Position numbers and translations under genes: made by a program. The notes under the pieces were generated by a model. That model searched no databases. It was given only the letters and a program-made list of their open reading frames with translations, and was not told the DNA's origin. Shown one piece after another: positions 1 to 64,000 of a DNA stretch of 64,000 nt. The stretch's first letter is position 1. Each line of letters opens with the position of its first letter. This stretch comes from Favolaschia claudopus. Lineage: Eukaryota > Basidiomycota > Agaricomycetes > Agaricales > Mycenaceae. The stretch is taken from contig JAWWNJ010000253.1 in the NCBI GenBank assembly GCA_037176885.1, positions 62,001 through 126,000 on the forward strand. Reading direction: 5' to 3'.

Positions 1-477
1 CCAAAATGATAGACCTGCTAGGCGTCCGGGCGTGGAAGGCGAGGCAGGGCTGGGTGTGCGAGTGGGCACAAAGCTGCTCGTGTGCTGGGCCTGAGTCCAC
101 TGCTACGACGGAGGCAGGGAGCGAGAGATAAAGGCGGAAGGCAAGAGTGATCTATAGAAACAGATACAAACACAGGTCGTAACTACAACTACAAATAAAT
201 GTGATACGCAACCAGCAAGGCGCGAGGCTCAACAGCACACACACATTCATTTCCAGGTGAGCAGCTCAAAAACAGCATGTTTGACTTGTTATACAGCACA
301 AGCTATAAGGATGAGCTGAAGCCTAACCGTTAGATGATAATATTTTTTGGCTGCTTTTGGTAGAATGATATTGAACATTTCGAAAAAGCGAGCTGTGCAT
401 TCCGCTCATTGTGCGATGCTGATACCATGGAGAAGGAGGGAGTGTGATGTATCTCACCACACATGCAGAGACAATTG

Positions 478-560
478 TTCTTTGGTGTAATGGTTGAGTT
501 GCTCATTGGTTAACTTCCTTCGTTATTGGAATGCTGAGGTTTCGAATCCTAGTGTATGGT
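478..560 (+). other. tRNA-derived element or tRNA pseudogene
   Basis: An A-box-like stretch (TGGTGTAATGGTTGAG, about 483-498) is followed about 40 nt later by a good B-box (GGTTTCGAATCC, about 538-549). That spacing fits a polymerase III tRNA-type promoter. I could not fold a convincing acceptor stem or 7-nt anticodon loop, so a tRNA-derived SINE head or a decayed tRNA is likelier than a working tRNA. It lies just left of a MITE that begins at 681. Confidence 0.35.
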
Positions 561-680
561 ATTCTATTTTCATCATTGCACCTGGGGAACAGCTGAGGAA
601 TATTATTTTTATTGGCAAGCTGATTCCGGAGGTCCAACGCCCAATAATATATGATATAACAAGCTCTGGCCAGAGATGTA

Positions 681-1365
681 CAGTGGTGGCAAATAGAAAT
701 TGCCGTGGCTTTTTGGCCAAAATCTTGCTGTATACTTCACCGAATGACCTGAAATAAGATGTAGAGATAAATATATGATACTACTGTACCACTTAGAATA
801 CTCAGCTATCTATTATGCCCTGACGATGCATCAATAACAGGACAGTTTCTGATTATTGCCATATCTGGAAAAGCTCAATGTATCCTCAGCAAAAAAGTGT
901 CATAACAGGATGAAAGTACTTGAAAAACAATGCTAGTTATCACTTTGATTGACTGGAATTGAACCTCATTTGAGCTCACAACGGCTGCTTGAAGTTGGTC
1001 CTTTTAGCTATTTTCTCTGCATTTTCAGCTATTTTGTGTGAAAATAGCCAACTTTGAGCGGCTGCTGTGAGCTCAAATCAGGGTCAATTCCATTCAACCA
1101 AAGTGGAAACTAGGACTGTTTTTTAAGTACTTTCATCCTATTATGACACCTTTTACCTGAGGGTTCATTGTGTTTTTCCGAATATGGCAAAAATCGGAAA
1201 TCATCCTATGATTGATGCATTCTCAGGGCATAATATATTGCTGACTGATCTAAGAGGTACAAAAGTATCACATACCTATCTCTACATTTTATTTGAGGTC
1301 ATTCGGTGAAGTATACAGCCAGATTTTCACCAAAAAGCCACGGCAATTTCTATTTGCCACCACTG
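681..1365. mobile_element. Palindromic Tc1/mariner-type MITE, copy 1
   Basis: The element begins CAGTGGTGGCAAATAG and ends with its reverse complement, between TA dinucleotides (679-680, 1366-1367) that form the target duplication. The whole unit is one long inverted repeat of two arms of about 335 bp around a centre near 1025, and it has no coding capacity. Three complete and two half copies occur in the window. TA duplication and a CAGT tip are typical of Tc1/mariner relatives; no transposase for this family is visible here. Confidence 0.9.
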
Positions 1366-1367
1366 TA

Positions 1368-1804
1368 GCTACATCAATATTATGGTTCATGAGCTACAAC
1401 CTGGCAGATCTGATGAGAAGTATTGTCCGGTTTGACTAGCTTCGACTGGCTAGATAGGGCAAGTAATATTTGCTACATCGACAAGCAGAGCCTGTGAGTT
1501 AGGCACTGAAATAATATATCCAATGGTCAGCTGGGTCTTGTTGCACAGCCAATCTAATATTATTACTAGCATCACAAGTGTGTCAGCTGAACAGTAGCCT
1601 CCAGATTGAAAAATATTCTCTGTATCGGGAGCTGGAACCAGCTACGTAAGAGAGATATTATTATTATGGGTGCCAGTTGTGGGGTAGCTGTGTCCTAGGG
1701 CACAGGTACAAAAATATTTGTTTCCTCCACCAGCTCATCCCTAGTCATACAGGCAACAAATATTCTTCTTCGCAATGAGCTCCATACATGTAGCAGAAGT
1801 AACA
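1368..1804. other. Unassigned sequence between two palindromic MITEs
   Basis: AT-rich sequence without a credible open reading frame, repeat end or RNA signal. It separates two copies of the same palindromic MITE. Confidence 0.5.
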
Positions 1805-1806
1805 TA

Positions 1807-2487
1807 CAGTGGTGGCAAATAGAAATTGCCGTGGCTTTTTGGTAGAAATCTCGATGTATACTTCACCGAATGACCTCAAATAAGATGTAGAGATGGGTAT
1901 GTGATACCTCTATACCTCTTAGAACACTCAGCAACATATCATGCACTGAGAATGCATCAATAATGGATGGTTTCCGATTTTTGCCATATCCGGAAAAACA
2001 CAATGTACCCTCAGCAAAGAAGTGTCATAATAGGATAAAAGTACTTGAAAAACAATGCTAGTTCTCACTTTGATTGACTGGAATTGATCGTTATTTGAGC
2101 TCACAACGGCCGCTCGAAGTAGGTCATTTTAGCTATTTTCTCTGCATTTTCAGCTATTTTGTGTGAAAATAGCCCACTCTGAGCGGTTGTTGTGAGCTCA
2201 AATGAGGGTCAATTCTCAACAAAAGTGGAAACTAGGACTGTTTTTCAAGTACCTTCATCCTATTGTGACACTTTTTTGCTGAGGATACATTGAGTCTTTC
2301 CAGATATGGCAATAATCAGAAACTGTCCTGTTATTGATGCATTGTCAGGGCGTAATATATAGCTGAGTGTTTTAAGCAGTACAGAGGTATCATATATTTA
2401 TCTCTACATTTTATTTCAGGTCATTCGGTGAAGTATACAGCAAGATTTTGACCAAAAAGCCACGGCAATTTCTATTTGCCACCACTG
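1807..2487. mobile_element. Palindromic Tc1/mariner-type MITE, copy 2
   Basis: Same family as 681-1365, with CAGTGGTGGC tips, TA duplication (1805-1806, 2488-2489) and the same two-arm foldback plan. Scattered substitutions distinguish it from copy 1, so the copies are independent insertions. Confidence 0.9.
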
Positions 2488-2489
2488 TA

Positions 2490-3253
2490 CCCTCTGAACG
2501 GGACGGCATCACGTAGTCGGATGTCGACTCTCAACTGAACTCAGACCGCTTATATTGTAGGTTCGTGGTCTTCAGGGTCCCAGCAGACACAGCCGCATTC
2601 AGGGTTGGCAGTCAAATGCAGAAACGACTGACTTATGTCGAGATTGCTAGCAGGCAAGGCGAGCATAAAACAGGAATTTTCAATTCCAAAACAAGCCTTG
2701 CGGGCCGCAGTTCCGCAACTACAGCGCCGGCACGAAGAGCTCAGAGTTATCCAGAGACATAGGAATGCCGAGTTGGTTTTATCGATGAGTCCCTCAAAGA
2801 AAATGAAGCATCGATGAATTTTCAAAGTTCCAATACAACGATATGCTGTTAGACGCGTGTTTTACGAAAATGAGAATGCCGGGATCATCTGCATCGTTCG
2901 ACGCCACAGATGACAGGTGCGAGTCTTCACAATAACACGAACTTACTGTTTCTCATTTCACTCTCCAGAATGCGGCCTCCCACCCCGCTCCTCATCGCGA
3001 TGCCTTTCAGAAGCGCTCCCGACGACCGCCCTGCATTGGCATATTTGACGCGGGATTCGGCCGAGATACGGGTGCACGAGGGGCGGGTAGCGCTGGCGTG
3101 GGTGGGAGGGCGAGGGCGAGGCGAACGCGGGCTGAGGTGGCGGGAACGACGAGTGCAGGGAGCGCAGGCGGCAGTGGTACCGCGGTAGTACTGGATGTGG
3201 TAGAATATCGGAATACATCATTTTTTAATACAACGCGATACTGCCCGGTACAA
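2490..3253. other. Unassigned sequence, no supportable gene
   Basis: Short overlapping open frames occur on both strands (for example an Arg/Gly-rich one at 2910-3188), but none shows a domain, intron structure or strand preference. GC content rises from about 2950 to 3180. Confidence 0.4.
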
Positions 3254-3255
3254 TA

Positions 3256-3530
3256 GAGAGTTTGCGGTGAGCCGCCAGAAGCCACCCGGTGGCTCTGACG
3301 TCATGCGGAGTAGTCTGGCTTGTTTCAACCGGAAAATCCCGGATTTCTCTACTCCAACTCATCTACAATTTTTTCCGCACCTTAAACCTTGCTAGCTATT
3401 GAGAAAATGCCGAAACAAACTGCAAACTAGCCGCCAGCAAGCCGCCGGAAGCCACTATATGACGTAGCCGCTCCACAGCGCATGCCGGGAGAGCCACCGG
3501 GTGGCTTCTGGCGGCTCACCGCAAACTCTC
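3256..3530. mobile_element. MITE of the GAGNGTTTGCG family
   Basis: Tips read GAGAGTTTGCGGTGAGCC and its complement, flanked by TA (3254-3255, 3531-3532). Inner repeats of the type GCCACCGGGTGGC form a second palindrome. Relatives with the same tip pattern lie at 38943-39142, 59602-60039 and 60956-61164. Confidence 0.8.
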
Positions 3531-3749
3531 TAATAGGATACAAAAGAAAATGCGCATTGATGGCCCTCTCAAAATTCTCGCGGCTGGCATCGTCTAGTAT
3601 CGGGCGGTATCGTCAGAGCTCGGACTGGCTCGAATGCAGTGCTTTGTGCTATTTCGAGTCCAGACGATACCTGCCGATACCCGGCGATATTTTCCCGATA
3701 CCAGCCGCTCACTGGCATAGATAATCGCGCTGTATGGGCTTGCTTGTGC

Positions 3750-4213
3750 TAGTGTTGCCACCGAGTCGGGTGGAGTCGAGTTCGAGTCAGAACTCGATGC
3801 CGACTCGATTGTATTGAGTTGGTTCGAGTTCCGACTCGAGTTGACATCGAGTTCTCCCACCGCCCAGGGGCATTTGAGGGGTTTGTTTGGGGTTTGTCTC
3901 CGGAGCCTCGGAAAAGTGACCCGGCTTCGTCATGTCACGGAGGTCACAGCTGCTGGACCACCACTCAGATTCAATGCTGACTCCCATAGACCGCATTCTC
4001 GCGCAATTTCCTTTCGCCAAATCGTTTCTTTTGGTTTCACAATGGACACTACAAAAAATTCCCATCTCAAACGGCCAGGAAGTGAGTGACTTCCATTTTT
4101 GGGAGCCCAACTTGAGCTGGACTCGAGTTGAGACTCGGATCGGTTCCAGTTGCTCCTTTTTCGGGTCGAGTCGGGTTTCAACTCGAGTCAGACTGGACTC
4201 GGTGGCAACACTA
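3750..4213. mobile_element. hAT-type MITE with 8-bp target duplication
   Basis: Tips are TAGTGTTGCCACCGAGTC and its complement. Exact 8-bp copies of GCTTGTGC flank the unit at 3742-3749 and 4214-4221. An 8-bp duplication and a YARNG-like tip are hallmarks of the hAT superfamily. The interior is rich in GACTCGAGT-type motifs, which may be subterminal transposase-binding repeats. No transposase is encoded. Confidence 0.85.
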
Positions 4214-4636
4214 GCTTGTGCACTCCAGCTCCTGCCCTTGATCCTTGCTCGCTGCTGTTGATCCCAGTCGTCACGCTCTCAGACCAGCGTTAGAGGTCTA
4301 GTTTCGCTCCTTGGGGTCGACTTCAGCCATACTTTTCATTGCTTCACTTGCTCTGCCGTCAACACTGCAAATCCTTTTTTTTTCCCTTCACGTTCCAGGC
4401 GCCAACTCGATTCGTTGCCAGACTAGGTGCATATGACATGGTGGTCTTGAATAGAGCTACCCAGAGCTTCGTATTACCAACTTCGTTCTGTCCTTGTCTC
4501 ACGCGGCTCTCAGGAAGAATTCCGGCTAATATTCATATCGCTCTCATTCCCAGTACCAATCGTCCATACGCCCGACCCCGAGAAGAACCAATCATATACC
4601 ATGAACGACCGCATCAACATAGAGTATATTCAACTA

Positions 4637-5288
4637 CAGTCGTGGGCAGTCAAACATGACAAATCGATTTTTGGCCGGGATTTTGATTTCTGAATATATC
4701 TGACCATAGAATCAAACTCTACTTGAAAAAAGACGCATTTTAAGCACCTAATCGAATATTTTCCACGAGGAATGGGGTCCGGCCAATATTTTGAATGACT
4801 TGAATGAAAATTGTGAGGGGTAAACCTGACCCTGGGGAGCTTTCTTGGAGTAGATATAGCTGATTGGTTGTGCAAGCCGCATTTCTAGCCCTTCCGCCTG
4901 AATTGCGACCAAATTCACTCTGAAACTGAAAGCCGGAACAGTTTCGGCAGCTTCCCATGAGCCGACGTGGCTGTTGATCCGAAAGTTGTTTCATTTATTA
5001 TGCTATAACGGCTCGTTGAAATTTTTCGTCTCATACACCATCAGATTCTACTACTCAAAAGGCGTCGATTCCATATTTTTTTCAAAATTTCAGGCTTACA
5101 TAAAGGGGTACGGCCAACTTTCAGGCCCCCTCGGATCACTAAATTCGTTCTCCTGGCCGATCCGCTCGTTGAAATATGATGATTTGGGTACCAACCGAGA
5201 GCCTTCGATGAGATCTATCGATTCCGATGGTTTTCGGAAGCATGGGAAGTCATCGATCAATTTTGTTGTGTTTGACTGTCCACGACTG
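4637..5288. mobile_element. MITE with CAGTCGTGG tips
   Basis: Begins CAGTCGTGGGCAGTCAAAC and ends with a near-perfect complement ending CCACGACTG. TA flanks it at 4635-4636 and 5289-5290. It is 652 bp with no convincing coding region. It lies just upstream of a possible exon series starting at about 5291. Confidence 0.8.
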
Positions 5289-5290
5289 TA

Positions 5291-6010
5291 CTACATATGC
5301 CGCCTACGTCAATCCCGACCTCATTCAGATGAACGCGGAGAAAAAACTTTGCACGTTTGACCGTCGCCAGAAAAAGCTTGTTGAAGTGCCTCGGTATGTT
5401 CTTCTTATTCAATTCATCGTGGCATCAACAATGTTAGTCCCCAACGTACCGTTGGATCCCGCGCAATTGATTATGAGGCCTCAAATTCGGACCCGATGGA
5501 TCACCCTTTTACTGCCCCCCTCTTCGTTGGCCTGTAATGCCGATGGATGAGACCCTCTCACCCTTTTCCTCAACAAGAGATTCAAATGGTCAAACCGGGG
5601 TCGACTACTATCGCGCTGAAGGAGAAGCGCGTCCTCCTCACCTGGGAGGATTGCCAACAGTTCCAAGGTATGTTCTTCTTCCACCTCGATTCTCACTTGC
5701 ATCATCTCATCTTATTGCAGCGGAGCATGCTGAAGGCGAGGATGACGACGACGAAGAGCCGTCGACCTCTGCCGGACCGTCCATCTCAACCTCGACCTCT
5801 GCCTCTGCCTCGACCTCTGGCTCGACCTCTGCCTCTGCCTCGACCTCTGCCTCGACCTCTGCCTCTGCCGCGGCCTCTGCCTCTGCCTCGACCTCTGCCT
5901 CGACCTCGACCTCTGCCTCGACCTCGACCTCCGCCGCTGCCTCCAACTCTGGCTCGGCCTCTGCCTCCACCTCGACATCGACATATGCCATGCTATCGAC
6001 AATCCAACAG
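5291..6010 (+). CDS. Possible spliced exons of an unrecognised gene (fragment)
   Basis: A short open stretch (about 5296-5393) ends at a good donor (GTATGTTC) with a possible acceptor near 5440. A further open stretch (about 5543-5667) ends in an almost identical donor context with an acceptor (ATTGCAG) near 5721, leading into the Ser/Thr/Ala hexanucleotide repeat. The two donors share GTATGTTCTTCTT, so the exon-intron unit may have been duplicated. A stop codon at about 5534 breaks the most natural frame and the 5' end is cut by the MITE at 4637-5288. I recognise no domain. It may be a broken host gene or retroelement leader. Confidence 0.25.
5776..5985. repeat. Hexanucleotide repeat (CCTCTG/CCTCGA units)
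   Basis: About 200 bp of 6-bp units, mainly CCTCTG and CCTCGA. Because the period is a multiple of three, several frames stay open: Ser/Thr/Ala-rich on the plus strand, and Glu/Val/Ala-rich or Arg/Gln/Ser-rich on the minus strand. The long open frames here follow from the repeat and are not proof of a gene. Confidence 0.85.
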
Positions 6011-7083
6011 CTAGCATTGGAGGCCGTTGAAGCTCCTCACAAACGATGGTACGTGTTTCTTTCCTGCATACATTCAAGATCTGATCTTCTTTCAATACTG
6101 TCGCCAACTGTACCCCTCCGTCGTGGAGTATGCCTTGTGCGTCTGGTATTCCCCCGTATTTCCCACCGGATCTGGTGGCAGGAAAGGTTCTGTGGGGGTA
6201 TTAACACAACTATGCAAGGTCCAGAACATCGCGTGGCGCCTCATCACAGGCGCATTCAAGACTACGCCTGTAGCCGCATTGAAGTACCTGGCGAACATCC
6301 CCCAAATCGAACTCCGGCTAAACCAGACGTCTTTCAACGCCCCAGGGCGCCTCGCATCCCTTCCGCCCCACGATCTCCTTCATCCCCTCGTTCGTAGATG
6401 CATCAACTCCTATACCCTTAACACCACCGCTCCGTATTGCACGAGATGTTCCATGCTTTCCCTGAGACTGCTCACCTTGAAACGGTCGACCCCACTCCAC
6501 TAGACACGACTTGGGAAGCACCCCTCACATGGAGAATAGCACCGAACGGAGAATCGGCGATCGAAGAAGCGGCGCACTACGCAGGTGTATGTGTATACAG
6601 CGACGGATCGGGATTTGAGGATGGCATCGGCGCCGCAGTAGTAATCACGAAGGGGCGAGCTTGAAGCACTTAGAATCCATCTGGGACCAGACGAGGAGCA
6701 CACCGTATTTGAGGCTGAGGTGATAGGAATGACTCTGAGTTTGGCTCTGATTGGCAACACTCCCCAGCTTTGATCCGCCACTATCCTTGTCCAGTGTTGT
6801 ACTTAAGGGTCTTAATAAGGGTGCCTCCCAAAGTTAAGGCCTTAGGGTCTTTTTAAGGGTTATTAAGGGTGCCTATATTAAGGGTCAAATTAAGCCTTAT
6901 TTCCTAAAATGGTCAGACCCGCAAAAAAATTCAGGAAGAGCTCATACCAGCACAGATCGCACAACAAGCCTTGATAGCGACCGTATCTGGTTGACCGACC
7001 GGCTGGACGTGGATTGCAATGTTCAGCTGCATAGAACATTCAAAATAGACTCGCCGGACGGTGCCGATACATACCCAAGATTA

Positions 7084-7246
7084 GAGCACTTTGGCAAACG
7101 GTGAATAATGATTTTTTTCTTCAGTTCCCGCTAACCAAATTTTGGTTGTGGAGCCGCAAAACAGTGTGCAGCCCACTGTAGTTTTTCACCAAAGTCGCTT
7201 AGTTTTTCGAACTGAAATTTGATTTTCACCGTTTGCCAAAATGCTC
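7084..7246. mobile_element. 163-bp MITE, copy 1
   Basis: Tips GAGCACTTTGGCAAACGGTG and complement with TA duplication (7082-7083, 7247-7248). A near-identical copy in the opposite orientation is at 61671-61833. The arms pair along most of the length, so it is a small foldback. Confidence 0.85.
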
Positions 7247-7475
7247 TATTGCATCAATAGTAATTCGCTCCGAAAATGCGGTCGGAAGAACGGGGAACGG
7301 ATCTCACAACAGATCAGGCCAAACGATGCTGGCTTCGGCCGGATGATAACCGGTAAATAACCGCCGAAAAACTCTTGATTGATGGCAGATGATCGGCCAT
7401 CAGTTCAACCTAAGGGTTATTAAGGCCTTCATATGTGCTGGCCCCAATATTAAGGCCTTACCTTAATAAGAGTTA

Positions 7476-8160
7476 CAGTGGTGGCAAATAGAAATTGCCG
7501 TGGCTTTTTGGTGAAAATCTGGCTGTATACTTCACCGAATGACCTCAAATAAAATGTAGAGATAGGTATGTGATACTTTTGTACCTCTTAGATCAGTCAG
7601 CAATATATTATGCCCTGAGAATGCATCAATCATAGGATGATTTCCGATTTTTGCCATATTCGGAAAAACACAATGAACCCTCAGGTAAAAGGTGTCATAA
7701 TAGGATGAAAGTACTTAAAAAACAGTCCTAGTTTCCACTTTGGTTGAATGGAATTGACCCTGATTTGAGCTCACAGCAGCCGCTCAAAGTTGGCTATTTT
7801 CACACAAAATAGCTGAAAATGCAGAGAAAATAGCTAAAAGGACCAACTTCAAGCAGCCGTTGTGAGCTCAAATGAGGTTCAATTCCAGTCAATCAAAGTG
7901 ATAACTAGCATTGTTTTTCAAGTACTTTCATCCTGTTATGACCCTTTTTTGCTGAGGATACATTGAGCTTTTCCAGATATGGCAATAATCAGAAACTGTC
8001 CTGTTATTGATGCATCGTCAGGGCATAATAGATAGCTGAGTATTCTAAGTGGTACAGTAGTATCATATATTTATCTCTACATCTTATTTCAGGTCATTCG
8101 GTGAAGTATACAGCAAGATTTTGGCCAAAAAGCCACGGCAATTTCTATTTGCCACCACTG
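7476..8160. mobile_element. Palindromic Tc1/mariner-type MITE, copy 3
   Basis: Complete copy of the 681-1365 family in the reverse orientation, with TA flanks at 7474-7475 and 8161-8162. It is nested inside the hAT at 6792-9266, splitting that element's right subterminal TTAAGG repeats, so it inserted later than the hAT. Confidence 0.9.
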
Positions 8161-8195
8161 TAAGGCCTTATTAAGACTAAGCCCTTAAGGTCTTA

Positions 8196-9252
8196 CAGCT
8201 GTTTGCGGAACTTAGGGCGCGGCCAGTTTTTTTCCAGTTTTCATTGATTTGAGCCATTTCGCTCGCTCTGAGCTCACCTCTTCGAATGTACGGAAGGTTT
8301 ATATATCGGCGTGTGCGCCAGACGTATCCGCAGACGCGTAGCTACTCAGATCGCATATATGTATCGTAGTTGTTTGATAATTGAGGAAATGCCGGATTTC
8401 ACTGATTTCGTCCGATGTGAATGCAAACGACCCTCAGCGAAGCCAGTATCCTATGAGAACAATCTTAGAGGTGCTCCAGAGGCGCCCGTGCGGTCAGATC
8501 GCCAATCGACCATGCCGTTCGCTCCAAATTCGCGTGGCAATCTGCCTACTGCCACCAAATGCACCTACTGCAAACAGGCAAGTAGTGGGTGCCGGTATAC
8601 CCAGAAATGTGTTGTCTATGCTCTTGAAGAGTCGTTTAATTGTCGCTGAGAAGGCTCTAGGACCCTGGGTGCAGCTTCGAGCCAGGGCAAAGGGACGGAA
8701 GAGAGACCGCGTCACAATCAATCATGATGCGGATCCTCCTTTTCTCCTTTTCATCCTCGCTTCGTCCCATGTCCAGCGCACTCTTCAAGGTCTCGCACAA
8801 TGAGAAGACTTTGGCAGAGAAGGGGAGAACTTATTTCATGGGATATGGGCACCAACTGGTTGTCTGTCTGTGGTAGCGGGATGCATGTGTATGTGATGCA
8901 GATGGCGGGATTGCTATGCGGATTCCTACCGAACGCCGCCATGGACTGTTGGTCAAAGTATATGTGCATCTGCCCGTTACTTTGAAGATTGCTTCCATGA
9001 GTTACCGCCTTTCCTGAAGGACATTTGGCTTCACAATGGCCGAAATTCGGAAAATCAGGTATTTCTTCGATCATTCGATTTCTATGATATATGTACCCGA
9101 TCTGAGTAGCTAGGCGTCTGCGCACACGCCCATGTAGAAATATCTGCGATATTCGAAGAGGTGAGCTCAGAGCGAGCGAAATGGCGCAAATCAATGAAAA
9201 CTGTCCATTTTAGGAAAAAAACTGGCCGCGCCCTAAGTTCCGCAAACAGCTG
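8196..9252. mobile_element. Large foldback element with diverged arms
   Basis: Tips CAGCTGTTTGCGGAACTTAG and complement lie between TA dinucleotides (8194-8195, 9253-9254). The two halves align as inverted copies for roughly 450 bp each but differ at many positions, so the outer 50 bp is best conserved and the arms have drifted. It sits only about 14 bp inside the right end of the hAT at 6792-9266. Short open frames on both strands reflect the arms and have no recognisable domain. Confidence 0.8.
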
Positions 9253-9519
9253 TAAGTACAACACTGTCCTTGTCGACAACCAAGCAGCGATACGAGCGAT
9301 AGCCCACCCCTGTCCTCAACCCGGCCAACACCAATTACACTTTGCGGGATTTTCCAGCTTCCAGAGGCAAAAAATGCAGACGTAACTACGTCCTTTTTCC
9401 CAAATCAATCAAACGTCACAAGCTGTCATTCTAATTACCGATTAGGAAACATATCCGGCTCTGTCAACTACGCCTACAAGGACTATGTATACGTAGAGAC
9501 GTCTGAGTATCCGAGACTA

Positions 9520-10131
9520 AGATAGAGAGCGTGGGATCCCCGCACCCTTATGTCAGCATCACACTGTGACATTGTCACGCTCGACGTCGAGGGCTTATAG
9601 CACGATGCTAAGGTCCAGATTGGGAATTTTGCCCAATACAAGTCTTAGATAGAGGTTCAATGAAGGGTTCCTATTGGGCAGAGTTGCCAAAATGTCCCCT
9701 GGTCTCTTGCTATATGACCCACAAAAAAATTCAGACCACTTTTTTTCTGAGTGTTTCTATGTGGTTTTCTCACCAAATGGGACACTTTTCAAAGATTTCG
9801 GAGGAAAATTTGGCCAGCACAGCCACAGGATAGTCATCTCGGCATGCTTCGGCAGCTCGCTTAAGGGTGGGACCTGTCAAATCTTTGCGGCGCAATGAGT
9901 GACAGAACACTGACAGAACCTCCTTGCAGTGTGGAAGGTGCTTTTCAAACCAAAAACCAAAATTTCAGAGCCGAAACAGCGAGAATGTCTTGTAAGTCTG
10001 TAGGTCAGCCCTTCCGCAGGCCGGAAAGAGCACGAAATTTTTTGTGCGACTGGGGATTTGGCCGTGGGAACGATTAATAAGCGTTACATAACGTGCTTAA
10101 GTAAGGTGTGGGGATCCCACGCTCTCTATCT
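9520..10131. mobile_element. TIR element with AGATAGAGAGCG tips, copy 1
   Basis: Tips AGATAGAGAGCGTGGGATCC and complement, TA duplication (9518-9519, 10132-10133), 612 bp. A second copy is at 17274-18020 and a truncated left end at 46794-46873. Short frames inside show no domain. Confidence 0.85.
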
Positions 10132-10133
10132 TA

Positions 10134-10570
10134 CACCACCAACTTGCCCATTTGTTCCGCGGTGATTGATTCTCGGATCTCAGATGTGATTCTCGGCGAT
10201 ACCTGGACGATACTGATCCACGGATCTTTGGAGGCTGACGCGGCTGAGAGATGACTGGGAGACCACCGAGTGATCCTCAGGATGTCAGAATGATCTCAAG
10301 AGGAATGTCCAGTCAAGCCCAATGCTGTTTTTTCGAGTATTCATGTTTTATGAGATGTTGAAGAATAAAATTGTACTGGACAACACTTTTGTGTATCCAA
10401 CACATAGCTCTCGCTTCGTTAATCCCCTCTTTCTCAGCCCAATTGCCTTGAAGCGGTACTGTGGTTGGAGAACGACTTGAGAACGACGCGCAAAAACATT
10501 ACAAGTCATTCAAGGTCCGACATCAAGTCCCACGTCAACGTCTCGCCTACCATCAAAGTCAACCGAACCA
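10134..10570. other. Unassigned intergenic sequence
   Basis: No coding frame of interest, repeat tip or RNA signal seen. Confidence 0.4.
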
Positions 10571-10574
10571 TCCA

Positions 10575-11262
10575 GAAGTCTGAGTCCGTTGGGAACAATT
10601 CTCTCTGAGAATCTCGCGTAGAATTCGGGTAGAATGAGGCCGCATATCAAATGTTTTCTCCCTTCTCTCGTACCACTCATCATTTTCGGTGCCAAAGCCT
10701 AAAGGGCGAGGCGACGGCGCCTCTCCCGTCAGCCTGGAGGCCGACTCCCGAGTCTGCAAACTGCTCCAGGAGGTCCGAAATTTGCAGGCTTGAGCTCGCT
10801 GGGGTACATATCAACAACAGTTTTTTTGGGCTTATTGGCTTGCCCTGCCCGGTTGCTACTACATAGCACTAAATCTCAAAGCTCCATGCAAATCAAATCA
10901 TACTACTTATTTATGACAGTATGTAATACCAAAGCGCGTTCCACTGTTCCAGTGGGCGATTGAGTACACTCCGCAAATATTATCTGGAATTGAATACAGT
11001 ATTATCGACTCGGCTTTGTGAGATTCAGAGCGACGAGTCTTACATGCTCCTTTTTCACGGGTCGTCGACGCTGGGCATGTACCGTGCACGATAAGTAGTG
11101 GTGGAAGGCAGAGCAGTGACGCGTCAGATAGCGCGGGAATCGAGAGTCTAGCCGAATTCTCCCATCATTTCGGTTTTAGCCTCGCATCAATTCTACCCGA
11201 ATTCTACGCGAATTCTCAGAGAAAATTGTTCCCAACGGACTCAGTCTTCTCGAACCATCGTA
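10575..11262. mobile_element. Inverted-repeat element, boundaries approximate
   Basis: About 60 bp near 10580-10640 (containing GTCCGTTGGGAACAATT and GTAGAATTCGGGTAGAAT) recurs inverted at about 11180-11250. The repeat fades outward toward 10570 and 11262, and I cannot read a target duplication. The interior has no recognisable gene. Confidence 0.6.
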
Positions 11263-11293
11263 CAATTTTTTCGTGTTGACTCTTGCCCCAACA

Positions 11294-11551
11294 ATGCCCC
11301 TCAAGTTCCTCTGCCCTTTGTCCCGTCGTGTTGTTCAAGACCTCAAGAATCTAAAGGCTGCCTCCTCCACTTCAAGCAATCTGCATCTGCAAGTCTCAAT
11401 GTCCAAGTCAAGCACAAGCTCAAGGCCGAATCCAAGTCCGCTTTTGCAAGGTCTTCCTCGCACATACTCAAGCTTCAAGCCTGTTTCGAGTCAAGACTTC
11501 AAGCTTCAAGAATACCTTGCTTTCTCAAGCCTCTTTCAAGCAGTGTTTTAA
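11294..11551 (+). CDS. Unrecognised small Ser/Leu-rich ORF
   Basis: An 85-codon frame starts at an ATG in reasonable context (CAATGCCCC). It begins MPLKFLCPLSRRVVQDL, is rich in Ser, Lys and Leu, and has repeated TCAAG motifs in the DNA. No domain, signal peptide or splice structure supports it. It directly follows the inverted-repeat element at 10575-11262. It may be a gene fragment or chance. Confidence 0.2.
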   Translation: MPLKFLCPLSRRVVQDLKNLKAASSTSSNLHLQVSMSKSSTSSRPNPSPLLQGLPRTYSSFKPVSSQDFKLQEYLAFSSLFQAVF

Positions 11552-12764
11552 TGGAAATCTCTGCCCGTCTTCCCGCTTCTCATCTCCGACTTGCTTGCGT
11601 ACGAGCACCAAGTACTTAGAGTAGAATTTTGAATGAATAAATCTGTTTTCATCCATTTGCATGTCCCTGAGCCCGATGTATTCTAAGCTGTACTTAGATA
11701 GACCTGAGGTACATTGACAAATAGATGTACTGTCATCGTACTTCTTTCGGCCGAAGCCCCCAGACACGTGTGACTTCTTGCCAACATAGCGCGACATATA
11801 TCTCTTGTTTTCCTGAACCTCTGGAGGAGATCTTGGTACTGCAGGCAAGCTACAAGGCTGCGCTTCTCGAATATTAAACAATCAATAAGCTACAAGTCTT
11901 CCGGTCTGCGATTTCTCGACACAATTCAAAGGGACACTATTTTACCTCAAGCTGCCGCCACGGACGGGTTCGCTCGAGGCAGGGCCGGCGGACCGCCTTG
12001 CCTGCGTACCCCACGACAGAGAACGAGCCTTAGCTGCCCATGGGGCACGCAAAAACCCAAGGGACCAGCCAGCCATAAGGTGCCCCATGCACATTTAAGC
12101 TAATACTTACCATGGGGCACGCTAGATTACAGGGTAGATTAGATTCACCAACCTTCTCGGACTCGCCGCGGACGACCGACATCCGTGGCCGGCGTTCCAG
12201 AGTGCAAGCCGAAACAATCCAAGTTTACTGTAACTTTATGTAACCGGGAACGACCGAGAAGCTGTCAAATTTGACCGCGGGAAGTGGCAGCAAAATCTGA
12301 TGTCACCCCTAAAAATAGAACAGCCCATTTCTGGAAGTTTGGCAGTTACTGTGATCGGAAATCAATAAATTTCTCGTCAAACACTTCGACTGATTTGTTC
12401 AGCTAGAGTACTTGAATTTCGAGTTCGTTACTCGTCAAAATTCCAACGAATTTCAGGCAAGGTAGTAAGCTTATGAAAGCAATCTCTATTGCTATAGAAA
12501 GATCTGTGATGGATATCGGCTTCTTGTCGGCTTCCCTCGGCTTTGCCCGCAAGACTTCACGCGCGCTCGGCGCAATCTCGGCATTCATCGATCATGGGAC
12601 CGCGTCCATGATGTCAATGCTACTAAGTTCTTTTACTTAGCAGCAGAGCGTCATATCCTCCCTCTCAGATCAGCACCGATAAGCCTCAATATGACTCAGG
12701 ACTTCTAAATGTTGAAAATTCAGTTGTATTCGAGGTCGAGAGATCTGATGAACAATTCAAAGCA
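11552..12764. other. Intergenic; degraded MITE near 12280-12330
   Basis: No supported gene. At 11990-12130 the phrase CATGGGGCACGC recurs three times. At about 12280-12330 a stretch matches the interior of the 23096-23216 MITE (a run with CCCCTAAAAATAGAACAGCC), a decayed copy without clear tips. Confidence 0.45.
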
Positions 12765-14712
12765 CTATACTACAAGTTCTCCCCGTTCCACAGCTTGTAT
12801 CTGGGACATTGTGTCCAGTCCCCTAGCCCAGGCAACTGCACGAGGCCACCAGACCGGGAATGGGAGGGTGATTTCAATGTCCTTGCGGCTCACCTTGATC
12901 ACTTCCGATTCCGGGTACCCCTCCTCTGACCACTCGCCTGGAGAAACACCAAAATGTTCTGGGATAATATCCTCGGCATTGATCTGAGTTAATGCTTGAC
13001 GAAAGACAGTCATTGCATAGTCACTCCGGAAGGGTGCCTCATTCCGTGGCACGGCGATCGGATTATTGTGCAAATGCCTCCGTTGGTTCGTTGCAATAGC
13101 AGCATCAATATTGTCTTCGAAATTATCAGGTACTCATCAATGAGAAACATGTTTTGGAAGACGTACTCTCGTCATGGTTTGGATATTGATTACGGGTCTC
13201 CGGGTGAATAGTCTCAAAGTCATCAATATACCGTCCATGCGTAACTTCGCCAATAAGCCGCATGTCCTAAAACACTGTAAGTTGAATGCATTCGAATCTC
13301 CATTAAAATTACCAGTGGGGTTTGGTCGTGACCCTTTCCCGAGATCGGATGGTGGTTCCAGTAATCAACAAAGTCGTCGCAGTCCTTGTTGATATCTTGA
13401 AGGAACAGATAATGCAACAGCCACAGATGGTGGGGATTGCCGCGATCCAGGCGATGGAGTCTTTCAAGACGAAGAAAAAATCCCCTCCAACTGCGTGCAA
13501 ATTGTGTACCAACCTCAACCCATAAACGCTCTATACGCGTGTTCCGAGTCGACCTAGGGAGTAGTTAGTTTGAAGCAGTAAGTTCGTCTGGCCATTTGAC
13601 ATACGTTCCCCATAAGAACGAGCCACGATTTGGGCCTCGGTATTTCAGGAGCCATACAGCTACCCCGATATTCTCGCCTCCACGATCTCCGCGTCCCCGA
13701 GAGGGAGCACCCCATTTGTTGACTGCGCTCAAGAACAATTGTAGTACCGTGGAGGCTCGATTATTAGTGTTTGCTTGCAAGCCGACAATCTGGAATTAGA
13801 TCAAATCAGACTGAGTTAAAAGCTCGAAGAATTTGAGAACCAGTCTGTCATAACCATCGGTGATGCCATGGATTACAATTCCCCACTTTATCAACTTGTG
13901 GTGGCCATCCATGTGCCAGACAGAGTTTGGACGCGCTGACTCGTACTCTCGACGCACAATCTCTTGTTTTCGCAGCACCTGTCCTAAGCCGTCGATACGC
14001 AGCAGGGATTTGCGAACTCTTTCCCTCTGCACTTTGACTCCATGGGTTCGCAAGAACCCAATGAGGTAACGAAGCCCAGACTTTGGCTTGCCGGATTTAA
14101 ATTGTTTAGCGAGAATATCAAGGTCGTAGTCAGTTATGTCCGTGTAACGTTTGTATACGTTGTAGTATTTGAGATAATTGCGGAGCGTGTTTCTATGCAT
14201 TCCGAGTGCATTAGCAATGGTTTGGAGAGTCAATTTGCGCCGCTCCGAGAAAGCATCTGCCAACCACACAGGGTCCACTTGCTTACGCGGCCGACCTCGC
14301 CGTCCAGATAATTCCACACAAACTGGAATCGTGTGTCTGATTCTGGAATGCTCGCTAACGGATTTGATTGATAGTCTATCAAGTATACAGCAGCAATTAC
14401 TTACACTCCATCCGCAATTGTCGCGCTTCGCTCTAGATCGACAGAGATCTGAGCAAGACTATTTACAACAGAGTTGATCCAAGGTTCATCGCCGACTTCT
14501 GGAACAAGGGCTTCGACTATAGGAAGTAGCCGTCCCACAATCTGGTCTGAATGAATACGAAGACGCAGAGGATCGTGTTCTTCTTGTTGGAGTAAAGTAG
14601 CTGCGCTGTTGTAAGCTGTTTCCAGTCTTCGGTGTGCCTCCAGTACATCAGGTTGCCAGTTAAAGTCGTCAGGAGTAGCCGGCAATGCTGGAAAGTTTGC
14701 TGGGTGGACCAT
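12765..14712 (-). CDS. Intact DDE integrase-like protein (rve fold), 559 aa
   Basis: Six exons join in frame: 14712-14405, 14336-13841, 13789-13605, 13553-13313, 13266-13167 and 13114-12765 (1680 nt). The introns are 46-68 nt with GT..AG ends. After an N-terminal helical region comes a basic stretch with RRGRPRKQ, then a helix-turn-helix-like part (TLQTIANALGMHRNTLRNYL). The integrase core has the first Asp in WHMDGHHKL, the second in GDRGGENI and the Glu in NTRIERLW, so the catalytic triad appears present. The C-terminal part after residue 440 is unassigned. A broken paralogue lies at 49621-51247. I saw no flanking inverted repeats. The start is the first ATG of the exon and lies 124 bp from the divergent BTB gene. 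It could be a transposase of an unnamed family or a domesticated copy. Confidence 0.8.
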
Positions 14713-14836
14713 GACGGTGTGAAGTTAAGCCGCGTTGCCAACACGTTGCAGTGTTTGGTTGTGTTTGACTTCCCACGTGGCCGCTTTCTCTATCTTTTGT
14801 CTTTCTACGTTGTCGCACTCGTCGTGCTGCTCCCGG
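14713..14836. promoter_or_regulatory. Shared head-to-head promoter region
   Basis: Only 124 bp separate the start codons of the integrase-like gene (minus) and the BTB gene (plus). The interval is pyrimidine-rich with a CACGTG motif at about 14774-14779 (within CCCACGTGGCC), an E-box-type site. Both genes probably share it; no clear TATA box is seen. Confidence 0.5.
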
Positions 14837-15908
14837 ATGTCAAGTACTGACAGTGTAAACGGCAACCACCACCCTACCTTCTACTTTCTGGATGCCCCTG
14901 TAGTATTCCAGGTCACTTGAATTTGTTTCCGGTCCGAGTTTGTGCTGACTTCCTCGAACGTCACTTCGCAGATCTTCCCCGGTGGTGTGCCCGGAGTATT
15001 GTACCGGCTGCATCCCGGTGTTCTAGGCATTCGCTCTCCATTCTTCGCCACTCTTTTCTCCCTTCCCCGCGGTCCTGCTGCACATCCAAATGTTCGATTG
15101 GAAGGTGCCTCGGACGACAACCCAATCCAGCTCCCAATCACCCTCGAGCAGCAGGATTTTGACAATTTATTATGCTACATTTATCTTGGACCAAGGTGTG
15201 TCGCATATAATCTTCCTCCCACATAAAGCTCATTGATCTCTTGTTAACAGTACACATCCGAAGACGTACGAATTCCTTATCTCGTTACTCAAGATGTCCG
15301 CATTTTTCCAAATCAATGATGGAATTGCCCATGTCATCCAACAGTTCGAGGTGCAGGGTATCGCGCTCGATGCAGGCTTGCAATTCGAACTCGCTCGTCT
15401 TTATCGGATCGACGAGTGGATCGAATCCTCGGTTGAACAATTGGTGAAGCTACCGTTTACGAAGCTTTCAGCCGAACTTATGTCCCAAATGGGAAATGCG
15501 GCCTTTTCGCAATTACTCAAGACGAAGGGGGAGATTGAGAAAGTGAGAAGAAAGTTCACATTTAATGCTCCACCTGTTTGCACTCATCCGGATTGCGATA
15601 ATCCTCCACGCTGCACGGCTTCCTGGACGTGTGAATGGTACCGGAGTGTTCCGAAAAGAATTCACCATCCCAAGGAGGAGTGTTTCATCACGTTGGCCGG
15701 CTTTTTGATTCAGCTATCGAAGGAGAATATTACTGATCTATGTAATGGCTGCCGGGACCGCACCATCACTTGGATCTGGGGTACAGGATATGGAACGAAG
15801 GAGATGGATCTCACGAAACAGGCAGTCGAGGCATTGATGGCCCTTCAAACACACGAACCTGTTCGTGGCACCGTCCGGATTGAAAATGGCCGCCTCATTG
15901 CTTATTAA
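14837..15908 (+). CDS. BTB/POZ domain protein, 318 aa
   Basis: Three exons, 14837-14911, 14972-15195 and 15251-15908 (957 nt), joined by introns of 60 and 55 nt in frame. The product begins MSSTDSVNGNHHPTFYFLD. A BTB-like core follows (LHPGVLGIRSPFFATLFSLP, then DNPIQLPITLEQQDFDNLLC and YIYLGP), and the C-terminal half contains a Cys-rich segment around residues 200-215 and again near GCRDRT. This is the plan of the expanded BTB proteins of mushroom genomes, which are usually protein-interaction adaptors, some acting with cullin ubiquitin ligases. No frame damage is seen. Substrate and function cannot be inferred. Confidence 0.85.
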
Positions 15909-16470
15909 AGGTTCGTGTTCTTCTTCTGCAAGCATCGTCGACTGCTCATCTTCTCTGTATTCAGGTCTACCGTCTCAGACAGTTTCGTTATGACGTTGGT
16001 CTTCATCGTCGTCGCTCTCGGGCATCCAGCAAAACATTACATTCTTTTCTTAATACATCCACTATAGTACATACTTACTCGATACGATCGTACCTACGCT
16101 CCCTTTAATAGTAACGCTCTTTGGTTTTGAAACTTGCGGGAAGTTGAGAACGGACCGGAAGAAAGTTGCGGCAACTTTTTTTTGAACTTTATATCTTGCG
16201 GCATTTTCGACTCCGCAAGTTTGTGTTGCGGAATTTCGACCGAAATGCCGCAAGATAAACGAGGTGATTATCTCTCGTGAATGTTGCGGCATTTCGGTCA
16301 AAACGGCTATTTATATTGCGGATCGGCCGAAAATTGACATATGTTGCGGGATTTAATAAAAGTGCATTCGGACCGCCATATAAATTTAACAATACTGACC
16401 TCGGTTCAATTCCAACAGCTCACGAATTACTCATTACTAGCTCATTAGACTTTCACAGTAACACATAGTA
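15909..16470. other. Intergenic with TTGCGG-type inverted repeats
   Basis: No gene. From about 16160 to 16350 the motif TTGCGGCATTT or its complement recurs five or six times in both orientations. 16190-16255 forms a hairpin (ATCTTGCGGCATTT pairing with GAAATGCCGCAAGAT). It may be a decayed small foldback element. Confidence 0.45.
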
Positions 16471-17180
16471 CTCGTTATGGCAATAAGTCTTGGACGGTGG
16501 GATTTTGCGTCGTTTGCGACAGATCGAACCGCTTTTCGGCTGGTTCAAGATGCTGAATGTGCGTAGAGTGAACCACTGATAAGATTCCGGCCATCAATCC
16601 AATCACCAAGCGCTGATCCGCTGCCATAAAAGGCAGAACACATCAATAACCCCAAATGTGCATTTTTTCGCTCATTGGGACATCATTTCCCATCAAACTT
16701 GTATGGCCCAATGTATAGCTTTGGTGAAGCCCAGTAAAACCCCAGCTTCAATTATGGCAAAAGCTGGTGTAGTTCCCGAGATATTGGGCTGCCAAGTTGG
16801 CCATATTTCGGCTGTTTTGCTATTTTTGCCCATGTTACGGCAAAAAATGGCCGACTTGGCAGCACAATATCTCTGGAACGGCTCAGCCATTTTGCTTAAT
16901 TCAAGGTGTTAAACTTACTAGTTTTGGACGATCTACAAGCCTAGCTATCCAGCTTTGCGCCAAAAACATGGATAACTGGGCCTTAATTTGCAGTTTTCAA
17001 TGTTTATCTCTGTTTTGCCTTTTATGGTTATAGATCAAGATTATTTGATCAGACTGATGGACGGAATGAGGTCGGTGGAGTACTCCACTGACATCTAGCA
17101 CCTCAAATCTGCCGAAAACCTGCTTAGATGGCCAAGAGCAGTCAAAAATTCCACCGTCCAAGACTTATTGCCATAACGAG
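16471..17180. mobile_element. MITE with CTCGTTATGGCAATAAG tips
   Basis: Tips CTCGTTATGGCAATAAGTCT and complement match for about 30 bp. TA flanks it (16469-16470, 17181-17182). It is 710 bp and noncoding. The middle is itself repetitive (two similar GGCCGACTTGG/CCAAGTTGGCC segments around 16790-16865). Confidence 0.85.
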
Positions 17181-17273
17181 TACATTTAAATGAGCACTCT
17201 GTTGGAGACATTGACTGGTAGCATTAGAAAGACCAGTCAAGGCAATACAAATAATTATTTTGCATTTTCATTA

Positions 17274-18020
17274 AGATAGAGAGCGTGGGATCCCTGCACG
17301 CTTATGTCAGCATCACACTGTGACATTGTCACGCTCGACGTCGAGGGCTTATGTTAAGGTCCAGATTGGGAATTTTGCCCAATACAAGTCTTAGATAGAC
17401 GTTCAATGAGGGGTTCCTATTGGGCAGACTTGCCAAAATGTCCCTTGGTCTTTTGCTATATGACCCACAAAAAATTCAGACCACTTTTTTTTCTGAGTGT
17501 TTCTAGGGGCGCTCAATTCTTAGCTCGTCAGCTCGTCTCGTCCGTAAAATATCGATTTTTTGATGAGGGGATCAAAATTTGATGGGAAGTGGAGAGAAAT
17601 GCGGAGTGGGATCAGCAGCTCATCAGCTCATCATGCAATTAAATAATTTCTGGGACGAGACGAGCCGACGAGCTAAGAATTGAGCTCCCCTTCTATGTGG
17701 TTTTCTCACCAAACGGGACACTTTTCAAAACATTCGGAGGAAAATTTGGCCAGCACAGCCACAGGATAGTCATCTCGGCACGCTTCGGCAGCTCGCTTAA
17801 GGGTGGGATCTGTCAGTGCTTACGGTGTGGAAGGTGGTTTTCAAAGCGAAAACCAAAATTTCAGAGCCCAAACAGCGAGATGTCTGTAGGTCAGCCCTTC
17901 TGCAGGCAGGAAAGAGGATGATTTTTTTTTTTACGCGACTGGGGATTTGGCCGTGAGAACGATTAATAAGCGTTACATAACGTGCTTAAGTAAGGTGTGG
18001 GGATCCCACGCTCTCTATCT
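17274..18020. mobile_element. TIR element with AGATAGAGAGCG tips, copy 2
   Basis: Second copy of the 9520-10131 family, TA flanks at 17272-17273 and 18021-18022. It is longer only because a 187-bp MITE sits at 17505-17691. Copy 1 supplies the empty site, which lets that MITE's duplication be read exactly. Confidence 0.9.
17505..17691. mobile_element. 187-bp MITE with 3-bp target duplication, copy 1
   Basis: Tips AGGGGCGCTCAATTCTTAGC and near complement. TCT flanks both sides (17502-17504, 17692-17694), and comparison with 9758-9772 shows the uninterrupted site. Other copies are at 30016-30203, 41926-42112 and 62617-62803. A 3-bp duplication would suit PIF/Harbinger or CACTA relatives, but the tip sequence fits neither cleanly. 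Confidence 0.9.
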
Positions 18021-18022
18021 TA

Positions 18023-19200
18023 TTTGGTAGGCTTTCGAGACCGTGCCCGATAGTGGGTTATAGGGCCTGTCGGGTCGTCGGGCACGATAGTGACCGATAG
18101 TCCCCGAGTCCACCCTATGACGCAGCTGTCGGGCCAATAGCCCGACACCCCCCGATAACAACCGACCGGGCCCGGTAACACAATAAATAAATTTGCGACA
18201 CTATTGTATAATGTACAATTCTACCTTGCCTCCAATACACCAGATTCACATTTGATTCGAGTTCATCGTTCTCTATCGTTTTCTCGTTGACGCCGCCGCC
18301 TACTCGCTCTGCCACCAATCTCGGTATCTGGCTACACTTGAGAACTTCTTTCTAAACTCTTTTTGCTCCACACTCCTCTGCGCACTCTGCGGGGCCGAGG
18401 TTTGACTTGCTTGTCAGAGGGACGTTTCACATGTCAGGTTGATGGACTGTGCACCCGTCCTTTGCTGGCACCAGCGACCATCAAATTCGGTCTGGGATGC
18501 GTGGCTGCATGTTGAATCCTCGAAAAAGTCTGTGGACCGGCTGCAAAATATCTGTTTCCGTTCTATCCCGCGCAAGAGGCAGATCTCGAGCTCCTGGACT
18601 TCTCAAAGACCTAAGCGGTACACTATAGGTGCGCAGGAAACAGAGTTGTGGATCAGTGAATGTCGAGGGAGCCGTGAAGGATGCTGCAGTCGCAAACGCA
18701 GCACAATACGCGAATTCGTGTCTGCGGGGCATTTGCGACTTCAACACGTTCAACGGTGCCGGGTACCGTAAGGCATATATAGAGTAGCAGAAAGGAGCAG
18801 CGAGGGCAAAGGCGGAGGTGCCTTCCAGTAGAGTCGACCGGAGTAAATTCAACCAGAACAAAAACACCTTGCATTTGAATAACGCTTTATTTTCCAATCA
18901 CAGTAGATGAAACAAGATCTTGAATTCAAAGTTAGAAGAAAGGTAGAATGTAGAACATCTTCGCAGCTCTGTAGACAGTTGGATTCGTCGAGAGATCGAT
19001 AGAAATAGCAACGGTGAATTCAGTTGACATTGAGTCGAATGCAGAGAGGCGAGGCCGAGATTTTTGAAGAAAGTTTTGTCCCAGAAACACACAGAACAAT
19101 TGACGAATGTTGAGCAGCGGCCAGCGGCGTGAGTGAGAGAGAGAAGAGACGAAAGAAAGGGAAGAGAGAAAATGAGCGCGATGACGCGATGATTGACAGA
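18023..19200. other. Unassigned; short CCCGATAG repeats then AT-poor sequence
   Basis: 18030-18180 is rich in CCCGATAG/CCCGACA motifs in both orientations, perhaps a decayed hAT subterminal region. 18430-19150 has short open frames on both strands with no domain; none is supported as a gene. Confidence 0.4.
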
Positions 19201-20598
19201 TCACGTCACATCATTGAGTTCAAACTCCGTCGGTATTTTGCCGGCGTCACAAGAAAAGCACTTTAAAAACTCTCTTCCGGTAGATAAATGGTCTTCTGCA
19301 AAATAGGTGAGCATTGAATAGGTTTGGGGCAAGAGGTGACGCACTTGCCACCATATGTTGGCCACGGATGATTCAAAGTCTGATTCTGAGCTGATGCGCA
19401 CCTTGAAATACTCCTGAATAGAGTTGCCCACTGAATTGTATGCTCGCTTACCACGCTACTAGCTTGCATTGTGGACAGCACACTTGATAGATTTTCTTCC
19501 GTGGTATCTTCCGCGCATAGCGTAAATTCGACGGCATGCTGCGACGGCAGCATCATGGATTGAAGCGCAGAATCAAGTTTCACAAAGTTGGCTTTCTCAG
19601 TGTCAGAAATATCACCAAAAGTGACATAAGACAAGACAATTGTACGAAGACGTTTGGAAGATTGCACAATGTGGGCCAACTGGGGAATTGGGGCACCATC
19701 CATGAAGTTGAGGCGAAGGTGAAGTATACGAAGGTTAGGAAGAGGAACGAGGTAAGCGTCGAAGTACTCTTCAGGCTAAGCTCTGTGAGAAAAGACAGTC
19801 GCCTCGATATACAGAACAACTCACCAAACTGACGATCTCGAGGATTTCTACGGTTTCTTTGCACACAGAGTTCCACGGTACAGATGGACCGGGACCAATT
19901 GAGATGGCTCTGATTTGAGAGAAATCAAATGGGTGAAAGACGCGGACGTGTGGATTCAAGGGGTAAGGGGCATCTTGGTTATAGCAGGCTTGAAGAACTA
20001 GACTCTGAAGTCGAATGCTCGGTGCAGTGATGGAGTTTTGTTGGACTCCCTCAGCAGTGTCCAAGCGTAGGTGCTGAATTGTGCGTGAACAATGCTCCCA
20101 GATATGCGTATGAAGCTCAAATGGGCAGCTGTCGTCGGAGAAGTGCAGGGATTTCAGTGTCGGGCAACCGAGAATGCCTTGCATTGCCGCGATGAATGAT
20201 GGGCATGATCTAAGAGCGCATGCAGCGGGATCATGCCGGCGGAGGTCCACGCTTAAAGCAGTGAGGTTCGGAAGATCCAAGCGGCATATCTGCTCAATTG
20301 TCACTTTCGTAACACCGCTGTCATCAGCCCACCAAACAAGATCTAGTTGTCGTATGTTCTGCCTCAATCTTGCGTTAGAGTGCAAGGTCTGGTATAGCTT
20401 GCGCGCGCAAGACTCGGAGAACATGACTCGAGTTGTTATAGCGCGAGGCGATCGCCTGACCAGGAGATACTGCGCTCTGTCTACCCAGCAACGGGCTACC
20501 AACGCACAAGCAAGAAGATCAGAAGGAGAATCATCGTGAAAGTCGATGCAGAGGTCGACCAACTCTTGAATTCTGAATGGACCAGATTGCAGGGACAT
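19201..20598 (-). CDS. F-box-like protein, about 432-436 aa
   Basis: Exon 1 (20598-19825) begins MSLQSGPFRIQELVDLCIDF and has an F-box-like helix pair (DLLACALVARCWVDRAQYLL), then leucine-rich segments (LPNLTALSVDL, TLKSLHFSDDS, LQSLVLQACY). Exon 2 (19775-19452) continues the leucine-rich pattern (LPNLRILHLRLNF). Exon 3 ends at 19201. Intron 1 is 49 nt; intron 2 is either 38 nt (acceptor at 19414) or 50 nt (acceptor at 19402), and both keep the frame. Fungal F-box proteins of this kind usually pair with Skp1 in ubiquitin ligases; that role is inferred from family. The start codon is 50 bp from the hAT target site at 20649. Confidence 0.75.
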
Positions 20599-20822
20599 GG
20601 TGGTAAGTCAAAGAACACGAGCGGTCACATGACGGTTGTCGAGTGGTTAAAGCGCACAGTGACCGTCCGAGGGGATAAGGCCTATAGTGCTACAGTCTCC
20701 TACCCAGCCTCACTTCCGAGTGTTGGGGAGTCACTGAGGGCGTATTCACTGTAAATTCACTGGGTGTAATATTGATTGACAAATCTGATCTTATTACTCC
20801 CGAACTTCAAACCCCCAACACT

Positions 20823-21062
20823 CTCCAGGGAGGCTGGCATAAAACAAGTGTAAACAACATAGCCACATTTCGGAAAAATATTCGTTGTCGATATTTTGCG
20901 ACTCAAAAAAATGGGTGCTGGGTCCAAAGGAGCTCAAAACGCATTTTAAGGCTCCCCCCGCTTTTTATATGGCCGAGGCATATGACGAGGCGGCGAACGA
21001 GAAACATTGTTTAAGTAGGTGGCTATGTTGTTTACACTTGTTTTATGCCAGCCTCCCTGGAG
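20823..21062. mobile_element. 240-bp foldback inside the MULE
   Basis: CTCCAGGGAGGCTGGCATAA and its complement bound a 240-bp unit with long arms, abutting the inner edge of the MULE left repeat. The right repeat lacks it, so it inserted after the MULE formed. The target duplication is not resolvable. Confidence 0.7.
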
Positions 21063-21439
21063 GGTTGATGTCCCGATCAGCTGGGTGTTATCTGCAGGTT
21101 ATCTAACACAGCCACTGCAGATAACATGCAGATTGTACTTTGCAGCGGGGTTTGCTTGAGAGGATCTTTGAGAAACAAAGGAGCATGTACCTCTGAAGCA
21201 ATTGACTAGATTTGTCTCTTTACTTGGCTCAAAACGGCGCTGTGGGCCGCCAATTAGCCAGAAAGCAGATAACACTGTTATCTGCGTGACGCTGTGACTA
21301 ACAGTGACTTCAAGTCTCTCGTCTGCTCTGCCAGCTTCCCCCTTCCACCGGGTCTCTTTCGGCTTGGCTTTCGCCTATTCAACTCTCCAGATAGTACAGC
21401 TCCTTTGCCTCCACCTCAAAATGCTCTAAGGTCCCTATT

Positions 21440-21988
21440 TTGTCCCTATTGATACCGGATTTTCGTCGCAACGACATGCTCTCTTCGTGGTCGCATTGGC
21501 CCAACCCTGAAGACTCTTTTATTTCTGGAGAAGCTACCAGTATCCATTTCAGGAATGGATACACTCCGAACCTTCATGTGAACTTCGGCCCTGTCTCCAC
21601 TTGGTCTCCGCTCAATTTGCCTGAGATTCATGAACCATCTTCTCAAATTGCATTCGGCGCTGGCAGAATTGCTTTGTATGAATCTGAAGCGGAGTTGCAT
21701 GGTCAATGTGCACCCATATATTCCCTGGTGCGTGCCCTGACCCCACCAACACATGCTATTGCTCATGTTGTCACAATACTCGCCAGACTTTCAATTTCAG
21801 AGTGGGTGTACATACGACTGGACTCCAATGGCTCGACTTTTTGTTTGCATGTCTGGCTAGGCTCGTTACCAGCCTGTCTACGATATACAACGAATTTTTA
21901 CATTGGGGAGTGTCGTTGTGTATACGGCAACGACCCTCCCCAATATAAAAATCGTTGCATTTCGTATACAGACTGGTCACGAGTCTAA
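21440..21988 (+). CDS. ORF carried in the MULE, function unknown
   Basis: An 182-codon open frame beginning MSLLIPDFRRNDMLSSWSHW. Residues 1-140 look protein-like (mixed, aromatic-rich: NLHVNFGPVSTWSPLNLPE), while the last 43 codons run into a 128-bp hairpin and are probably not original coding sequence. No domain is recognised. A TIR element with one host-like frame and no transposase resembles a Pack-MULE carrying a captured fragment; this is inference. Confidence 0.4.
   Translation: MSLLIPDFRRNDMLSSWSHWPNPEDSFISGEATSIHFRNGYTPNLHVNFGPVSTWSPLNLPEIHEPSSQIAFGAGRIALYESEAELHGQCAPIYSLVRALTPPTHAIAHVVTILARLSISEWVYIRLDSNGSTFCLHVWLGSLPACLRYTTNFYIGECRCVYGNDPPQYKNRCISYTDWSRV
21860..21987. repeat. 128-bp hairpin MITE
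   Basis: GGCTCGTTACCAGCCTGTCT and a near complement pair over about 58 bp each side of a short loop. It forms the 3' end of the ORF at 21440-21988. Confidence 0.7.
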
Positions 21989-22890
21989 TGTCTGGCTTCA
22001 CATAGATGGCCTACTGCACAGCTCCCGCCGCACCTCGAATTCGACTTGCCTTTGCCGCCAACACTACGAGCGCGAACGGGGGCGTTGCGAGTGGTTTTGA
22101 TGCATTCTCGAACTCGGATACGAACCTTCGCGCATAGCGCTTTGTATCTCTACTTCTTATCTGTGTCTACCATCCATTGCCTTGTTTCAATGAAGAGAAA
22201 ATTATAAATTGTTCGCTGATACCAAGTCTGAATAATCTGAGAACAGATTAGCCTAGCAATTGATCTGCAAGCACTCAATGCTATACACTTGTATCAACCC
22301 AGAACACTGTGGCCAAGCGTCATGAGTTCTCTCTTTTTCTCCCTCTTCTTTCTTTCTTTTTCGCGTTTTTCATCACGGGACCCAGTACATTGGAAAAAAA
22401 ACCCCCTGGAGAGTGTTGGGGGTTTGAAGTTCGGGAGTAATAAGATCAGATTTGTCAATCAATATTACACATAGTGAATTTACAGTGAATACGCCCTCAG
22501 TGACTCCCCAACACTCGGAAGTGAGGCTGGGTAGGAGACTGATAGTGCTATAGCCCTATAGCAGGGCTATAATCATTAATCAGGCCTCTAGCAATTCTCG
22601 GACAGTGTTAAAGGCCTCTAGAAGGCCTATAGAGTCACATGTTCTCGCCCCAATCAAGGAGGTCAGGAATTGGCATTGCTTGACGTGCCGAGCAGTAATT
22701 CACGAGGTGTGAAGGTAAATTTTGACGATTTTTCAAGGGTTTTTTGCCCCGAAAAAATGCGGGCCCATGCGCTAACACGTGACATCTATAGCCCTAAAAG
22801 GTCCTATAGCTATTGGCCTTTGCCCTTAAGAAGGCCTATAGGGTCCGCCGAACCACTTTTAAGGGCTATAGGACGGTCACTGAAGGCGCA

Positions 22891-23095
22891 GCCCGGCAAC
22901 CCCCTTTTGAGTGGTGACGCCCAGTGAAAACACCGTCTTAGCCGGCATCGGCGTATATCGGCTTGCCCAAAAAAATATTGACCAGCCTTAATTTGTATCA
23001 ATCTTACCACAATACAACGACAAAACATACTTTACTCTGAGCAGGGAGTGGGCGAATTCGCCGCTGCCAGGGTCACGCGCTTTTTCGACTTGGTA
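22891..23095. other. Unassigned spacer
   Basis: No gene or repeat seen between the hAT and the next MITE. Confidence 0.4.
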
Positions 23096-23216
23096 CAGTG
23101 GCGGCGGGATCTGATGCCACCCCCAAAAAAATGATGGGGCCCCAATCGACTCCACTTGCATCAAAAGTTACAGAAATGGGCTGTTCTATTTTTAGGGGTG
23201 GCATCAGACGCCACTG
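23096..23216. mobile_element. 121-bp MITE with CAGTGGCGGC tips
   Basis: CAGTGGCG...CGCCACTG tips with inner GATGCCACCCC/GGGGTGGCATC repeats, TA duplication (23094-23095, 23217-23218). It lies 30 bp upstream of the Plavaka transposase start. A half copy is at 49552-49620 and a decayed one near 12280. Confidence 0.85.
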
Positions 23217-23246
23217 TATCTTTACTGCTTCGCTCCGAGTCCTGGC

Positions 23247-25440
23247 ATGGCCCCGAAGACAAGCAAAGCACGGGCGGCTGCCCAATCTCGCAGTGCCATT
23301 CCGCCACAGGCTTCGACGAGTACGAACACGGAAGAGGACGAGTCCATTTACATCTGCACATGCTCAAAGTACTGCGGAGTGTTTGGGGTAGAGGTACCTC
23401 AGCAGACTTACTCTCGTCACCAACGCATCGAAAAAGGATTGGAACCTCCGAAAAAGAAGCCTCGAAGAAAATCTCCGAGACGCGCCGCATCGACTCAGTC
23501 GCGTTCTGCTAGAGCTAGACACGAGGAATCTGTCTCTGAGCTAGAGGTTTGTTGTTTCTCCGATGCTTTAACTTACAGTTCTTATCTCATTGGCAAGGAC
23601 ATGCCGTTTGACCACCGCGACAACGAGGATCCTGTTAGTCCAGACACAAACAATAGCACCGCTAACTCCCCCGGTCGGGTAGGTTGTGTTTTTTGTGTGT
23701 ATGCAGTCGTTGAATGGATTCAAAACCAGAACGAGCCTACTTCGAGGCGGGATTTCGATCCTCCTGCTTCCCCGCCCCCAAATTCACCTGACGCATTGAA
23801 TTCACAATAACCAACAAGTTCATCGACAACTTACGGAACGCCAGTCTCGACGACAATACCGAGCGATTGGATCCAGAGTTGATTGAACGCCTACGAAATC
23901 CTCCACGCGGTGTCCCAGAACTCGACGCCGACGAACGACTCGCCCTCGACATCTTTCTTTCCATCGCAAATGCCTCCGTGGAAACCTACAACTCCATCCG
24001 CTCCGCCATTCTTCGTCGTTATCCAGAGAGTGCACTCATGTCGTATCACCAAGTGAAAAAATTGGTCTCCCTGCTTAGCGGCATTGACCCCATGATGCGC
24101 AACATGTGTATCAACTCTTGCATCGGCTATACTGGACCTTTCAGTGATCTGACTGTATGCACCTACTGCGGAGAGCAACGCTACGATCCGAAATACACCA
24201 AAGCTAAAGTTCCGCGTAAACAATTCCAAACCTTCCCGCTGGGACCGCAGCTTCAGGCGCTCCGTCGATCTCCCGAGGGTGCTACCGAACTTAGATATCG
24301 CCAGCGTCATACGGAGGAAGTACTGGCAGAGCTGGAGGATTCTGGAGGGATAAAAACATCGCCATACACAAATTTCTTCGACGGAAGCGACTACCTTGAT
24401 GCCGTTGACGAAGGCAAAATCTTGGAGCACGACATTGTACTCTTCACATCTATCGACGGCTCAACTCTACCGGAACAAAACTTCTGATTGCTGGATCGGT
24501 CTCGATCGTTGCCGATCGTTGCCGATCGGCCCATTCAAACGCGCTACAAGAAGCGAGGAATCCTTCCGCAGGTTATCATCCCAGGACCCGGCAAACCGAA
24601 AGATCTTGACAGTTTCGTTTACCCCGGCTTCTACCACCTCGCGGCATTGCAACACGAAGGATTGAAGTGGGATGCTCTCGACGACGAGGTTTACACCTCT
24701 CACCCGTTTCTCGCACTTGAGTGTGCAGATGGTCCTGGAATGGCGGCGTTGAGTGGTTGTGTAGGACATCATGGGAAGAAACGATGCCGGGTTTACTGCC
24801 CAATGACGGGACGCCATAAAGTCGGGGGTTCGCATTACTATCCGGTGCGCTTCACACCTCACAATTACGATGTTAACGGCTGCGACCATGAAGACGTTCA
24901 ACTCGGCCCTCTCCTAGACGACTTCGATCCCGAGCAGGCTGCGAAGCGATATCAAAACAACGTCAAGTATGTTGGTCAAGCGAGGAACAAGACCGATTAC
25001 GAGAAACGTCGCTTGGAAACCGGGATCTCGAAACCGTGTATCTTGAGCGGCCTCCCTGCTGGCCATACTCTCGGCCTACCGGCTTCCCTCGCTCTCGACT
25101 TCATGCACGCACCTGCTCTCAACCTTCCCGACCTGATGATCCCACTTTGGCGCGGAAAATTTGACTGTAGCCGTCCTAGCGACAGCACGAATGACTGGGA
25201 CTGGGCGGTTTTAACGGATGAAACCTGGAAACAACACGGACAGGTGGTTGCAGAAACTACGAAGTACATTCCCGGCTCATTCGACCGCCCACCTCGCAAT
25301 CCCGCAGAGAAGATTTCAAGCGGATACAAGGCTTGGGAGTTCATGTTATACTTCTACGGTCTTGGCCCCGCTCTCTTCTTTGGGATAACATCGAGACGGA
25401 ATTTGGCCAGGACCTCGCAGATGGATGGCACGGATCGGTC
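23247..25440 (+). pseudogene. Plavaka-type (CACTA-like) transposase, broken
   Basis: Starts MAPKTSKARAAAQSRS, then a Cys-rich stretch (YICTCSKYCG) and a basic region. A likely 51-nt intron follows at 23548-23598. After further disruptions, a long open part (about 23825-24487) has hallmarks of mushroom Plavaka transposases: CTYCGEQRYDP, FPLGPQLQALRRSPEGA, GSDYLDAVDEGKI. A frameshift near 24485 in the catalytic region moves the sequence to another frame (24488-25375), which continues PGKPKDLDSFVYPGFYHLAA, YCPMTGRHK and LALDFMHAP. The C-terminal portion is lost near 25390, close to a hAT tip at 25457. It is clearly a dead copy, about two thirds of a usual transposase. Confidence 0.85.
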
Positions 25441-25456
25441 GTACGGTGGGCTCGGA

Positions 25457-25620
25457 CAGTGTTGGACTTAAGGGTTAAGTCTTAACTTAAGTTAAGGGTT
25501 AATTTGCCCTTAAGTTCAGGCCTTAGCTTCAGTCGAGAACCGACCTAAGCCCTCCTAAGCCTTAATTAAGGTTAATGATGGATGACGTAATTGTTTCCGT
25601 AATCTTTCTTGCCTTCTTTT
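25457..25620. mobile_element. Solo hAT end, same family as 6792-9266
   Basis: CAGTGTTGGACTTAAGGG matches the tip of the 6792 element with two changes and is followed by the same kind of TTAAGG/CCTTAA subterminal repeats. No matching right end or duplication is seen, so it is truncated. It adjoins the broken 3' end of the Plavaka copy. Confidence 0.6.
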
Positions 25621-25910
25621 CCCTCTAATGTTGCCGATGCTCGGGAAGTCGAGTCTCGACTTGAAAAGTCGACTTCGGGAGCAAGTCGACTTGACTCGAC
25701 TTGACTCGGATGTATCCGAGTCGCTTGAAGTCGCTCGAAGTCGACTCAAGTCGCTCAAGCCAGCGAGTTTTTGTAATTCTAACAGAAGACGGCATGGATC
25801 GCAACAGAGGTCTTGATAACATATGGGGGATGTAGTTACATGTTGGCAGAACGCATAAATAACGATTAACGTTGTACAGTTCCGTCCTCAGGCATATCTA
25901 TGTACTCATT

Positions 25911-27671
25911 CCCAGTGAAAATCCCGTCTGGGCGGATATGCTCAAACATGGGCAGATCTGCTGCATCTGCTGAAATCTGCTGAACAGCATATCAGAATAC
26001 CCAAGAATTCTATATTTATCCCGAGAAACTGACAATTTCTCAATGAAAGTCTTGGCAACCGACTTGCACCCGACTTCGGAATGCGCTTTCGACGGCAAAA
26101 CGCAGCGTGGGAACACGTCCAAGACGCGCCGGGAGACGGTCGGAGTTTGAAATGCATCTTGTTCCCGTACCACCACCATCTCCAAGTCCTATCCCGTAGT
26201 CCGTTGTCCGTCCGCGTTATCTGTTCGCTTTCTTCCCTACGTTCGCCTTTGATACTCCCGATAGCAAGCTGCCCGGCGCCCCCACCTGCGAAGCCTGCTC
26301 CCTGCACAATTCAAGCTCTCCCGCGCCATGTCGTATTGGTAAATCTTTGTCGTTCGCACTTCATCTCGCCGCTGATTTGTGACGCGTCCCACTGTAGGAT
26401 ACTACAAAGTCAATTCTTCGTCAAGAATACCACGGCGGTGACACTCTTCCCAGGGCGATTCACGCACTCTTTAGCGGCGGCCACGGGACAGACGAGCATT
26501 GACAACGGAAAAGGTGCGGCCTCGTTCTTTCTTGATTTTCCTCTCTTTCGCTCTATCTAATCACCGTCGGCGCGCCTTCCGCCAGCCTGCCGTCGCCTCC
26601 TTCGAGGTGTTGGCCGAACATATATCGTTCTTTCCGTCTTGTTCTTTGAACCTCGGTCTCCTCCTTCTCCCACCATATCACTTCGCTTGTACGTTACCTG
26701 GTTCTTCACCTCGTCTTCCTTTCCTGTAGAAACCGTACTGATACTCTTCAGGCGCGGCAGATGCCAATAGTTCTGCTTCCTTTTGTTTCGTATTCGGTGC
26801 CATTTCTTCTTCCACCACTTATGCTGACAGCTAACACCTCATAGGTATTATCTCATTCTGAAGCGCTATGCTCTCCATTCGCGCCGGCGGGGGCTCCAAT
26901 AATCTAGTCTTACGGCGCCACGCTTCGTGTGAGTGGATAATGGTATCGGCTCCCTTCCCCTCCGAATCACTGATCTGTTGTTTATAGCGTCACCGTCGAG
27001 CGAAAGACGACTGGGGCTAGAAGAGGTAAGCCGTCTCTTTATCGGCATCACCCCATGTTTACGCTGTTCTTCATGGGCGTGCCCTTGGATGGTTTGTGGC
27101 CTGCCGGTTGCTATGATTCTGCGGGTAATGGTGGTTTTCGTGCTTGGTATACCTGCGCTAACACCGTCTTATAGCAAGACGAGTCTTATCTTTGACAATG
27201 AACGGACGCGAGAAATCGGCCGATGGAAATAAGCTGGTTGACAGGGTAAGCTTGCCTGTCTGCTAGAAGTTTTACTGCCGCTGATCTTGCCCTCTGGTAA
27301 CAGGACTTTATTCTGGCGGGAGAGGGTAGAGGACGCGGGAGATTGGACTTTGTAGCGGACGGTGGGACTTGGCGTCTTTTGTGGGACTTGGCGTCTTTTT
27401 CCTATTTCTCGAATCGTGTATTAGGTAGTGGAATTGAAAAATATTGGATTTTATTCAATTATATTCAATTAATTGAGCGGATTCACATAGGACAGACCAG
27501 CGCAGAGCATAGCATAGCTGAGCATATTGGAGCATGCCAGCCCAGAAAAAAAGTCTATATTTTCTGTTCTGAGGTGTTGACGGATGGGCTGAAATGCTCA
27601 AATCTGCGATCCGAAAGTGCACAGATTGCAGCGTATCGGGGCAGACCAGCCCAGAAGGGATTTTCACTGGG
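25911..27671. mobile_element. TIR element with intron-like cargo
   Basis: Tips CCCAGTGAAAATCCC and complement lie between exact 7-bp copies of ACTCATT (25904-25910, 27672-27678). Imperfect pairing continues inward (GTCTGGGC with GCCCAGAAG). The interior (about 26250-27330) has several good donor/acceptor pairs spaced like short fungal introns (for example GTAAATC at 26339 with ACTGTAG at 26397), joining open segments such as one reading QSQFFVKNTTAVTLFPGRF. I could not name the protein. It may be a captured host gene fragment. Confidence 0.55.
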
Positions 27672-28547
27672 ACTCATTGTCCGCAAAGTCCATAGAAAAT
27701 GCAATCTGGGAACGAGCACCAGCTCTTTCCAGTTCTGTACTCGCAGCTAGCTGTCTCAGCCAATCTTCGTCGTCTTCCGCAGCTGGATGGGATGGGATTG
27801 CCATCCCGACATGAAGTTGAGTCGCGATTTTTTGAAGTTGAATTTCAGCATCTGCAACGCCTCCATCAGAATGGGACTAATCCGATTGCGCCGCTTGGTA
27901 TCAGTCTCGGCAGATGAAGAGAAAACCCGTTCAGATGGAACAGATGTCGCTTGAATAGGAGCGTAATCGCAGAATAGAAGATAAATCCTCGGCCACGTTG
28001 ACTTCCCATGATTCTAGATGAACGGGCATTGTTAGGAGTAGTGTGTGTATTGCGCAAGGAGAGTGTACTGACCGATCATGTCTGTCTGCTGCCGGGACGG
28101 TATTGGGCTGCTCATGTAGTGCTTCATCTCGTCTTCGACAGTTTGGATCACAGCGCCAACATTCCCAGAATCCGAGAAATCGAGCGACTGGGAAACATTG
28201 CGAAATCGGGCAGCAGCTCTCGCTATCCCGGCATGTGCAGCAGCAGGTGTCCCAGACCTGGAATGAGGACGGGAAGATGGGCGCGAGCTGGAGCCGGAGT
28301 TCAGCGGTGAGTCGGATGCCGGAGCATCATTGTCCGCGTCTTCGTAAGTTCGAAGCTAGAATTGATATGTGAATATTGCCAGAGGAAAAGAATGAAGATT
28401 ATGAAATACCGCACCTTTTCGAGGATGATCTTCCTCGCCTTGTCTCGATCGCTTCCGGACCAGTCTTTCCTGATCCATTCGAACCGAATACAGGGATTGA
28501 TGACTGCGAGTTGAAATTAAAATCGTCAAACAAAGTAGATGAGGATA

Positions 28548-29020
28548 CAGTCGAACCTCTCTTAACCCATACCTCTCGGTGGATGGCCAAGGCTATGGGT
28601 TATGAGAGGGTATGGGTTGATGGGGGCATTACATAATATTTAAATTCAATATTTTCTTTAAATAAATAGGTGTCAACACAGATTTTAAACCAAATCTACG
28701 CATGATCAGCTTGCGCACTACTTTTTGCGTCTTGATGTAGATTCCCGACCAAGCCGATGGTTCATAACCGTCGTCGGCAAGTCGTCGGACCATGATATTC
28801 GACGGATCCGCTGACATAATCCGTCGATAACCGAGGTCCGAGGAGCCAAAATTGCCATTTTAGGGCATGTTCACTATGGGTTTTCGACTCAAATGGCTAT
28901 GGGTTATGGGTTACCGGAAAATTATGGAATTTCCCTGCAAACCACCATGGTTTTTCAAGATTTCTATGGGTTAAGAGGGGTATGGCTTGATAGGAGTATG
29001 GGTTACGAGAGGTTCGACTG
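28548..29020. mobile_element. 473-bp MITE inside a hAT-transposase intron
   Basis: Tips CAGTCGAACCTCTCTTAACC and complement, TA duplication (28546-28547, 29021-29022). TTAACCCATA motifs recur. It lies wholly within intron 28504-29035. A shorter relative is at 48067-48232. Confidence 0.85.
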
Positions 29021-30015
29021 TAGAAAGATAATTACACATTGAAATGATATACGCATTGGTGTCTCCCATTTTGTCATAATACTTTGCTGCGATTGCCAAG
29101 CCGGGATTGATGAATCGTCCGACGTTTGCAGTGCGGAGATCAGGATCATTCAACATTGCCTTCCATGCACTGACAAACAGCTCGAAGGACGGGATGGCGC
29201 CGGCCAAAATCGGCATGTTCTCAGAGGACATGGCTGTTTGCACGGTATGGGGTTGCTGAACGGACGTCAGAACAGTAGCAGGAGCCGAAGAGGATCTGTA
29301 CCTCGAGAATCAACTCCATCATCTCCAATGTATTCCAGTGTTCGTCCCCGAGTTGGTGAGCGAATGTTCGAACATCGCGGGTCTTCAGAGCAAAAAATGT
29401 ATAGATGGGCTAAGTGAAACTAATGAGCGGAACGAAGTCTAATTAGTAAAATGATTTGAACTCACCTGCCGGAGGTATCGTAGCCGGCGTAGCATATAAA
29501 AAACCGAGTCCCATCGTGTTTTTGCGTCCGGTAAGACAGTAACGAGTCCAAGGGTCACCGGCTCAAAATCTGATTCGCTCACAGTCCAATCTCCGTTTCG
29601 GTTGCCTTTTGCAATGATGTCTTGAAGCAGGTCTCGGCGCTGACCCGATTTGCGGATGAAGGCGACAGTCTTGCGTGCACGACGGATTGGGCCGGCCTTC
29701 TTCTTGGTGCGGGTGATCCGCGTGACCGGAGGTGGAGCATCGGATGAATCGGTTTCCGTTGCGGTGCTGGTATCGGAATCTGAATAGGTAGGATCGTTGT
29801 CGTCCTTCTCCATGACCTTGATAACGGCTTGAGAACATAAATTGATGACGTGAGCAAAGCACCGTATGTAGTTGTTCTTTTCGTCAAACATAATCCCCTC
29901 CTCAAGCAGCAGCTTGCCGAGATGCGCTAGCATCGACCCGTTGTTGGATGCATTGTCGAGCGTGAAATGGCCAACCTTTCAATTCCATCAGGAACAGAGC
30001 AAAGGGAAAACAAGT

Positions 30016-30203
30016 AGGGGTGCTCAATTCTTAGCTCGTCAGCTCGTCCCGTCCAAAAAATTAATTAATTCCCTGATGAGCTGATGAGACTATGATCTCA
30101 CTCCGCCTGTGGCTCCACTCTGCGTCATATTTTGATCAATCCATCACCGAATTAATCATTTTCTGGACGAGACAAGCTGACGAGCTAAGAATTGAGCTCC
30201 CCT
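30016..30203. mobile_element. 3-bp-duplication MITE, copy 2, inside an intron
   Basis: Same family as 17505-17691, flanked by AGT (30013-30015, 30204-30206). It is wholly inside intron 29976-30219 of the hAT transposase gene. Confidence 0.9.
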
Positions 30204-30668
30204 AGTCATGCATGCTTACTTTCTCGAGTATCCCGGCATTTTTGAGGATGTTGAACACAATCCGTGCGAGGCGATGTCCACTGTGTGCACCCCGAACACG
30301 TCGGAACGCTAACAGGGCTTGGCGCAAAACGACTTGATTGTCTTCCTTTCTGTGGCCAAGCCAGTGCGCGGTGAGAGCCAGGTAGGGATGCAAACCCTTG
30401 GAGCTCCAGATATCAGCGGTGAAGCTGATATTCCCCAGAGACGCCTAAATTTTAATGAGTAAAAGCTATGAGTAGACAAGAGGGCGACAAAAATGACCTG
30501 CAGAGCAGCCTTGAGTTCTCCGTAGTACAGCGTCCAAGCATCAATGATCCGACTGCGAAGTTTTGTGCGGTGTGGAATATCTTCATCAGCCAACGACTCC
30601 CGTAGAAAGAGCAACAAATTGCGAAAATCGCTGTTCTCGACCAGATTGATCGACTTGAATCAATTCAG

Positions 30669-31754
30669 ATGGCGAGCTTCGACTTCGCGAAGATTAGTCT
30701 CGGAAACCCAGACGTTCCTACGTAGTCCTTGTAGGTGTAGATCTGTGTAGATCTGTGTACGGATATGTTTCCAAATCGGTAATTACAATGACAGCTTTTG
30801 ACGTTTGATTGATTTTGGTGATGATGGGAACGGTTTATCCGCCCTTTTTCGGCTGACATCGGCTTTTCGCGCTGCTGTCATAGCTCGGCTGCCACACGTT
30901 ACGGCTTGCCGTCTTTGGTCAGATACTGAAATAAAGCGAAAAAAATACTCATCTTGGAGTCAAAAAGTCTGAGATGAAGGGAGGATTGTCCTTCAGGGTG
31001 TCAAAGACCTTCTACATATCTCCCGCGCTTTATCTGCTCTGGTTGTTGACCAATCTACTCACATGAGCTGCTCAGATACTGATCGGAGTTTGAAATAAGG
31101 ATCAATCACAACAGCCGCACGTGTTGGTTGGTTCAAGTGATAGCCAGCCCCAACAATGGAGCGCAACACGTGACTGCGACGTTGTCGGTTGCGCCGGGAA
31201 CTTCTCCATTCCGGGGAACTTCTCCATTCCGAGGGTGATGGCAAAACGGTCGAGGTTCCCACGGTGGGTCATTGTTTTTCCTCCTCCAAGGGGAAACCCC
31301 TCGGCCGGGAGAACGCGTTTTCGGCACCCAGAAAAGCCTCGGAATGACCGATTTTTCGGTGATTGTTTGTTTCCAGCGTATCATGTGACTGACACGTGCG
31401 TATGGGAAAACAAACCGAGTGCCACTGCCAGTACGGGAGTCGCGGAATCCAGCCAAATGGGGACTCGACACGTTTTCCTCCAATAACTGCTTCATCCTCC
31501 TCAGGGCTCCATTCCAACAATGCTAGCATTTCATTGATCTGAATTTCATGAACACGAGAGGTACCATACAAAAGCAGCCGCATCAGGGACCCGATACCTG
31601 GTCAGAGGTAGGAAAAGTGGGTTTTATGGGCACGTTCGGGGAATCCGGTCAGAGAACTCGACCCTTAGCATTTTGTATTGACGGTAAAAGATGAAGGAAG
31701 AACAAATTTTAGAAATCATTCATTTTTTCGAGAATCCGAAGGCACGCGCCGCCG
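30669..31754. other. Rearranged junction between hAT and KDZ copies
   Basis: Minus-strand fragments such as RAAVVIDPYFKL (about 31070-31110) look transposase-like, but no continuous gene is seen. A direct repeat (GGGAACTTCTCCATTCC) lies at about 31195-31230. Frames at 31133-31583 carry no domain. Confidence 0.4.
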
Positions 31755-31756
31755 CA

Positions 31757-33533
31757 GAGCGCGACCCGTGTTATGGCGCGCACAGTCGACCGTCCCTATC
31801 CCCGACGCCGCCGTTCCATACGTTTCCCTATTCGGCTCGTTCACAGCATCGTGAGCGACGCAAGTGCTTTTCTGCAAAAGTGATATTATATATCAATTTG
31901 AAATGGAAGCGTCATGAGCGCACGACGTACCTCCTGCTCAAGCCCCCAGTTTTTATCCAGGTGTTCCATGTACTCCTGAACCTTCGAACAAAACGCGATA
32001 CCATTGCCCAGCGAAGGGTCATCCCCCTCAGTCGACACATCCTTCCGTTTCATGCGAAAATTCGCGTCCATCGCCAAGAACAACGCGTAAATAAAGCGCT
32101 GCTCGGGGGGTGCGTTCCTCCACGAGCCATCCAGCGGGAGGTTCTTCCCCGGCTGCGGGCACGCGGGGCATAGCAGCGCGCACTCGCCAGCGCGAGTCCC
32201 CGCAATTCCATCGACAGCATGACCCCGCCCGGCACGCTTGTACATCTGGAGGTTGCGCCATTGCCGCGCTATCGTCAGAAACTGGTTATAACGCGTCTAA
32301 TACTGTGTTAGATCCAGGTCTTATTGTGTTCAAATGACCCGCTCACCCGTGGCTGGAAAACGCCGTTGTTATTTGTATGGCGGGCGAGTTTGTTGTAGAA
32401 GTAATTGGCAGAGCACTTCGCTTCCAGCGACAGCAAGTGGAAGTCCCGAAGCACCCGGAACGTCGCAGCCGTGGCGGGGTTGGTGGTTGTCGCGGGATAT
32501 AGCCGCGCGCGGACGAGCTGGATATCATGATCCTCTGCCGATGCACAGGAGCAGAAGTCAAGCCCGACCTCGTGCACCCCGTTCGAGTCAACGATGCAAA
32601 AATCGTTGCGGGGATGCTTTCCCGTCGCTGCCGTCGGCTCCTCGCTTTCGCCTTCCCCATCCACCCCCAATCCATCCTCATCCGGAGCTCTCTCCTCCGC
32701 AGCCCTCCTCGCACCCTCCTCTGCCGCCTTAGCTCGTTTCAGTAAGGTTCCCGATTCCTTCCATGGCCCAACTGGATTCGAAGTCCCAAAGACTTGAGGG
32801 TAACCGTTTCAAAGAAATTCTGCTCGTTCCAGAACTAGACAAACATTTTAACAAAATTCATTGACTTGAGATTTAGATCAAATACCTCGACCCGGTGCAG
32901 CGGATTATCTGTGTGTTCCGTCACAACACAGGACTTGCAGAATGGAGCCTCGGTAAAACAATCCCTGCAGCGGAAGACAGCGTCGCTGGCGGATGCGGTA
33001 CAACCTGCGCATTTCGTTTGAGAACAGTGATCTCCACGCCCCTCAAGGCGCAGAAGCTCGTCAAGGTACCGTTCCCGCCGATTTTGAAGCCATTGCGCCA
33101 TCGTACGGTCCTAGGTAAAGTTATTCAATTCGGAGTTTGCCAGTAAAACGAGAAAAATCATACCGATTCGCGCTGCTTTCTTCGCGGGGGGGTCTACTGG
33201 ATGCCCTTCATCAAAAGCAAAAGATTCTTCGCCCGTAAACGGAAACGCCGAGGGAGGTATGGCGTCATCCTCCATATCCATTGGCGAGGGAGGCTCGTAG
33301 TCGTCAGGCATCAAGAGATCCCGTTCAGGAGCTCGTCTCTTGGTCGGGGAAGCGGCGACGGCCACCTGAGACGTAGAAACAAAGGTGCGCCCCCGAGCGT
33401 CGGTACGGATGGCGCGATAAAATAGACCCTCTTCGCGGGCGCGCGGTAGCTCATCGTGCTCCCCGTCGCTGTCGCTGTCGCTGTCGGAGGCTACGGTGGT
33501 TCGAAAGCTTCCAATTTTCCTCTTTCGTGCCAT
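31757..33533 (-). pseudogene. KDZ transposase with CxC2-type Cys cluster, 3'-truncated
   Basis: Start ATG at 33533 (MARKRKIGSF, then an acidic Ser/Asp run). Exons: 33533-33164, 33110-32887, 32834-32347, 32296-31931 and 31871 to about 31757, with introns of 50-59 nt. Exon 2 carries the Cys cluster (KCAGC, FRCRDC, FCKSC) with YLDELLRLEGRG. Exon 3 has FLGL-type LKSLGLRIQLGH, then VHEVGLDFCSC and LRDFHLLSLEAK. Exon 4 has CPACPQPGKNLP and LDANFRMKRKDVS, and exon 5 has TCVAHDAVN and GTVDCARHN. These are in the usual KDZ order. The catalytic half that should follow is absent. A 1-nt frame change near 32765 is also needed. It is a dead fragment of a Kyakuja-Dileera-Zisupton-type transposon. Confidence 0.85.
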
Positions 33534-33660
33534 AGGCGTTGGGAGCAGACGAAAATGCGGGGACGAAAATGGGGGAAGAAACACTGTCTGAGCCTGGGAA
33601 GACAGTGTGCCGTTTTGTGATGCAGCAGAGAGGGGCCGATCTGATGTGACCTGATCCGAG

Positions 33661-33828
33661 CTTCTCCTCTTCTTCTACCACCACCATCGACTTCCCGTTC
33701 ACCCTCTCTCACCTCGCTAGAGCTCATCATTCACGACACTTTTGCTTCTCCTCTTCTTCTACCACCACCATCGACTTCCCGTTCACCCTCTCTCACCTCG
33801 CTAGAGCTCATCATTCACGACACTTTTG
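33661..33828. repeat. 84-bp tandem duplication
   Basis: Two essentially identical 84-bp units (33661-33744, 33745-33828) starting CTTCTCCTCTTCTTCTACC, with a short start of a third. They lie just upstream of the KDZ gene start and mark the edge of the pyrimidine-rich tract. Confidence 0.9.
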
Positions 33829-36800
33829 CTTCTTCTGCTCTCTCTTTCTTTCCTCGATCTTTTCAGCCTCCAGGTCCCTTTCCGTGGTACTCCTATCTAA
33901 GCTTTCGCCGACGCCAGGTCTTCCTGCACTCAATTTCATGCTCGACAGACTGTGGTCTTCCGAACTTCCCCCCCGGCACAGACAAGTCCCACACAGTCTA
34001 CATTCACTGACCTCTCCTACATTCTCAACCATCCTCCCCGACTCGTACCCCTGACCTATGTCTCACCTCCAAAACATATCACTCCTCCCTCGACGAGGCC
34101 TTCGAGGCCTCCACTCCGGATCTGCTGCCATATCTCTGAAGCTGGAGACGCTCTGGCGCCATTTCTCATTTCACGACTCACTGGAACGTTTCTGCTACCC
34201 GATTGACGCTGATACAGTTGCCTCGGCGCACATATGAATCCCTGCAACCTTATGAATACATCCTTCACTTTCACAATTCGAAAATTCCTGCATTTCTCCT
34301 CGGCTAGCCTTCACCACCACCACCACAATTCACGTAGTCGACACACCTCATGAATCCCTGCTCACGCTTAACGATATTCTCGACCTCCTGCATTCCCGCG
34401 GGTCTAGCTGAGCTGAAGATTCGCGTTCACCTTATATGGAATTCCTGTGTTCCCGCAGGTCCAGCCTTGTGACGCTGACGTTCAAGATGCACAAATTCCC
34501 GCATTCCCGCGGGTCCAGCCATTTGAAGCTGATGTTTAATATTCACGAATTCCTGCACTCTCGCAGGTCCAGCCTCCTGACGCTGACGTTCAACATTCGC
34601 AAATTCCTGCATTTCCGCGGGTCCAGCCATTTGAAGCTGATGTTCAATATTCACGAATTCCTGCACTCTCGCAGGTCCAGCCTCCTGACGCTGACGTTCA
34701 ACATTCGCCAATTCCTGCCTTTCCGCGGGTCCAGCCATTTGAAGCTGATGTTCAATATTCACGAATTCCTGCACTCCCGCAGGTCCAGCCGTTTGAAGCT
34801 GATGTTTACATTTCACGATCCACAAATTCCTGCGTTTCTGCAGGCCCAGCCTTTTGAAACTGACGCTCGTAATTCACGAATTTCTACTTTACCATAGGTC
34901 AAACGACGGCGCTCACAAATCAGGCATCCACACATTCGCAAAGTTCACGCTCAAGTTCTGCTTCCAGCGGGTCCAGCCGTTTCAAGCCGACGTTCACTAT
35001 TCCCGAATCTCCATTTCCGCGGGGCGAGCGTTAACAATGATGATTCACGCATCTGCGCATTCCCGGATTACAGTTCAAGTTTAAGAATCTCTGCACCCCA
35101 GTGAATCTATCCGTTTGAAGTTGGTGTTCGTGACTGGTATAGTATCATTCCATCACGCAAGTCGAGCGTTCACGGTTATGATTTATGCATTCGTGCATTC
35201 TCGCGTCAACGTTCGGCTTGTTCAATATTTCTGCACCCCCACAAGCGGAGCGTTCGTATTCGCAGTTCATGTATTATTCCTGTGAGCTCCCGCATTTTTG
35301 CGGCGACCGACATCTCCAGATCGACTCTGCAATTCCCACTTCGCTACTCAAGCCCTCCGCTTCAGGGTGCTAGAGGCGAAGCGGCAGGCGCGCGCTGCTT
35401 GAGCGCGCTCCTACCGTCAAAATTGGCAAATTATCTTTCACGATCAAATATCACCGCACGGTTTCCCTCATGATCCACGCTCTATCCTTCGAAATATTCA
35501 CGAATCATATTTGCATTCTCCGCCCTATCCATACTCAAGCCCTCTATCTCGACCCCTCGCATTCATGTTCAAGACTCGCAAGTCCACGCAGTCCAATCTC
35601 GATGACGCACCACAATTCTTGGGATTTTGATTTCGCGATGTTCTCCGAGTCGCCTTCGCGAAATCACATTCATCTTATCGTATGTTTTCAATTTTAGTTC
35701 GCGTCTCAAAGCAAGATCTACGGTTGAAATTCAGCTTCCTATTCAAGTCTGAGAATTTAGCCCTTCAACCTTTCTGCTTAATACATCCCAATCTCTGCCA
35801 TTGAAACTACACCTTCATTCCCTCTAATTTTCGCACTATTGCATCAATGCCAAAGTGATGAAACTCTCATTTTCATACTCAAGCTCACACCGATTTTCCA
35901 TCATGTTGCACGATCTCATCCCGGCCCAGTGGCTAACCATTCACACACACGCGTACTTATCTCTCACCTTTCACACTAGAGTCGGCGTCATTCTGATGTC
36001 TAGCCTCAGTAATCTCCAATCTCACGAATTACCTCACGTTTTATGACGATGTCTTCAGCGACATCTCGTCCGGCTACACTTTCCATTCGCATCTATGCTC
36101 AATGTTGCCTTCCAATGCTCACATCCACGGTTAAAGTGATCTCATTTCTTTCAAGGCTCAAATTTTTCCCCGCCATTCACATAAAATACCCCTTCCTGGT
36201 CAAGCATTTCCATTTAGCTCCCTGGGGCGTCCCTTAAGGCCTCTCTACTCTCTCAATACCGTCGCTTCGCATTTCTCCTTCGCAATTTGCTCATTGCTTT
36301 TCAACCATACCACATCTCGCGCTGATTCACTTGAATCCATAATTCCTCAAAGGCTTGCCTCTGGTTCTCTTTCCAATCCCCGAAGAGCATCAGTCACCCG
36401 CGACTTACATTCACACTCAAGCGCCTTCCGCGCACACACTGCCTGACGCTAACGATCAAATACTTATTTCAAGCTCAGGTGATAACCATTTCACATTCAA
36501 GCTCACTCGGTGCACGTGTCAGTGCAGAATCTGATGCTCACGGCACCTCGCTGACATATTATCCATTAGAGTCAACCAATTTCTTAACGCAAATCCTGGC
36601 CATCAAAAATTTGACTACTCAGCATTAACAGCTACACCATTCACCATCACACGCACTCGTCACACTCGCAATCTCCTAACGATTACCACCCACCGACAGT
36701 TGTCTGAAGCCGGTTCAAAATCGAAGGCTTACCGTGACCGAAACTGCTCCGTTTTGCGTTCCAATCTGCGTCCCTGATAGACGCGCAACTTCACATCCTC

Positions 36801-37922
36801 TGGCAGCTGCCACAAGCAACTGTCTCACTACATTGAATGGTTTCTTCCCGGCCGTCAACATCGTTTTTATGCCGTCAAACCGCGATATACAAGAGAACAT
36901 CGTTTTCCCGATTAACTTGTGTCGGCATTCTAAGAGGCATTTCACCGATATCCGATTAATAGCTACGCATTATCGAACCTGTCCTTCAAGTCAAATCCAT
37001 ACATTGAGGCTATTTGATTGCGCTGCCTCGATCAATTGTACTTTTTTTTTTTTTTCAAGGCATAATCCTCAAGAAGCCATGGTCCGTCGACGCAACCTAT
37101 TGGGCTCCAACTCAATACTCCAATACTTCCTCTATACATCCAATTCACGGGTTCTTCCTATTCTAGCTCAACCTCATAGATTTTCCTCGACTTCACGGAA
37201 CGTGATTCCCTGGATCTTCATCAAGTTCATGCTTGCTTTTCCTTCGCGACCTTCGGACCTTCTTCAATTTTAAATTCCACATATCTTCCATCGGGCCTGA
37301 GACGTAATTATGGTACCTCTATATTCAATTACTCAAGATTACGGCGCGAACACTTCAGATTCTACTCAAGTTCAACTAACAATCCCCTACTGCTCTCTAT
37401 TCATAACCTCTTTCAAATGGAATAGTATCCAATTAAAGGCAACTACTTCCTCCCAGCTTACCACTCTCGAGTCTCGATAGTTTCATCAAGACACGTTTAA
37501 CACCGAAATCCAATAACACACAGGATTCCTTCTTGACTCCATCACGGCAGCGCATTTCCGAAGCTGTTTGTCCCAAAACGCAATCTTGCCACTCCCGCAT
37601 TCCACTCAACCAAGTTGTTTCGAATTTCATGACCCAAATCAAGTCAATTCAAAGCCGCCTTCTGTTTTGGGTTAGCCGTGGGCCTGTGGGATCTCCTCGT
37701 CTGGGCGTCTCTTTTTGGGTTCATCCTCGCGCATCCCATCACCCCACGACCTGGGCGCCAGCGGCGAAGACTCATCGCCGCTGTGTGTTCCCCACACCCA
37801 CATCTATGTGGCCGTCCCATTGCCGAAACGAACGAAGCAATGAACAAAAGAAAAAGCTTGTTGTGTATGGAAACAGGGCGATGCCCTTACAAATTGACGC
37901 GTGATCCTACATCAACAATCTA
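33829..37922. other. Long pyrimidine-rich tract without a gene
   Basis: About 4 kb with a strong T/C bias on the plus strand and recurring phrases such as ATTCACGAATT, TTCAAGCTCA and CATTCACACTC. Open frames are short and on both strands. The tract includes the minisatellite at 34440-34860 and looks like the decayed remains of the same satellite-like sequence. Confidence 0.55.
34440..34860. repeat. 54-bp minisatellite, about 8 units
   Basis: The phrase GGTCCAGCC recurs at 34458, 34512, 34566, 34620, 34674, 34728 and 34782, exactly 54 bp apart, with a diverged unit after. Alternate units are more alike, giving a 108-bp higher-order period. The period is 18 codons, so both strands stay open for over 130 codons (minus: 18-aa units like QEFVNIEHQLQMAGPAGV). 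Confidence 0.9.
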
Positions 37923-38503
37923 TCAGCTGTTTCCCGAGGCAGAGCCGCCGCCCCAGTAGTCAGAGGCAGAAACGCCCCACGAGTCAGAGGCAGAGCCGCC
38001 ACCCCAAGCCGGCGAGCCCCAACCGCCTCCACCGCCCCAGGCGGGCGATGACGAACCGCTAGGTGCGGGCGATACGGACCCCCACCCCACCGGACCATCC
38101 TCCCATCCTCCACCCCAAGAAGTCGACGCGGAAGGCCCGACAGACGAAGTCGGCGCGGCAGACGCGACTGACGAAGCCGACGTGTTCGAGAACGACGCCG
38201 CCGACCAAGCATCCAAGGCAGCCCACGCCGCTGCATCGTAGGCGGCGTCGGAAGGAATGTATCAGCAATCATACAACAGTAGATGTCAGAAACCACACAC
38301 CTTGAGAGACACCGAATGGGAGCCCCCAACGAGAAATCGGCGGTCCCGGCGCGCGACGACCACGACGATCGCGGGTTTGCGGCCGCTGAAACGACCGAGT
38401 GGGGGGATTGACACGCAGAGTACGAAGACCTGGAAAACGAGAGAAAAAGGTCAGTCAATTAGAAACTTTCTCAGTAAGAGAACGTACGACGACGCGGAGG
38501 CAT
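37923..38503 (-). CDS. Small Arg-rich/GW-rich protein, 150 aa
   Basis: Three exons join in frame: 38503-38488, 38429-38301 and 38230-37923 (453 nt). Introns are 58 and 70 nt with GT..AG. The N-terminal 45 residues are basic (MPPRRRLRTLRVNPP; RDRRGRRAPGPP). The rest is Ser/Ala/Gly-rich with spaced Trp next to Gly: SWGGGWEDGPVGWG, AWGGGGGWGSPAWGGG, SDYWGGGSASGNS. There are about seven GW/WG pairs. Low-complexity GW proteins can dock Argonaute proteins, but such a role here is only an idea. No signal peptide or membrane segment. A minus-strand TATA-like stretch lies near 38570. Confidence 0.6.
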
Positions 38504-38942
38504 GAAAGCGAGAAGGGAAGAGAGAACGCCAAGGCAGATCTTGATGAATCACGGAGAGATGGCGGATAGGATAAAAAATTCCGCCATGCGGTATCACATG
38601 GGGACGGGTATCGGATGCCGGGACAGCTCCTACCCAGCGTAAAACGCTTGGAGAAGTGAACAGGTAGCGCTGGGCCCAGCGGGAGGTGTTGACACGAGAG
38701 AACGAGGAAGACGCCGCAGAAAGAGATTTAGAAGTGACGAGGAGTAACGAAGAAAGTGGAAGCAATGGCGATGCCAAACCACCCCTCCATCACTGCGCCC
38801 AAAGCGGCATCTCGGCTCACCTCGACAAATCTTGATTACCCGAGGCAATAGGCGCCGAATAGACGCTGACAATTTGTGAATCGGGAGGACGTGTATATTT
38901 CAATTTGCACTCAAGGCTACATTAGATGAATATTGTACATTA

Positions 38943-39142
38943 GAGAGTTTGTGCGAGCGACCCAGGTCGCTTTTCGACCGCTCAGATCTCCGAAACAAAA
39001 GATACCAGGTGTGAGCTCTAAGCGACCTGGAAGAGTATTGCCCTGGGGCACTCCTAGGTCGCTGGGACTTCACGCCTGAGACTGCTCGTTGTCGAGATCT
39101 GAGCGGTCCCAAAGCGACCCGGGTCGCTTCGCACAAACCCGC
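38943..39142. mobile_element. 200-bp MITE of the GAGNGTTTG family
   Basis: Tips GAGAGTTTGTGCGAGCGACC and complement (CGCACAAACCCGC), TA flanks (38941-38942, 39143-39144). Inner AGATCTGAGCGGT/ACCGCTCAGATCT palindrome. It sits 84 bp beyond the stop codon of the F-box-like gene. Confidence 0.8.
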
Positions 39143-39226
39143 TATTAATAGATTGCAAATCTAACTCTCAACACTGTTTTGCGAATGTTTTGCGGAATAA
39201 AAAAGAGTCACAACGAATCAATGAAT

Positions 39227-40785
39227 TTAGTACTCGACGCTGTTGACATGTCGTAGACACGCGGCATCGAGAGGCTGGGAAATACAAGTAGCGCGAGTAG
39301 ACAAGCCAGTCCAATACAACATAGAGACCGCAGTAGCTATCACAAAATAATCCAGATCAACGGAGCAGCGGCGAACAAACTTGCGACGAATCAAATCCGC
39401 TTGTACGATCCCGTACGTCGAGGCGATGACGAGATGGCGAATTGTAGGCAAGGTGTTGACGCAAACAATCATCTCATCTACGCATTCCCCAAAGTTCTCC
39501 TGAATTTGAATTAATCCACAATCAGTGTATCAATGAACCCGACAGAACTCACCGCTGGAATTGAAGACGACCCCCAACTCTTGTCCTGGTACACAATGAG
39601 GAGTCTCACCTCGGGCAAGAGGGCAGGAAGCCCAGGGGTTGCGTTGGCCGCAGCGAGTAGCTAAATTGAATGGAAGTCAATTGTCGACAGACGACACAAA
39701 ACAGCTGAATCATACCTGGGAAATTGCAAGTCTAGAACGACCACAGGAACCGTTGACAATTTGAGGAAATCGAGCGGGACTATCGGTCGCCGTGCCTCGT
39801 CCCCAGGGTGGTAGAAGAACTCGACCTGTCGAACAGGACGCGATGGAACCAGGACCACAAGGTCTTCCGGAGGAGCGGAGATATCTGTGAGACGAGGGAG
39901 GAAGGCGGCATCACAAGCAACCAGTCCCAGGTCGCCAAACGAAGCCGACTCGATAGACGGCTGCGAGAGAAGAAATTGCATGACTTGATGGTCGGCAGTC
40001 GGCGCGTACAAGAAGTCCCGCAGGTGGCCGCGAAACTGGGGAAGGGGCAGGAAATTGACTGGGTGGAAAAGGTGAAGGGACCAGAGATTAGTGAGCGTGG
40101 AGAAAGCTTTCTTTTGCGGCATGAGTACTGTAGATACTTGTACCGAGGCAACCGACCCCGACACCGTGACACCGTGACCCGCCTTCGGCAACGCAACCAG
40201 AGCGGCAGTGAGCGTGACGGTTGGATTTTGGGCAACCGAGAACGCCAAAATTGGCCATGATCTCGGGCAAATTCAGACTTTGAGCAGTCCAACTACGACG
40301 AAAATAGTTGGAAACGACAATTCCGAGAATTTTTAGCAAAAATGAGGGCGAAAAATGAATATTTTCTGAAATGTCACGATTTCTTGGAGGCAACCAGACC
40401 GCCCGTGACCGTGACCCGCCGCGGTTTGGGCAACGCAACGGACCCCACCGTGACCGTGACGGTTGCCTCGGTACAAGTATTTACAGTATGCAGTGCCGGC
40501 AAGGGTGAGTTTATACACCTTGACTGTCTCAGAATTATCAGAGATGGAGGTAACGAGTCCACGTACGAAATAGCCCAGATCACGATTCGACAATAGAGCA
40601 GCGAAGAATTGCGGTGTTTGCTGTTCATCGAGTACCACCTCGCGATATAACTCTTCCCTGCAGATGGAGGCGAATCGTCGAGACACGAGCGCGGCGGTTG
40701 CCTGCGCACCCGGGGCCAGGATGTTGAAAATTGAAACAAGACAAAAGTTGGGAAGTTGTGGAATCATGGGGGTGAAAAGCGTCAA
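39227..40785 (-). CDS. F-box-like protein with MITE in first intron
   Basis: Exons 40785-40519, 40110-39716, 39660-39553 and 39499-39227. Exon 1 has an F-box-like start (IPQLPNFCLVSIFNILAPGA, then VSRRFASICREELYREVV). Exon 2 has leucine-rich stretches (LTNLWSLHLFHPVNFL, VVVLDLQFP). Exons 3-4 continue LPEVRLLIVYQDK and IRHLVIASTYG and end at TAA 39227. Intron 1 (40111-40518) is 47 nt plus a 361-bp insertion. The exon 2/3 junction (intron 39661-39715) is off by one base for the best frame, so either a splice site is misjudged or there is a small indel. The role in ubiquitin ligase complexes is inferred from family. Confidence 0.6.
40128..40486. mobile_element. 359-bp MITE inside the F-box gene intron
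   Basis: Tips read CTGTAGATACTTGTACCGAG and a near complement ending in TTTACAG. TA flanks it (40126-40127, 40487-40488). The interior is rich in CCGTGAC/GTCACGG motifs. It lies entirely within intron 40111-40518. Confidence 0.85.
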
Positions 40786-40799
40786 GGCATGATAAAAGA

Positions 40800-41256
40800 G
40801 TGAAGTCTACATAAAAGTTTAGCTCATCAAAGTTTCCTAATGCGGAAATCGATAGCCATCCAATGGCTCCAATGGCTCTTCGCAAACCCTCTATTTTCAC
40901 ACAAAATAGCTGAAAATGCAGAGAAAATAGCTAAAATGACCAACTTCGCGCCGCCGTTGTGAGCTCAAATGAGGGTCAATTCCAGTCAATCAAAGTGAGA
41001 ACCAGCATTGTTTTTCAAGTACTTTTATCCTATTATGACACTTTTTTGCTGAGGGTACATTGTGTTTTTCCGGATATGGCAAAAATCGGGAACCATCCAT
41101 TATTGATGCATTCTCAGTGCATGATATATTGCTGAGTGTTCTAGGAGGTACAGAAGTATCACATACCCATCTTTACATCTTATTTGAGGTCATTCGGTGA
41201 AGCATACAGCAAGATTTTTACCAAAAAGCCACGGCAATTTCTATTTGCCACCACTG
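40800..41256. mobile_element. Two truncated MITEs fused upstream of the F-box gene
   Basis: 40800-40891 matches one end of the 60956-61164 element (inverted). Its tip meets, exactly at a TA (40892-40893), the central TATTTTCACACAAAATAGC of the palindromic MITE, whose right half runs to CCACTG at 41256 with TA after it. So a GAGNGTTTG-type MITE appears to have jumped into the centre of a palindromic MITE, and the left parts of both are gone. Confidence 0.75.
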
Positions 41257-41258
41257 TA

Positions 41259-41925
41259 CCCTTGTGTAGCAGTGGAACGGCGGGGGAGGCGGAAATATTG
41301 CCGACAATAGGCGCAGCACTGCCACCCGCCATCTCTCAAGCGCGCCAGGGCGGTCGATGGCGCCTGACGACACCGCCGCATGCAGCGCCCAGGATTAACC
41401 GACGGGTATGTGACAGTTGGTTAAAAATAGATTGGACCTCTCATTAGAGGCTTTATTACAAAACGCAGCATCCTTTCATTACAGGTCTTTTTTATAATAA
41501 ATCGCCGTATACGCCTGAATGTAATTATTAAGAATGGTATGACTTACCTCGTTCTTTCTGTTTGTGTTGAGCTGCATTACCCGAATTGGTTGTGTCTTCA
41601 TGAGCTACTTGGCATTAATCACTGCATTCCGAGGGTTTGTAGACGAAGACTTCGTCTACTTAGTGAGACGGAGGTAGACGAAGTTACAGTATAATCACCC
41701 TTTCTGCGCCGTTGTGCTATTCTTTCTGCGCTCCTTTGGCCTTACAATGGTGTCCTAGGGCTCTCAGGTCGACGTCGTGAAGCAGGAAGTGGAAATTTCC
41801 CGCGGGCAGGTCCGATTTTGCCGATTAACGTCAACTTCATCAAGATCTCGACTATATTTGGAACAAACGTGTAATTTCGTTCAAATTTTGTTGGAGAAGG
41901 CCCAAGGGTGTTAGACCTTGATAGT
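41259..41925. other. Unassigned; small GTAGACGAAG palindromes
   Basis: No gene. Around 41640-41690 GTAGACGAAGACTTCGTCTAC forms a short perfect palindrome. Related CGTCGGCGAAGC/CTACGGCGTAG motifs reappear at 42180-42310. Confidence 0.4.
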
Positions 41926-42112
41926 AGGGGCGCTCAATTCTTAGCTCGTCAGCTCGTCTCGTCCGTAAAATATCGATTTTTTGATGAGGGGATCAAAATT
42001 TGATGGGAAGTGGAGAGAAATGCGGAGTGGGATCAGCAGCTCATCAGCTCATCATGCAATTAAATAATTTCTGGGACGAGACGAGCCGACGAGCTAAGAA
42101 TTGAGCTCCCCT
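41926..42112. mobile_element. 3-bp-duplication MITE, copy 3
   Basis: 187 bp, nearly identical to 17505-17691, flanked by AGT (41923-41925, 42113-42115). Confidence 0.9.
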
Positions 42113-42255
42113 AGTTGAGAGCTGTAGTTCAAGAATATGAGAAATGAAGAGGTGTCTGTGTGATTAAAGCGCAAAATATGAGCTTCAAGTAGACGGACGT
42201 ACAACGGAGGTAGATGTAGGCGAAATTTCGTCGACCTGGCGTCGGCGAAGCTCGG

Positions 42256-44214
42256 CTACGGCGTAGGCCGAGGTAGCCGAACGTAGCCTGACGCAAATTG
42301 ACTTCGGCTACCAAGGCCCGGAATACAGTGTATTGGTGTTCCACGCTGAGTACAGCGCTGAGTAGCGGCTGTCAGTGCGGGCGGGTTGTGAATTCCCCCG
42401 AGTAAACTGTCCGTGTTTCCGACCTGACGGCGTATGTCTTCGATGGTCATGTTGGGGGAGTTGTTCTTCAAGCTTTGGATGAAGTCGGGGTCTGCGCCCT
42501 CAACCGATAGTGCGCCGAACTGATTTGTTGTGCTCGGCTGATTCGGGGGGTCACCGTTGTTCTGCTGCGCGCCTTTCCCGCGATTGACCTCGGTCCATGT
42601 CGCGGCTGTACCTTTTAGTTTTGCGCGACCTTTGGTCTTTCCTCCCGTCTCTTCCCGCTCTCGCACCACTCCAACGTATCTCGTGCGCTCGGGGCATCTA
42701 CGGAAATTTGCGACATGGTCCCCCCCCCCACATCGCACATTTCGGCTCAATAATGTCCGCCATCACTGTATCTCCTTCATTGGGCCCCGTTTGGCTTCGC
42801 TTCCCCGCGTGGTCCTTCTCATCGTGGTTCTCTGCGCATAGACGGCACCTTACAGTGCTTTTGCACCGTAACTTTGTATGGCCGAAACCCCAGCATTTGT
42901 TGCACTGCTGTGTCGGTGGTGTCTCCGAGTGCTTTTTGACGTCGCAGAATCCGCCGAAGGCGTTCACTGGCCCCTTTTTCACGAGGTGCTTTGCATCATC
43001 CTCATTCCTGAGCGCAATGATCACTGACGAGGTGTCGCGTAGTTCGCGGGTCAGGTCTTCCGAAGGTCTCATCCACCGCGGTTCGTGTTGAAGAGCCATC
43101 TTAGCAATTTCGGCGTTCATTGCGCACAGTTCCTCCCACACTCCTTTCCCTTCCAGCAGCCTCCCTGCGGAGATGCCCGTCCATACGCCGTGAATTTGGA
43201 TTTTATGCCATGGAGTGTCCAGTCGAGTCGTGGCTTGTCCCCCGTATGCATAGGCCACGATGTCGAGGAACAGGTGCTCATGTTTTTGTAACTCCTCTGC
43301 CGTCTGATCCTCTCGCGTGAAGATAATGCAGTTTGATTTCGCGTTGTATTTCACCGCCGTAACAACGATGGGTGTGTGCCCCCGTAGGCGCTCGTTTATA
43401 CGTTTTGCAATGTCCCGCTCCGGGTCACGTTCCGCCCCCAACGGAACGTTACTCAGGTTTACTATGAGACGAGAGTGGTGGTACGGTGAAAGTTGGTTTT
43501 TGGGTTTTTGGATCTGGTTTGTGGGCGGCGGAGTGGCTTTGGCATTCTTGGTTGGTTTGTAGACGGGTCCCGCAGCGACGCTATCCTTGGGGTTGGAAGA
43601 AATGGGTTGGCTGCTGCGCACTTGTCCTTCACTTGCTTTGAAAGGCCCTTCGATCGTTCTCTGGATGGTCGTTACCTGCTTGGACAGGATATCCACGGCT
43701 CTTGCGAGTTTCGTGACAGGGTCGTTTTGGCTCAAGAATGGGTCAGCTTCAGTGGTCTTGCCCTCCGCCGTACTTTCCGCTCTGACAGCAAACAGTTCTC
43801 GGTCAAACTTGAATGTGATTCCTCGAATCTTTCCGACCAGCATTTCTGACCACGGACGGTGGTCTGAGTGCTTCCGGAGTTCGGCCATAAGTTCGTTAAC
43901 CATGCGCAGGACTTTCTCCTCCGAGTCTTCGCATTCCGCCTCAGAGGTCTCTCCTTCCTCCAACTCGCTATCTGTCATCTCCGTGTCGGCGTCCCGGCAT
44001 TCTCCCCGTCCCTCGGGGGTTTCCTCGATATTTTGCGTGGTCGTCTAGGTGTCGGAGAGGCGAACTTATGGTTGTTACGCCCGGTTGGCGTTTGTGGTGC
44101 GGCTTGTGTGGGTGACGGTAATCGAGCGCGCTTGCGTCGGCTTACGTCTGCAAACTCCGGTGGTATATTGTAGTTTCCCTTCCCTCTACCCCGTAGGTCG
44201 AGGGTCGAGTCCAT
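42256..44214 (-). pseudogene. LINE (Tad-like) ORF1, gag-like zinc-knuckle protein
   Basis: The main frame 43978-42698 (426 aa) begins MTDSELEEGETSEAECEDSE. It includes a Pro/Lys linker, an RRM-like central part (SRLIVNLSNVPLGAERDPER) and zinc knuckles CNKCWGFGHTKLRC and CRLCAENHDEKDHA. A third knuckle (CGGGDHVANFRRC) continues in another frame (42750-42256) beyond a run of about 10 G on the coding strand (42720-42729 as C). Upstream, 44214-43975 reads MDSTLDLRGRGKGNYNIPPE in a third frame. The endonuclease/RT ORF2 is missing. This is a typical nucleic-acid-binding ORF1 of a fungal non-LTR element, broken by two frame changes. Confidence 0.8.
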
Positions 44215-44299
44215 TTTTTGAAAATTTCAATCCGCTGGTCTATGCGTGGGAAAATTTTGGTGGTAGCGGATCAAGCCGCTTGTTGTAAGTGACTGACGC

Positions 44300-46790
44300 C
44301 TACCTTACATACATTGTACTTACCGGCCTGCAGCTTTGTCGCGCCCTCGCCACTACCGGCTCGTGCTGACGACTCCGCTGCAGTTCGTTGTTCATTGCGT
44401 CTGCGCCATACGATACTCAAAGGTTATGGGCCCCGAGCCTAACCTCAACCTCAATCCTTTCGCGTTTTCGGTTAGACTCTCTTTTCTCGCAGATCACTGA
44501 GAAACAACAACCCGGTACTTCGCTCGAGGCGCATCTCACCAGCTTCCAGGAAGGTATTAACCAACTTGCTGCCTGCAACCTCGCTCTCCCCGAACGGTTC
44601 GCTGCCGGTTTCTTTGTCGCCTCCCTATGGCGTGACCCAGATGACGCAAATTCCTGGCACACATGGGTCGAGAGCTTCAAGCTCACGGACGCAACCACCC
44701 TTACCACCGCCATTCACGACCTCAAGTCGACGGTCCGCATTCGCGGGACGGCGTCTTAGAGCTCGAGCTCTCTGCAAAGTGCTCTTGTGACGGTGGAGAA
44801 GGATCGGCGAAAGAACGGGCGCAATTTCTGCGTAAACCCGTCGTGCCCTTCTCCCACTAGTCATTCTATCGACAAGTGCCGCGCCGTTGGCGGCGGTGCT
44901 TACGTCGCTGGTGGGAAGAAGGAAAAACGTCCACGAGGGGGCAGGGGGAGTGGGAAAGGGAAGGAGAAGGAGAAAAATAAGGACAAGGCCAATGTGGCCC
45001 AGGGGGAGACTCCGGAGTCCGCCGAAAAAGTTCAGACTCACTTTGTAGCTGACTGCGCCCAATATACCAATGATTTTGATGCTTATTTGGTTGAGAGCCC
45101 GTCGCACACCTCCGCCTCTGTTGAGCACGCTTTTAGCGTCGACTCCGGAGCGCACACTGTTATCCTCGACACTGGAGCAACCACTTCTATCCATTTGTCG
45201 AAATCAGCTTTCTCTTCTTATCACCCAGTCTCGGAAACGGTCACAGGCTTTGCATCCAATACGACCAAGATTGCGGGTCGTGGTGTGCTCACCTTCGAGC
45301 CGCATCTACCTAGGCTCGAATCCAGCCTGTGTATGAGGGCGAACCCGTCGATACACAGGCTGGTCGATCTGAGTTTTAATTCCCATGTCAATCGGGTTAC
45401 CAAAAAAGGTTATTCGCAACTCACCCATTATTTACTCAAATTAAGAGAGTTTTGCGCGGTGACTGAGCGATTTATACGCCACAGTCATTCTGTGCTCATC
45501 CGGGGGTTTATTCTTGAGTTTTGAGGGTGCAGGAGCCAGAATGGTCTGTGTTGTTCTTATTTGTTCGTGACGTCACTCACTGTCATGAATAACCTTTTTT
45601 GGTAACTCGGATTGACAACGGATTTCAAACTCAGATCGACCGGTCTGTCTATCGACAGGCTTGCCTCCATAGACAGACGGTCACCGGTCTAGCATCTACC
45701 CAACGGCACCCGGCGCAAGCTCAACTTTGCTGACGCTGCTCATGTCCCCAATTCCTCACCAACCCTCGTCTCCATCTCGCGTCTCGACGATGCTGGATGC
45801 TATGCCGTCTTCGGCTCGGGACGATGTGTTGTGTTCGAGAAGAAGGACAATGGCTGACAATGGTAAGTTCATTAACCATTTAGCGCGCTCAGAGTCGCTT
45901 GTATGCACCGGCTCCCGTCGCGGTACTCGCTTATACCACATGGACCTCGACCCCAGAGTTTCTGCCTTCACGGCTTCTACCTCTTCGGCGTCACCGTCCT
46001 CGCAAAAGCTTATGCTATTCCACCGTCTTCTTGGCCACCCAAGCGAACAGCTGACTCGCTCGCTGGCTCGCAGTGGGAAATATGACCATGTGCTGAAGCT
46101 TACCACAACCGAGATTAACGCCCCTCTACCTGTCTGCGACGCTTGCGCGCGCGGTAAATTAACCCGCGCTGCATTCCCTGCCTCTTATTCACGTGCTGAT
46201 AAACCACTTCGCCGTGTCTATAGTGATCTGTGGGGCAAGTCGAAAGTCAAGACACGTTCGGGGAAGTCGTACATGATCTCTTTTCTGGATGATCATACCC
46301 GCGGTTCGTGGGTGTACTTCTTGACCAAGAAGAGTGAAGCCTTTGCCGCCTTCAAGGCATGGCTGGCTGCTGTACAGCGCCAATCCGGTGGTTATCTCCT
46401 CATCGAGTTCCACACGGACAACGGGGGTGAGTTCCTTACGATGGAATTCATTTCGTTTATGGAGGAGCACGGTATCCTCTGGACTCTTACGGCCGCACAC
46501 ACCCCGCAGCAAAATGCGCGAAGCGAGCGTCTATGGCAAACTCTTATTAGCCGCGCTCGTACTTTTCTCATCGACGCTGGGCTGCCCCTCTCCTTCTGGG
46601 GTCTAGCCGTCCAGTATTCAAACTGGATTCGATGGCGCCTGCCTACGAAACCTCTAGGTGATGCTACTCCGTGTGATGTTTGGCCTGGTCCAGTGTCGAA
46701 TTGGGCCGAGTTCCATCCGTTCGGTTGCTTGGCATGGGTCTATGACCATACGCCCAACTCGAAAATAGATGCGACCGGGCTACCTGGGAT
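44300..46790 (+). pseudogene. Ty1/Copia retrotransposon, gag-protease-integrase remnant
   Basis: 44388-44759 is a UBN2/gag-like part (SLEAHLTSFQEGINQLAACN). After one in-frame TAG (44757-44759) the frame continues with a Cys/His knuckle-like CVNPSCPSPTSHSIDKC and a Lys/Gly-rich linker. A protease motif VILD TGATTS follows. After an inserted MITE (45311-45692) and a frame change come the integrase HHCC part (HRLLGHP ... CDACARGK) and core (YSDLWG, HTDNGGEF, QQNARSERLW), with all three catalytic acids seen. It stops at 46790 before reverse transcriptase, where another element starts. No LTRs are visible. Confidence 0.9.
45311..45692. mobile_element. 382-bp hAT-like MITE in the Copia protease region
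   Basis: Exact 8-bp copies of CATCTACC flank it (45303-45310, 45693-45700). Imperfect terminal repeats of about 65 bp share GTCGAT..ACAGGCTGGTCGATC-type blocks, and the inner edge GGTCGATCTGAGTTT is identical in both arms. No coding capacity. Removing it restores the Copia frame across the junction. Confidence 0.85.
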
Positions 46791-46793
46791 TTA

Positions 46794-47206
46794 AGATAGA
46801 GAGCGTGGGATCCCCGCACCCTTATGTCAGCATCACACTGTGACATTGTCACGCTCGACGTCGAGGGCTTATACAGTGGTGGCAAATAGAAATTGCCATG
46901 GCTTTTTGGCCAAAATCTTGCTGTATACTTCACGGAATGACCTGAAATAAGATGTAGAGATAAATATATGATACCTCTGTACTGCTTAGAACACTCAGCT
47001 ATATATTATGCCCTGACAATGCATCAATAACAGGACAGTTTCTGATTATCGCCATATCTGGAAAGACTCAATGTATCCTCAGCAAAAAAGTGTCATAATA
47101 GGATGAAAGTACTTGAAAAACAGTCCTAGTTTCCACTTTGGTTGAATGGAATTGACCCTCATTTGAGCTCACAACAGCCGCTCAGAGTTGGCTATTTTCA
47201 CACATG
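46794..47206. mobile_element. Truncated AGATAGAGAG element carrying half a palindromic MITE
   Basis: 46794-46873 is the left 80 bp of the 9520-10131 family, preceded by TA. A palindromic MITE enters at TA 46872-46873 (CAGTGGTGG at 46874) and ends abruptly at its centre, about 47206. Both right ends are missing. Confidence 0.85.
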
Positions 47207-47903
47207 GGAGCCTTGTCGGGCCGACGTGGCTTCTGTGGTGTTTTCTTGGTTGGTGGTCCTTTCGGAACCGTCGCAGGGGTGGCGGCCTTAGCCGCGGTCG
47301 CGTAGGTAGGTTTTGCTGTAGCTGCTTCAACCGGAGCAGGGGGCGTGGGGAGGGGGGGTTGGCCATTAGCGGGTTTCCGCGTGGCCTGTGTCCGCCATCA
47401 ATTCTAGACGACACAAGATGCTGGACGTCAGTCATTAAAGACCGAACGCCATCTGCTACCTTCTTTCGGCAGTGGTTCCAAGCGCAAGGCGGTGGAGACG
47501 TGATGAGCTGTATGGGGGCTATCGGGGTGCGCTGGTCGAGTGTGCTCGTTGGCACATGCCGTGCGGGCGTGGGTGTGGTGGGCATCGAGGGCGACGGAGA
47601 GCCTGCGCCCGCAGAGTCATCCGCGATTCGCCCTCTCTTCACAATACGGTCGGTGGTGGGTGACTGGGTGACAAGAGCTGAGGTGGAGGGTGTTGGTGTT
47701 GTTGGCTCTGCTGAGGCAGAGGTGTCCGGTGGGGAGTCTGACCGAGGTCGACGCTGGCCCACATTTTTGCTGGTGATGGTTGAGAGAAAACGTGACATCT
47801 GGCGTGACTTCCACGTCGCCGCATGCGCGCGCAGACTCGTGCACTCATGATATGTAGCTCTATACTTACCAAATTTTGTACATTCTCCTGAGGGTTGACG
47901 CAA
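47207..47903 (-). pseudogene. Probable LINE ORF1 fragment, Pro/Ser/Thr-rich
   Basis: The 244-codon frame (MSRFLSTITSKNVGQRRPRS ...) is Pro/Thr/Ser-rich with KRGRIADDS. In a second frame its end reads TYATAAKAATPATVPKGPPT, a composition usual at the front of Tad-like ORF1 proteins. It is cut at 47207 by the MITE junction. No knuckle or RT is present. Assignment rests on composition only. Confidence 0.4.
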
Positions 47904-48066
47904 CGTTGAGGGTTTACATAGGCAAAGTTAGGAGCAAAAAGAATACATATAACTCTCCAGTTGAACTCAGTCATTCTGAATTATTCTCAAATGGGTCTAG
48001 AGGATGGACGTCGATGGACTTCCACAGGGTTAAAGTCTGTTAAAGCAAGTATGCGACTTCTATGTA
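47904..48066. other. Unassigned spacer
   Basis: AT-rich, nothing recognised. Confidence 0.4.
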
Positions 48067-48232
48067 CAGTCGCCTCTGCCTTAACCCATACCTCTCATAA
48101 CCCATAATGGGCCTTAACCCATACATTTTTGGGAGATTTTGGCCATCTTTTGGCTGGGATAACCCATAACTCTGCGATACCCCATAGGTTTCCGGCAGAA
48201 CGGAGGCCCATGGGTTAAGACAGAGTTGACTG
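48067..48232. mobile_element. 166-bp MITE, short relative of 28548-29020
   Basis: CAGTCGCCTCTGCCTTAACC at the left; the right end reads GGTTAAGACAGAGTTGACTG. TA flanks (48065-48066, 48233-48234). It shares TTAACCCATACCTCTC with the element in the hAT intron. Confidence 0.8.
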
Positions 48233-48310
48233 TACTCTTCGCTGCGACGTCTGGACACTATGTAAGTACGTTGTACATTCGTCAATTCCGACTAGTAAGG
48301 TAGATCTCAT

Positions 48311-49471
48311 TCATCAGCAACCTACCCCACGTGATCCAGCGTGACAGACCATAATTGGAATCATTACAGCAAAATCACGATCAAACGCGTCTTTATCCAA
48401 TCGGAGCCATCCACCCTCAATTTTTCTACGTAACTTCACTAATATAGACACGATCTTTTGATATACAAAAATTTGACCCGAAATCTGCACGCGCTGAATT
48501 ATTGAAGCCCGATCAGTGACAGAAGACTGATTCTGCCACGACGCCCTACCCGCGATGCCAGCTGTGTCTCGCCGCAAGGCTGCCTCTCGTCAGAGCTGGG
48601 GCTCTGCTATGGATTCTATCAGGTCTGGGGTCAAGCGTGTGATTGGCAGTGTGTCACCAAAGAAGAAAAGGAAAAAGATCCAGACGGAAAAAGAGAATGT
48701 GCGTCTGTGCTTCTTGTTCTCATGCTGTGAATAATCTTGCAAAGGACACGCTGCCTCCGTCGACCCCGGGCCCATCGCTGTCTGGCAGCGATGTTTTTCT
48801 ATCATCTGAACCGGCCGTCTTTACACCCGACTTCTACATGACTGTTCCCGCGGCGGTTGTTGACTCTCCGTTCGGCAGCTTCCCCACCCACGCTCGTAGT
48901 TCCCCATCGAAGTCATCAACAGTTGGCAGAATATGGCAAGAATGGACCCCTCGTTTAATCAGTCGATTCTCACCGTCTCGTCAATCCATGCCAAATCACG
49001 AAATCTTTGACGACAACGCGTCAATTCTGGCTGCGCGATCCCCGTTCCCGCCGCAAATGCTGACCAATGACTCTGTCTCCGAGCTCAGCTTCCAACTCTA
49101 TCCGCACTCCGTCGATTCCGCCTCTCTAAAATCAGCCGACTCTGCATCAATAAAATTCCCAACTCCGCAGCCTCCGTTGCCCACAGATGCAGAGTTGGCT
49201 GAACGTGCACGGGCTCGTGAGGCAGCTGCCAAATCTGCTGACTAATCGGCGGTAGTTTCTCCGTTGTTTTTGCTTCAATAATTCGCACACTGGGCAGAAA
49301 AATCTACCAAGCTGGATTATAATACTTTTACCGATTTAGAACATAGTTACGTAGAAGGTATACTCAATATGTTGTCCAAGTCTACGTGAATTGAGCATCA
49401 GTCTGGCTTGGACAAGGATAGGTAACATCAGTAACGCGTTACATCAATCACGTGGGGTAGGTTGCTGATGA
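48311..49471. mobile_element. 1.16-kb TIR element carrying one spliced ORF
   Basis: TCATCAGCAACCTACCCCAC at the left has an exact complement at the right (24-25 bp, ATCACGTGGGG...GCTGATGA). The only convincing content is the ORF at 48555-49245. I cannot read a clear target duplication. The repeats include CACGTG. Confidence 0.6.
48555..49245 (+). CDS. Intron-containing basic, Ser/Pro-rich protein of unknown function, 214 aa
   Basis: Exons 48555-48698 and 48745-49245 join in frame over a 46-nt GTGCGT..AAAG intron (645 nt). The product starts MPAVSRRKAASRQSWGSAMD, with a nuclear-localisation-like PKKKRKK at about residue 37. It then has Ser/Pro-rich sequence, repeats of the type SVDSASLKSADSASIK, and an alanine/arginine-rich helix at the C-terminus (DAELAERARAREAAAK). 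No catalytic motif is seen. It lies between inverted repeats at 48311 and 49471. It might be a DNA-binding accessory protein or the truncated front of a larger transposon protein. Confidence 0.5.
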
Positions 49472-49551
49472 CCTTTCACTGTTTCAGACTGTGCGCGCAA
49501 ATCGCGACGTGGAGGTCACGTGGTGCGCTACATCGTTGGGTCAACAAGCTT

Positions 49552-49620
49552 TACAGTGGCGGCGCCATCTGATGCCACCCCAAAAAGTTGATGTGACCCC
49601 AATCGACTCGGTTTGCAGGC
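49552..49620. mobile_element. Half copy of the CAGTGGCGGC MITE
   Basis: CAGTGGCGGC then GATGCCACCCC and CCCCAATCGACTC match the left half of 23096-23216. It ends where the integrase paralogue begins. Confidence 0.75.
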
Positions 49621-51247
49621 GTGCTTGCGGAGGCAAAGGGATCGGTATTGTTGACGCGCTCATGGGGGTTGTTTTCAAACAAATGTGCTATCAGCTCCGG
49701 CTCCGTGTTCACCTCCCAATCGATTCCATACTCGTTGATATCCTCAATTTCCTCCTCCTCCGCAGCAAGAAACGAGGATATACCGCGAGGCCCCTCGAGT
49801 AACATCCCAAACGTGAATAGATCGCGCGGACTGCGCTCCCGTTGCCGACGAACTGTTAGCTGATGCGAGTTCCACGCTTTCGCCCATTCCTCGGCATCGC
49901 GGTTAATGGATGCCAGGAATAGGCGGTGAAGCAGCCAGATATGGCCAGGCCGCGTGGGGTTCAGCCCGTGGTTATTTCGAGATCAAGGAAGAAAACTTTC
50001 CACTTCTTTCCGAAACCGTGCGTCACGTCGTACCACAGGCGTTCGATCCGTGTGTTGTGGACACTCCTGAATGACGTATCTCAGCAACGGTGTAGAAATG
50101 CAAAATTCAAACCAACCTTCCCCAGATGAACGAACCTCGACCCGAGCCTCTGACTTCCTCCATGTAAACTGCAACCTCAATGTTCTCGACACCGTGATCG
50201 CCTCGCATGCGGCTCGGACAGCCGTGAAGCGCGATGACATCAAGTAGCAAGCGTAAAACACTCGCACCGCGATTGTTGTTGTGCACGCGATTACCGAGCA
50301 CAAACCGCGAATACCCGTCGATGATGCAGTGGATGACAATCTTGTAACGAATAAGGCCTCAGGATCATTGATTCAGCTGATGAATAGAATTTTAACTTGA
50401 ACAGCGTGCTCACCGTGTTGCCCGTCAAGATGTGCAAGGGACATGGGCCCTGGAACACGATATTTCTTGCGGCTGATTTGCCGATCCCCAAAAATTGCCG
50501 GGGCCAAGCCGGGGCACCATGCACCCGTACATACGAGGCAGTAATTCGGTCGCGCGGGACGTGATAACCCTGGGACTTGAGATGTCCCCGAATCATGCGC
50601 CGCCCAAACTGCGGGAAAACCTCCAATGTTGACGCAAGAAGCCGATCGAGTTCAGCGTCAGATATCGCCGAGACAGGAGGCGCAGTGGAGGTATGAACAA
50701 CTTCAACTTCTCCTGCGGCATCCATCCGCGACTGAAATACAGGGGCGCCAGGTTGAACTAGTCCGGCACGAAGAGCAGCACGTCGAACAGTGCGAGCCGA
50801 AACACCAATCTCAGGAGCAATCCCAGTCGGACCACGAAGATCAAGAGCAGCACTTAGGAATTGGGGATCAATCTCAATCCGTGGTCAACCTCGTCGCCCA
50901 GTATGTAGACGATGTGCAACAATTAAAGGAGCAGCATCAGGCGGGTCCATCGAGTCGTGGCAGGCAAGATCAAGAGCCGTCACCATGTCGGTGAGGGACG
51001 TTTGAAGAGTTGCATATTCGTCGGGGGGGAAAATGGCTTGATGCTAAATGAGACTGTGAGCATTCACAGCGAATTTTGCTACTATGATTCTTACCATCTC
51101 CGCCGCCGAAGCCAACGCTAGTGCTCTATCTCGAATAGCATTCAGGCTAGGCGGGTCTCCAACCATAGTGCGCAAAGCCGAGAGGACCTCATCGTGAAAC
51201 GTGTGGTAGGTGTCTCTGAGGTTGCGGAGTCGTTGTTCAGCGTCCAT
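49621..51247 (-). pseudogene. Broken paralogue of the DDE integrase-like gene
   Basis: Starts ATG 51247 (MDAEQRLRNLRDTYHTFHDE). After an intron it continues HQAIFPPDEYATL and a GRRG-stop-PRIEID segment with an in-frame TGA at about 50898. It then has an HTH-like SARTVRRAALRAG, an integrase core with LDGQHG, GDHGVENIEVAVYM and SVHNTRIERLWYD, and a tail with SPRDLFTFGMLLEGPRGI. At least one frameshift (near 49970) is also present. The catalytic Asp, Asp and Glu are kept. Its 3' end meets a half MITE at 49620, and the helicase element is inserted about 31 bp upstream of its start codon. It is diverged from the intact 12765-14712 gene but has the same plan. Confidence 0.8.
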
Positions 51248-51278
51248 TCCAGAACCTAAGATGAGAACTGAGACGAGA

Positions 51279-51526
51279 TAGTCTCGTGACCAGCCTCTCA
51301 CGACATCCCAAACTGGGAACCCTGTCGTGAGAGTCTGGAACTATCATCGGCCAGGTAACCGTACCCTTGCTCTATCACTTTTGATCTATTTTTCACACGC
51401 TAACAGGCCTCTTTCCGACTCTTCCGTGGCTCTTCGGACTTTTTCGGAGCCCTTCGGAAACCCTTCCCGCACATCCGGCGGAGGGTTCCCACGCTTTGCC
51501 TCACCTCTCGGGCGTGTTTCTCGCAT
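51279..51526 (+). repeat. Left terminal inverted repeat with subterminal hairpin
   Basis: Sixteen bp from the tip, CTCTCACGACA (51295-51305) pairs with TGTCGTGAGAG (51323-51333). The 17-nt loop holds a smaller CCCA/TGGG pair. An open frame of 66 codons runs through the repeat but exists in both ends, so it is not taken as a gene. The repeat lies 84 bp before the helicase start and probably includes its promoter. Confidence 0.8.
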
Positions 51527-51610
51527 GTTTGCGACGAAGTTTTAGCACTTGTCTCTTGCTTTTGTACACCCTCTTTAGACTTTAGCTATCCCAAGTCTCT
51601 TAGCCTCCAA

Positions 51611-53692
51611 ATGAGCACCAATTCTCATTCAAACAGGTCACACCATGCCCGGTCTTCATCAGCATCAAGTGCTTCTTCTTTTGTATCTACTCCACGCCGC
51701 CCAAGTGGTCTTCGGAATGCTTCTACAGATTTGGCATCTCCCGGAAATCCTCTAGCTGTAACTCCATCCGAGAAACAGTATAGAAATGGCTATGAAATTC
51801 AACCTAAAGCTTTATCTTTCAGACCATATTCCTTGAACAGTCCTGGTACTTCCCCTCGGGCTGCCTTTAATCTGTCACAGAATACTCTGCTGAACAAGAC
51901 TGAAGCCCTTGATCCCTCTCAGTGGAATGAGCTAGCAGTAGAGGCAGGGCTTTTACCTGAAGGAGCAGAGCTTCGCTCTTTTCAAGTACAAGTTTGCAAT
52001 CTGGTTTTGATGGGCAGAGGTGACTGTGTCTTGATATCAGCCACTGGATCTGGGAAATCTCTTACTTGGACCTTACCTCTGGTTGCACGCGGTGAAGGAA
52101 TCTCTCTTGTCATTACCCCTTTCACAAGTCTTGGTTTGGAAGGCGAGATGTTGTATGTTATTCAATTTCAATCCTTGACAAAATTGTGTTGAATTAAATG
52201 AGTATCCAGGAGCAAGACAGGAAACATTTCCTCAAAATTTATATACGCAGAGCAACACAGCGAAGAAGATTATGAAGCTGTGGCCAGAGGCGAAATGACA
52301 GTTGTTTATGTCTGCCCAGAAACATTGGAGTCTCCTGCATTTGCTCGGCTTTTACACTCACAGGCATGGAGAAAAAGATTATCAGCTATATACCTCGATG
52401 AAGCACATCTAGTACATCAGGCTCGTGGTTGGCGGCCGTCATACTCTCGTATCTACCAGCTTCGGAACATCATTGGAAATGATGTTCCCCTGATTTGTCT
52501 TTCTGCCACTTGTCCCGAGGCTTTTCGTGCCTCGCTTGTAACGTATGCAGGTCTCCACCCAGACTACACTCTCATCAATCTGGGGAATTTCCGTCCTGAA
52601 TTGTCAACTATTATCATTCCTATGGAAAACGACATTCAAAGCTTTCTTGATATTGCATTCATACTTCCACTGGGCTGTAAACTTGCAGATCTTGTGAAAA
52701 CTATCATTTTCTGTGACGATATTGATCGGCTGACAGAGATGTTTTGGTGGGCATTTTATCGAGCAGCTTATCTTCAATTGCCTACCCATGTCATTGACAT
52801 AATTCATTCTGGTCTTTCACCTCGTCATCAAGAGCTTGCTTTACAGGACTTTCGAGATGGAAAAACCCTCATACTGCTTGGTACCTCAAAGATCAGTGCT
52901 GGAATGAATTTTCCAGGAGTACAACGTATCCTACAATATGGATGTGAAGGTCTCACTATCCCTGATGTTGGTCAGCGTGGAGGAAGGGGAGGGAGAAAGA
53001 AGGGTGAACGTTGTGTTTTGGTGCTCCTTGTTGAACCTAGCATGCTCAAAGATATAACTGTTGACAACCCCAAAAATCAAGATCCACAAATGATTGAGCT
53101 TCTTCAATCAAAGGAATGTGCTGAAAAGATAATTCAGAGACATCTGGGAAATACGAATAACTGGTATCGGAATGAGTCAATGCCATGCTGCAATAGATGT
53201 AACCCAGAATACAAACCTCCCAGACAGTATAAATGGATTGATGTCAACCCCGCACCCAAATCAGACTATGTTAGTGTGAAGACAACAAAACCTCAAGAGG
53301 AAACAATATACAAAAGACTTGTAGAGTGGAGACTTGATTACTGGAAGAAGTGCTGGAAAGATGACTGGCCAAGTTATGGGCCGAAGTCACTGGTTTCTGA
53401 TGCTGACTTCCAAGAAATTTCGACTCACACTGGAAAGATTATTACATTGGAAGATCTGAGAAATTATACTCATATTCTTCATTGGGCTGCCCTCTCAACT
53501 CCCCTTCTCAAACAAATCCACAAGATCTGTGAAGATCTCAATGTCCTCCCTACTTTACAAGTTGTTGAAACAGCTGAGCTACCTATTGTTTCTGAACCAG
53601 TATCTACACGCAAAAGGAAAAGGGCTCCAACAGCAAAACTAGAGGAAGGAGAGATGCTCCTGATGGATTTATCATGGTCTACAGATATTTGA
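51611..53692 (+). CDS. RecQ-like DEAH-box DNA helicase, 674 aa
   Basis: Two exons, 51611-52152 and 52210-53692, with a 57-nt GTATGT..CCAG intron and 2025 nt of coding. Residues 1-90 are a Ser-rich leader. Superfamily 2 motifs follow in order: a Q-motif-like LRSFQVQVC; Walker A ATGSGKS (144-150); a DEAH box (244-247) in IYLDEAHLVHQ; SAT (279-281); and motif VI QRGGRGGRKK near 440. A CCNRCNPE cluster after 500 may be a reduced zinc-binding part. The order and the AxGxGKS/DEAH pair fit RecQ-type helicases, which unwind DNA using ATP. The start is the first ATG in good context after the left repeat. No damage is seen. It is convergent with the DUF6589-like gene. Confidence 0.85.
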
Positions 53693-53715
53693 TTACAAAA
53701 TGTAACTAAGTAGAA

Positions 53716-56485
53716 CTACTCATACTCGTTCAGTGAATCAATTATGATTGCATCCAATTGTTCAATCAAGGAAATTTGTGGCCGAACATTGTCTTGCTTA
53801 AGTTCCTTATCAAACTCTTCATCCAAGCTATCCAATCCCAGCTGCTGTATATCAGATTGGTTGAAATTTTCATAGTAGCCTGGTGGTAGCTCATTATCAT
53901 GACGTTGGCGAGACCGGAGATCGTGCCGCTGCAAATGCTTTGCATGACCACCTTTAGGGCCAGAAAGGCGATGTAAACCAGTCTGAAAGAGATCCACAAC
54001 CAGATGGCTGGATGCTTTGTCTTTGGAAAAATCAAGAACATCGGCTTTGCAAAAATGTTCCAGGAGTAAAATGACATCCTCATGCTGCTTGACATCAGTG
54101 TGACGTTGGTCTGCATCAAATACACCAAGCTCATCAAACATCTTCTCAGTCAACTCTTGAATATGTCCAATCGCTGGAGTAATTCTCTCCAACAAGCCTG
54201 GTCGGGCATTGCTTCCGTGTGCATGGGATTTGATAGATTTGTTGAATTGTTCAACCCGAATATCTGTTTCTTTGAAAGTTCTACGTTTTCCTTGATTGTT
54301 CATAAACATGCCCGCACGACGTATTTGAGCTGTCTCTGGTGGCCAGTCATGAATTAAGTTGTGTAAGAGCTCCATTAGCTCATTTGCATAGTTGTAGCTC
54401 CCTCCAGCATAAAAGATAGGTGTCCAATATTTCAACATACGCTCTACTCGATCAGGATGCCCAAACTTGATTGCGTCACGCATTTCCCTCATGGTCATAA
54501 GGTCATGCATTAGAAGAATTGCATTTCCGCACTCTGTACTTCCAAGCAAAGACTTTGTCCCCTCAGCTTCGAGTCGATCCACAGAAGGTATAATGTATCT
54601 AGAAGCCACCTGAGAACACAAGACACGATATGAAGCCTCAGTCATTTTTGTCTTCCGGAACTGCTCCACGCTAGATATATCCAAGATCACCATTGCAGCT
54701 CGCATTACAAGTGCACGCAAAATAACATCAAAAAATCTTAGCCAAGCATAGAAATCAAGTTTTTTCAAGTTCAAATTGGGACTATTTGGAAGTTTCGATA
54801 ACAAGGTTGCAAGACTGAGAGCATCAAATGCACCTGCAGTTCCCCAGGTATTTCTGCCTATATTCTGAACTTGATTCATTGAAACATGCATGAGACCACT
54901 CAGAATTGAAATGCTGGCAAGATGGTCAAAGCGATGCTCAGATCGGTCAAGTGCCCTTTGATCTTGAGCTGCGCGATCTCGAGCAGTTGTGAGTCTATCA
55001 CCAAGTACAAAATAATTCTTGTTTTCAAAAACCTCATTGGGAACTTTGAGAACATCGCGAAAGAAGTGGTCAAGAACAATCATGTTGCCTCGAGTTGAAG
55101 TCTGCTCTTGATCGAATGTGGGCAAGAAATATTCTTCAGTCTTCTTAGCTGGAAGCTCGTGTGTTTCGTGAAATGGACCAAGGAGATTGCGATATTCTGA
55201 TAAGGTTCCTACTTCCTCAGCCAAAATATGAGAGACATGTATCGCTGAGTGGTTGAAGAAACAATTTTGATCATCTGCATGGGGCAGTATTTGTTCCAGA
55301 GAAATATCAGGCTCGAGGTGATGTCTGGTGCCGTTGGTTTGTTCAAAGGTGAGAGGGTCAGATAGTCGAGCAGCATCTGTACCATCAGATCCTGGAGGCA
55401 AATCAAGAACAACCAGGAGAGCAGATACTTGATCATGTACTGCATTTCCATGAGTAGCCGATGTCTCCCAAGCTTTCTCAACCCAGTTGAAGTTATCATA
55501 GGGCAAAAGACACATTTTAGACAGATCATTAGCAACCCTGCTCGCTAATCGGGTAGCATCTTTGGAGATAGTTGGAACCGCCTTTGTCTGATAGTTGTAT
55601 GATGTGCATATCCCATAATGGTTGAAAGTCTGTACCACACGCTTGGGAACTTTACCATCCCAGAAGAGTAAGCAATTCATAGCTTGATGCAGGTTTGTTT
55701 CTCTGCTTCGCAAATTCAAAAGCATGGATGTAATCATTGTTCGGCCCTGCATGGTTAACATTAGACAAACATTTGGTTCGTAATAGTAACATTACCATGT
55801 CCGGGTTTCGTTGTTGCCTCTCCAAGTCTGAATCTGGGTTCTGTTTCTGAATCACTGCCTTGAGCAGGGTTTGCAGATTCGGGGTAACACCCTCGTATAC
55901 TTGGAGGAGGCCACGAACCGAGAAAGACTTCAAGTGTTCAACTGTGACTGACTGTGATGGAAGCCGTAGTGCAAGTGCCTCTGCATAGAATGGTCCTTTT
56001 CGGGCTGTCTCAGTCAAACAAGTGGCCTCTTTGGCACAAATTTCTCCAGCCTTTGATATAATTCACCCAGTTAAAGTTGGATCATGACAAGTTTTATCTG
56101 TGTATATCAAGTCAAGAAGATGGGTGTAGCCATTTTGCCCTAGATAAGTCTGGGTGAAATTGGTGATTGTGCTGTCTTTTGAGGTAAATATCTCTTCAAA
56201 AAAAATTCGAAGGGAGTATCGGTTCAATTTCCGAATTGCAGATAGCACTTCCTGAGTTTTCTGTATGTTTGAAAGCTTGGCAGCCCGAGCATTGGCTCCA
56301 TAATCTCCATCATTTGAATCATCTGAAGGCCAGGCCTCAAGCATTGCATTTGAAGAGATGTCCCTGTCCAGCAAGCGAGGGTCAGGAGGACTAGAACGAC
56401 CACCAATTGTAGAGACTCCATCTTCTTCCCTACTAAAATCATCGGACCCGAGCTCCTGGTATTTGAAGCGGAGATGAGAAGACAT
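53716..56485 (-). CDS. Large DUF6589-like protein with one in-frame TGA
   Basis: Exon 1 is 56485-55796 (MSSHLRFKYQELGSDDFSRE) and exon 2 is 55746-53716, split by a 49-nt GTAATG..GCAG intron. The frame is 907 codons but for a TGA at codon 141 (56063-56065). Exon 2 begins with a conserved-looking KVPKRVVQTFNHYGIC, then LLPYDNFNWVEKAWET and LVVLDLPPG. The middle has LMHVSMNQVQNI, and FGHPDRVERMLKYWTPIFYA and NYANELMELLH follow, with a charged tail. This pattern (a PKRhhphh block, hYDNFNh, a late YxxELhxhhH) matches my recollection of the fungal family DUF6589, whose function is unknown. Acidic residues around YDNFNW and elsewhere could be catalytic, but I cannot show it. Confidence 0.7.
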
Positions 56486-56569
56486 GAAACTAAGAAAAGG
56501 ACACAAGAAGGTGGTGGGCAAAGAAAGATGTTTATATTTAGTATTTACATACATGCACAGTGCGCGAGG

Positions 56570-56817
56570 ATGCGAGAAACACGCCCGAGAGGTGAGGCAA
56601 AGCGTGGGAACCCTCCGCCGGATGTGCGGGAAGGGTTTCCGAAGGGCTCCGAAAAAGTCCGAAGAGCCACGGAAGAGTCGGAAAGAGGCCTGTTAGCGTG
56701 TGAAAAATAGATCAAAAGTGATAGAGCAAGGGTACGGTTACCTGGCCGATGATAGTTCCAGACTCTCACGACAGGGTTCCCAGTTTGGGATGTCGTGAGA
56801 GGCTGGTCACGAGACTA
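56570..56817 (-). repeat. Right terminal inverted repeat with subterminal hairpin
   Basis: Inverse copy of 51279-51526 (inner boundary good to about 1-2 bp) with the same hairpin near 56763-56801. It lies about 85 bp before the DUF6589-like start codon, mirroring the helicase side, so both genes are probably driven from equivalent repeat promoters. Confidence 0.8.
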
Positions 56818-56826
56818 GAGACGAGA

Positions 56827-57857
56827 AAAGCAGAGCCCCTGGTCTAATGGTGGAAGGAGAAGAAACCAGAGCTCGAGTCGGCGGCAGTTGCAGGACAAAA
56901 GATCACAGATCAACTAGGAACGATGGGGAATGTCAAAGGATGCAAAGGTAAACTTGCAACCGACCAAGAAAGCGAATGCAAGCCGAGGTGGTGAAAAACC
57001 AGGAATTAGGAGTTTTCATCGGGAAAGCTGAGGAATCAAAGTGAATGCAAACGCCGGTAAAATTCAGGATTCATTGGGAATTCCCTAGGACAAGCCAGGA
57101 TATGCAAGGAATCAACGGGAGGCTTCAGGATTTACGAGGAACAGTAAGGAATTGCAATGATTGATGGGAAACGTGTAGAAAAAGCGGGTGGTTTGAGCTT
57201 GGAATAGGAGTAAGTGATTTATTCCCTTGCAAACCAGTAAAGTACAGTGCTCTATCTACTGAGTATTTATACCTCCCAGGAATATTACTAATACCATGAG
57301 TAGCCGAGTAAAATAGAAACGTAAAGAAATATCTAGAATGTTCAGGTACTCGGGCTGCCCGAGACCTCTTCGGCTTCATATTCCCAACAAAACGTAATGA
57401 TTGCGCAGGAAACAAGTGCAAACGTTAACTGGTATTTTGTCCGGTACCGGCCATCAAACGAAGCCTCAATTCTACGCACATGCAATGTTTTAGGAATACC
57501 TGAGGAATGGGCAGGAATTAATCCTGAGGATTCCTTGGTTTTCCTTGCTATTCCTCAGGAATTGTCAGGACGAATGTTAGGGACTTTCGGGATTTCGCGG
57601 GAATAGTAAGGAACGGGACGGAAATACACGGAATATCAATGATTATCAAGGAAAATGCGTGATTGTAAAATGCAATGTTTTTTGTCCAGTGGCGGCCTTC
57701 ATACGATCACGCGAATTTCAGGGTGCCACATAGCGAATTTCGGGTTTCACGTACAATGAGCGTGAAATAAGTTGTTTCACCCGACCTAGCGAAAGGAGAG
57801 TTTCACTCAAATTTCCAGCGAAATTATTTTGAGCACTAGATTAATACAAGACTACTT
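56827..57857. other. Unassigned; AGGAAT-rich sequence
   Basis: No gene. From about 56985 to 57660 AGGAAT, GGAATT and related words recur at irregular spacing, like a decayed satellite. Two weak tRNA-like A-boxes (56835 plus; 57265 minus) lack convincing B-boxes. Confidence 0.45.
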
Positions 57858-58208
57858 TTACATATCATCCAATGCATCCCCCACGGAATTTTCAACCAAG
57901 GAAAACTTTGCAGCGATGTCTGGCCGTACTAAACATGCCCATCGCTTCCCGCTATGATTGGGAACACGCCCCGCAAGACAGTCAATCGAGCTGACTTCAA
58001 TTACCTCAGTCGGCGGGCCCAAATCCGCTGAGCGGCCGTTGAAGTACACGGTTCCGGCAAGATTTTTCGAAACGAGTTTAACTTGAGCAACGGCAGCGAG
58101 AAGAAGAGTCGACGGGGACGCTGTGTCGTCGTCGCCGTCGCGGCGGGAGGGGAAGTCTTTCCACAGGACAACTCTGTTCTCGTCATGGACAACGCAAGTG
58201 TTCGTCAT
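57858..58208 (-). CDS. Unrecognised ORF, 116 aa
   Basis: From ATG 58208 the frame reads MTNTCVVHDENRVVLWKDFP, then SRRDGDDDTASPSTLLLAAV and a C-terminal VENSVGDALDDM. It is protein-like and acidic, with no motif I know. It may be the last exon of a longer gene whose earlier parts lie toward 58924. Upstream in-frame codons to 58274 include a further ATG. Confidence 0.35.
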   Translation of the reverse strand: MTNTCVVHDENRVVLWKDFPSRRDGDDDTASPSTLLLAAVAQVKLVSKNLAGTVYFNGRSADLGPPTEVIEVSSIDCLAGRVPNHSGKRWACLVRPDIAAKFSLVENSVGDALDDM

Positions 58209-58549
58209 TTTGATGGGATTCGTGAGATGGTTGAGGGACGGTGCGTAGCATATATCCTCTTGATTGCCAACCAACTGAATTTGATCTACAGCGGGCGTCG
58301 ACTCATTTATTTGTCACCACTAGCAGTGAGCCCATGCTTCGCCATGGGATTCCGCTCTTCTGCCCTACAAAAACCAGGTGCCAGTGCCGATCGTCGCCGA
58401 CCTTCGGTCGACTCCTCGCGGCCCCGTGTGCGAGCTCACTCCATCTCAAATGGCTTGGTTTCCTACATACATATAGTGAATACAATGCAAAAATCTCATC
58501 TTAAGCCGTTTACAATGTTGAAATGCCTGGGGAAATTTGTTGCCATCCA

Positions 58550-58924
58550 AGCATCATCTCCCGTCGTTGTTCCTCAGCATAAACACCTCGCCGAACCTCA
58601 TCCTCATACCGAAGCATCCTACTTCGGTAACTTTCCCGATATCGGTCATTGCGGCGAGTATTCGTGGTCGAGGGCTTGATCTAAGGACTGAGTCGGATCT
58701 GTGACGAACAAAACAGTAAGCTAGACAATACAGCTCCAATTGGGTGGACGCGTACCGCATTCAGGACATAACTTTAACCTTTGTTCCCCTTGTTCAACTT
58801 TCCGCCGTAGCGTTTGCGCTCGAGACCTATGACAACCTTTATATCCCTCGATGTCCAATAGATCCTCAATTTCACCAGCGAGCTCTCGTTGCCGACGTGC
58901 TCGTTGAGCCAATGATCGTGGCAA
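58550..58924 (-). CDS. Unrecognised gene fragment with CPEC motif
   Basis: 58924-58760 encodes a charged helical stretch (RARRQRELAGEIEDLLDIEG ... LRRKVEQGEQRLK) ending LCPEC at a good donor (GTACGC). After a possible 57-nt intron, the next open part encodes DPTQSLDQALDHEY and, one base out of frame, DRYRESYRSRMLRYEDEVRR. The start codon is not clear. Looks like a decayed helical protein gene of unknown kind. Confidence 0.3.
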
Positions 58925-59340
58925 GTTTACAGGCCTTACAATGCCTGACTGTGCCCCTCAGATCGGTGTGAAGTCCTCAGATCGCAAGTCTCGCGTACCA
59001 AACAACCATCGTTCTCTTTTTCCTTTGCTTCTCTCTTCCTTCGTCTCTTTTGGCCCGCCGAACGCCGTTCAGACTCGGACTAAGGAAAAATTACTTTTGA
59101 ACGGGTCCGGCACGACATTTTGTTGAATTGCTGACCTGATTCCGACTCTTCCTTGAAACAGGATTCGCTCTGATCTCCACAGGTGCACCACTGACTGCAC
59201 TCAGCTCGCCGAGATTCCCCTCGCGCTCCATTGTTCTGCTAAGCAAAAAGGGCTCCGGCTGAGTCATAGAGGGCGTCTTGGGCAGCAGTGAGCGAAGACG
59301 GCTCGTTGTGGCGGGCATGGTTGAGCATCGAGTGAATAGA
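58925..59340. other. Unassigned spacer
   Basis: Short open frames only; nothing recognised. Confidence 0.35.
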
Positions 59341-59543
59341 GCTTATTAGCAGCCGGTGCTTTTCAAAATATACGATGAAAAACTAAGCGAGATCAGTGAA
59401 AAACGGAGGCTCCAAACATGCAAAACCTCGAAGACGTCATCGAGAGATGCGGTCAGGCGCATGGCCGTTCCCCGCTCCAGAGTGGCGATCATGACGAACG
59501 TTCTTGTGCGTGAAATTTCGTTTTTCACCGGTTGCTAATAAGC
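59341..59543. mobile_element. 203-bp foldback with GCTTATTAGCA tips
   Basis: GCTTATTAGCAGCCGGTG and the near complement CACCGGTTGCTAATAAGC bound it, with inner AAAAACTAAGCGAG-type sequence. The target duplication could not be separated from the palindromic tips. Confidence 0.7.
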
Positions 59544-59601
59544 CATCCTGCAGAGAGACGGGTGGAGCACGCGGGCACGAACTCAACATCTCGACAAAAT
59601 A

Positions 59602-60039
59602 GAGACTTTGCGCAGAGCCACCGGTAGCCACCCAGTGGCTCTCACGGCATGCGCTGTGGAGCGGCTACGGCATATGGTGGCTCGTTTGGTGGCTCGTCGC
59701 CCGCGTTGCAGGTGGGGCTCCAAGTATCTACATGGTACCTCTGTGACTATACCTCAATGTAGTGAGGTGTCGTGGTTAGGTTACCAGTTTCCCGCTTTAT
59801 TTGGTGCGTTTTTGGCCGGTTCTTGCAAAACCGACGGTTGGCGTGGAACCTTGGTGTGCTTCCTGGGGGTTTGGGAGCCTAGCGCTTCGAGGTCATCCAG
59901 GGGGATGAAAAAATGCCGAAGAAAATGAATTTCAAGTTGTTCTTCCAGCCACCGAATGAGCCACCATAGCGCGTAGCCGCTCCACAGCGCATGCCGTGAG
60001 AGCCACCGGGTGGCTCCCGGTGGCTCTGCGCAAAGTCTC
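59602..60039. mobile_element. MITE of the GAGNGTTTGCG family
   Basis: GAGACTTTGCGCAGAGCCAC and complement, TA flanks (59600-59601, 60040-60041), 438 bp. Like 3256-3530 it has inner CATGCGCTGTGGAGCGGCTA/complement blocks, which occur in both elements. Confidence 0.85.
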
Positions 60040-60041
60040 TA

Positions 60042-60955
60042 ATGACGCACCAGTGGGGCGGTTCACGGCATTTTGTTAGCGGTCAGCCAATACGAATGTC
60101 CCTTTCGTTTGTCTTGTCTTGTCCCACCCAGACACGAAGTCCTTGGTTCTTATATAGATTTCATGCACGTAATGACCTGGTTATGATTACCGGCCGTCTA
60201 AGTCGTCCGCGCCGTTGGATTCCACCATTTTCCCGTTGTCACAGGGGTAATTGAATTGAAAATGAAAACTCGAGAGGAATGTGGACGTTATGAACTCACA
60301 TTGCAAAACTATCGCATTCCATATACAGTTGCGGCCACGGAACTTGCATTACCATGCATTTGGGGCAGGAAACACTACAATCTCGGGTGCTCAGGGAAGC
60401 CAGGGAGAAGCATCGGGAAATTACATTATCTTTTTCTAAAAATTTCTTTTTCTGGGGGTTCTAAGCCCTCTAAGCCCTTAGGCAGCCTAAGCCCTATAAG
60501 CCTTATGCTAAGACCTAAGGGCTAAGGGCTTAGCGTGCCGGGGGGTCGTAAACTCAAGGGGTGCGTGATCTCTTGGCGGGCGTTCCCACGACCACCCACC
60601 CCCCCAAAAGAGGAAATGGTTTCGTGAAGCTGACGTGAGCGCAAACAGCGGCCATCAATCCCATCACTTTTTCACTTCCCTCGCTTACACGACACCGCCC
60701 AGCGGTCGTCGCGCCTCGCCACGTCGAGGGCTCTTTGCAGTCGCGTTTTCTACGCGTCAAAACACTGCAATCAGTATGGAAACTCAAACCTGTACATGCT
60801 GTCCCACTCCAGACATCTCATATGATGACGGCGGCGTAGCTTCGGCTTTGAGGCGGCCGTCACTGGCGGCAACCAAAGCCGTCGCGCCGCCACAGGAGAG
60901 ATCCAAGCGTTGAATACTAGTGTGTTCTGCGTGCGATAGGATAGTACAGATAATA
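60042..60955. other. Unassigned; CTAAGCCC repeat cluster
   Basis: No supported gene. 60465-60535 packs CTAAGCCC, CCTTAGG and GGGCTTAG in both orientations, like subterminal repeats of a lost hAT. 60635-60913 has a short Arg/Ser-rich frame without support. Confidence 0.4.
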
Positions 60956-61164
60956 GAGGGTTTGCGAAGAGCCATTGGAGCCATTGAATGGCTACCGATT
61001 TCCACATTAGGAAACTTTGATTGGCCAAACTTTCATGTAGAAGTCAAGAGGAGCTGTCTGGAATGAAGTTCGGGTACTCGGACTGGGGGTGTCTTTTGTC
61101 AATACGCCGGAATCTGGACACTTGTTTAGCCATTAGCCATTCAATGGTTGCTTCGCAAACAGGC
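60956..61164. mobile_element. 209-bp MITE of the GAGNGTTTGCG family
   Basis: Left tip GAGGGTTTGCGAAGAGCC; right end ...TTCGCAAACAGGC. TA flanks (60954-60955, 61165-61166). It shares CCATTGAATGGCTA with its own other arm. A truncated inverted copy is at 40800-40891. Confidence 0.8.
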
Positions 61165-61166
61165 TA

Positions 61167-61670
61167 ATGTTCAAACATCTGGATGGCTAAGCGAGGTTTT
61201 CGACATCGACCCTCATACGTCTGACGATATAGTCTTCACTGAGGACATCAAAAGGGTGAGTTTCAAATATCTTCGGACAATGTCATGGTCTAACATATTT
61301 TATTCTGTACTTATCCGTGCGAAGCACGGGTTTCGACTAAGTAGTTATAGTATAAACGAAGCTGGAACCAGTCGTGACGTGGATTTGGCTGGGAGTAAAC
61401 AAAGACAAGTAGCACGCTGCACGGGCACATGAAAATCATGTATCTTGGTACCCCGATTTTCATGTACCCACACTCTGAAAATCAGTCGTCGTCCCCGGAT
61501 TTTCATGTACCTAGCGCTCAAATAAAATCATATTCTTTTTTGACGTTTTCATGTGCCATTTTAATGTGCTCAGTACATGAAAATCATTTAAAAGTTCAGA
61601 GCACCGTCTCAAATCATGGGCATCGTACATTAAAATCGAGGGAGGGCGAATTAAATTTATAGGAAAAATA
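61167..61670. other. Unassigned; TCATGTAC-type repeats
   Basis: From 61425 to 61620 phrases such as ACATGAAAATCAT and TTTTCATGTAC recur in both orientations; similar phrases return near 62815-62890. Probably one or more decayed foldbacks. No gene. Confidence 0.4.
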
Positions 61671-61833
61671 GAGCATTTTGGCAAACGGTGAAAATCAAAT
61701 TTCAGTTCGAAAAACTAAGCGAGTTTGGTGAAAAACTACAGTGGGCTGCGCACTGTTTTGCGGCTCCACAACCAAAATTTGGTTAGCGGGAACTGAAGAA
61801 AAAAATCATTTTTCACCGTTTGCCAAAGTGCTC
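61671..61833. mobile_element. 163-bp MITE, copy 2
   Basis: Inverted, near-identical copy of 7084-7246, TA flanks at 61669-61670 and 61834-61835. Confidence 0.85.
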
Positions 61834-62334
61834 TAATATATGATATTTTGACTATATAGGTACAAATGGTACAGTACGGCAGCTACGATTCAGATTGCAC
61901 TCGACACCCTTGCTCGGCGCTCAACGGCGACACTTTTCGCCTATCAGACCGGAGAGAGAGAGAGCTAACGTCCTGCGACTAGATGGTGTCAATGAAGATA
62001 TAGACATAAATCAATACACATCGACACAGCAATGACGCCCGCTCCTGGCCATCCGTCTCGTCATACTGTCCTATCATCGTGTTGATTTTCGTTGCTGGAA
62101 TCGTTGTAGCTGTCGCGACAAGTGCCTGAGATCACGACAAGCAGTTAGTGCAAGTTTGAAGACCATCCACTTTGTTGACGTACCACGGTTCCCAAATACA
62201 GCCCACCCCTCGCATGCAGACTACCCCGTATCCTCCGCATGTCTAACCAACTTGTGCGGGCGTTGTTGCTGGCGGGATCTGCTACGTCAGTGTTGACTCT
62301 AGCAAGAGAGGGAGGGATAGAGCGGGGGCGGTGA

Positions 62335-62390
62335 CAGCGACGGCGACGGCGACGGCGACAACGACAGCGATGGCGATGCCGACGACGAGT
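62335..62390. repeat. GACGGC/GACAGC microsatellite
   Basis: About nine 6-bp units of GACGGC and variants on the plus strand. The minus strand encodes an Ala/Val run in one frame and a Ser/Pro run in another, explained by the repeat. Confidence 0.8.
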
Positions 62391-62616
62391 TGGCGAGATG
62401 GTGGTGGTGGTGGTAGGGCGACAAGAGAGTGTGAGAGCGTCCGCAGCATATGTATGTGCTGCGGATGTGGAGCTCTGACGTCACTGTCCGGCAACTCGGC
62501 ATTTGGACTTGGACGTGCTTTTTTTTGCCCTGGACGGCGCTGTGATTTTCATGTCCGAGTCCATGATTTTTCGAGGGGGTGCGCATCCACTGAATTTCGT
62601 TGAATGGGGCCTCATT

Positions 62617-62803
62617 AGGGGAGCTCAATTCTTAGCTCGTCGGCTCGTCTCGTCCCAGAAATTATTTAATTGCATGATGAGCTGATGAGCTGCTGATCCC
62701 ACTCCGCATTTCTCTCCACTTCCCATCAAATTTTGATCCCCTCATCAAAAAATCGATATTTTACGGACGAGACGAGCTGACGAGCTAAGAATTGAGCGCC
62801 CCT
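62617..62803. mobile_element. 3-bp-duplication MITE, copy 4
   Basis: 187 bp, opposite orientation to copies 1 and 3, flanked by ATT (62614-62616, 62804-62806). Confidence 0.9.
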
Positions 62804-62806
62804 ATT

Positions 62807-64000
62807 ACTCTGGGATACATGAAACACAAAAATCATGGGCATTTCCATGAGATAACTAATTCATTGTCTAGGTACATGAAAAAATCAGGCGCCGATGTTT
62901 TCACAGTGCTGAGGGCTTGCTTAGGCTATGCCGGTTCCCATTTGTAGATGGTGAAAGAAACCCCCCCCCCCTGCTTAGGGCTGCTTCAGCTTTTTCCACC
63001 GTTGCTTCAACCACCATGAACATAGTCAATGCGGATCCGGAACTGGCCTTAGCTCATTTGTCTCATGGTACAGTATCAATTCATACCCTACGAGCGTCAT
63101 CATGGTACTCGCAGTTACCAAAAGTAACCGAATTCGGGGTTTTTCTCACGAAAATACGATGGTCAAAGAACTTTGAGCGATGAAGGGTTGAGTATTTTCA
63201 CGGTGTCCGAGTTTCCGAGTCTCAAAACTCTGCATGCCATCTTTCCACGTCCGGGTGAAGGCTGCTTGCTCTCTGCTTGCCCTTGCTGAGTTGCGTTATG
63301 GATCTCTTATTCAGGTTGCTCACCCTACGAGTGCTCATTGAGTGTGTCTGCTCCCGTATGCTGTGAATCTGGGATTGTAACAGGGGTGATTTTTTTTCGA
63401 CATCGGAGTCTGGAACTGTGGTTCTGGGATTTGGGAACGAGCGTCAAAATTGTCTTCTGAGTTCAATATGCAATATGCGCCGGTCATCAGACTCTGTGAT
63501 TGGTTCAGTACACTTAGATTCATTTGTTTTGTACTCGTGCTCACAAAAAGTGATGGCGTCGCTGTTTTTTCACATTTCTGGACGCTGTATGAACGCCTTT
63601 GCCCAAATCAAAGCGCTAGGCAGTGTAGAATCTCTACGCGCATATTTCTAGCACCATGATCTGATCAATAAATTGTGATGCGCGATCAAATGTCCGAAAA
63701 AGGCAAAACACCCAAATTTTAGCTTGCCGTGGGATGTTTTCCATCAAAATTCAAATCGGCCAAATTGTAGCCCTAAAAAGGTAGACAGGCCTGGAACTTT
63801 AAAATATCCAAAAATGTGCATGCAATACCGAGATATATGGACGTCAAAGTCGGGGAAAATAGCAAAAATGGCCAGAATTGACGAAAACCACAATATTGCA
63901 CGGGTTATAGCGACAGAACCGATGCATATTTTTGCCCAATTTGAAATGCCACATTTATCCTTGATTTATCCAATCATCAAGGGCTACAATCTGGCCTATT
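62807..64000. other. Unassigned right edge
   Basis: Contains a 13-C run near 62960 and no supportable gene. Sequence after 63700 resembles the interior style of the 16471-17180 element (CCGAGATAT, AAAAATGGCC phrases) and may be the start of a related element cut by the window edge. Confidence 0.35.

What the first reader, a model, noticed from the sequence alone, without database searches (positions are those of the whole stretch)
51279..56817. A helicase/DUF6589 two-gene transposon with long TIRs and a 9-bp target duplication
Seen directly: near-identical repeats of about 248 bp in inverted orientation, exact 9-bp flanking copies of GAGACGAGA, and only two genes between them, convergent with a 23-bp gap. 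One has ordered RecQ-type helicase motifs; the other looks like DUF6589. Known classes do not fit: Mutator elements give 9-bp duplications and long TIRs but encode a DDE transposase; Helitrons carry a helicase but have no TIRs or duplication; KDZ and Plavaka proteins look different. Inference: one of the two proteins, or both as a complex, may mobilise the element, or it borrows a Mutator-type transposase.
Basis: partly seen in the sequence, partly recalled or inferred. Interest (0 to 1): 0.93.

Follow-up and report, generated by a model that had tools for sequence, protein, structure and literature searches.

The report
Helicase-carrying AcademH-type fungal transposon
This is a jumping gene of a mushroom that carries a probable cutting-and-pasting enzyme and a DNA-unwinding enzyme; it closely matches a class of transposons described in 2020, so it looks like a good example of something known rather than a new kind.

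Summary
It belongs to a mobile family: 268 + 267 copies of its 20-bp end against 0 + 0 for the control. After merging apparent alleles, 19 of 25 insertions read have an exact 9-bp TSD and one has 10 bp. Two of the ten sites searched have precise empty relatives.

The parts
51270..51278 (.). left copy of the 9-bp target-site duplication GAGACGAGA
51279..51533 (+). left terminal inverted repeat (outer 248 nt perfect; starts TAGTCTCGTGACC)
51611..53692 (+). RecQ-like helicase gene, two exons (intron 52153-52209), 674 aa when spliced; TGSGKS, DEAH, SAT and QRGGRGGR stretches read as helicase motifs (motif names recalled)
53716..56485 (-). DUF6589 (PF20231) gene, probable DDE transposase; intron 55747-55795; stop at codon 141 of the 906-codon model in this copy
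56563..56817 (-). right terminal inverted repeat
56818..56826 (.). right copy of the 9-bp target-site duplication GAGACGAGA

Best explanation
An AcademH-type DNA transposon. The DUF6589 protein is an RNase H-fold DDE transposase: it binds the TIRs, excises the element and joins it to staggered cuts 9 (sometimes 10) bp apart, giving the TSD. The RecQ-like helicase is an accessory that probably opens or processes DNA at the ends or target, or in repair of the gaps. Shown here: mobility, TSD, empty sites, two-gene content of the 5.5-kb copies, a predicted fold, and recurrent presence of both genes on the same contigs (by equal contig length). Inferred: catalysis by DUF6589, the helicase's role, and the superfamily name. 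The window copy has a stop in the DUF6589 frame, so it probably moves only with help from another copy; the C7 copies have no stop in that frame. The short copies with the same ends are probably non-autonomous passengers.
Confidence: 0.87

Rival explanations
1. A separate, unnamed superfamily of DDE transposons that only resembles AcademH in having a helicase and 9-10 bp TSDs.
For: Homology to Academ transposases could not be tested. PF20231 is listed as of unknown function and 0 held papers use the name. RecQ helicases have joined transposons more than once: KolobokH has one too (PMC9587614 passages).
Against: Helicase plus 9 or 10 bp TSDs is what is reported for AcademH, and AcademH is reported from fungi (PMC10799480 passage).
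Confidence: 0.09
2. A non-autonomous Mutator-like element whose TIRs are recognised by a MULE transposase encoded elsewhere, the two genes being cargo.
For: 9-bp TSDs and long TIRs are also typical of Mutator elements (recalled). I did not search this genome for MULE transposases.
Against: The two genes share 28 contig lengths in relatives, as expected of a working pair; the DUF6589 protein itself models as a DDE-type transposase; no MULE domain in the ORFs scanned.
Confidence: 0.03
3. KolobokH, the other fungal transposon lineage that encodes a RecQ helicase, or a relative.
For: KolobokH is reported only from fungi with a RecQ helicase, and Kolobok-1_CCri of a red alga has its RecQ helicase on the complementary strand, as here (PMC9587614 passages).
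Against: Kolobok makes TTAA duplications (recalled), not varied 9-bp ones; in KolobokH the helicase lies downstream of the transposase domain, whereas here the genes are convergent.
Confidence: 0.01

Closest known systems
AcademH lineage of the Academ superfamily (Kojima 2020, Mobile DNA 11:15; not held, known here only through citing papers: passages of PMC10045372 and PMC10799480)
   Same: DNA transposon with a helicase, 9 or 10 bp TSDs, found in fungi including Basidiomycota
   Different: No difference found among the features tested; transposase homology not tested
AcademX
   Same: Same superfamily if the AcademH assignment is right
   Different: 3 or 4 bp TSDs and a nuclease instead of a helicase (PMC10045372 passage)
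KolobokH
   Same: Fungal transposon with a RecQ helicase (PMC9587614 passages)
   Different: TTAA duplication (recalled); [quoted passage not shown]
hAT (Hermes) and P-element transposases
   Different: 7-12% identity in the structural alignments; 8-bp TSDs and no helicase (recalled); the model has 90 residues between its second and third strands and 165 residues between D314 and D480
Mutator/MULE
   Same: Long TIRs and 9-bp TSDs (recalled)
   Different: No MULE domain in the ORFs scanned
Helitron
   Same: Encodes a helicase
   Different: Helitrons have no TIR or TSD (recalled); both are present here

Membership tests
AcademH | 9 or 10 bp target-site duplication | tested here: met
   22 of 30 distinct entries with exactly 9 bp, 1 with 10, 2 with 8, 5 without an exact repeat; definition from PMC10045372
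AcademH | encodes a helicase | tested here: met
   helicase gene 51611-53692, RecQ family TIGR00614 E = 8.3e-28 though below its cut-off; 28 contig lengths shared with DUF6589 hits
AcademH | terminal inverted repeats and clean insertion (general to DDE cut-and-paste transposons) | tested here: met
AcademH | DDD/E transposase with RNase H-like fold (Academ is in the DDD/E list of PMC9587614) | tested here: inconclusive
   predicted fold nearest hAT and P transposases, conserved acidic residues; triad not superposed, no assay
AcademH | transposase sequence homologous to Academ transposases | not testable with these tools
   Kojima 2020 not held; no Repbase; no Academ-named hit among the 120 rows listed and the 120
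Mutator/MULE | MULE-type transposase domain (PF10551, named in PMC8290104) | tested here: not met
   the ORFs scanned hit only PF20231, PF00270, PF00271 and, weakly, PF07517
KolobokH | TTAA target-site duplication (recalled) | tested here: not met
   mostly 9-bp TSDs of varied sequence
Helitron | no TIR and no TSD (recalled) | tested here: not met
   248-bp TIRs and 9-bp TSD

The most novel reading that the evidence does not exclude
PF20231 (DUF6589), still listed as of unknown function, is the DDE transposase of helicase-carrying transposons, with a catalytic core in which a long, mostly helical insertion of about 90 residues separates the second and third strands, and obligatory cooperation with the RecQ-like partner sets the 9-10 bp stagger.
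Probability: 0.35. Interest if true: 0.55.

Novelty: new member of a known kind. Interest (0 to 1): 0.3.

Why it matters
It gives a probable identity, DDE transposase, to a fungal protein family that Pfam lists as unknown, and supplies a recently mobile family with perfect ends, empty sites and many short copies, in which the role of a helicase in cut-and-paste transposition could be tested. The transposon class itself is already described.

Tried and rejected
A family search for PF20231 in the window's own genome was asked ten times and never answered, the machine being busy. So the number of DUF6589 genes in this genome, and how many sit beside a helicase, were not counted.

Kojima 2020 was asked for by DOI and by PMC id; not held. 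Paper searches: DUF6589, 0 papers; Favolaschia claudopus with transposable elements, 0; Academ with Mycena and transposable elements, 0; AcademH or Academ-H, 7, of which PMC10811928 and PMC9323773 look unrelated by title. Listings for Academ details were taken; the passages I then opened give no Academ transposase sequence. Of PMC12730594 I saw passages (no Academ in it), of PMC12210899 one sentence and references, of PMC9970103 only its reference list.

The PF20231 alignment found no solved structure by sequence up to E = 10. NCBIfam found nothing for the DUF6589 protein.

Empty sites: flanks of 11 insertions were joined, ten were searched; the window site was not. Precise: L020 and L027. L011: only relatives at 89-91% with gaps. 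L018: second copy occupied. L013 and L015: no row across the whole junction; for L015 some rows cross it by 12-27 bases. L021, L024, L025, L028: in effect not tested, because the 40 scored candidates (of 3,079) were filled by the repeat around L027. L037, L038 and L040 match the L027 site only with gaps of 11-13 bp.

My first frame check of L011 and L009 was crude and gave extra stops; it was redone with tblastn. There L011 matches P0002 from 1 to 906 with no stop, in two overlapping pieces around the intron; the window has one stop; L009 has further damage: a 10-bp deletion in the helicase gene and a 5-bp insertion in the DUF6589 gene relative to the window.

Full report
What is there. The window lies in a 264.6-Mb assembly of 460 contigs. 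Contigs C139 (616,680 bp), C7 (3,309,884 bp) and C54 (1,505,826 bp) have exactly the lengths of contigs carrying Favolaschia claudopus proteins 90-98% identical to the window's DUF6589 ORF, so I take the organism to be that mushroom. The element runs from 51279 to 56817, 5,539 bp. Its ends are inverted repeats of 255 nt at 99%, the outer 248 nt perfect, beginning TAGTCTCGTGACC, flanked by GAGACGAGA on both sides.

Genes. On the + strand a RecQ-like helicase gene (51611-53692, one intron) gives a 674-aa protein with RecQ-family similarity at E = 8.3e-28, under the model's curated cut-off; its best solved relative by sequence is human-named ATP-dependent DNA helicase Q5 at E = 2.3e-7 for a 470-aa piece. 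On the - strand a gene ending at 53716 encodes PF20231/DUF6589 (E = 4.9e-89). The gap between the two genes is 23 bp. Read with the gene model of the C7 copy (P0002, 906 aa), the window's frame has a stop at codon 141; the C139 copy L009 has the same stop plus a 10-bp deletion in the helicase gene and a 5-bp insertion in the DUF6589 gene. The C7 copy L011 has no stop in that frame. L009 has the reverse-complement of the same TSD and an identical 1,000-bp flank on one side (1000 of 1000; the other side 850 of 1009 columns), so I read it as the second haplotype of the same insertion.

It is a mobile family. The 20-bp end occurs 268 + 267 times in the genome at up to one mismatch, control 0 + 0. 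Of the 100 places listed, 32 pairs face each other within 10 kb, 89 to 8,688 bp apart. Four are about 5.5 kb: the window, L009, and two on C7 that are identical in the element and in 1,000 bp of left flank and are therefore read as a local duplication. Thirteen of the 32 are 883-897 bp long; the ten of that size compared share about 120 bp at each end with the long element, at about 93%. TSDs: 37 sources read, 32 pairs of ends found, 30 distinct entries: 22 with exactly 9 bp, one 10, two 8, five without an exact repeat. Merging apparent alleles gives 19 of 25 with 9 bp.

Empty sites. For the L020 insertion, L029 and L030 carry the same 120 bp without the element and with one TTCCTATTT; for L027, L039 does at 118 of 119 bases. 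These may be other copies of repeats in which the element sits, rather than the other haplotype: further relatives at 85-94% exist. Of the other eight sites searched, one has only gapped relatives, one is occupied in both copies found, two gave no whole match and four were in effect not tested (see Tried and rejected).

What it is. AcademH makes 9 or 10 bp TSDs, AcademX 3 or 4 bp, and the difference is attributed to the helicase and the nuclease they encode (PMC10045372, passages). AcademH is reported as low-copy in Basidiomycota, Ascomycota and Mucoromycota (PMC10799480, passages). The element fits on the features that could be tested. The original description could not be read, and transposase homology was not tested; the name is therefore probable, not proven.

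A side result. Window and C7 copies differ at 248 of 5,040 inner positions but at 0 of 496 TIR positions, which a uniform rate would give with probability 1.4e-11. Gene conversion among ends, strong constraint, or replacement of the ends could explain it; I cannot tell which.

Change on checking.

Noticed in passing
window 21858-21987: A 130-bp miniature element with similar ends (TAGGCTCGTTACCAG / TAGACTCGTGACCAG) and its own 9-bp TSD ATGTCTGGC; probably another passenger of the same or a sister family.
   Followed up: partly
window 51279-51526 and 56570-56817 against L011: TIRs are identical between copies whose interiors differ by about 5% (0 of 496 against 248 of 5,040 positions).
   Followed up: partly
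L045 (C2:2898066-2907753) and L047 (C38:129215-134239): 8,688-bp and 4,025-bp elements with the same ends and 9-bp TSDs but interiors mostly unlike the window element, perhaps nested insertions or captured DNA; their ORFs were listed but not identified.
   Followed up: partly
L046 (C54:422145-431136): A 7,992-bp copy whose extra length lies in insertions relative to the window element, two of them with 4-bp and 2-bp overlaps that look like TSDs of other elements.
   Followed up: no
L011 and L012 (contig C7): Two copies 8,865 bp apart with identical element, TSD and 1,000 bp of left flank, but not identical right flanks: probably a recent tandem duplication of the locus.
   Followed up: no
L009 against window 53509-53518 and 55517: The second-haplotype copy differs from the window by 3 substitutions, a 10-bp deletion in the helicase gene and a 5-bp insertion in the DUF6589 gene.
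   Followed up: partly
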